From Actinomycetes bacterium (GTDB lineage: Bacteria > Actinomycetota > Acidimicrobiia > Acidimicrobiales > Microtrichaceae), in the NCBI GenBank assembly GCA_030621865.1, contig JAUXGW010000003.1, forward strand, positions 1 to 40,066: 40,066 nucleotides of DNA, given 5' to 3'. The position numbers were made by a program, and so were the translations under genes. Each line of letters starts with the position of its first letter. Within the stretch, counting starts at the first letter, position 1. The notes under the pieces are model-generated. The model worked only from the letters and a program-made list of their open reading frames with translations, did no database searches and had not been told where the DNA came from. Shown piece by piece: positions 1 through 40,066 of the stretch.

Positions 1-755
1 TCGCGTTCGGGGGCGGCCAGATCCTCGCCAAGTGCTCCGGCGGGAGCGAGTTCGAACAAACCAGTTCCGAGTTCGCCCAGCACGTCGCCGATACCAAAGA
101 GTTCTGCCTCGGCCGCGAACGTGCCGGGTACCGGCTCTCCGTCGATTGCGGTGTGTGCAAGGGTGCGGCTGGTGGAGAATCCCAGCGCTCCAGCCAGAAT
201 CCCCTCCCGAACGATCGCTGCCATGGCTTCGATGTCGGCAGGTTCTGCGGGCTCGTTCGAAGCGCCACGATTCCCCATCACGTACGCGCGTACCGCACCG
301 TGGGGAACCTGCGTGCCGATGTCGATCATCTTGGCGACAGATTCGATCACGTCCAGGTACTCGGGGAAGCTCTCCCAGCCCCAGGTGATTCCGGCCGACA
401 GCGCCGCCCCCGGAATGTCCTCCACACCCTCCATCAATCCGATCAGCCATTCATGGCGTTCCGGGTGAACAGGGGCAAAACCCACGCCGCAGTTCCCCAT
501 GACCACGGTGGTCACTCCATGCCAGCACGAAGGAGAAAGAGTTGGATCCCAAGTGGCCTGACCGTCGTAGTGGGTATGAATATCCACAAATCCCGGAGTG
601 ACCAGCAGGCCATCGGCGTCGATGGTGCGTCTGGCGCCAACAAGGCGGCGACCCACTTCCATCACTCGGCCGGCGGTGATCCCGACATCGGCGACAGCGG
701 CCGGCGCACCGGTACCGTCCACCACTTTTCCGCCCCTGATCAACAGATCGAACAC
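1..755 (-). CDS. N-acyl-D-amino-acid deacylase / D-aminoacylase family amidohydrolase (3' end truncated by window)
   Basis: Manual minus-strand translation from GTG at 755: VKVFDLLIRGGKVVDGTGAPAAVADVGITAGRVMEVGRRLVGARRTIDADGLLVTPGFVDIHTHYDGQATWDPTLSPSCWHGVTTVVMGNCGVGFAPV; amidohydrolase HxH metal motif. Confidence 0.85.
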   Translation of the reverse strand, partial: MFDLLIRGGKVVDGTGAPAAVADVGITAGRVMEVGRRLVGARRTIDADGLLVTPGFVDIHTHYDGQATWDPTLSPSCWHGVTTVVMGNCGVGFAPVHPERHEWLIGLMEGVEDIPGAALSAGITWGWESFPEYLDVIESVAKMIDIGTQVPHGAVRAYVMGNRGASNEPAEPADIEAMAAIVREGILAGALGFSTSRTLAHTAIDGEPVPGTFAAEAELFGIGDVLGELGTGLFELAPAGALGEDLAAPER

Positions 756-883
756 TTTGACTTCCCCTGGGTAGAGCCGCGCGCAAGAACACCGAACGGA
801 GTTCCTGACATGCGCATGATACGCCTGCGGAAGCCGTGCTCCAGGGGACGCGGACTTGCGGACGTGGCTCTCCTGCGGTCAGT

Positions 884-1714
884 TCAGCCCGATCGAAGTT
901 GCCGGTTGTCCCGGAGGACGATTTCCTGGGCGACGGTGGCGATGTGCTGGTCGTCGAGCGAGTGCACGTGCCCCAAAGCCAGTCCTCGGCCCCCGACGAA
1001 AGTGTGACAGCTGAAATCGTGCATGTTCCACTGGTCAGCCCGACCGGGCCTGTGGAACCAGATCGTGTGATCAAGACTGGCGTTGACCATGACCTTCTCA
1101 ATCACCTTGGGGGCTTCGGTGCCGATCGGATGGGCTCGAATCACGGAGTCGGTGGGCAAGTCATCTGACACGAAAGCGAGCGCAGCAGCATGCACGAGAG
1201 GATCATCGGACAAATCACCCCGGGTGCGTATCCAGGCAGTGGCACGGCCCTCACCCAATCGATCGGACTCCGCGGGCGCTTCCTGATACGCCCTTTCGAA
1301 TTGAGGAGTCCAGGAATCGACTACGAGGGATTCCGGATCGCTGAGTTGTGGATCCAGCTGAATCGTCCCCAGGTCCACCGACCCTTCCTCGACCTGAAAC
1401 GATGCCTCCAAGTTGAGAATGACAGCACCGTTCTGGAGCGCGACCACCCGCCTTGTACTGAACGACCGGCCGTTGCGCAGTCTCTCCACCTCATAGCGAA
1501 CGGGCTCAGCCTGCTCACCACGACGAATGAAGTATGCCCGCAGGCTGTGAGGCTGCTTGTCGGCCTCCACTGTTCTGCCCGCAGCTACGAGGGCCTGCGC
1601 AACTATCTGGCCGCCGTAGAGCCCGCCCCAGGGATAGGCGGGACCGGATCCCACCATCACGTCCGCACCGTGGCTCGAGAGATCAAGGATCTCCGCCAGA
1701 GTCATCTCACCCAT
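884..1714 (-). CDS. tesB: acyl-CoA thioesterase II (TesB-like)
   Basis: ORF 884..1876 with start set at the internal Met; AYPWGGLYGGQIVAQAL and HDFSCHTFVGGRGLALGHVHSLDDQHIATVAQEIVLR match TesB double hot-dog family; ATG overlaps upstream stop. Confidence 0.85.
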   Translation of the reverse strand: MGEMTLAEILDLSSHGADVMVGSGPAYPWGGLYGGQIVAQALVAAGRTVEADKQPHSLRAYFIRRGEQAEPVRYEVERLRNGRSFSTRRVVALQNGAVILNLEASFQVEEGSVDLGTIQLDPQLSDPESLVVDSWTPQFERAYQEAPAESDRLGEGRATAWIRTRGDLSDDPLVHAAALAFVSDDLPTDSVIRAHPIGTEAPKVIEKVMVNASLDHTIWFHRPGRADQWNMHDFSCHTFVGGRGLALGHVHSLDDQHIATVAQEIVLRDNRQLRSG

Positions 1715-2793
1715 CAATCCTTCGACCGGTCGGTGAGATCGGCGACCTGCGTGGCCACTTCGCCGAATCTCTCCATTGATTCGGCATCCGCCATCAGCGG
1801 GTTGGCGAAGTACAGGATCACGCGGCTGGCAAAAGCCGCATACCGCGCAACCAGGTTGGAGGCCAGGGAACTCCACTCGGCCTCCACCACGAAATTCGAG
1901 AGAATCTCGTCGGTGACAATCTCGGATTGCGCGGCCAGATCACCTCTCCGACCAGCCTCATTGAGGCGCATCCCGACACCCTCGTGGCCGAGTTGGTCAA
2001 AGATGAACGAGTAGTTGGGGGTGGACCCGTAGAAACCAACCTGCATTCTGGCAAGCTCGCGCCACTTCGCCTTCTCTTCATCGGAATCCCCGACCACCGT
2101 GAAACAGGGAACCAGCAGTTTGATCTCGCCCACATCGCGATCCGCTTCGAGGGCTCCGGCGCCGATGTTCTCCACAACGGTGCCGAGGTACGGCAGCGTG
2201 TTGAGCGGATGGACATGAACTCCATCGGCACAACGACCTGCCATCCGAAGCATCCAGGGGTTCACAGCGGCCACGTCTATCGGTGGTGGCTCCACCGAGT
2301 CCCCGCCCGGTGCCCAGGCCCGCGGCAAGAGATCAAAGTCCCAGAAGTCCCCGTGAAAATCGAGCTTCTCCCTCTGGGCAAACGCCGAAAAGATGGCTCG
2401 CAGCGCACCGACGTATTCCTCCAGACGCGGCCCCGGAGGATCAAAGGCCGCACTGTATCGTCTGACCACATGAGCCCGGACCTGAGCACCGAGACCCAGC
2501 CTGAATCGACCAGTGGTGGCTTCGGCCAGTTCCCAAGCCGCTCCTGCGGTAACCATGGGGCTTCGCGGAAACGCCACGGCCACGCCGGTGCTGATGTGTA
2601 GGTTGGGCTGCGCCAGGGCGATGGCCGCAGATGCCAGAAACGTGCTGCGAGAGGTCTCAGTGACGGTTACGCCACCGAACCCGTCACGAGCCAGTTCATC
2701 GGCAATGGGTCCCATCGTCTGGAGCGGGCTTGGCATGATCATTGCATCGATATCCACGCCTGAGCTTCTACCAGCAATCGGCTGCACTCGCAT
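1714..2793 (-). CDS. F420-dependent / luciferase-like monooxygenase family oxidoreductase
   Basis: LLM fold motifs (GFGGVTVTETSRSTFLASAAIALAQPNLHISTGVAVAFPRSPM; RFRLGLGAQV); start may be internal. Confidence 0.8.
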   Translation of the reverse strand: MRVQPIAGRSSGVDIDAMIMPSPLQTMGPIADELARDGFGGVTVTETSRSTFLASAAIALAQPNLHISTGVAVAFPRSPMVTAGAAWELAEATTGRFRLGLGAQVRAHVVRRYSAAFDPPGPRLEEYVGALRAIFSAFAQREKLDFHGDFWDFDLLPRAWAPGGDSVEPPPIDVAAVNPWMLRMAGRCADGVHVHPLNTLPYLGTVVENIGAGALEADRDVGEIKLLVPCFTVVGDSDEEKAKWRELARMQVGFYGSTPNYSFIFDQLGHEGVGMRLNEAGRRGDLAAQSEIVTDEILSNFVVEAEWSSLASNLVARYAAFASRVILYFANPLMADAESMERFGEVATQVADLTDRSKD

Positions 2794-2822
2794 CCCTGAC
2801 GACCATAGGAATCATCACAACC

Positions 2823-3662
2823 ATGAACAACATCGATCCTGACCTGGTTGCAGCGGCCGTGGAGTGGGCGAGGGAAGCGGGTGCCCTCACACTGGACTAC
2901 TTCCGATCCACGGACCTGGCGGTGCAACACAAACAAGACGGTTCACCCGTGACCGAGGCCGACCTGACCGCAGAACTCCTGCTCCGGGATCGTGTGCAGG
3001 CACACTGTCCGGACGATTCGATCATCGGCGAGGAAGGCGAAAACGTCGTTGGATCCAGCGGCCGGACCTGGGTGATGGATCCCATCGACGGAACCTTGGC
3101 GTTCACCGCGGGGGTCGGCACCTATTCGAACCTGCTCTACCTGCAGGATGAGGACGGCCCAGCAATCGGAGTGATCAATCTTCCGGCGCTCGGAGAGACC
3201 GTGTGGGCCGTACGAGGCGAGGGTTGCCGCTTCAACGGCGAACCCTGCGTCGTTCGGTCGAAGAACATTCCGCCGGAAGACGCCTCACACTCCGCGGATG
3301 CAGGCTCCACGAATTTCGCCGAACTCACTGGTTCGACTCTCTGCATCTCCGGGTTCCACACATGGAACGCGGACCGATTCGACCGCGTCAACAATTCCGG
3401 AGTGTCGCTACGAACCTGGGGAGACGCCTACGGTTACGCACTGGTGGCCACCGGCCGCGCCGACGCCATGTACGACCCGCTCCTCGAGTGGTGGGATCTG
3501 GCGGCGGTGAACCTGGTGGTCAAGGAGGCGGGCGGAGTTGTCACCCGGGCGGATGGCAACCCGAACGTCGAGGAGCCGACCCGCGAACGTGCTTACCCAT
3601 ACTCGGCCATAGCCACCGGTGACGGTCATCACGAGAGTTGGGTGAGTCTCCTCAACGACTGA
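2823..3662 (+). CDS. inositol monophosphatase family protein (histidinol-phosphatase-like)
   Basis: IMPase signatures GEEGENV, WVMDPIDGTLAF, WWDLAAVNLVVKEAGGVVT; Met at 2823 preferred. Confidence 0.85.
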   Translation: MNNIDPDLVAAAVEWAREAGALTLDYFRSTDLAVQHKQDGSPVTEADLTAELLLRDRVQAHCPDDSIIGEEGENVVGSSGRTWVMDPIDGTLAFTAGVGTYSNLLYLQDEDGPAIGVINLPALGETVWAVRGEGCRFNGEPCVVRSKNIPPEDASHSADAGSTNFAELTGSTLCISGFHTWNADRFDRVNNSGVSLRTWGDAYGYALVATGRADAMYDPLLEWWDLAAVNLVVKEAGGVVTRADGNPNVEEPTRERAYPYSAIATGDGHHESWVSLLND

Positions 3663-3683
3663 GACTTCTGAAGGACTGAGACT

Positions 3684-4685
3684 TCACAAACTGTCCACCA
3701 GCCGACCGACTTCGGCGAGAAAGGCCTCATCCGAATCCGGATCGGGCACTTCGCTGATTCGATGCGACCAGTTTTCAGACCGGCGAATCCTGGCGGCATA
3801 GCCAGCGCGCCGGCGTTCGACCAACCCGGACGGATTCGAGGGTCCGGAACTCCGGTACTGAGTCTCGATCCCTCGACGAAGGCTCTCGAGAGCCTCGGTT
3901 CGCATCTGGGAAATCCTGGATTCGGTTACTCCGAGGAACCTGGCCAGATCTTCGCTTGTACGTCCCTCGATGAAGTAGCCGAGGATGATCAGGCGTTGGC
4001 GTTCGGGCAGGCACGCCACCGCCTCACGAAGATACGCCTTCAGTTCTCGATCCTCGAGTTCCACAGCAGGTTCGGGGCCGGCGTCTGCGAGCAGGTCAGC
4101 CACTGTCATGTCATCGTCGGTGCCGCTGGAAATCGTGTGCTCGAACGCCAACACCACTGACCGGAAGATCCGGTCACGCAACTTGTGCAGTTCATGTGTA
4201 TCCATCCCCAGAGCCTCGGCTGTCTCGTCCAAGCTAGGTACCCGCCCCAGCCTTCCCGCCAGTTGCTGCTCGGCAGAATCGAGGCGGCGGGCAAGGTTTC
4301 GCACGGATCTGGGCGCCCAGTCCGCGGCGCGCACCGCATCGATGATCGCTCCCCTGATGCGTTGTGCTGCGAAACGGTTGAACGGCACGCCCCGACTTCC
4401 TTCGTAGCGTTGCGCCGCCTCCACCAAGCCCAAGGCACCGGCGTCGATCAGTTCGTCACGATCTACGTGACGAGGAAAGTGTCCGGCAACCTGAAAGACC
4501 ACATGGTTGACCAACGGAAGGTGCGCTTCCACCAGGCGCGACATTGCTTCCGGTGACACGGCTTCCGGCGACACTGCTTCGGGCGATATGGCCTTTCCCG
4601 ATTGCGGTCGCCGCGACTCGAGCGACGAAGTGTTTTCGGACCGGGACGGTGGTGAATTCCTGTCGGCCTTCTGCCTCTTGCTCAT
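3684..4685 (-). CDS. RNA polymerase sigma factor, WhiG/FliA-type (sigma-70 group 3)
   Basis: Region 2 NHVVFQVAGHFPRHVDRDELIDAGALGLVEAAQRYEGSRGVPFNRFAAQRIRGAIIDAVR; region 4 LPERQRLIILGYFIEGRTSEDLARFLGVTESRISQMRTEALESLR. Confidence 0.88.
   Translation of the reverse strand: MSKRQKADRNSPPSRSENTSSLESRRPQSGKAISPEAVSPEAVSPEAMSRLVEAHLPLVNHVVFQVAGHFPRHVDRDELIDAGALGLVEAAQRYEGSRGVPFNRFAAQRIRGAIIDAVRAADWAPRSVRNLARRLDSAEQQLAGRLGRVPSLDETAEALGMDTHELHKLRDRIFRSVVLAFEHTISSGTDDDMTVADLLADAGPEPAVELEDRELKAYLREAVACLPERQRLIILGYFIEGRTSEDLARFLGVTESRISQMRTEALESLRRGIETQYRSSGPSNPSGLVERRRAGYAARIRRSENWSHRISEVPDPDSDEAFLAEVGRLVDSL
4546..4590. repeat. 3 x 15-bp in-frame tandem repeat (pentapeptide SPEAV) in N-terminus of the sigma factor
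   Basis: GCTTCCGGTGACACG / GCTTCCGGCGACACT / GCTTCGGGCGATATG; protein ISPEAVSPEAVSPEAMS. Confidence 0.9.
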
Positions 4686-4842
4686 TCTGGGTCCCTGCTT
4701 GTGTATCCCAGTACATCGACGCGCGCGACCCAACTCCTTTAGGGAAAGTTTGCAGAGATCCCCCGATTCCCGTCTACCGAAATTGGGCCTATCGGTATTG
4801 GACCCATCGTCGGGTAATCCCGAAATGCGATGAAACGGCGCT

Positions 4843-5856
4843 TCAGGCCGCTGACCCAATGAACTCCGCCACACGGATTCCGCGCTGGCGTAGTCGGCTG
4901 AGCACTGTTTCCGGCGAATCCCAAGCCGCGAGACCATGTGCACCCAACGGTGCTTCACCACATTCGATTCCCACAACCACTTCAGCCAGAACGGCGGCCG
5001 CAGCCTGTGCCGGCCGGTCCAGTGCACCGAACACGTATGTGGCGCTCACACCGCCTCGAAAGCCTCGAAGTTCGACGCGACACGCACCTACGCCACCGTC
5101 ACCGGGTGAGTGCAGCAGATGTGGAAGAGGCAACGCCAGTCGGTCCTTCCGACTCATCGCCATCCTCACTGACACCCGATTCAAGGCAGGGAACTCTCGC
5201 ACGATCAATTGAGGTTCGGCCGAGGCGACCCTGTAACAATCCTTTGCTCCGATCGGGTCCGGGAACCAGCAGAGTTCACGTCCCGAGCCAGACGCCGCCG
5301 CCACCCAGCGACCATTCCGCCACTCTTCGGTGGTCAATCTGGTCGAGCGCACACGTTGCTTCGCGCATTGCGGTCCACCCGTGCCGATTCGTGCCAAATG
5401 AATTTCGTCCAACAGATCGAACCTTCTGGATCCGAGTGAACTCAACAAACAGGTGAGACCCGGCGAAAAGGCCGCTCCCACAACGAGTGACAGCCGACGA
5501 TCTGCAGCCAGCTCGTGAAGCCGCAGCAGATCCCTGACCTCATCGGGATCATCGCTGGGTGAAACCACGTTCTTTCCGCTCAGCAGCGCCGCTCGGGCCA
5601 GTTCCGCTTGTCCGCCGGTTTCACCGGCAAACACAAGCGTGGAAACCGAATCGTCCATCTCGTTGATTGCCTGCGTGAAGGTGTCACACGCAATGCGGGA
5701 CACGCGAGGTCTTGCGGACGATCTACCCAAACCTTCCCCACGGCGCGAATACACCAAGACGTCCCGGTCATCGCCGATGGCCAGTTCACGACCCAGGCGA
5801 CCGCCGACCGAGCCCGCACCCAGGATCGCCGTGCACGACTCGCCGGCCTCGCTCAT
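4843..5856 (-). CDS. saccharopine dehydrogenase-like NAD(P)-binding protein
   Basis: N-terminal Rossmann motif AILGAGSVGGRLGREL; GKNVVSPSDDPDEVRDLL, VVGAAFSPGLTCLL. Confidence 0.6.
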   Translation of the reverse strand: MSEAGESCTAILGAGSVGGRLGRELAIGDDRDVLVYSRRGEGLGRSSARPRVSRIACDTFTQAINEMDDSVSTLVFAGETGGQAELARAALLSGKNVVSPSDDPDEVRDLLRLHELAADRRLSLVVGAAFSPGLTCLLSSLGSRRFDLLDEIHLARIGTGGPQCAKQRVRSTRLTTEEWRNGRWVAAASGSGRELCWFPDPIGAKDCYRVASAEPQLIVREFPALNRVSVRMAMSRKDRLALPLPHLLHSPGDGGVGACRVELRGFRGGVSATYVFGALDRPAQAAAAVLAEVVVGIECGEAPLGAHGLAAWDSPETVLSRLRQRGIRVAEFIGSAA

Positions 5857-6038
5857 GAGGGAATTGTTTCGTTGGCCTGGCGAGCAGTTGAATCCCGGCT
5901 CCCGAACCCGGCCAGGCGGGCATCATCCAGTTCTTCCCATCCACCGGATTGTGGCGTGATGCTCCCGTGGCCCCGCATCCGTGCGACGGCGGCTGCAACA
6001 GCCCCGATGCCGATCGCTATGGCCAGGCGCCTCAACAC
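5853..6038 (-). CDS. small membrane protein, possible DLW-39-like actinobacterial protein
   Basis: 61 aa, one N-terminal TM helix (MLRRLAIAIGIGAVAAAVARM) and acidic SGGWEELDDARL; ATG of downstream gene overlaps its stop; position next to tRNA-Ile/DUF3566/gyrA. Confidence 0.5.
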   Translation of the reverse strand: MLRRLAIAIGIGAVAAAVARMRGHGSITPQSGGWEELDDARLAGFGSRDSTARQANETIPS

Positions 6039-6183
6039 GGTGGAAACCTCAAGATCGAAACCTCAACGGGTCGGAATCACCCGGACACGGGCACTCTCGG
6101 AGCATCTGGCGAGAATACTCGGCTACTGATGGCGAGAATACCCGGCAACGATCGCGTGAACATCCGGGAATGAACATTGGCAG

Positions 6184-6257
<74 letters not shown>

Positions 6258-6301
6258 GCGGACCGCTCCAAATCTCAGCGAATCGACAGAATACTTGGTG
6301 T

Positions 6302-6940
6302 TCACTCCCGGGGCGAAAGTGGCTCCAGGACCGGGCGCGCAGTTTCTTCCTCGATCACGGAGATCCAGACGCCGCCGATGATGTCGCTGATCAGGTTGAA
6401 CACCAGGCAGAACACCACGGACATGGCTGCGAACCCCAGACAGCCGAGCAACGACAGCAATGCAAACTGTCGAAACAGGATTTCTCCATCAAGGGTCCAG
6501 TCTTCAAGGTCAAGGGTTTGATTGATGAAATCCTCGAGGCTGTCGAGGGCTCCGGTGTTGTTCGCAACCGACCAGATGATCACCGAGGCAACAACCAGAA
6601 TGATCCAGAGGCACAAACTCAGCAGAACCGCCAGCTTCAACACCGACCACGGGTCGATGTGCCGAACGAGTCGACGAACCTTGCGTGCCTCGAAGCGTTG
6701 CCGTCGATACCCCAGCATCCGCCGGGGCGATCCGGTCCTGCTCCCCGATCTGCCACTCCCCGATTTGGTGCTCTCCGGTTTCCCGCCGGCCGAATTGGTG
6801 CTCTCCGATTTGGTGCTCTCGGATTTGACTGGTGAATCCGACCGTTCGGATTCGGCCGCGGTCGTCGAGGGGTCATCGGCCACGGTCGTCGGCTCGTCGT
6901 CGGAAGCGGATTCTGGATCGTCTGTCACGGAGGAGGTCAT
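6302..6940 (-). CDS. DUF3566 domain-containing transmembrane protein
   Basis: C-terminal VRRLVRHIDPWSVLKLAVLLSLCLWIILVVASVIIWSVANNTGALDSLEDFINQTL... typical DUF3566; located downstream of gyrA. Confidence 0.85.
   Translation of the reverse strand: MTSSVTDDPESASDDEPTTVADDPSTTAAESERSDSPVKSESTKSESTNSAGGKPESTKSGSGRSGSRTGSPRRMLGYRRQRFEARKVRRLVRHIDPWSVLKLAVLLSLCLWIILVVASVIIWSVANNTGALDSLEDFINQTLDLEDWTLDGEILFRQFALLSLLGCLGFAAMSVVFCLVFNLISDIIGGVWISVIEEETARPVLEPLSPRE
6747..6821. repeat. 15-bp tandem repeats (about 5 units) in the linker of DUF3566 gene
   Basis: GATCTGCCACTCCCC GATTTGGTGCTCTCC GGTTTCCCGCCGGCC GAATTGGTGCTCTCC GATTTGGTGCTCTCG; peptide KSESTKSEST...KPESTKSGS. Confidence 0.85.
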
Positions 6941-7061
6941 GGAATAATTGGCCCACACGGAGGATGTGGCCTCAGGGCTCTGATCGGCAAACCTACCACC
7001 GCGCCCGGTTGCATCCGGAAGTCTTCGGAGCGGGACGGCGGGAAGGACAGGTCGAGGTGAC

Positions 7062-7448
7062 TCACCCTGATTCGAGCCTCGCGGCAGACTCCGCCGTGAT
7101 CCGCTCCCGAACGACACTCACCGACCAGACACCTCCGACCTGCTTCAACGCAATCACCTCGGCCCGGTTGGCCTCCGCCACCGCGCTCGCCACATCCGTG
7201 CCACCGGTGGCGGCAGCCAGGGCAGTGACGTCGGCCACCGCTGACGCGCGCCGGTGCGACACAAGGGCGGCTCCGACGCGGGTCGTTGCCACACAAGTCA
7301 CAACAGCGAGTGCAATCACCACCAGCGTGACCACGGTGACAGAACCGCCCTGATTGGGGACTCTCTCATCGGGAACCCGGTGACTCGGGATCTCGCGATC
7401 GGGTCCGCCCTGAGTGCGGATCGGGATTCGAATCAACTTGGGATTCAA
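7062..7448 (-). CDS. TadE-like / helicase-secretion-neighbourhood-type small membrane protein
   Basis: GGSVTVVTLVVIALAVVTCVATTRVGAALVSHRRASAVADVTALAAATGG; ATG overlaps gyrA stop. Confidence 0.65.
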   Translation of the reverse strand: MNPKLIRIPIRTQGGPDREIPSHRVPDERVPNQGGSVTVVTLVVIALAVVTCVATTRVGAALVSHRRASAVADVTALAAATGGTDVASAVAEANRAEVIALKQVGGVWSVSVVRERITAESAARLESG

Positions 7449-10021
7449 CCTGGGGATGCGGTCTCGGCCTCCGGGCCGGGTTTCTCGGCAGACTCAGCTT
7501 GCTCGGCGTGGTCGGCCGGATCGACTGGTTCCGGATCTTCAGTTTCCGTGGTGAGAATCCGGGCGACCGCAGCCACCTTCGTTCCCTCATCAAGATTCAT
7601 CACGCGCACGCCCGAGGCTGCTCGGCCCTGAGAGGTGATCGTGCTCACGCCGGTCCTTATGACCACTCCCGCGTCATTGATCAGCAGGATGTCATCCGTG
7701 GAATCCACCAGGAATCCACTCACCACGCGTCCGCGGTCATCCTTGATCGTGTGAGCCCGGACTCCCTGACCACCGCGACGCTTCACCGTGAAGTGATGCA
7801 TTGCCGTGCGTTTGCCGTAGCCCTCATTGGTCACCGAGAGCAGTTCCGCGGAATCGCCGGCCAAGGCACCGGCACCAACCACGCGGTCGGCTCCCCGCAG
7901 TCGGATTCCTCGAACGCCACTCGCCACGCGGCCCTGGGGCCGCACGTCGGATTCGGCGAATCGTATGGCCCGTCCACCCTCGGTCAGCACGAAGATGTCG
8001 TCCTCTCCCGATGTCGCCATCACACGGACCAATTCGTCACCATCGCGCAGGCGGATCGCAATCAGGCCGTCCTGACGGGGACTGTCATAAGCCTCGAAAC
8101 GCGTCTTCTTGACCACTCCGTTGCGGGTTGCGAAGAAGAGATACTTGTGGGTTTCGTAGTCGCGCGTGTCGATGATCGCCTCGACGCGTTCCTCGGACTC
8201 CAGACGCAGGAGGTTCACCAACGCCAGTCCCTGAGCGGTGCGTTCCCTCATGGGGATCCGGTACACCTTCTGTCGGTACACCTTGCCCAGGTTTGTGAAG
8301 AACAACAGATACGAGTGGGTGGTGGTGTGAATCACATCCACCACATGGTCCTCATCGCGGAGTTTCGCTCCGGCAAGGCCACGGCCGCCGCGCCCCTGCA
8401 CCCTGAAGGCATCTGCCGCCACGGTCTTGATGTATCCCCGATGTGTCATCACCACCACAACGGGTTCGTCGTCTATCAGATCCTCGACGTCGAGATCACC
8501 TTCGTCGTGTTCGAGGGAAGAGCGACGATCCGTGGCGAATTCGTCACGGACCTCTTGCATCTCGTCACGAATCACGCCGCGGAGCACAGACTCGTTACCC
8601 AGTATCTCTTCCAGCCCAGCGATGGTCTTGCGTAGTTCCGCAATCTCGGACTCCAGCCGCTCACGGCCCAGGCGAGTCAGGGTGGAGAGCCGCATGTCCA
8701 CGATTTCCGTGGCTTGGATCTCAGAGAATTCGAAGGCTTCACCCTGCAACACATTGATAGCCGCGGGGCGATCCTCGGACGCCCTGATGGCCGCGATGAT
8801 CTGATCGATCAGATCCAGCGCCTTGAGGAATCCCTCCACGATGTGTGCTCGGCGTTGAGCTTTCCTGAGACGGAATTCGGAGCGACGGGTGATGACGTCA
8901 ACCTGATGGGCGATGTAGTGAACCAGCGCCTCCCGCAGATTCAAGGTACGCGGAACGCCGTCGACCAGAGCGACCATGTTCACCGCGAAGGTCGTCTGCA
9001 ACGGTGTGTGCTTGTAGAGATTGTTCAGAACCACACTCGACGGGGCGTCGCGTTTCAGCTCGATCACAAAGCGGGTATCCCCCTTTGAGCGCTCATTTCG
9101 AATTTCGCGAATTCCCTCCAGCACCCTTGAGTTGACCAACTCGGCGATCTTCTCCTCGATGGCTTCAACAGAGGTCTGATAGGGAATCTCGGTGACGACG
9201 ATCTGTTCGCCTGTGCCAGCCTCCTCGATCTCGGCCCGAGCGCGCAGCTTGATGGAACCGCGACCTGTACGAAACGCTGAGACCAACCCGGCCCGACCCA
9301 TGATCTGGCCTCCGGTGGGAAAATCCGGACCTTTGACGAACTCCATGAGATCGTCGGAAGTGGCATCCGGATTCTGCAGCAGGTGCTGGGTGGCGTCGAT
9401 CACTTCGCCGAGATTGTGCGGCGGAATGTTGGTGGCCATTCCGACCGCGATCCCCTGGCTCCCGTTCACCAGCAGATTTGGGAAACGACCCGGGAGAACC
9501 TTCGGTTCCTCGTTGGAACCGTCGAAGTTCGCCTGGAAGTCAACCGTGTCCTCGTCGATTCCGGCCAGCATGTGCATCGCCAGATCGGTCAGCCGGCACT
9601 CGGTATACCGATAGGCGGCCGGCGGATCCGACGGTGACCCAAAGTTCCCGTGGGGATCGATCAGCGGATGGCGCAGCGAAAAGCTCTGTCCCATGCGCAC
9701 GAGGGCGTCGTAAACCGACTGATCACCGTGAGGATGGTATTTTCCGAGAACGTCCCCGACCACAGTGGCGCATTTCCTGTGATTCCGGTCCGGACGCAGC
9801 CCCGCTTCGTTCATCGCCCAGAGAATCCGTCGATGCACGGGCTTCAGGCCGTCACGAACCTCCGGCAGGGCCCGCGCGACGATCACGGACATGGCGTAGT
9901 CCAGGAAGGACTGCTCCATCTCCTGCTGTATTTCTATCGCCTCGATCGACCCGGTGTTCGGATCTGCGTCGGGGTCGATGGAAGGTCCAGTGGGCTCTTC
10001 GGGCGGGTTCTCGTCGGTCAT
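7445..10021 (-). CDS. gyrA: DNA gyrase subunit A
   Basis: 858 aa; EQSFLDYAMSVIVARALPEVRDGLKPVHRRILWAM, GKYHPHGDQSVYDALVRM, AAYRYTECRL, C-terminal beta-pinwheel repeats. Confidence 0.98.
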   Translation of the reverse strand: MTDENPPEEPTGPSIDPDADPNTGSIEAIEIQQEMEQSFLDYAMSVIVARALPEVRDGLKPVHRRILWAMNEAGLRPDRNHRKCATVVGDVLGKYHPHGDQSVYDALVRMGQSFSLRHPLIDPHGNFGSPSDPPAAYRYTECRLTDLAMHMLAGIDEDTVDFQANFDGSNEEPKVLPGRFPNLLVNGSQGIAVGMATNIPPHNLGEVIDATQHLLQNPDATSDDLMEFVKGPDFPTGGQIMGRAGLVSAFRTGRGSIKLRARAEIEEAGTGEQIVVTEIPYQTSVEAIEEKIAELVNSRVLEGIREIRNERSKGDTRFVIELKRDAPSSVVLNNLYKHTPLQTTFAVNMVALVDGVPRTLNLREALVHYIAHQVDVITRRSEFRLRKAQRRAHIVEGFLKALDLIDQIIAAIRASEDRPAAINVLQGEAFEFSEIQATEIVDMRLSTLTRLGRERLESEIAELRKTIAGLEEILGNESVLRGVIRDEMQEVRDEFATDRRSSLEHDEGDLDVEDLIDDEPVVVVMTHRGYIKTVAADAFRVQGRGGRGLAGAKLRDEDHVVDVIHTTTHSYLLFFTNLGKVYRQKVYRIPMRERTAQGLALVNLLRLESEERVEAIIDTRDYETHKYLFFATRNGVVKKTRFEAYDSPRQDGLIAIRLRDGDELVRVMATSGEDDIFVLTEGGRAIRFAESDVRPQGRVASGVRGIRLRGADRVVGAGALAGDSAELLSVTNEGYGKRTAMHHFTVKRRGGQGVRAHTIKDDRGRVVSGFLVDSTDDILLINDAGVVIRTGVSTITSQGRAASGVRVMNLDEGTKVAAVARILTTETEDPEPVDPADHAEQAESAEKPGPEAETASPG

Positions 10022-10046
10022 CTCGCGTGGGTCTCAGTCGCTGGGT

Positions 10047-12137
<2,091 letters not shown>

Positions 12138-12189
12138 TCAGGATCCTACCACTTCGACCGCTCCCCGAAGACCCACCACGGGAGCATCG

Positions 12190-12510
12190 TTACCCGTTGT
12201 CGACGCTGATGAGGAGGGACTCGACAAGGTCCTCCCCAAGGACCTGATTGGTCGCCCTGACCAGGTCGTTCCGGGCCCATTTGAACTGCTCGGCCAAGGC
12301 AGGTTCCCGAACCGAAATCCGAAGGACCCTCCTGGTGATGGCCAACGGTTCACTGTATTCGGCCCAAGCCGGACCAACAATCACGGGCCACCTCGAAACC
12401 AGAGCTGAAAAGCGGTCGGCGTCGGCCGTGCCCAGCCGCTGCTGGATCACCGAAAGCGCGTCCACGATCGAAGTGGGCTCATCACCCGTTGATGATCGGT
12501 GGCGACTCAT
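12190..12510 (-). CDS. DUF721 family protein (DciA-like)
   Basis: VIQQRLGTADADRFSALVSRWPVIVGPAWAEYSEPLAITRRVLRISVREPALAEQFKWARNDLVRATNQVLGEDLVESLLISV; conserved position between recF and gyrB. Confidence 0.8.
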   Translation of the reverse strand: MSRHRSSTGDEPTSIVDALSVIQQRLGTADADRFSALVSRWPVIVGPAWAEYSEPLAITRRVLRISVREPALAEQFKWARNDLVRATNQVLGEDLVESLLISVDNG

Positions 12511-12571
12511 GTGGAAACGGTACCGGAACCCGATGGCCCCTTTCCCGATGTCCCCCTTCTCCAAACAAATG

Positions 12572-13675
12572 TCACGTAACCCACTCCCCCGCCTCCGCAC
12601 CGCCGTTGGTGACGCGCAGGTGGAGATCCGGTTCACAACCATCAGGGAGCACTGTGGCCGTACTCAGGAACGCCTGGCCCTCAGGGAGGGAGTCCAGCAG
12701 CGCCCGTGATCGACGCGGATCCAGTTCGCTGAACACATCATCCAGCAACAGAACGGGCGGTGAACCACGGCTGATGGTCAACTCGCGGTGAGCAGCCAGC
12801 CTCAGGGCCAGGGACAGGCAGCGCTGTTCTCCCTGAGAGGCGTGCGTGCGCGCCGGCAGACCGTTCAACCGGATTTCCAGCTCATCTCGATGAGGGCCCC
12901 TGAGGGTTACACCCCTTCTGATGTCGTCGATGGTTCCCTCCGCCAGAGCGTCCCCCAACGGGCCATTCCATGACCTTTGATAGTGGATTTCCACTGGATC
13001 GCTCCCACCACCCAGATCGCGGTAGGCCTCGGCAACCGCCGGTGTCATCCTGGCCACCAGAGATTCCCGCAACGAGACCAGCTTGTCGCCTGCTTCCGAC
13101 AGTTTCTGATCCCAAACGGCAAGGGTTGTGGCCTCAGGCTCGGGCAACGGCCCGGCACCCGAGAGCCGAAGCTGCTTGAGAAAGGCGTTGCGTTGTTTGA
13201 GTGCTTTCTCCCAGTCGGAGCGGACCAGATCGTTGGCGGGCCTCACCGCAACGAGAACATCGTCGCAGTAGTCGCGCCTCAGTGACGGCCCTTCCTTCAA
13301 CAACTTCAGGTCATCCGGTGAGAACACACTCACCACGAGTGTCTCGAGCAGGTCGCGAGCGCGTCTGGCCCGCACCCGGTTCACCTGGATTCTGGCCCTG
13401 CCACTGCGCGTGATTTCCGTTTCGATCAGGGCCGCCCGCCCGTCAGGATCAACAACATCGGCGCGCAACACGGCACTGTCGGTTCCATGCGCCACCATCG
13501 CCTCACCCGGCACCCCGCGAAACGACTTGAGGGTGCTCAGATAGCCGATGGCTTCCAGCAAGTTGGACTTGCCGACGCCGTTGGGACCGCGCAAGGCGGT
13601 GAGACCAGAAGGAAACTCCAGCTCGAGTTCGGAGTATGAACGGAAATTGTGAAGCGAGAGCCGGTTCAGCTCCAC
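12572..13675 (-). CDS. recF: DNA replication/repair protein RecF
   Basis: LHNFRSYSELELEFPSGLTALRGPNGVGKSNLLEAIGYLSTLKSFRG; SQGEQRCLSLALRLAAHRE; LLDDVFSELDPRRSRALLDSL. Confidence 0.97.
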   Translation of the reverse strand: MELNRLSLHNFRSYSELELEFPSGLTALRGPNGVGKSNLLEAIGYLSTLKSFRGVPGEAMVAHGTDSAVLRADVVDPDGRAALIETEITRSGRARIQVNRVRARRARDLLETLVVSVFSPDDLKLLKEGPSLRRDYCDDVLVAVRPANDLVRSDWEKALKQRNAFLKQLRLSGAGPLPEPEATTLAVWDQKLSEAGDKLVSLRESLVARMTPAVAEAYRDLGGGSDPVEIHYQRSWNGPLGDALAEGTIDDIRRGVTLRGPHRDELEIRLNGLPARTHASQGEQRCLSLALRLAAHRELTISRGSPPVLLLDDVFSELDPRRSRALLDSLPEGQAFLSTATVLPDGCEPDLHLRVTNGGAEAGEWVT

Positions 13676-13678
13676 AGA

Positions 13679-14776
13679 TCAGGAAACCTGTACGGGCATG
13701 AGTACGTAGAGGAACTCGCTGGAACTGGTGGAACGAAGCACCGCCGCCGTCTTTTCGTTGACGATGTCGAGTGTGACTTCATCGCCGGTAGTCGCATCAA
13801 GGCCGTCCAGAAGGAAATTGCCGTTGAAAGCGAGTGTGATCTCATCGGCCTCACCCTCAAATCTGGCATCCAGCACTTCGGCTGCTTCGCCGACGTCGCG
13901 GTTGATGGTGTGAATCTTCAGCCCATCGGCATCCATTGACAACCGCACCGGGCTGTTCTCACCGGCCATCAACTTCACCCTGTCAACTGCCCGGGAAAGT
14001 TCCTCGCGGCCGGTGGTGAGTCGATTCGGAGTGTCGTTAGGAATCACGGACTCATAAGGCGGATAGGCCTCCACCATCAATCCAGTGGTGAGGCTCACAA
14101 CTCCAGTGTGGAACGTGACGTCACTGGCTCCCAGAATGAGAGTGGTTTCCTCGTCCGAGTGGAGCATTCTCCCCAGTTCACCCAGTGCCCTTGAAGGGAC
14201 CAGAACCTTCTGGCCCTCATCGAGAACGGTCGTTCCCGGCAGGGCCCGCACTGCCAAGCGATAAGAGTCGGTGGAAACCAGCTTCAGGCCAGTTTCCTCA
14301 GCCGACATCAAGACACCAGTCAGTGCACCTCGCGCCTCATCGGTGGATGCTGCGCGGACCACCTGCTTGAGAGCGTCGCTCAGTTGCTGGGTATCCACAA
14401 CCACCGATTCACCCTCGGCAGTCGAGGGAACTGCATACTCGTGGCTCGGCATCGACCTCATCGAGAATTCCGAGCGGCCACCGCTGATCCTGGGATCGCC
14501 ATCGGACGCGTCGACTTCGACGGCTCCGCTCGGCAGCTTGCGGACAATGTCCAGAGCCAGCTTGGCCGGCAAGATCACCACGCCATCTGACTCACCGGCA
14601 ACCTGGATGTCACTCGAGATCGTGAGATGTTCATCGCGACCGGTCACCTGCAGTGAGTCACCGGACAGCTCAAGGCGCAGCCCGGACATCATTGCGTTGC
14701 TGGCTCGACCCGTGGCCGCCCTGCTCGAATTGGCAAGGGCTTCGACGAGTACGTCCCTTTCACACCTGAATTTCAC
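13679..14776 (-). CDS. dnaN: DNA polymerase III beta sliding clamp
   Basis: 365 aa; MKFRCERDVLVEALANSSRA...; C-terminal FLYVLMPVQVS; position in recF-dnaN-dnaA cluster. Confidence 0.97.
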   Translation of the reverse strand: MKFRCERDVLVEALANSSRAATGRASNAMMSGLRLELSGDSLQVTGRDEHLTISSDIQVAGESDGVVILPAKLALDIVRKLPSGAVEVDASDGDPRISGGRSEFSMRSMPSHEYAVPSTAEGESVVVDTQQLSDALKQVVRAASTDEARGALTGVLMSAEETGLKLVSTDSYRLAVRALPGTTVLDEGQKVLVPSRALGELGRMLHSDEETTLILGASDVTFHTGVVSLTTGLMVEAYPPYESVIPNDTPNRLTTGREELSRAVDRVKLMAGENSPVRLSMDADGLKIHTINRDVGEAAEVLDARFEGEADEITLAFNGNFLLDGLDATTGDEVTLDIVNEKTAAVLRSTSSSEFLYVLMPVQVS

Positions 14777-14824
14777 CGTGATTCACTTTCCCCATCTACT
14801 GATACTCATTGGGTGTAAATCTTC

Positions 14825-14858
14825 AGTAGTAGTAGTTGGCACTGTGGATTGTGGAGAA
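14825..14858 (-). promoter_or_regulatory. candidate DnaA-trio unwinding element with adjacent DnaA boxes
   Basis: Minus strand TTCTCCACAATCCACAGTGCCAACTACTACTACT: two DnaA-like boxes, short spacer, four ACT/AGT triplets. Confidence 0.6.
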
Positions 14859-15043
14859 CATAGCGCGCGCCAAGTGTCCGTAGGGCCGCAGTGTCCCCAA
14901 GTTGTCCACCGTTTCCCATCTCATGCTTGTAATTACACGAATGTCTGTGCACAAGCAACTTTTGTGATCCGGAGATCAACATCGCGACCTCGCTCCCCTC
15001 AACATCGCGATCCACCTCCCAAGACCTCTCAGGGCGACGTTTT

Positions 15044-15118
15044 CCACAACGAGAGGGTCCACAACGAGAGGGTCCACAACCGGGGCGGCCATAACCGGGG
15101 CGGCCATAACCGGAGCCG
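15044..15118. repeat. five-unit 15-bp direct repeat array at oriC
   Basis: CCACAACGAGAGGGT x2, CCACAACCGGGGCGG, CCATAACCGGGGCGG, CCATAACCGGAGCCG, contiguous, non-coding. Confidence 0.95.
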
Positions 15119-15140
15119 CTTGACCTGAGGCGACAGGTAC

Positions 15141-16589
15141 TCATTGGTCGGCGCGAATCCGTTGTATGAGCGAAGTCACGTCCTCGTAGGTTTCGCGCCG
15201 ATCCTTGATCTGTTCGGTGATCTTGTCGTAGGCGTGGATCACTGTGGTGTGATCCCGACCACCGAACTCCTTGCCGATCTGGGGATAGGAAAGATCTGTG
15301 AGTTCGCGGCAGACGTACATGCAGATCTGTCTGGCATGCACGAGATCACGGGTCCGACTCTTGCTCTGCAGTCGATCGAGAGGAATCGCAAACATTTCCG
15401 ATGTGGCGTCAAGAATGATTGCCGCCGTGATCGGACGATCCTTCGTTGAGCTGAGCATGTCGCCCAGGACTTTCTGAGCCAGATCCACGGTGAGTTCGGT
15501 GTCGTACAGACCAGCGTATGCCTCAACGCGAATGAGTGCGCCCTCGAGTTCTCGAATGTTGATAGTGATGTTTGTTGCAATGAACTCGAGTACTTCAGGC
15601 GGCACGTTGGATCCGGTCCGTCCCATCTTCTTCTGGAGGATCGCCAGGCGCGTCTCGAAGTCCGGAGGCTGGATGTCGGTGATCAGGCCCATCTTGAACC
15701 GGCTCCGGAGACGATCCTCCAGGGTGGCAATCGCATCCGGAGGACGGTCGGACGACAACACGATCTGACGTTGTGCATCGTGGAGCGTGTTGAAGGTGTG
15801 GAAGAACTCTTCCTGGAGCTGTTCCTTGCCTTCCATGAACTGAATGTCATCGACGAGGAGGACATCTATGTCGCGGTACCGCTGCTTGAACTCTGGCTGC
15901 GTGTTCTTGCGAATCGATTCCACGAATTCGTTCATCATGGTTTCGGCAGAGATGTATCGAACCTGATAGCTCGGGTAATTCTCCGCGACGTAGCTGGCGA
16001 TCGACTGCAGGAGATGAGTCTTGCCAAGCCCCGCGCCGCCGTAGACGAACAGCGGGTTGTAGCTGCGTGCCGGCGTTTCGGCAACCCGCAACGCCGCAGC
16101 GTGCGCAAAGCGGTTCGACGGGCCGATGACGAAGGAATCGAATGTGTAGCGTTTTGTGCCCTGCAGAGTCGAGTCCCCACTGATCTGGTCCTGGGTGGAA
16201 ACCCGACGCGATCCAGCGAGCTGCGAGACTGCATCAGCTGGCTGGTTCAGCCCGGCCTCCGTCCCAGCTTCTCCTGTCTCGGCTTCGCCATTTGAATCCG
16301 GTTGTGCTGCAACATCGTGTGTTGAGGGTTCGCGAGGCGCGGGCTGCGACACCTCGAAAAGGGCTGTTATCTCAGCGTGCCCCGAGTCTTCAAGCACCGC
16401 GTCGAGCAGACCGAGGTAACGCTGTTCGATTCGCTGCCGAAGGAGTTGACTGGGCACAGCCAACACCAGCGAACCGTCATCAACTCCAACCACGCGGACG
16501 TCCTGGAAGGTGGAGTTCCAGACGGCGTCGCTGACCTGTTCGCGCAGGTTTTCGGAGACCCTGCTCCAAATCGCTTCGCCGTCTTCCAC
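15141..16589 (-). CDS. dnaA: chromosomal replication initiator DnaA
   Basis: FVYGGAGLGKTHLLQSI, VLLVDDIQFMEGKEQLQEEFFHTFN, SYPQIGKEFGGRDHTTVIHAYDKI; GTG at 16589 preceded by GGAGGA is preferred over the ATG at 16679. Confidence 0.96.
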   Translation of the reverse strand: MEDGEAIWSRVSENLREQVSDAVWNSTFQDVRVVGVDDGSLVLAVPSQLLRQRIEQRYLGLLDAVLEDSGHAEITALFEVSQPAPREPSTHDVAAQPDSNGEAETGEAGTEAGLNQPADAVSQLAGSRRVSTQDQISGDSTLQGTKRYTFDSFVIGPSNRFAHAAALRVAETPARSYNPLFVYGGAGLGKTHLLQSIASYVAENYPSYQVRYISAETMMNEFVESIRKNTQPEFKQRYRDIDVLLVDDIQFMEGKEQLQEEFFHTFNTLHDAQRQIVLSSDRPPDAIATLEDRLRSRFKMGLITDIQPPDFETRLAILQKKMGRTGSNVPPEVLEFIATNITINIRELEGALIRVEAYAGLYDTELTVDLAQKVLGDMLSSTKDRPITAAIILDATSEMFAIPLDRLQSKSRTRDLVHARQICMYVCRELTDLSYPQIGKEFGGRDHTTVIHAYDKITEQIKDRRETYEDVTSLIQRIRADQ

Positions 16590-16625
16590 TCGCTCGTCCT
16601 CCGGATTTCTCTGGGTGCCTACCAG

Positions 16626-16656
16626 TAATCCACAGCTGATCCACATCTGTGGAAAA
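16626..16656. promoter_or_regulatory. cluster of three DnaA boxes upstream of dnaA
   Basis: TAATCCACA (16626-16634), TGATCCACA (16637-16645), TGTGGAAAA (16648-16656). Confidence 0.7.
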
Positions 16657-17026
16657 CTCTGGGATCCTCGGAAGGACATGTTGTGTCTGGCATACAGGCC
16701 TACATTGGCGCCTGTCGGAACCTAATCACAGTTCGGCGTCGCTTCAACCGATAACGCGTCTCAGGGTGATTCACATGGTCAAAAACGTCATGAATGCTGC
16801 AAGCGGCACTATATGTGGTCGGTCTGGGCCAATGCGGTGCTCAGGGTGGTTGGCATGGATTCTCCGGGTGCTCTAGGTTTGTGACACCGGTTCGGTTTCC
16901 CGGGGGAGCCGACCGCACAGACACAACTTCCGGCGCACCCTGCTTTCGTGCGACTGTCTGTTCACAACAAGTCAGACCCCGCCCATTCGGACCAGGTGGT
17001 CCCAGTCAATTCGTGGAGTTCCAACC

Positions 17027-17161
17027 GTGAAGCGCACTTATCAACCCAACAAGAAGCGTCGAGCCCGTAAGCACGGCTTTCGCCATCGCATGTCAACCAG
17101 TGCCGGCCGCTCCATCGTGAACAGCCGCCGTCGCAAGGGCCGCCAGAAGCTGTCCGCCTGA
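17027..17161 (+). CDS. rpmH: 50S ribosomal protein L34
   Basis: GTG start; [44 protein letters not shown] (below ORF track cutoff). Confidence 0.98.
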
Positions 17162-17175
17162 TCGGCGGTTCGGTC

Positions 17176-17535
17176 GTGCTCCATCGCATCGAACGCCGAG
17201 AAACCTTCACACGGCTGAATCAGAAGGCTGACTCAGCTCGTCACGGGCCCGTCAAGGTTTCCCGTGTGGCCTCAGAACCAGAAGAGGTTCCGGTTGCTGT
17301 CGCATTCGCAGTTCCCAAGCGTTATGGCAACGCCGTGGCAAGAAACCGCTCGCGGCGTCAAATGCGTCACATATTGCAGTCATTCTGTGATCAGGGTGCG
17401 GTTTCTCGTGGCCAGTACCTGGTTTCCCTCCGCCCTGTTCGGGAACTGCCCGATTTCGGCACCCTCGAGCGTTCATTGAGGATCGCGCTCGGGAATCTGG
17501 ACAGATCCCCGGTGGGAGAATCCGGACATGGCTGA
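17176..17535 (+). CDS. rnpA: ribonuclease P protein component
   Basis: VAFAVPKRYGNAVARNRSRRQMRHIL signature; between rpmH and yidD. Confidence 0.93.
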   Translation: MLHRIERRETFTRLNQKADSARHGPVKVSRVASEPEEVPVAVAFAVPKRYGNAVARNRSRRQMRHILQSFCDQGAVSRGQYLVSLRPVRELPDFGTLERSLRIALGNLDRSPVGESGHG

Positions 17536-17824
17536 ACCCGAACTTCACCAGCGCGAGGAGTCCGAATTGGACGAGCACGGGGGGAAAGAGAACCCGGCAT
17601 TGGCCGTCCGAATAACCTCTGCTCCCATCCGGTGGTACCAGATGGCCCGACGAGACCGCCCCTCGCCGTGCCGACACGTGCCAAGTTGCTCCACTTACAC
17701 CCTTGAGGCCGTCGAGTCCCACGGCGCGTTCAAGGGTTCGTGGCTCGGATTCAAGAGAATCGTGCGGTGCAATCCCTGGGGTACCTCCGGATATGATCCC
17801 GTTCCCGACCGGAAGGCGAACTGA
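17528..17824 (+). CDS. yidD: membrane protein insertion efficiency factor YidD
   Basis: IRWYQMARRDRPSPCRHVPSCSTYTLEAVESHGAFKGSWLGFKRIVRCNPWGTSGYDPVP. Confidence 0.95.
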   Translation: MAEPELHQREESELDEHGGKENPALAVRITSAPIRWYQMARRDRPSPCRHVPSCSTYTLEAVESHGAFKGSWLGFKRIVRCNPWGTSGYDPVPDRKAN

Positions 17825-18969
17825 TGTTCGAGCCGCTGTTTGATGCCCTGGCATCAGTCATGAACTTCTTCTACACGCTGATACCCAACTACGGCTTCGC
17901 CATCATGGGCCTCACCGTGGCCGTGATGCTGCTCATCACTCCGCTCACCATCAAGAGTACCCGCTCAATGATGCAGATGCAGCGACTTCAACCTGAGATG
18001 AAGAAGATTCAGGAGAAGTACAAGGACGATCGCGAGAAGCTCAATCAGGAGTTGATGGCGTTCTACAAAGAGCACAAGATCAACCCGCTTGGCGGCTGCT
18101 TGCCATTGGTGGCACAGATGCCGGTGTTCATCATCATGTATCAGTTGATGAGGGGCCTGACCGTTCGCGCGGGTGGCCTCGGGTCCGGGATCGGCCACAT
18201 CGGTGGTCAGGTTGATGTGGGCCAGTCACTGACATCGTGGCGGATCACCGATCAGTTCTTCCAGCCACAGCACTTGGACAGCAACACGGAGATGTATGAG
18301 GCGCTGAGCAACACCAATGAGATGAACTTCCTTGGCCTCGACCTTTCACTGTCCGCGTCGCAAGCACTCAAGGCGAGCTGGATCATCGCCATCCCCTACC
18401 TGCTGCTCCTTGTGATCATGTTGATCACCGGAATCATCCAGAACCGCCAGCTCCAGAGTCGGAACAAGTCCGGCAACGTGAATCCTCAACAGCAGTTGAT
18501 CATGCGGTTCATGCCCTTCTTCCTGCCGATTTTCTCATTCGGGTTCCCCGCAGGCCTGGCTCTCTATTGGTGTACGCAGAACCTGTGCCGCATCGGGACC
18601 AACGCCTACATCACCAGAAGCATCTACGCCAAGGAACACAAGGACGATGTGATCGAGACCACCGGAACCGAGAAGAAGACCGGTGGAAAGGGTTCTCAGA
18701 AGGCGATCGGGAAGTCGCCGAAACCCGACAAGAAAGACGACTCCGAGAAGTCGAATTCTCAACAACCGAAGAATTCTCAAAAACCGAAAGAGGGGAGTCC
18801 CAATGGCAAAACAGCTGCTGCAAGGACTCCCGGCAAAAGCGTGAAAAGCCAGAAGGCCCACGACAAAGCCGGCGGTCAGAAGAGTTCTTCGGGAAGCTCC
18901 CAACAGAAATCGGGTCGACGACGACGCTCAGGTGAGGGTCGCGGCGGTTCCTCCAGAAAAAAGGACTGA
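17824..18969 (+). CDS. yidC: membrane protein insertase YidC/Oxa1
   Basis: TIKSTRSMMQMQRLQPEMKKIQEKYKDDREKLNQELMAFYKEHKINPLGGCLPLVAQMPVFI; Lys/Ser-rich C-terminal tail. Confidence 0.97.
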   Translation: MFEPLFDALASVMNFFYTLIPNYGFAIMGLTVAVMLLITPLTIKSTRSMMQMQRLQPEMKKIQEKYKDDREKLNQELMAFYKEHKINPLGGCLPLVAQMPVFIIMYQLMRGLTVRAGGLGSGIGHIGGQVDVGQSLTSWRITDQFFQPQHLDSNTEMYEALSNTNEMNFLGLDLSLSASQALKASWIIAIPYLLLLVIMLITGIIQNRQLQSRNKSGNVNPQQQLIMRFMPFFLPIFSFGFPAGLALYWCTQNLCRIGTNAYITRSIYAKEHKDDVIETTGTEKKTGGKGSQKAIGKSPKPDKKDDSEKSNSQQPKNSQKPKEGSPNGKTAAARTPGKSVKSQKAHDKAGGQKSSSGSSQQKSGRRRRSGEGRGGSSRKKD

Positions 18970-18975
18970 TCGAAC

Positions 18976-19905
18976 GTGGAATGGGTAGAAACAAGCGCCA
19001 AAACGGTGGATTCCGCCACTGAGCTAGCACTCGACGAGTTGGGCGTGGCAGAAGCTGACGCCGAAATTCAAGTCCTCGAGGAGCCCAAACCCGGGCTGTT
19101 CGGACGCGTACGCGGTAGCGCCCGGGTGAAGGCACGGGTGGCTCCTCGCACTCCGCGACCGAAGCAGGACGGTCGTCGCCGCAGAGGCAAGGGGCAGGAC
19201 TCGGGTTCCGGAGCCGACAAGTCGGTCTCCGGCGACCGACCGGAGTCATCTGATGGCCAGCGCAAATCTGATGACCAGAAATCCAGGACCAAGGCCTCGC
19301 CGAAGACCTCCGCAAAAGACGAGGGCCCGAAGGCTGATCGCAAGGACGCTGCCAATCAGGCAGCCGGGTCATCTGCCAAGAACGAAAAAAGCCGCGGCGC
19401 CAGAAATCACAACAAGAACGACAACGGGGAGCGCGAGATGATGCCAGGGGACGAGCAGGTTCAGGTCGGATGTGCCTTTCTGCAGGGTCTTGTCGACGCC
19501 TTCGGTCTCAACGCCGAGGTTGACGGTGAACTGCGCGAAGACGGAATCCTTGCTTTCGAAGTCAGAGGTGAAGGGCTCGGGCTGCTCATTGGCCCCGGAC
19601 TTGGAACCTTGGACTCAGTGCAGGAAGTTTGCCGAAACGCCATTCAGCATGTGGCTGAAGGCCGTGAGTACGGCAAGGTTCGTCTGGACGTTGCCGGTGC
19701 TCGCTCAGATCGCACTGCAGCTCTGGAGGAGTTCACCAAGGCTGAATCGGCTTCGGTGATCGACTCCGGTGAAGAGGTCATTCTTGAGCCGATGTCGCGT
19801 ATGGATCGCAAGGTTGTGCATGATCTGGTGGCCGGACTGGATGACCTCGACACGGAGTCCGTCGGCGAGGAACCACGACGCCGGATTGTGATTCGCCCGG
19901 CTTGA
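18976..19905 (+). CDS. Jag/KhpB-like RNA-binding protein (Jag-N, KH, R3H)
   Basis: MEWVETSAKTVDSATELALDELGVAEADAEIQVLEEPKPGLFGRVRGSARVKARV; C-terminal MDRKVVHDLVAGLDDLDTESVGEEPRRRIVI (R3H); long Lys/Ser/Asp linker. Confidence 0.9.
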   Translation: MEWVETSAKTVDSATELALDELGVAEADAEIQVLEEPKPGLFGRVRGSARVKARVAPRTPRPKQDGRRRRGKGQDSGSGADKSVSGDRPESSDGQRKSDDQKSRTKASPKTSAKDEGPKADRKDAANQAAGSSAKNEKSRGARNHNKNDNGEREMMPGDEQVQVGCAFLQGLVDAFGLNAEVDGELREDGILAFEVRGEGLGLLIGPGLGTLDSVQEVCRNAIQHVAEGREYGKVRLDVAGARSDRTAALEEFTKAESASVIDSGEEVILEPMSRMDRKVVHDLVAGLDDLDTESVGEEPRRRIVIRPA

Positions 19906-19918
19906 GAGACGTCACGAA

Positions 19919-20668
19919 GTGACTTCGGACTCCGATTTGGCCCTTCTCGGGATCCTGTCGGAGTCACGTCGTCGAGGGCTGGTAGGCTCGGCGGCACTCG
20001 TTGATCAGCTGGAACACTCTCGGGGATTCTCGGACTTGCTCTCCGGGAAGTCCCCGTTGGGGTCATTGGCTCCGCCACCGCCGTCTGCGGCACTGCCCGA
20101 TAGGCCGCTGGCTGATACACCAGAGGAATTGAGAATACTGGATCTCGGCTCAGGTGGAGGCCTGCCGGCGCTGGTATTGGCTGTTGATCTGCTCGACTCG
20201 CGCGTTGTCCTCCTCGAGTCCGCTGCACGAAGATGTCGTTTCCTGGAGTGGGCCGTCGGGCGATTGGATATTGGCGACCGAGTTCAGGTGGTGCACGCCG
20301 GCGCAGAGGACGCCGCCCACAGTCCCCTGTTTCGAGAGTCGGTCCATGTGGTCTCCGCCCGTTCATTTGGTCCGCCGGCAGTTACGGCTGAGTGCGCGAG
20401 AGGATTCCTCGTCGACGGCGGTCATCTGATCGTCAGCGAGCCACCATCCGACAGTGCGCCATTCGGGGACAGTGCGCCGTCCGGGAACGGTCCCCTGATC
20501 AGAAAGTCCGATCGCTGGCCCAGCGGCCCTCTCGCCGTGTTGGGGTTTGGTGACCCGGAGTTTGTCCGGGTGCGTGGTGGCACATACGCGGTGATGAAGG
20601 CCATTGGTGACCTGTCGCCTGATGTGCCACGGCGACGTGGTGTGCCCCGCAAACGCCCACTGTTCTAG
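19919..20668 (+). CDS. rsmG: 16S rRNA (guanine-N7)-methyltransferase RsmG
   Basis: RILDLGSGGGLPALVLAVDLLDSRVVLLESAARRCRFLEWAV; GidB position upstream of parAB. Confidence 0.92.
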   Translation: MTSDSDLALLGILSESRRRGLVGSAALVDQLEHSRGFSDLLSGKSPLGSLAPPPPSAALPDRPLADTPEELRILDLGSGGGLPALVLAVDLLDSRVVLLESAARRCRFLEWAVGRLDIGDRVQVVHAGAEDAAHSPLFRESVHVVSARSFGPPAVTAECARGFLVDGGHLIVSEPPSDSAPFGDSAPSGNGPLIRKSDRWPSGPLAVLGFGDPEFVRVRGGTYAVMKAIGDLSPDVPRRRGVPRKRPLF

Positions 20669-20744
20669 GGATTCGCCTCCGCTCATTCAGGGATTCTCCC
20701 CTCTGCTCCTTCGGGGATTCTCCCCCTGTATCCAGGGATTCTCA

Positions 20745-20764
20745 GGTGTTCCACGTGGAACACC
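20745..20764. promoter_or_regulatory. parS: parS centromere-like site 1
   Basis: Perfect 20-bp palindrome GGTGTTCCACGTGGAACACC. Confidence 0.93.
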
Positions 20765-20804
20765 TCCCCGGTTCAAAATGTCCTGAGGGATCACCCTATG
20801 ACCG

Positions 20805-20820
20805 CGTTCCACGTGGAACA
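20805..20820. promoter_or_regulatory. parS: parS centromere-like site 2
   Basis: CGTTCCACGTGGAACA, 14-bp perfect palindrome core. Confidence 0.9.
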
Positions 20821-21006
20821 ATCGGATTGCAAGGAATGCTTGACCACGCGGGGAATACCGGCGAGGATGTCCCCTACTAGAGGTGCACCAGTCAGGTATA
20901 TGCAAGGGATATGCAGGGGCCTGGACCGTTACGGACGTCGCTACGACTTGTTCAGCAGCTGCTGACGTTCCCGTTACGGCTGGGCTCAACCCATCCGGGA
21001 GATGAA

Positions 21007-21933
21007 ATGATTGAACCCAGCGGGGCATCGGATCCCACCGCTTTGGACGAACCGATAGCCGACGTCGAGGTCACGCGGTCAACCGATGACTCCCCGGTCG
21101 AATCCCGATCCGAAGTCGAATCCCGCTCAGAAGAGGACGATCCTTCCCCGGTGGAACAGGCTCAGCCGAAACCGCCGCGAATTATTGCTCTGGCCAACCA
21201 GAAGGGTGGGGTGGGCAAGACCACCACTACCGTGAATCTGGGAGCATCACTGGCGGATCTCAATTACAGAGTCCTGGTGGTTGATCTGGATCCGCAGGGC
21301 AACGCCACCACAGGACTGGGAATCAACAAGCAGGTGCTTGATGAGACCATGTACGACGTCTTGTTGAACAAACTTCCGATCGATGACTGCATCGAGCCAA
21401 CGGAGGTACGAGGCTTGTTTGTTGCTCCGGCAAGCCTGGATTTGGCTGGCTCTGAGATTGAGTTGGTGTCCGCCTTCAGCCGCGAGGCCAAACTCAAGAC
21501 AGCACTCAAGGAAGTGGAGAACGAATACGATTTCATCCTGATCGACTGTCCGCCTTCGCTCGGACTGCTGACGGTGAATGCGCTGGTAGCGGCTACCGAG
21601 GTGATGGTTCCGATTCAGTGCGAGTACTACGCATTGGAGGGTCTTGCACAGCTCTCCCGCAATGTGGCGTTGGTTCGCGAGAATCTCAATCCCGGCTTGG
21701 AAATCGACTCCATCGTGATGGTCATGTACGACAGTCGTACGAAGTTGGCAGCACAGGTTGTCGGCGAGGTGCGATCGCATTTCGGCGACCGTGTCTGCAA
21801 GAACATGATTCCTCGGAACATCAAACTATCCGAAGCACCCTCGTATGGTCAGCCGGTCACCATCTACGACCCGAGTTCCAGGGGATCGGTTGCGTATCGC
21901 GAGTTGGCCAGGGAGATAAGCAATGGCGTCTAA
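21007..21933 (+). CDS. parA: chromosome partitioning ATPase ParA (Soj)
   Basis: IIALANQKGGVGKTTTTVNLGASLADLNYRVLVVDLDPQGNATTGLGI; start at 21007 preferred (GGGAGATGAA upstream). Confidence 0.96.
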   Translation: MIEPSGASDPTALDEPIADVEVTRSTDDSPVESRSEVESRSEEDDPSPVEQAQPKPPRIIALANQKGGVGKTTTTVNLGASLADLNYRVLVVDLDPQGNATTGLGINKQVLDETMYDVLLNKLPIDDCIEPTEVRGLFVAPASLDLAGSEIELVSAFSREAKLKTALKEVENEYDFILIDCPPSLGLLTVNALVAATEVMVPIQCEYYALEGLAQLSRNVALVRENLNPGLEIDSIVMVMYDSRTKLAAQVVGEVRSHFGDRVCKNMIPRNIKLSEAPSYGQPVTIYDPSSRGSVAYRELAREISNGV

Positions 21934-22855
21934 AGGCGGTCTTGGCAGGGGACTCAACTCTCTGATCCCCTCATCTCCCGAAGAGATCCTGGTGACGGAT
22001 GAGTCAACCCTTCGTGATGTTCCCCTCGAGCAAATTTCGACCAACCCGAATCAACCGCGCCGGAGCTTCGACGAGGAATCCCTTGAATCCCTGGCGGCGA
22101 GTATCAGGGAGATGGGTGTCCTCCAACCGCTGCTGGTTCGTGAGATCGACGGTGGGTACGAGCTGATTGCGGGAGAACGACGTTTGAGGGCAGCCAAGCG
22201 CTGTGGCCTCAAAGCAGTTCCGGTTGTGGTGCGGTCTGCAAGTGAAATCGCCTCGCTGGAGGAGGCCCTGGTGGAGAATCTCCATCGTCAGGACCTCAAT
22301 CCACTGGAAGAGGCTGCCGCATATCAGCTGCTGATCGAAGAATTCGGTCATACTCAGGATCAGGTTGCACAACGAGTTGGCAAGAGCCGCTCCGCAGTGG
22401 CGAACCTGCTTCGTTTGTTCCAGCTGACTCCGGCGGTTCAGAAGTTGGTCGCAGACGGCCTCTTGACGGCCGGCCACGCAAAGGCACTTCTGGCCCATCC
22501 TGATCGTTCCTATCAGGAAAGCTTGGCGATGAAGTCCGTGCGCGAAGCACTCTCGGTCCGCAAGGTCGAAGAGTTGGTCAAAGAGCGCTTGATGCTTGAG
22601 GATCAGCTGGGTGACGGGTCGAATGGATCGACAGAGAGCTCGAATGAAGACGATGAGTCCCCTGACTCAGGATCAGGTGACTCGCCAGATTCCAGCCTTC
22701 GTCCCCCAGGGCTGCTCGAACTCGAAGAGTTGCTCGCAGAGTACCTCGGTACTCGCGTCTCGATCTCAATGTCCGCCCGGCGGGGCAAGGTAACAGTTGA
22801 ATTCGCGGATCTGGAAGATCTTGAGAGGATCTACCGTCACATAATCGAGAAATGA
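21923..22855 (+). CDS. parB: chromosome partitioning protein ParB (Spo0J)
   Basis: GLGRGLNSLIP, PNQPRRSFDEESLESLAASIREMGVLQPLLVR, GERRLRAAKRCG, ENLHRQDLNPLEEA, HTH KSRSAVANLLRL. Confidence 0.97.
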   Translation: MASKGGLGRGLNSLIPSSPEEILVTDESTLRDVPLEQISTNPNQPRRSFDEESLESLAASIREMGVLQPLLVREIDGGYELIAGERRLRAAKRCGLKAVPVVVRSASEIASLEEALVENLHRQDLNPLEEAAAYQLLIEEFGHTQDQVAQRVGKSRSAVANLLRLFQLTPAVQKLVADGLLTAGHAKALLAHPDRSYQESLAMKSVREALSVRKVEELVKERLMLEDQLGDGSNGSTESSNEDDESPDSGSGDSPDSSLRPPGLLELEELLAEYLGTRVSISMSARRGKVTVEFADLEDLERIYRHIIEK

Positions 22856-22952
22856 AATCGCGCAGCGAATGGCGCGCTCTGGGTCCGAGTGTCCACGCGC
22901 TCGCATCTGGTACCCAGTAGTCAGAACAATGGGTTCACGTCGAGGCAAATTG

Positions 22953-22974
22953 GTTATCCACAGACGTGGATAAC
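22953..22974. promoter_or_regulatory. inverted pair of consensus DnaA boxes (perfect 9-bp inverted repeat, 4-nt spacer)
   Basis: GTTATCCAC-AGAC-GTGGATAAC; contains TTATCCACA (22954-22962). Confidence 0.75.
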
Positions 22975-22986
22975 TCTGTGGGTATA

Positions 22987-23015
22987 CCGAAGCTAAACTG
23001 CAGGTTGAGCTTCGG
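22987..23015. terminator. hairpin in the convergent parB/CwlM-like intergenic region, putative terminator
   Basis: CCGAAGCT-AAACTGCAGGTTG-AGCTTCGG, perfect 8-bp stem; no clear T-run. Confidence 0.55.
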
Positions 23016-23017
23016 GG

Positions 23018-24184
23018 TCAGGCGACGGGTTCGGAGGCCCAGCGTTCGAGCGCGCGGTGCAAAGAATTGACCACAAGGTCGTTCCTGCGCTCAGTGTCAC
23101 GAGTGTTCTGTTCACGAGTGGTTTCGTCGTGAGTGTTCTCGTTACGGGTGTTTCCCAGTTTGAGCAATACTGCCGGCGGCCGGGTTTCGCGCAGGATCGG
23201 TAACCTCATTCCTCGCGCCTCTCCCATTCTCAGGTCTGGAGTGGCAGGCATCTCCTTCAGGATCAGGTCTGCCAGCACATGCCCGCCGACCGACTCGAAA
23301 CCGGGAGTTGAGAAGTAGAACGTTTCCACCAAGTCATCGGTCCCCCGGAGGATTCCGAGGTAGAGGGATGCATCGAAATCGTTGGCGGCTTTCGCCTGAT
23401 CTGACCAGTCGCCGTCGGTCAGAGTCAAAGCTGATACTTGGGGACTCAATCTAGCTGCCAATGAGACAGTCAGAGGTTCTGCTGGTGTCTCTGACCCAAG
23501 GGCGATTCTTAGTGATTTCAGGTCAGCTTGGATCCGCTCGAGTTCCACGCGTTCGCGTACTGTCGTCACGGAAGCCGTTCCGGCCCTTCCCTGAAGGCGA
23601 ATCAGGGCTTCGAAGGTGTCCGGGCCACAAACCTCGTCGAAGATGAGGCCCGCGTTGCGCTGGAAACTACCGACCGCCTGACGAGTCATGGGCCCGAAGA
23701 TTCCATCGACCCGGCCAGAGTCGAATCCAAGGGTTCCGAGGCGCAACTGCACTTCCGAAACGTCTTCCCCGCGCATCATGGGGGACCGCAGGCAGAGCAA
23801 CCGGTCTCCGAAGTTGAATTCGGACTCCAGAAGCATCGCCCACGTGTGGATGTCGCACAATCCCGTGGCTTCCAGGCCTCTCGAGCGCTGGAACTGCCGA
23901 AGTGCTTGTTCGGTCGCTGAGTCGAAGCGACCCGGCCGGTCAGGGGCCGTCAGGCATCCGACCGCATCGAGGCGGCGTTGCAGATCGAGGACATCGGCTC
24001 CAGCCGAACCTGCGGATAGGGGAGTGGGTGCGGACGTGATGGCGACAATGCTACCCGTGTCTCCATCGGTGCTCGCTTCGAGCGCCGGCGTTGCCGTGTC
24101 CTCGGAGCTGCCCTCGCGGGAGTTGCTGTTCCCTTGCGCGATTTTGGCTGAGGAACGCGGACCCGGAGGGGAACGCGGCCTCAG
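23018..24184 (-). CDS. CwlM-like protein: two peptidoglycan-binding domains plus degenerate N-acetylmuramoyl-L-alanine amidase domain
   Basis: ORF track starts at TTG 23860, but the same open frame continues upstream with ADVLDLQRRLDAVGCLTAPDRPGRFDSATEQALRQFQRSRGLEATGLCDIHTWAMLL (first PG-binding domain); second domain EDVSEVQLRLGTLGFDSGRVDGIFGPMTRQAVGSFQRNAGL. End 24184 corresponds to a putative CTG start; uncertain. Confidence 0.75.
   Translation of the reverse strand: MRPRSPPGPRSSAKIAQGNSNSREGSSEDTATPALEASTDGDTGSIVAITSAPTPLSAGSAGADVLDLQRRLDAVGCLTAPDRPGRFDSATEQALRQFQRSRGLEATGLCDIHTWAMLLESEFNFGDRLLCLRSPMMRGEDVSEVQLRLGTLGFDSGRVDGIFGPMTRQAVGSFQRNAGLIFDEVCGPDTFEALIRLQGRAGTASVTTVRERVELERIQADLKSLRIALGSETPAEPLTVSLAARLSPQVSALTLTDGDWSDQAKAANDFDASLYLGILRGTDDLVETFYFSTPGFESVGGHVLADLILKEMPATPDLRMGEARGMRLPILRETRPPAVLLKLGNTRNENTHDETTREQNTRDTERRNDLVVNSLHRALERWASEPVA
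23098..23157. repeat. 4 x 15-bp degenerate tandem repeat in C-terminal tail of CwlM-like gene
   Basis: CACGAGTGTTCTGTT CACGAGTGGTTTCGT CGTGAGTGTTCTCGT TACGGGTGTTTCCCA; peptide GNTRNENTHDETTREQNTRDT. Confidence 0.8.
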
Positions 24185-24504
24185 AGAAGGGGCGCGAAGT
24201 CCTCAAGAAGCTGGGCCTTGCCCTTGGCGCCAACGATCCGCTTCACTTCGGCTCCGTCCTGGAATACGATCATGGTGGGAATGCTCATCACATTGAACTG
24301 CTGCGCGATGGCGGGGTTTTCGTCGACGTTGAGCTTGCCCACCTTGAGCTTACCGGCTTGTTCCTCGGCGATCTCGTGCAGGATGGGTGCAACCATCTTG
24401 CAGGGTCCACACCACTCGGCCCAGAAGTCGACCACGACCGGCTCGGAGGAAGAGTTGATCTCTTCGGAAAATGTGGAATCGGTGAGTTCGGAGACTACAG
24501 ACAT
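24181..24504 (-). CDS. trxA: thioredoxin
   Basis: VVVDFWAEWCGPCKMVAPILHEIAEEQAGKLKVGKLNVDENPAIAQQFNVMSIPTMIVFQDG; WCGPC. Confidence 0.97.
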   Translation of the reverse strand: MSVVSELTDSTFSEEINSSSEPVVVDFWAEWCGPCKMVAPILHEIAEEQAGKLKVGKLNVDENPAIAQQFNVMSIPTMIVFQDGAEVKRIVGAKGKAQLLEDFAPLL

Positions 24505-24624
24505 TCGTTTCTTGCCCTTCTGATTCGCGACTCCCCCGGAACGGAGGAACCGTGATGTTTGCATTACCAACAACCACTTGGGTTGCAGTTCAATTCCCGA
24601 TTGGGGGTTCTGCCCATTGGAGTT

Positions 24625-25584
24625 CTAAAGGCCTTGTTCTTCGAGCCAGCGCTCGGCATCGATGGCGGCCATGCAGCCGCTGCCGGCAGCGGTGATTGCC
24701 TGGCGGTACCAGTCATCCTGGACGTCTCCGCACGCGAACACGCCCTCAACGTCGGTGAGTGAGCGGGAATCGCGGGTCTGAAGGTATCCGTTGTCCTTCA
24801 GTTCCAATTGTCCGACAAAGAGGTCCGTGGATGGCCGGTGGCCGATTGCAACGAACAGGCCGGTCACTTCCAATACTGATTCTTCATCGGTCTTGACGTT
24901 CTTTGTCTTGAGGCCTTCGACCTTCTGATCGCCGATGATCTCTGTCACCACTGTGTCCCACTGGAACTTGAGCTTCGGGTTCTCCATCGCTCGGTCAACC
25001 ATGATCTTCGAGGCGCGGAGTTCATCGCGCCTGTGGATCACCGTGACGGAAGAGGCGAATCGGGAGAGGAACATCGCTTCTTCCACAGCCGAGTCGCCGC
25101 CACCGACCACCGCTATGTCCTGATCACGGAAAAAGAAGCCGTCGCAGGTGGCGCAGGTGGAAACGCCGTGTCCCAGGAGGGCGTCTTCACCGGGCAGGCC
25201 GAGCATCAGCGCCTGAGCACCCGTGGCCACGATCACCGCGGCAGCGGTGTATGTGGGTTCTGCGTCGGTGTCTCCCACCCAGATCTGGAATGGGTGTTCG
25301 GAGAACTCCACCTTCGAAACCTTGGCGGTAATGATCTCTGCGCCGAATCGTTCTGCTTGGGCTCGGAATCCACCCATCAGTTCGGGACCCTGGATTCCGT
25401 CGGGAAATCCCGGGTAGTTCTCCACGTCGGTGGTCAGCATCAACTGGCCGCCGGGCTGATCACTGGTTGAGGAAGGTTCACCCTCGATCAGCAGGGGTTC
25501 CAGGTTGGCACGGGCGCTGTAGATGGCGGCCGTCAGTCCAGCGGGACCCGAGCCGATGATGATGATCTTGCGTTGTTCCGACAT
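24625..25584 (-). CDS. trxB: thioredoxin-disulfide reductase
   Basis: IIIIGSGPAGLTAAIYSARANLEPLLIEG, CATCDGFFFRDQDIAVVGGGDSAVEEAMFL, FACGDVQDDWYRQAITAAGSGCMAAIDAERWL. Confidence 0.97.
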   Translation of the reverse strand: MSEQRKIIIIGSGPAGLTAAIYSARANLEPLLIEGEPSSTSDQPGGQLMLTTDVENYPGFPDGIQGPELMGGFRAQAERFGAEIITAKVSKVEFSEHPFQIWVGDTDAEPTYTAAAVIVATGAQALMLGLPGEDALLGHGVSTCATCDGFFFRDQDIAVVGGGDSAVEEAMFLSRFASSVTVIHRRDELRASKIMVDRAMENPKLKFQWDTVVTEIIGDQKVEGLKTKNVKTDEESVLEVTGLFVAIGHRPSTDLFVGQLELKDNGYLQTRDSRSLTDVEGVFACGDVQDDWYRQAITAAGSGCMAAIDAERWLEEQGL

Positions 25585-25718
25585 TCGTGTCTCCGATTCG
25601 TGGACTGGAGTGAACCCGGGCAAACCCGTCGGGGGACCGGTTCATTCCCGACCGTCTGGGTCTTGCAGGTGGATGGGATTGAGGGGATTGGGGGTGAATG
25701 GATACTTGCCTGAAGGCG

Positions 25719-26066
25719 TCAGTCAGTGGGTTTGCGGCGGCTCCACACAAACCAGCCGATCAACCACATGCCAACGGCGATCGTGAGGTAGGCGATCCAC
25801 ACGTCGCCGGGGATTACGTAGTTGAGAAACCTGACCAGGCCTGCGAAGAATGCAATCAGAATCGGGATCACGACGATCAGGGCGACGAGGCCGTACACCG
25901 ACGCTCTGACGACGTTCTGAATCGGGCCGGTGGTGCGGCTCCTGATCTTGTCGACCGTATCGACGATCAGATCCGCAACCTGATCGGTCCAATCGGGTTC
26001 GGCGGCGTCGTTCGCCGATCCGCCGGAATCAGGGTTGGGAACTGCAGAGGACGGATCGGTACTCAT
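25719..26066 (-). CDS. predicted membrane protein with two TM segments, unknown function
   Basis: ASVYGLVALIVVIPILIAFFAGLVRFLNYVIPGDVWIAYLTIAVGMWLIGWFVWSRRKPTD; coding context in trx-sig block. Confidence 0.65.
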   Translation of the reverse strand: MSTDPSSAVPNPDSGGSANDAAEPDWTDQVADLIVDTVDKIRSRTTGPIQNVVRASVYGLVALIVVIPILIAFFAGLVRFLNYVIPGDVWIAYLTIAVGMWLIGWFVWSRRKPTD

Positions 26067-26123
26067 CGGCGTCAGCATATGCGTTGGGAGCCACACGCTT
26101 GTGAAAGTGAGGCAGAAAGGGGA

Positions 26124-26816
26124 TCAGGGCACGTACAGACCAAGGATCGACCGGAGTCGCTCTCCCAACAACTGAATGGCTGCCTGGATTTGGTCGAACT
26201 GGTCCGGAACGTCCCCAACTTGCGGGGACTCACCGGTTTCAGCTGGATTATCGCCATTCTGGCGGTCCTGTCCGGCCGCGGGGGCGCTGAGGTCGGGGCC
26301 GAACTGTTCGGGCGCGGTCCCATTCGAACCGGATTCGCTGGTCGCTGCATCCGGTGTCGTTGCCTGCATTGCGGTCGAGTCGAAGCGCTCATTCTGGGTG
26401 GAGTTGACGGCGAACCATCCAACACCCACTCCGACCAGGAGGGTCACGGCCGCTGCCGCCAACCACTTGGGGGCTTGTCTCTTCTGCCTGAGCGGGGTGA
26501 CCGCAGCGGTTGTCTCCCCGGTGGTTTCGCCATTCTGGTCGGAAGACTCTTCGTCGAAGGCCGCCATGGCTCTGAGGACCATGTCGTCAGAGCGATCGGC
26601 AGACGGGGGATCGATCTGGCGAAGACCTTCCCGCGCACTGAGCATGAGGTTGGCCAAGTCCACGGCCTCCGGGTCAGCGCGGGTCCCCATTCGATCTGAG
26701 TCAGGAGGAAACTGTGAGTCAGCGAGGAAGGAGTCAACAAGTAAGGAGGCGCGCTGTTCCACGTCAGTTGCCGCAGCTTCGGGATGATTGTTGTGGGAAC
26801 CGGATGGATCAGTCAT
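26124..26816 (-). CDS. putative anti-sigma factor (single-TM protein coupled to ECF sigma)
   Basis: Overlaps upstream sigma gene; one TM (WLAAAAVTLLVGVGVGWFAVN), acidic cytoplasmic N-terminus. Confidence 0.65.
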   Translation of the reverse strand: MTDPSGSHNNHPEAAATDVEQRASLLVDSFLADSQFPPDSDRMGTRADPEAVDLANLMLSAREGLRQIDPPSADRSDDMVLRAMAAFDEESSDQNGETTGETTAAVTPLRQKRQAPKWLAAAAVTLLVGVGVGWFAVNSTQNERFDSTAMQATTPDAATSESGSNGTAPEQFGPDLSAPAAGQDRQNGDNPAETGESPQVGDVPDQFDQIQAAIQLLGERLRSILGLYVP

Positions 26817-27439
26817 GTCACCTTCGGGGATTCTGACGATTCGGAGGGCGAATTGGTTCCCGCGTGGGCGATGTCCGCACGATTGTCGGCCAATTGCCGC
26901 GCCAGTCGTGCCCGGCCTCGGGCGATCCGCGATTTCACCGTGCCCAGATTCAACTCCAGGATCGAGGCGATGTCGCCGTATTCGAGATCAGCCAGATCCC
27001 GCAGGATCACCACCACGCGATATTGCTCCGGCAGATCGTCAAGGGCCGCGCTCAGCTGATCTCGAAGCTCGTATTGCTCAATTCGTTGAGTCGGCTCTTC
27101 ATCGCTGGGGGCAGCAACCTCTGCGTACATTTCGCTTGGTGTTGGCAGGCGCTTGTGCCGGCGGATTTCATCCAGGCACGTGTTCGTGGTCACTCGGTAC
27201 ACCCAGGTCGAGAACGAACTTCGACCTTCAAATCGGCGTATTCCACGAGTGATGGCAATCATGGCTTCTTGGGTGGCGTCCTCGGCGTCGGATGGATTGA
27301 TGCACATTCGTCGACAGATTGCACTGATCCCGGGAAGATGGTTCCGTAGCAGTTGCTCGGCAGCGGGACGTTCTCCGGCGCGGGCCCGTTCGATCAGAAT
27401 GGCCTCGTCCGCATCAGCCTTTCGGTTTCCCACCCCCAT
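26813..27439 (-). CDS. ECF sigma factor, SigM-like
   Basis: DAEDATQEAMIAITRGIRRFEGRSSFSTWVYRVTTNTCLDEIRRHKR; LPEQYRVVVILRDLADLEYGDIASILELNLGTVKSRIARGRARL. Confidence 0.92.
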   Translation of the reverse strand: MGVGNRKADADEAILIERARAGERPAAEQLLRNHLPGISAICRRMCINPSDAEDATQEAMIAITRGIRRFEGRSSFSTWVYRVTTNTCLDEIRRHKRLPTPSEMYAEVAAPSDEEPTQRIEQYELRDQLSAALDDLPEQYRVVVILRDLADLEYGDIASILELNLGTVKSRIARGRARLARQLADNRADIAHAGTNSPSESSESPKVT

Positions 27440-28989
27440 CAGCCGTTGGCTGTGCCGGCGACCGTGACCTCGGCAATTTCCACGCGGTGTCGGTCATCGG
27501 ATTCACCGAGGTCCGTGATCCAGATGAGGATCGATGAGGCGATCTGGCCGCCGAGGTCCACCACCGCGGTTTCCCTGACATCCACCAGTGTTGCTGCGGG
27601 CTCGAGGTCGGGATCCGGTTCCTGTCCCTCGGCCAGCAGATGGATCTCACCGGACCATCCGTTGGTTGAGCCCTCGATCGTCACTGTGTGGATCTGTGAC
27701 GGGCCAGTGAGATCGACGATCAGGCCCACGCCGTCCTTGGAGCCGAAGAAGTCCTGAGAGTCGTAGGACTCCGTTCGCCAGACAGTTGTGGTGTCGCCAT
27801 CAACAGCCGCTGCGCTCAGACCATCGTTCTCTCCGGGTTCACCTGACCCATCCGGATCGTAGGTTCGCACACCTGCGATTGTGGCGGCATCCGGTTCCGC
27901 GGCGGCGGGCACAGTCGTGCGATCAGTTGAAGAGGGTTCCGATGTTCGTTGGAGAAGCAAGTAGGCAACGACCACGGCCGTACCGATGAGCAGAATGAAC
28001 ATCGCCGGGACCAACCAGCTGCGTTCCGATCGGCCGAAACTCTCGGGTTCCAGCTCTTCGTCGTAGTACTCCTCCACCTCCACTTCCGCTGGATTTTCGA
28101 CCTCGGGGATTCCATCCCAGCTGAGGGCCGCACGGAAGTCGGCCGCGTCGGAGAACCGATCTACTGGATATCGACTGAGAGATCGCATCACTGCGTCAGC
28201 CAGCCAGGGAGGAATGTCCGAGCGGTACTGGCGGGGATCAGCGGGTTGTGTGTGCAGCCTGGACAGCGCAGTGGCCGCATCGGTGTCGCCGGAAAATGGC
28301 AACTGGCCGGTCAGGCATTCATAGAGGACCACACCCAGGGAGAAGAGGTCTGATCGCCCGTCGATCTGCTCGTTGGTCAGCTGCTCCGGTGAAAGGTAGG
28401 AAGCGGTTCCGAGCAGAGATCCTTCGCGGGTCAGCTCGGTGTTGTCCTCAGCTTTGGCAATCCCGAAATCCGCGATTTTCACTCGTCCGTCGGAGCAGAG
28501 CAGAACATTCGAAGGCTTCACATCCCGGTGCACGATCCCGGCCCGGTGCGCCGCCTCGAGAGCGTCCAGCAATCTGATTCCGATGCGATCCACACTCGGT
28601 ACATCGAGGCTTCCCCGCTCGTCGAGGACTTCTCGCAGCGTCTTCGCCTCGAGCAGTTCCATCACGATGGCTTCATTGGAGCCATCCGAGCAGGTGTCGT
28701 AGACGCCCACGATGTTCGGGTGGCTCAGGCGGGCTGCGGCGATCGCCTCCTGGCGGAACCGCAACACGAACGTCTCGTCGCCGGCGAGATGCGGGTGAAG
28801 GATCTTCACCGCCACATTACGTCCGAGCGTTTCGTCGGTGGCCTCCCAGACCTGGGCCATTCCGCCGCTTCCGAGAAGCCGATGAAGGACATAGCGGTTT
28901 GCCACCACCGTGCCGGCACCGAGCAGACCCAGTGGTCCGTCAATCTGAGTTTGTTCGGTCGAAGGGTCGAACCCCTTTGAATCAGACAC
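27439..28989 (-). CDS. membrane Ser/Thr protein kinase with extracytoplasmic discoidin (F5/8C)-like domain
   Basis: LLGSGGMAQVWEATDETLGRNVAVKI, GIVHRDVKPSNVLL, IADFGIAKAEDN, GTASYLSPEQL; TM WLVPAMFILLIGTAVVVAYLLL; C-terminal DGDTTTVWRTESYD...GVGLIVDLTGPSQIHTVTIEGSTNGWSGEIHLL. Confidence 0.88.
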   Translation of the reverse strand: MSDSKGFDPSTEQTQIDGPLGLLGAGTVVANRYVLHRLLGSGGMAQVWEATDETLGRNVAVKILHPHLAGDETFVLRFRQEAIAAARLSHPNIVGVYDTCSDGSNEAIVMELLEAKTLREVLDERGSLDVPSVDRIGIRLLDALEAAHRAGIVHRDVKPSNVLLCSDGRVKIADFGIAKAEDNTELTREGSLLGTASYLSPEQLTNEQIDGRSDLFSLGVVLYECLTGQLPFSGDTDAATALSRLHTQPADPRQYRSDIPPWLADAVMRSLSRYPVDRFSDAADFRAALSWDGIPEVENPAEVEVEEYYDEELEPESFGRSERSWLVPAMFILLIGTAVVVAYLLLQRTSEPSSTDRTTVPAAAEPDAATIAGVRTYDPDGSGEPGENDGLSAAAVDGDTTTVWRTESYDSQDFFGSKDGVGLIVDLTGPSQIHTVTIEGSTNGWSGEIHLLAEGQEPDPDLEPAATLVDVRETAVVDLGGQIASSILIWITDLGESDDRHRVEIAEVTVAGTANG

Positions 28990-29001
28990 CCGTCGCCAAC
29001 G

Positions 29002-31056
29002 CTACTCGGCGGTCTTTGAGCTCGGGTGCCCGGCAGCGGCCTGGGTCTTGGACCGACGATGGGTTCGCCACCACCACAGCAGCAGGAACGCCAACGAGAG
29101 GATCGACAGCGCTGCGCCCACACCGGATATGGACGACGATCGAACCGGAACAACTGCCTCCGGCAGTCGGATTGCCCCGTCAGGAGAAGAGAGTCGGATC
29201 CTCAGCAGGGAGGCGCCCGGAGCCCGGACCTCAATGGGGATGTTGATCAGACTCTCGCCCGGGGGCAGCACGATGTTCGACTCACTTCCCTCGGGAAACT
29301 CGAGACGGGGGGAGCGCACCGACATCCGCAGCGTCACCGGTAGGTCGAGGCCGTTGGTGAGTCTGAGAGGGATGGTGCCCGAACTGGAGGTGAGAACGAT
29401 GGTGCGTTCCTCCGGGCCGGTTATCTGGGCAACCTTGGCATCGATCGAGTCGGATACTCCAGACCACAGCGACTCTCTCTGGGACTCGTCCGCGGACAGC
29501 GCCGGTGCCTGGCTGTTGATGAGATCCCATTCCATCGTGTCTTGATTGTCGTCGGTTGTCATGGAGCGATATCCGTCGATTTGTGCACGTACTGCGTTGG
29601 TTCGGCCAACCACGCTGGTGAGATCGCCGGTTTCACGATCAACGAGTCCGGCCGTCATCGGAACACCGCGATTGTTTGCCGCGGCCTCCGGGGTTGCCGC
29701 TCGCAACGGCCCGGACTCCGTCAGAGGCTCCATGAGGGCCCGCAGGGTGTCGGGTTCGGTGTTCGGTGGAAGGATGATAGTGGCGGTAGAACCCGGGAAG
29801 GCGTCGTCGGGATCCAGAATCGCTTCGAACCACGAACCCATCATGGCGGTGGTGCTGCGGTGAGCCTTCAGGGCCGGGTCGCTTTCGGTTTCGCTGAGTT
29901 GTCGAATGAGCGCGGGGTCATACGCGGTCACCGTCATGGTGGGTTCACCCTCCACTGCGAAGGCCCGGACAGATTCGAGTCCGGTCCCGTCGGTGGACTG
30001 GGGGATGAAAGCACCCGGGGACATCACCAGGTGTTTGATGCCCATGGTTGCCAGTGCGTGGGCTGCTTCGGTGTCCACGGTGTCATCCAGGAGCCAGAGT
30101 TCCCTGTTGAGGTTTCCTGTCCCGGACAGGAAATCATCCCCTGCGAGTATCTGTCGTGGCAGTTCCGACCTGCCTGTGGCAGTCAGGCCGGCCGCATCCA
30201 CGCGCACGTAACTCTGACGGCCCAGGATCCACGCCGCGTCGGCAACCTCTTTGACAAACGCGGGATCCTCGGGGTCGGTGGATCGGGTCAGGCCGAGCAC
30301 CGTGTTGGGCCTCGCATTCAGTGTCACCGGGAGATCGGTGCTCTCATTGAGAAGTGACTGGACAGACGCAATCGAGGCGCGTTCCTCGGCGTCCAGTTCC
30401 AGGTCACCCTGGGCGCTCAGTGTGGGGGTCGAGTCGATACCAACGATCACCTGAACCGCGGTGTAGGCGGACAGACCGTCTCGTCCGACCGGCTCGGTAT
30501 CGGGAAGTCGGTTCAGGTAGACCGTTTCGGACCACAGGGTACTGCCGTCAACCGTCTCGATTTTCAACGAAACGGGATGAATCCCCTGCGTGGGGACAAG
30601 CAGTCGGTCGGGATCGCCCGACCTGCTTCGAATGGGGATTTCCAGTTCCAGGCCATCGGCTGGATTACCGAGTAGCAAAGCCGGAAACTTCTCGGGTCCG
30701 TGGAGATTGCCACCTGGAGATCCTCCGCTTTCCAGGTCCTCGAGTTGCTCGCGCAGTGTGGACTCATCCTCGGTTCGCAACCTCTGGTGGATCACGTAGG
30801 TGAATCGAGCGTCGAGCGGAATCTCGGTGCTGGGTTCCAGTCTCACCACGAATTCGCCGTCAGCCGCCACCCAGGGGCTGACCATCTCCACTGCGATGGA
30901 AGAGGCTGGTTCCTGGGCGTGACCGGTCGCACCGAAAATGATGCTGCAAATGATGCTGCCGAGAAGGATCGCCAAAACCACAGCCGGCTGCAGCGGTATC
31001 CGACGTTGTCGGCCCGGTTCACCACTCGGAAAGCGGCGTGAGAGTGAATCAGTCAC
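29002..31056 (-). CDS. DUF6049-like secreted/membrane-anchored protein (Rv3909-like)
   Basis: Signal peptide, large extracytoplasmic region, C-terminal TM ISGVGAALSILSLAFLLLWWW plus basic tail; syntenic with Rv3909. Confidence 0.65.
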   Translation of the reverse strand: MTDSLSRRFPSGEPGRQRRIPLQPAVVLAILLGSIICSIIFGATGHAQEPASSIAVEMVSPWVAADGEFVVRLEPSTEIPLDARFTYVIHQRLRTEDESTLREQLEDLESGGSPGGNLHGPEKFPALLLGNPADGLELEIPIRSRSGDPDRLLVPTQGIHPVSLKIETVDGSTLWSETVYLNRLPDTEPVGRDGLSAYTAVQVIVGIDSTPTLSAQGDLELDAEERASIASVQSLLNESTDLPVTLNARPNTVLGLTRSTDPEDPAFVKEVADAAWILGRQSYVRVDAAGLTATGRSELPRQILAGDDFLSGTGNLNRELWLLDDTVDTEAAHALATMGIKHLVMSPGAFIPQSTDGTGLESVRAFAVEGEPTMTVTAYDPALIRQLSETESDPALKAHRSTTAMMGSWFEAILDPDDAFPGSTATIILPPNTEPDTLRALMEPLTESGPLRAATPEAAANNRGVPMTAGLVDRETGDLTSVVGRTNAVRAQIDGYRSMTTDDNQDTMEWDLINSQAPALSADESQRESLWSGVSDSIDAKVAQITGPEERTIVLTSSSGTIPLRLTNGLDLPVTLRMSVRSPRLEFPEGSESNIVLPPGESLINIPIEVRAPGASLLRIRLSSPDGAIRLPEAVVPVRSSSISGVGAALSILSLAFLLLWWWRTHRRSKTQAAAGHPSSKTAE

Positions 31057-31780
31057 CGGACCAGAACAACACGACTAGGTCATTTGGTGTTGTCACGAAT
31101 CCGAGTTTTTCATAGAGCCTTGTGGCGGCAACATTCGACACCTGCGTGTTCACGAACACTTCTCGGGCGTGTCGTCGCCCACACCAGCGAAGCGCGTCCA
31201 CCACAAGCAGTGATGCGACACCTCGACGTTGAAGGTCGGGATCGGTCGCAAGCCTCTGAATGAAACCCTGTTGACCGCCGCGACCGGTCACGGCGTATCC
31301 AATCACCCTCTTTTGGTCCAGGATCACCCGAAAACGTCGAGATGGTGTGGCTGCTTCGGCATCCGCCAGGCCACCGGCATCGAGGCGCCAGAATGGCTCG
31401 AAGGCACGCGAGTCAATGTCCAGACATTCGGGCTTGTCTGATTTCCTTGCGCGTTTGCATGTGTAGTCACTGGCCCGATCGCCACCCTTCAGTTGATCCA
31501 GATCCGTCAGATCGTGCCGCATCACCCGCAGGCGATCGCGTTCGGTGAATCCGAGGGACCGGTAAGCGCTTCCTTCAGCGGTGTCCATCGCAGAGGTCAA
31601 TGCTGACCGGTATCCCAGATCCCGAATTCGACTCAGGCATTCGGCGATCTCAGCCGTATCCGGAACCCCGCCACCGGGAGCCATGGCCACATGGGCGATG
31701 GAACTGTCGGAATGCCATGGTCTGATCCGGAAGTGAAGTCTTCCGATGTTGATCGTTTCGGTTGTGGTCATCACCGGCAC
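31049..31780 (-). CDS. GNAT family N-acetyltransferase
   Basis: IQRLATDPDLQRRGVASLLVVDALRWCGRRHAREVFVNTQVSNVAATRLYEKLGFV. Confidence 0.88.
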   Translation of the reverse strand: MPVMTTTETINIGRLHFRIRPWHSDSSIAHVAMAPGGGVPDTAEIAECLSRIRDLGYRSALTSAMDTAEGSAYRSLGFTERDRLRVMRHDLTDLDQLKGGDRASDYTCKRARKSDKPECLDIDSRAFEPFWRLDAGGLADAEAATPSRRFRVILDQKRVIGYAVTGRGGQQGFIQRLATDPDLQRRGVASLLVVDALRWCGRRHAREVFVNTQVSNVAATRLYEKLGFVTTPNDLVVLFWSGD

Positions 31781-31873
31781 GGACTCCCGTTGTGCACCAG
31801 CGACGCCGGCGACTCACGGACAACTCTAATGACAGCGGAATCCCGGAGTCGGAACGGACATAAGCTTGTTTTG

Positions 31874-32884
31874 ATGACGGTTCTGTTCAACGCCGATTCC
31901 GTGTTCAAGGAACACCGAACCGGTGAAGGCCACCCTGAAAGGCCGAGCCGGATCGACGCGGTGCGGGAAGGGATCGAACGTCATCATCTTCACGAGATGT
32001 TGGCACCTCTGGACCTGCGCTCGGCAACCGACTCCGAACTGTTGACCGTCCATGCACCAGCCCATCTGGAACGTCTTGGACTGCTGGCCGCCGAAGGTGG
32101 AGGCCTGATCGACCTCGACACTTCCATGAGCGAACGCTCCGAGGAGTTGGCCCGCTTGGGATCTGGAACGTTGTTGAACGCCGTCGACCGACTTGGTTCC
32201 GGGGACTTCGGTGGCGCGTTCGTGGCGGTCAGACCGCCCGGACATCATGCAACGTCGGCCACCGCCATGGGATTCTGTTTGTACAATCACGTGGCCGTTG
32301 CTGCGGCTCATCTCAAGGCTCTGGGCAACAAGGTGGCAATCGTGGACATTGACGCGCACCATGGAAACGGGACTCAGGACATTTTCTTCGGGGATCCCGA
32401 TGTCTTGTACGTGTCCTGGCACCAGAATCCCATGTATCCCTTCACGGGATTTGCCGAGGATGTCGGTAGCGGCGCCGGCCTGGGCACCACCATCAATCTC
32501 CCGCTTCCGCCCGGGGCCACCGGCGAGCACTACCGCAGCAGCATTGAGTCCGTGGTCGCACCCGCCATCGAGCAACATGGGGCGGACTGGCTGATCATCT
32601 CGGCGGGTTTTGACGCGCACCATGCGGATCCGCTCTGCGACCTCGACCTGACCTCGGGAGACATCGCCGACGTGGTGACGGACCTCGTGCAACTGGTGCC
32701 GCGCGGCCATGTGGTGGCTGTGATGGAAGGTGGTTACGACCTGGATGCCATCAGGGACAGTTCGGCTGCCACGATTGCCGCACTCGGTGGTGAAACGCTG
32801 CATCCGGAACGGCCGAGCGCGGGCGGCCCGGGATCCACGTCACTCGAAGAAGCGCAAGAAACCCGCAAGCGCAGTCTGGGCTGA
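31874..32884 (+). CDS. histone deacetylase / AcuC-like family deacetylase
   Basis: EGHPERPSRIDAV, VRPPGHHATSATAMGFCLYNHVAVAA, VAIVDIDAHHGNGTQDIFFGDPDVLYVSWHQNPMYPFTG, ISAGFDAHHADPL, MEGGYDL. Confidence 0.93.
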   Translation: MTVLFNADSVFKEHRTGEGHPERPSRIDAVREGIERHHLHEMLAPLDLRSATDSELLTVHAPAHLERLGLLAAEGGGLIDLDTSMSERSEELARLGSGTLLNAVDRLGSGDFGGAFVAVRPPGHHATSATAMGFCLYNHVAVAAAHLKALGNKVAIVDIDAHHGNGTQDIFFGDPDVLYVSWHQNPMYPFTGFAEDVGSGAGLGTTINLPLPPGATGEHYRSSIESVVAPAIEQHGADWLIISAGFDAHHADPLCDLDLTSGDIADVVTDLVQLVPRGHVVAVMEGGYDLDAIRDSSAATIAALGGETLHPERPSAGGPGSTSLEEAQETRKRSLG

Positions 32885-32936
32885 GTGTGCGGCCCGGACT
32901 CGCAAGTACCGGGTCACTCACAAGTATCGTGGCACA

Positions 32937-34394
32937 GTGATTCCCGACCGTGCCCGCCCTATGTTCGATCTGCTCGCGCCCGTGGCGCAGGCCTTCGTCG
33001 ATGATGGTCACCGGCTGTACATGGTCGGGGGAGTGGTGCGCGATCTGTTGGTGCCGGCGGAATCGGTTCCAGGCCAGACTGAGGTCCGTTCCGGCGACGT
33101 CACCGACTCCGACATCGGACACAACGATCTGGACCTCACAACCGATGCCTCTCCGGCCGAGACGAGGAAGCTCCTGGAACCCTTTGCTTCGGCACTGTGG
33201 ACCCAGGGCGAGCGGTTCGGGACCATAGGCGCGCTCGTCGATGGTCAGCCGGTGGAGATAACGACACATCGCACCGAGGTCTATGACGGCGAAAGCCGCA
33301 AACCCAGGGTGGACTTCAGTGGAACCGACCTGACCACCGATCTTTCCCGCCGTGATTTCACGATCAACGCGATGGCGATCGAATTGGGTGGCGCCAAACC
33401 CCAACTCATGGATCCTTTCGACGGAGTGGCCGACCTGATGGGGCGCCGGCTTCGCACTCCGTTGGATCCTGAGGTGTCTTTCACCGACGATCCATTGCGA
33501 ATGATGCGCGCGGCCCGCTTCATTGCGCGCTTCGAACTGACTCCCGACCCCGGCCTGGTCGAGGCGGTGGCGGTTGGACGTGAACGACTCGGTATCGTTT
33601 CCGCGGAACGGATCCGGGACGAACTCTGCAAGCTGGTCGTGGTTGAGGATCCAGGACCCGGACTCTGGTTCCTGTACGACACGGGTCTCGCTGACGTCTT
33701 CTTTCCGGAGCTCTCGAAGATGAGGCTCGAGCAGGATCCGATTCACCGTCACAAGGATGTGCTCAGCCACACGATTGCGGTGGTTGCACAGGCCCCAACG
33801 GATCAATTGGTTCGTTTGTCCGCACTGTTCCACGACATCGGAAAACCCCGCACCCGCGACATCGGCAACAAGGGTGTGTCGTTTCATCATCATGAGGTGG
33901 TCGGGGCGCGCATGACCCGCAAACGGATGCGGGCACTCAAGTTCAGCAACGAGATGGTCGACGACGTGAGCCAGCTTGTTTTCCTGCACTTGCGAATGCA
34001 CACGTATCAGCTCGGTTGGACCGACTCGGCCGTTCGCCGGTTCGTGCGCGACGCCGGAGATCTTCTTCCGGAACTGCTTGCCCTCACACGGTCCGATTGC
34101 ACTACCCGCAACAAGAAGAAGGCGTTGGCACTGGGGCGCCGCATTGATGAACTAGAGGAACGGATCGGGATACTCCAGACCCAGGAGGAACTGGCGTCAA
34201 TCAGGCCGGATCTCGATGGGAACCAGGTGATGACCCATCTGGCGATACCGGGTGGACGGGTGATTGGGGAAGCTCTGGATCACCTTCTGGAGTTGCGCCT
34301 GGATCGCGGCCCACTGTCGGAAGAGACGGCATATGCCGAACTGGATGTGTGGTGGGCGCTCCGTCAGGGGCAGAGCAGCGACGCTGGCGAGTAA
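32937..34394 (+). CDS. CCA tRNA nucleotidyltransferase
   Basis: GHRLYMVGGVVRDLLV, DLDLTTDASP, RRDFTINAMAIEL, DPLRMMRAARFIARFELTPD; HD domain LSALFHDIGKPRTR; start GTG 32937 or ATG 32961. Confidence 0.92.
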   Translation: MIPDRARPMFDLLAPVAQAFVDDGHRLYMVGGVVRDLLVPAESVPGQTEVRSGDVTDSDIGHNDLDLTTDASPAETRKLLEPFASALWTQGERFGTIGALVDGQPVEITTHRTEVYDGESRKPRVDFSGTDLTTDLSRRDFTINAMAIELGGAKPQLMDPFDGVADLMGRRLRTPLDPEVSFTDDPLRMMRAARFIARFELTPDPGLVEAVAVGRERLGIVSAERIRDELCKLVVVEDPGPGLWFLYDTGLADVFFPELSKMRLEQDPIHRHKDVLSHTIAVVAQAPTDQLVRLSALFHDIGKPRTRDIGNKGVSFHHHEVVGARMTRKRMRALKFSNEMVDDVSQLVFLHLRMHTYQLGWTDSAVRRFVRDAGDLLPELLALTRSDCTTRNKKKALALGRRIDELEERIGILQTQEELASIRPDLDGNQVMTHLAIPGGRVIGEALDHLLELRLDRGPLSEETAYAELDVWWALRQGQSSDAGE

Positions 34395-34450
34395 CGTACG
34401 TCTGGCAGGCGTGCGGCGATTGCGGGGCGGTTGCAGACAACCGATCTGAG

Positions 34451-34493
34451 CAAGCGCCGATTGCGCAAGCCGATTTGTACAAGCCGATTTCTA
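34451..34493. repeat. tandem 14-15-bp repeats in 5' leader of USP gene
   Basis: CAAGCGCCGATTGCG CAAGCCGATTTGTA CAAGCCGATTTCTA immediately before CAAGCAAGGAGAG. Confidence 0.85.
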
Positions 34494-34511
34494 CAAGCAA
34501 GGAGAGAGCTG

Positions 34512-34964
34512 ATGAGAGGCATCGTTGTCGGAGTCGACGGCTCAGAAAATTCGTTGGACGCCCTTCGGTGGGCAGCTTTCGAAGCGCGGCTGCGCGATCA
34601 AGTGCTCCATGTGGTTGGCACATTCACCACACCGATCATGAGCACGGGCTACGAAGTTGCCGTGCCTGACTCATCAGATCTCGAGTCGGCTTCCGAGACG
34701 ATGCTGCGGGCCGCGGTTGACACTGTGCGCATGGATGGCGATCTGGAGGGTGTGGAAGTCACCACCGAGGTGATCGAAGGTCACGCCGGTGAACGGCTGA
34801 TCGCCCTTTCCAAGGAGGCCGCACTACTGGTGGTCGGCTCGCGCGGCCACGGTGGGTTCATGGGTCTGCTTCTGGGTTCGGTGACCACCTACGTGGTCAA
34901 TCACTCTGTTTGCCCCGTAGTGGTCGTTCGTCCGAAGACTGAGGAAGATTCGGCGGACGACTGA
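34512..34964 (+). CDS. universal stress protein (UspA family)
   Basis: IVVGVDGSENSLDALRWAAFEA; LLVVGSRGHGGFMGLLLGSVTTYVVNHSVCPVVVVR. Confidence 0.95.
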   Translation: MRGIVVGVDGSENSLDALRWAAFEARLRDQVLHVVGTFTTPIMSTGYEVAVPDSSDLESASETMLRAAVDTVRMDGDLEGVEVTTEVIEGHAGERLIALSKEAALLVVGSRGHGGFMGLLLGSVTTYVVNHSVCPVVVVRPKTEEDSADD

Positions 34965-35084
34965 TCGCCCGCCCGAGGACATGCGCGGGCAGGGAGCGGC
35001 CTGTTCGGGTTGCGCGTTCACATTGCCGGCTTGCCGTTGAGACGGGCCTGCTCGGTCATTGGGCGCCTCACCTGTCGGTTCGGC

Positions 35085-35897
35085 TCAAACACCGACCTTG
35101 CGTCCCCGGATGATCACCGATGGGGGAGACCACTCGTGAAGTTTGTCCACATGGAGTGAGCTGCTGTCCGCTGACGGCCGCGGCTCCAGCAAGGTGTCCA
35201 CTCGGAAGTTGGACCGCACCAAGGCTGTGAACACGTCTGCGATCTGATGAACGTGGGTGGCGCCCTCGTCGCCGGCAACACGCCAGGCGATCGGTTGCTC
35301 ACTCCAGTGGGGGCGCCACATCCATGGACTGTTCTGCTCCTCTTCCTCCCATTCCAGCATGGTTGTGGTCGGATGGGGGAGGGCGATCACCAGTGGAGCA
35401 TCAGTGGACAGGACACGGTGAATCTGGCGGAACACCCGGGGAAGATCCTGAACTTGCGAGAGTGAGTAGATCGCCAGAGCCGCGTCGATGGAATCGGCTC
35501 GTACATAGGCGAGATCCGCAAGGTCGCTGTGATGGAACTCCACATGAACCTCGGCCACCTCTGCGGTAGCACGCGCCCTGGCGAGTCGAGTGGTGCTCGG
35601 TTCCACCGCAATGACGCGGGCTCCGCCGCGGGCCATCGCCACCGCTGCTCCACCTGATCCGCATCCGAGGTCGAGAATTCGCGATCCCTCCAGCGGGCCG
35701 ATGAGCCTGCTGAGCGAATCGTTGTCGAGTCCGGGGCCGAACCGAATGGCGGGAGTTCCCCTTTCGTCGCCGTGGGGGAAGCTGAGGGTGGGCAGTGGGT
35801 CAGGCAATTCGTCGGGGGCAACTGCACGGGGTGCAGCGCCCAGATTTCCGGCGGATGGATGGCGGCGAGGTGGGTTCGCGGCTTGAGGGTCAACCAT
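35085..35897 (-). CDS. class I SAM-dependent methyltransferase
   Basis: SRILDLGCGSGGAAVAMARGGARVIAVEPS; FHHSDLADLAYVRADSIDAALAIYSLSQVQDLPRVFRQIHRVLS; start assigned at internal Met. Confidence 0.85.
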   Translation of the reverse strand: MVDPQAANPPRRHPSAGNLGAAPRAVAPDELPDPLPTLSFPHGDERGTPAIRFGPGLDNDSLSRLIGPLEGSRILDLGCGSGGAAVAMARGGARVIAVEPSTTRLARARATAEVAEVHVEFHHSDLADLAYVRADSIDAALAIYSLSQVQDLPRVFRQIHRVLSTDAPLVIALPHPTTTMLEWEEEEQNSPWMWRPHWSEQPIAWRVAGDEGATHVHQIADVFTALVRSNFRVDTLLEPRPSADSSSLHVDKLHEWSPPSVIIRGRKVGV

Positions 35898-35969
35898 CTG
35901 CAGAGTCTGACCGAACGAGCCGACCCAACCGCGGACCCGTACGGAGCCGTCCACCGTTATCCTGTTCGG

Positions 35970-36380
35970 ATGCCGTTCCTGCAGCCGGAAGCCCCGGGCC
36001 GTTCCGGGGATGCCCCGGGCAGCATCGACTACCGGTTCGCGCGGCGACAGCTGCTGCACCGATACCGCTCGGGGGAACTCACCAGAGGGGATGTCTGCGA
36101 TGCACAATCGGAGCTGATGCGTATCGCCGTGAATCATTCGCGCAAGGCCACGTCGCCTTGCCCGATCTGTGGACAACGGGAGCTGAGGATCGTGCGGTTC
36201 GTGTTTGGTTCGAAGCTTCCCGCAGGTGGGCGGGTGGTGGAGAACAATACCCACTTGCTGAAACTCAGCGAGAAGTACGGCGGTTCCAGTGGGGCGCGGA
36301 CCTACTCAGTGGAGATCTGTCTGGCGTGCAGGTGGAATCACCTGCTCGACATAGTGCCGATGGCTGCAAGGTCGCGATAG
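35970..36380 (+). CDS. DUF5318 family protein
   Basis: IDYRFARRQLLHRYRSGELTRGDVCDAQSELMRIAVNHSRKATSPCPICGQRELRIVRFVFG...YSVEICLACRWNHLL; upstream of class A PBP as in mycobacteria. Confidence 0.82.
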   Translation: MPFLQPEAPGRSGDAPGSIDYRFARRQLLHRYRSGELTRGDVCDAQSELMRIAVNHSRKATSPCPICGQRELRIVRFVFGSKLPAGGRVVENNTHLLKLSEKYGGSSGARTYSVEICLACRWNHLLDIVPMAARSR

Positions 36381-36406
36381 TTCCGATGGCACGGGGTCGG
36401 GTGCCT

Positions 36407-36479
36407 GAGCAGAGCCTGAGGAGCCGCGTGAGCAGATCTGAATGTGCAGAGTCTGTAGAAGCCGTGAGCAGGCTGCGAA
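36407..36479. repeat. imperfect 37-bp tandem duplication between DUF5318 and PBP genes
   Basis: GAGCAGAGCCTGAGGAGCCGCGTGAGCAGATCTGAAT / GTGCAGAGTCTGTAGAAGCCG-TGAGCAGGCTGCGAA. Confidence 0.75.
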
Positions 36480-36622
36480 CGAGCCGGGTACCAAGGACCT
36501 GACCTGAGAATCCTGCGGGGTTTGGGTACAGATTCCCAGCTGGGTGGCTGGGACGCGGGTGCTTCACGGGGCAAACTTGTGTGCAGGGATGCGCCCAATG
36601 GTGTGCGCGCCCATCAATCATC

Positions 36623-38788
36623 ATGGCGAATACCTCTGGCTCCACAGCACCGAAGAAACGCAAATCGATCCTCTGGAAGTCAAGGAGGGTGTTCTACGCG
36701 TTGGCCGTGGTGGCCTTTGTCGCCGTCGGTGGACTCTGGCTGGTCCTGAACACCATCGAGCTACCGGCCGCCGAGCGCCCTGTCGAGACCAGCTTTGTCT
36801 GCGACATCAATGTGCCTCCCGGTGAGTGCGGATTCGACTCGAGCATGGCTACCTTGCGCACTGCCGAAGAACGCGTGCTGATCAACTATGACGACTTGCC
36901 GCCCATGGTCGTCGAGGCCGTCCTGGCCACCGAGGACCGTGGATTCTTCAACCACAACGGCATCGATCCATTGGGAATCATGCGAGCTGTCTACCGGGAT
37001 CTGGCCGGCGATTCCGAATCACAGCAAGGTGGTTCCACCATCACCCAGCAGTACGTGAAGAACGAGTTTCTCACCTCTGAACGGACTGTCGAACGCAAGA
37101 TCAAGGAGGCCGTCATGTCGGTCAAACTTGAGCAGGAACTCGACAAGCGTGAAATCCTCACCCGGTACCTGAACGAGGTCTACTTCGGCCGTGGTGCCTA
37201 CGGGATCGAGGCCGCGTCCCGTGTGTACTTCGGGGTCGGTGTGGGCGATCTTCAGCTGTATCAGGCGGCCTATCTGGCCGGCCTCATTCGCTCTCCTGAA
37301 ACGGCGGACGCAGCCAAGGACCCCACCGAAGCCACCAGGCGCCGCAATTTGACGCTCGATGCGATGGTCTCCGAGGAGTACATCACGTCTGAGGAGGCCG
37401 ACGCGGCCAAGGACATTCCGTGGATCACCGAACCCACCAGGGCCGACGGATCACCGAACATTGTCACAGTGTTCCCCCGCCCGAGTCGGGACAGCGACTT
37501 CGGCAACGTCCAGCATGCGGACATCGGCTCGGAGTACTGGCTCGAACTGGTGCGCAAACAGCTGCGGGGACGGTTCGGCGAAGGAGCGGAGACCCACGGT
37601 CTGCGGGTGTACACGAGCTTTGATCCCTACCTGCAACGAGCCGCAACCGATGCTGTCAACGATGTACTTGATGAGCCGGATGCACCCCTCGGATCACTGG
37701 TTTCGGTGGACCGTGACGGTCGCGTGCGGGCCATGGTGGGAGGCAAGGATTTCGATGTTGACCAGGTCAACCTTGCGCTGGGTGCCGAAGGTGGTGGCTC
37801 CGGTCGACCGGCGGGTTCAACGTTCAAGCCCCTCGCTCTGGCCACGTTTGTCGAACAGGACTACTCGACCCAGTCGCGATTCCGGGCGCCCGCCACGACC
37901 TCCTTCCCGGAGGTGTACGCCTCCCCGGGTGAACTCTGGACTCCCGGCAATTACGACGGCCGCAGTCATGGAGTCCAGACAATTGCCGAAGCGACATGGA
38001 ATTCCACGAACACGGTCTTCGCCGGTGTCGTGGACGAAATCACTCCTGAATCACTGGTGGAGATGGCGGGTCGACTGGGCGTGAAGAGCGAACTCGCTCC
38101 CAACTACTCACTGGTGCTGGGAACGTCCGACGTTTCCGTGGTGGACATGGCTTCGGCATACTCCACTTTCTCCCGTCACGGAGTGCAGGTCGATCCGTAC
38201 GTGATCACCCGGGTTGAGGACAGCGAGGGGAACCTGCTGTTCGATGCTGAGACCGAGACACGGCGTGAGCAGGCGATTTCACCCCAAGTGGCTGACACAG
38301 TTTCGTCGGTGCTCACCGGCGTGATCCAGAAGGGCTCTGGCACCGGCGCACGACTGAATGTGCCGGCCGCGGGCAAGACGGGAACCACAGACAACTCGAC
38401 CGATGCCTGGTTCAGCGGCTTCACCTGCGACTTCACCACGTCGGTCTGGATGGGTTACGAGAATCCGCAGAAGATGCGGTACAAAGGCCGAACCGTATAC
38501 GGCGGCAATTATCCCGCGACCATCTGGAAAGCGTTCATGGACGTCATCACCGAGGGGAACGAACCTTGCGATTTCGACGATGTGGACGCCGGGGGCAAGA
38601 TCCTGAACAGCAACACGCGGCCCAGCAGTCAGACCACTACCACGCAAAGAGCTGCCAGCTCAGTCCCGTCGACCAGCGAACCAGCCGCGTCCACGACGTC
38701 CTCGCCTCCGGAGACCACGGCTCCCCCCTCCACGACTGCTCCCCCTGACCCAACGGTACCGACGACTCCGGATCCCACTACCCCGTAG
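36623..38788 (+). CDS. class A penicillin-binding protein (transglycosylase/transpeptidase, PonA-like)
   Basis: EAVLATEDRGFFNHNGIDPLGIMRAVYRDL, QQGGSTITQQYVKN, GRPAGSTFKPLAL, AAGKTGTTDNSTDAWFSGFT; Thr/Pro-rich tail. Confidence 0.95.
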   Translation: MANTSGSTAPKKRKSILWKSRRVFYALAVVAFVAVGGLWLVLNTIELPAAERPVETSFVCDINVPPGECGFDSSMATLRTAEERVLINYDDLPPMVVEAVLATEDRGFFNHNGIDPLGIMRAVYRDLAGDSESQQGGSTITQQYVKNEFLTSERTVERKIKEAVMSVKLEQELDKREILTRYLNEVYFGRGAYGIEAASRVYFGVGVGDLQLYQAAYLAGLIRSPETADAAKDPTEATRRRNLTLDAMVSEEYITSEEADAAKDIPWITEPTRADGSPNIVTVFPRPSRDSDFGNVQHADIGSEYWLELVRKQLRGRFGEGAETHGLRVYTSFDPYLQRAATDAVNDVLDEPDAPLGSLVSVDRDGRVRAMVGGKDFDVDQVNLALGAEGGGSGRPAGSTFKPLALATFVEQDYSTQSRFRAPATTSFPEVYASPGELWTPGNYDGRSHGVQTIAEATWNSTNTVFAGVVDEITPESLVEMAGRLGVKSELAPNYSLVLGTSDVSVVDMASAYSTFSRHGVQVDPYVITRVEDSEGNLLFDAETETRREQAISPQVADTVSSVLTGVIQKGSGTGARLNVPAAGKTGTTDNSTDAWFSGFTCDFTTSVWMGYENPQKMRYKGRTVYGGNYPATIWKAFMDVITEGNEPCDFDDVDAGGKILNSNTRPSSQTTTTQRAASSVPSTSEPAASTTSSPPETTAPPSTTAPPDPTVPTTPDPTTP

Positions 38789-38810
38789 GTCGGCAGCCTG
38801 TGGGTACGAA

Positions 38811-39068
38811 CTATTCCTCTTCGTCGATGACCGAATGCGGGAAAGTTGCGCAGCAGGACGCGCACCAGTACTCGATATCGGCAGGGGCGGCCACGACTTC
38901 GGGGTCAGCACCGGGAAGATCAGTGCGTGGTGGATCGGTAGCGCGTTGAGGGTCGGTGCTGCCGATCGCATCCCCTGAAGGGTCCTCGGACTCCAGAAGG
39001 TAGATGCGCTGGACCTTGAGAAGGTCCGATTCGGTGCGACCACAGCTCTCACAATGTTCCGGCTTCAT
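38811..39068 (-). CDS. small putative zinc-ribbon protein
   Basis: 85 aa with HCESCGRTESDLLKVQRIYLLES...IEYWCASCCATFPHSV (paired Cys motifs). Confidence 0.6.
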   Translation of the reverse strand: MKPEHCESCGRTESDLLKVQRIYLLESEDPSGDAIGSTDPQRATDPPRTDLPGADPEVVAAPADIEYWCASCCATFPHSVIDEEE

Positions 39069-39224
39069 GAGGTGCAGTCTTGCCGCTGTGGAGGCAGGCG
39101 TGGTCCCTGAGGTCGCAGAGGCAACTCTGGAGCGGGAAGTTCTTGGTTTTAGCGCCGATGTGGTTTACCGTTCTTGTCGTGGCCGGCAGCCGAGTGGCGC
39201 TGGACCCGACAGGAGGTGGAGGCA

Positions 39225-40066
39225 GTGGCTCCAGCCAGCAGGATGACCGTACCCAAGGTGTCGGCCCGCAAGGTCTGTAACGGTGAAGAGCCGTTGGTGA
39301 TGGTGACCGCGTATGACGCACCCGGCGCGAGAGTCGCGTCGGAGGCGGGTGTTGACATGATCCTCGTTGGTGACTCCCTCGCGATGGTGGTTCTCGGCTA
39401 CGAGGACACTCTGTCGGTGACGATCGATGACATGGCTCACCACACCGCCGCGGTGGGCCGTGCCAACCCGAATTCGCTGATCGTGGGTGACATGCCGTGG
39501 ATGAGTTATCACACCTCGCGATCGGACACTGTGAACAACGCTGCCAAGCTGATTCGCGCCGGTGCCCAGTGCGTGAAGCTCGAGGGTGGCGCCAAGCGCG
39601 TGGCGATGATCGAAGCGCTCGTTGACGCAGAGATTCCGGTGATGGGGCATCTGGGACTCACTCCGCAGTCCATGCACGCAATGGGCGGATTCAAGGTGCA
39701 GGCCAAACAATCCGAAACGGCACTCAATCTGGTTGCCGATGCCAAAGCGCTTCAGCATGCCGGTTGTTTCGCCCTCGTGCTCGAAGGTATCCCCGGTACT
39801 GTCGCCCGCCTGATCACCGATTCGTTGGACATTCCGACCATAGGCATCGGAGCCGGCGCCGGCACTGACGGCCAGGTTCTCGTCTATCACGATCTGCTGG
39901 GACTCGAAGACCGTACAGCTCCCAAGTTCGTGCGACGTTATGCCGACCTGCGTACCGATGCCGTGACCGCGATCGGTGCCTTTGCGAGCGACGTTCGCGG
40001 CGGTGCGTTCCCGTCCGAGGCAGAGACGTATCACCTCAGCGAGGATGAGACCGAAGCGCTTGCGCT
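39225..40066 (+). CDS. panB: 3-methyl-2-oxobutanoate hydroxymethyltransferase (3' end truncated by window)
   Basis: Manual translation: VSARKVCNGEEPLVMVTAYDAPGARVASEAGVDMILVGDSLAMVVLGYEDTLSVTIDDMAHHTAAVGR...MGHLGLTPQS; GTG at 39225 with AGGAGG upstream. Confidence 0.95.
   Translation, partial: MAPASRMTVPKVSARKVCNGEEPLVMVTAYDAPGARVASEAGVDMILVGDSLAMVVLGYEDTLSVTIDDMAHHTAAVGRANPNSLIVGDMPWMSYHTSRSDTVNNAAKLIRAGAQCVKLEGGAKRVAMIEALVDAEIPVMGHLGLTPQSMHAMGGFKVQAKQSETALNLVADAKALQHAGCFALVLEGIPGTVARLITDSLDIPTIGIGAGAGTDGQVLVYHDLLGLEDRTAPKFVRRYADLRTDAVTAIGAFASDVRGGAFPSEAETYHLSEDETEALA

Follow-up and report, generated by a model that had tools for sequence, protein, structure and literature searches.

A 40,066-nucleotide stretch of a genome assigned by DnaA searches to the Microthrixaceae (Acidimicrobiia), referred to here as the window, contains five adjacent 15-bp direct repeats between dnaA and dnaN. 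The original prediction likened these repeats to an iteron array and proposed that they serve either as a graded low-affinity DnaA array or as the site of an origin-binding regulator. This raises the question of whether the array is a working part of the origin or a recent duplication within the origin spacer.

Position and coding status of the array

The five units, which are not assigned to a strand, start at 15044, 15059, 15074, 15089, and 15104 and run without interruption to 15118, with every unit reading as originally quoted. Comparison of the array with itself at a lag of 15 bp gave matches at 52 of 60 positions, versus 32 for the best of 2000 dinucleotide-preserving shuffles of the spacer, and no other five-copy tandem repeat of any period from 8 to 60 in the whole window is as strong. 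Tandem Repeats Finder (TRF) returned the array as two overlapping period-15 rows. The host assembly is a draft of 412 contigs, and 75 imperfectly repeated bases are unlikely to be an assembly artefact.

The array lies within the 364-bp spacer between dnaA (15141-16679, minus strand) and dnaN (13679-14776, minus strand), with 22 bp separating its end from the dnaA stop codon, in agreement with its predicted placement at the dnaA-proximal end of oriC. The minimum of the cumulative GC skew falls within a few kilobases. Two open reading frames cross the array, one of 112 codons (14806-15144, minus strand) and one of 285 codons on the plus strand. We rejected a coding role for the 112-codon frame; as it is cut by a stop codon in the congener and has no counterpart in the translated relatives, the description of the array as non-coding stands. 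The array was also correctly set apart from the melting region, as its units are GC-rich and the DnaA-trios are located approximately 210 bp away at 14824-14835.

Distribution of the array among relatives

The spacer could be read in 57 genomes, comprising the window, its single congener, and 55 others of the order, and each has dnaA next to dnaN. The DnaA of the congener is 88% identical to that of the window, and in a DnaA tree the two are joined with support of 100/100 while array-free relatives fall outside. Alignment of the two spacers is continuous save for one clean gap of 60 bp, equal to four units, and the insert coincides exactly with a DnaA box: TTTTCCACA and the array in the window correspond to a lone perfect box, TTGTCCACA, in the congener, which lacks the array. 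A tandem scan at periods of 8 to 40 revealed no 15-bp array of this strength in the 56 other spacers, including that of the congener, and every other strong array recovered was built from a different unit, repeated at 22/23 bp. The original prediction had named absence from close relatives, together with a lack of DnaA binding, as what would count against it, and for unit length and number the comparative half of this is what we observed.

Searches beyond the spacer gave a similar picture. In the genome of the window, a three-unit pattern is matched exactly at the array and nowhere else, and single-unit near-matches are scattered and no commoner than those of a reversed control. Across 33 genomes of the family, the three-unit pattern with at most two mismatches found no second such array at any origin, and its scattered non-origin matches occurred at a rate comparable to that of the reversed control.

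The array occupies an outer zone, defined as the interval from the dnaA stop codon to the first GGGAGNNNGRTCGCG element, which ranges from 6 to 120 bp across relatives, is longest in the window, and is freely variable in sequence as well. Identity to the congener is 57% in this zone versus 92% in the rest of the spacer. Because it is located in a zone of free length, the array is not among the parts of the origin that stay constant. Judged by these sequence comparisons the array is not a conserved origin module, and the proposed iteron-like or regulator-binding module finds no counterpart in the congener or the other relatives.

DnaA-box content and origin of the array

The DnaA box of high-GC actinobacteria is TT(G/C)TCCACA (PMC4285127). 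Scored against TT(A/G/C)TCCACA, the in-register sites along the array carry 1, 2, 2, 4, and 4 mismatches, all on the plus strand. The first, TTTTCCACA (15040-15048), overlaps unit 1 and is the counterpart of the perfect box of the congener; the next two, both GGGTCCACA, span the junctions of units 1 and 2 (15055-15063) and of units 2 and 3 (15070-15078); and the last two are GCGGCCATA stretches in the same register (15085-15108) from which the DnaA core has been lost. Thus, only three of the five units carry a TCCACA core, and at two of these the core is flanked by GGG instead of TT. It is possible that the array offers DnaA one site of moderate strength and two weak ones, while its last two units, having lost the core, probably bind no DnaA. 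Neighbouring units differ at 0, 5, 1, and 2 positions along the array, and divergence grows with the distance between units. Variable columns make up 1 of 7 in the CCAYAAC half and 6 of 8 in the rest of the unit (Fisher p = 0.04, for a block picked post hoc and units that are not independent), which could reflect some selection on the box-like half.

We put at roughly three in four the probability that the array arose recently in this species' lineage, when the sequence surrounding one outer DnaA box was duplicated in tandem, and that its role is neutral or at most weakly accessory. A 15-bp stretch around the single outer box beside the dnaA stop codon would have been copied head to tail, presumably by replication slippage or unequal exchange. 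Several lines of evidence point this way: the clean gap relative to a congener whose spacer otherwise aligns, the lack of such an array in the 56 other readable spacers and the single exact occurrence of the three-unit pattern in its own genome, the contrast in identity between outer zone and core, the position of array-free relatives outside the fully supported pair in the DnaA tree, and the graded divergence along the array, as expected from successive duplications. Copy-number change also appears habitual on the dnaA side of the spacer, where a 23-bp element is present in two or three copies. Three spacers (L008, L009, and L012) belong to genomes with nearly identical DnaA yet differ in carrying two or three copies of this element, which on sequence grounds is a recent copy-number change at an origin. 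As all outgroups lack the array, a gain in this lineage is likelier than a loss in the congener, a polarity that depends on a single congener. The duplicated units may be neutral or, at most, offer DnaA as many as three weak, box-like binding sites (15040, 15055, and 15070) outside the origin core, and such binding could slightly shift the titration of DnaA near oriC.

The strongest competing explanation, which we nevertheless regard as unlikely, is that TTTTCCACA serves as the entry site from which DnaA extends cooperatively over a graded series of low-affinity units, giving the species its own initiation timing. Three box-like sites in one orientation, at an exact 15-bp pitch and with a falling match (1, 2, and 2 mismatches), would suit such a role, and outer-zone boxes occur in a few relatives above the level of shuffled sequence (3 versus 0.25 expected). 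However, the congener and all other relatives lack the array, the core is gone from units 4 and 5, with four mismatches each, and the 15-bp pitch leaves gaps of 6 bp between 9-mers, whereas cooperative DnaA arrays of Escherichia coli have gaps of exactly 2 bp, a spacing that puts DnaA on one face of the helix (PMC4451416), and DnaA pairs of Thermotoga maritima likewise bind best at 2 bp (PMC10316083). Far less probable is an iteron-like site for another origin-binding regulator, which would read CCAYAAC every 15 bp; although this is the better-kept half of the unit, the array is found in no relative, its own genome holds no second exact copy and only scattered single-unit near-matches at or below the reversed control, and a regulator array confined to one species is itself unlikely. 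We give slightly less weight still to a 3′ structure in the dnaA transcript that would act as a terminator or attenuator, as the GC-rich complementary stretches permit hairpins on the transcribed strand but fold little better than shuffles (z = -1.0), with no terminator-like site and no Rfam match. A single-strand DNA structure at the array was likewise rejected (z = 0.06).

Two further groups of box-type sites were observed in the window. At 16626-16656, where the dnaA frame begins as called, a direct repeat of two copies of ATCCACAGCTG is accompanied by TTTTCCACA on the other strand; these are possible dnaA promoter boxes, and for this reason translation of dnaA probably begins deeper inside the frame. 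Approximately 8 kb from oriC, a perfect DnaA box, TTATCCACA, and an inverted TTATCCACG lie 2 bp apart at 22954-22973.

The likely working origin and its likeness to known systems

The working origin is likely dnaN-proximal, composed of a DnaA box pair and DnaA-trios at 14824-14858. The published rule for a basal unwinding system calls for three or more DnaA-trios no further than 16 bp from a DnaA box (PMC8287927), and it is this segment, not the array, that has them: the tandem boxes TTCTCCACA and CAATCCACA (14843-14858, minus strand) lie 7 bp apart beside the trios CAG TAG TAG TAG (14824-14835, plus strand), the predicted unwinding start under that rule, with three TAG trios and a 7-bp spacer to CAATCCACA. 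The pair CCACAATCCACA leads into CTACTACTAC, which gives the TAG trios when read on the opposite strand. Most spacers of the order have these two boxes overlapping at the 7-bp pitch (CCACAATCCACA).

A common, fixed origin core is shared by 25 genomes, which group as a single clade in the DnaA tree with support of 100/100. The distance from the box pair to dnaN is 78-82 bp throughout this clade, and an inverted DnaA-type box, sometimes degenerate, lies 44/45 bp from the pair in all 25 members; in the window it is the degenerate GTGTCCCCA (14891-14899, plus strand). A palindrome, TGTAATTACA (TGNAATTNCA; 14928-14937, no strand assigned), is located 80/81 bp from the pair wherever relatives have retained it, with AATT in 17 of the 25 and AATC in an eighteenth. 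In some relatives the palindrome TGNAATTNCA has matching changes on both arms (TGTAATTACA, TGAAATTTCA, and TGGAATTCCA).

Next to the array, and no part of it, lie two GGGAGNNNGRTCGCGA elements of a clade-wide 22/23-bp repeat, the first at 15005-15020 and the second, 23 bp from it and 134 bp from the box pair, at 14982-14997, both on the minus strand. This GGGAGNNNGRTCGCG repeat (14982-15020) has two to four copies in the clade, 67 bp apart in some species, and a relaxed form of the element is present in all 25 clade members but was not seen in the order's other spacers. The culturable Microthrixaceae strain IMCC26207 has the 23-bp repeat at its origin and no 15-bp array. Its last copy lies 134-136 bp from the box pair, or 145-146 bp, approximately one helical turn more, in a subclade of six; the palindrome is missing in the subclade with the longer spacing. 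The GGGAG..TCGCG pair of the window is 100% identical to that of the congener over 54 bp. Together, the 22/23-bp pitch, the constant spacing from the box pair, and this identity suggest that the GGGAGNNNGRTCGCG repeat is a candidate site for an origin-binding protein. The strict pattern has three copies in its own genome, two of them in this spacer, and GGGAG..TCGCG sites outside oriC gave no lead to a regulon, those that could be placed falling in long open frames. Tentatively, and at a little under even odds, origins of this Microthrixaceae clade may be built on a fixed ruler in which a candidate clade-specific origin protein binds the GGGAGNNNGRTCGCG repeat, while the outer side, with its 15-bp array, can lengthen freely through tandem duplication.

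A limited literature search found no studies of origin structure for the class Acidimicrobiia, and the comparison exposes in this class a strictly spaced, clade-wide origin element without a known binding protein. It also indicates that a repeat can stand out within oriC without contributing to its function, as comparison with one close relative sets a recent duplication apart from the conserved core.

Among known systems, the segment at 14824-14858 resembles the basal unwinding system of Bacillus subtilis, predicted in most bacteria, in its tandem boxes, short spacer, and TAG trios on the expected strand, whereas the array, some 185 bp from the box pair, is no part of such a system. Like the low-affinity arrays of E. 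coli oriC (R5M-tau2-I1-I2 and C3-C2-I3-C1), the array has several DnaA-box-like sites in a row facing the same direction, but the E. coli sites are spaced by 2-bp gaps and flanked by high-affinity boxes, while the array of the window has 6-bp gaps, two units without a core, and no conservation. Plasmid iterons are likewise short direct repeats at an origin, and an iteron array would be expected to keep its unit length and number in close relatives; here neither is kept, the array being absent from the congener and the 55 other spacers, and the origin is a chromosomal dnaA-dnaN spacer. With variable tandem repeats (minisatellites or VNTRs), the array shares head-to-tail copies, graded divergence, and presence in one species and not the next, as the four-unit gap relative to the congener reveals, and it differs from them in sitting inside an origin spacer and including a DnaA box.
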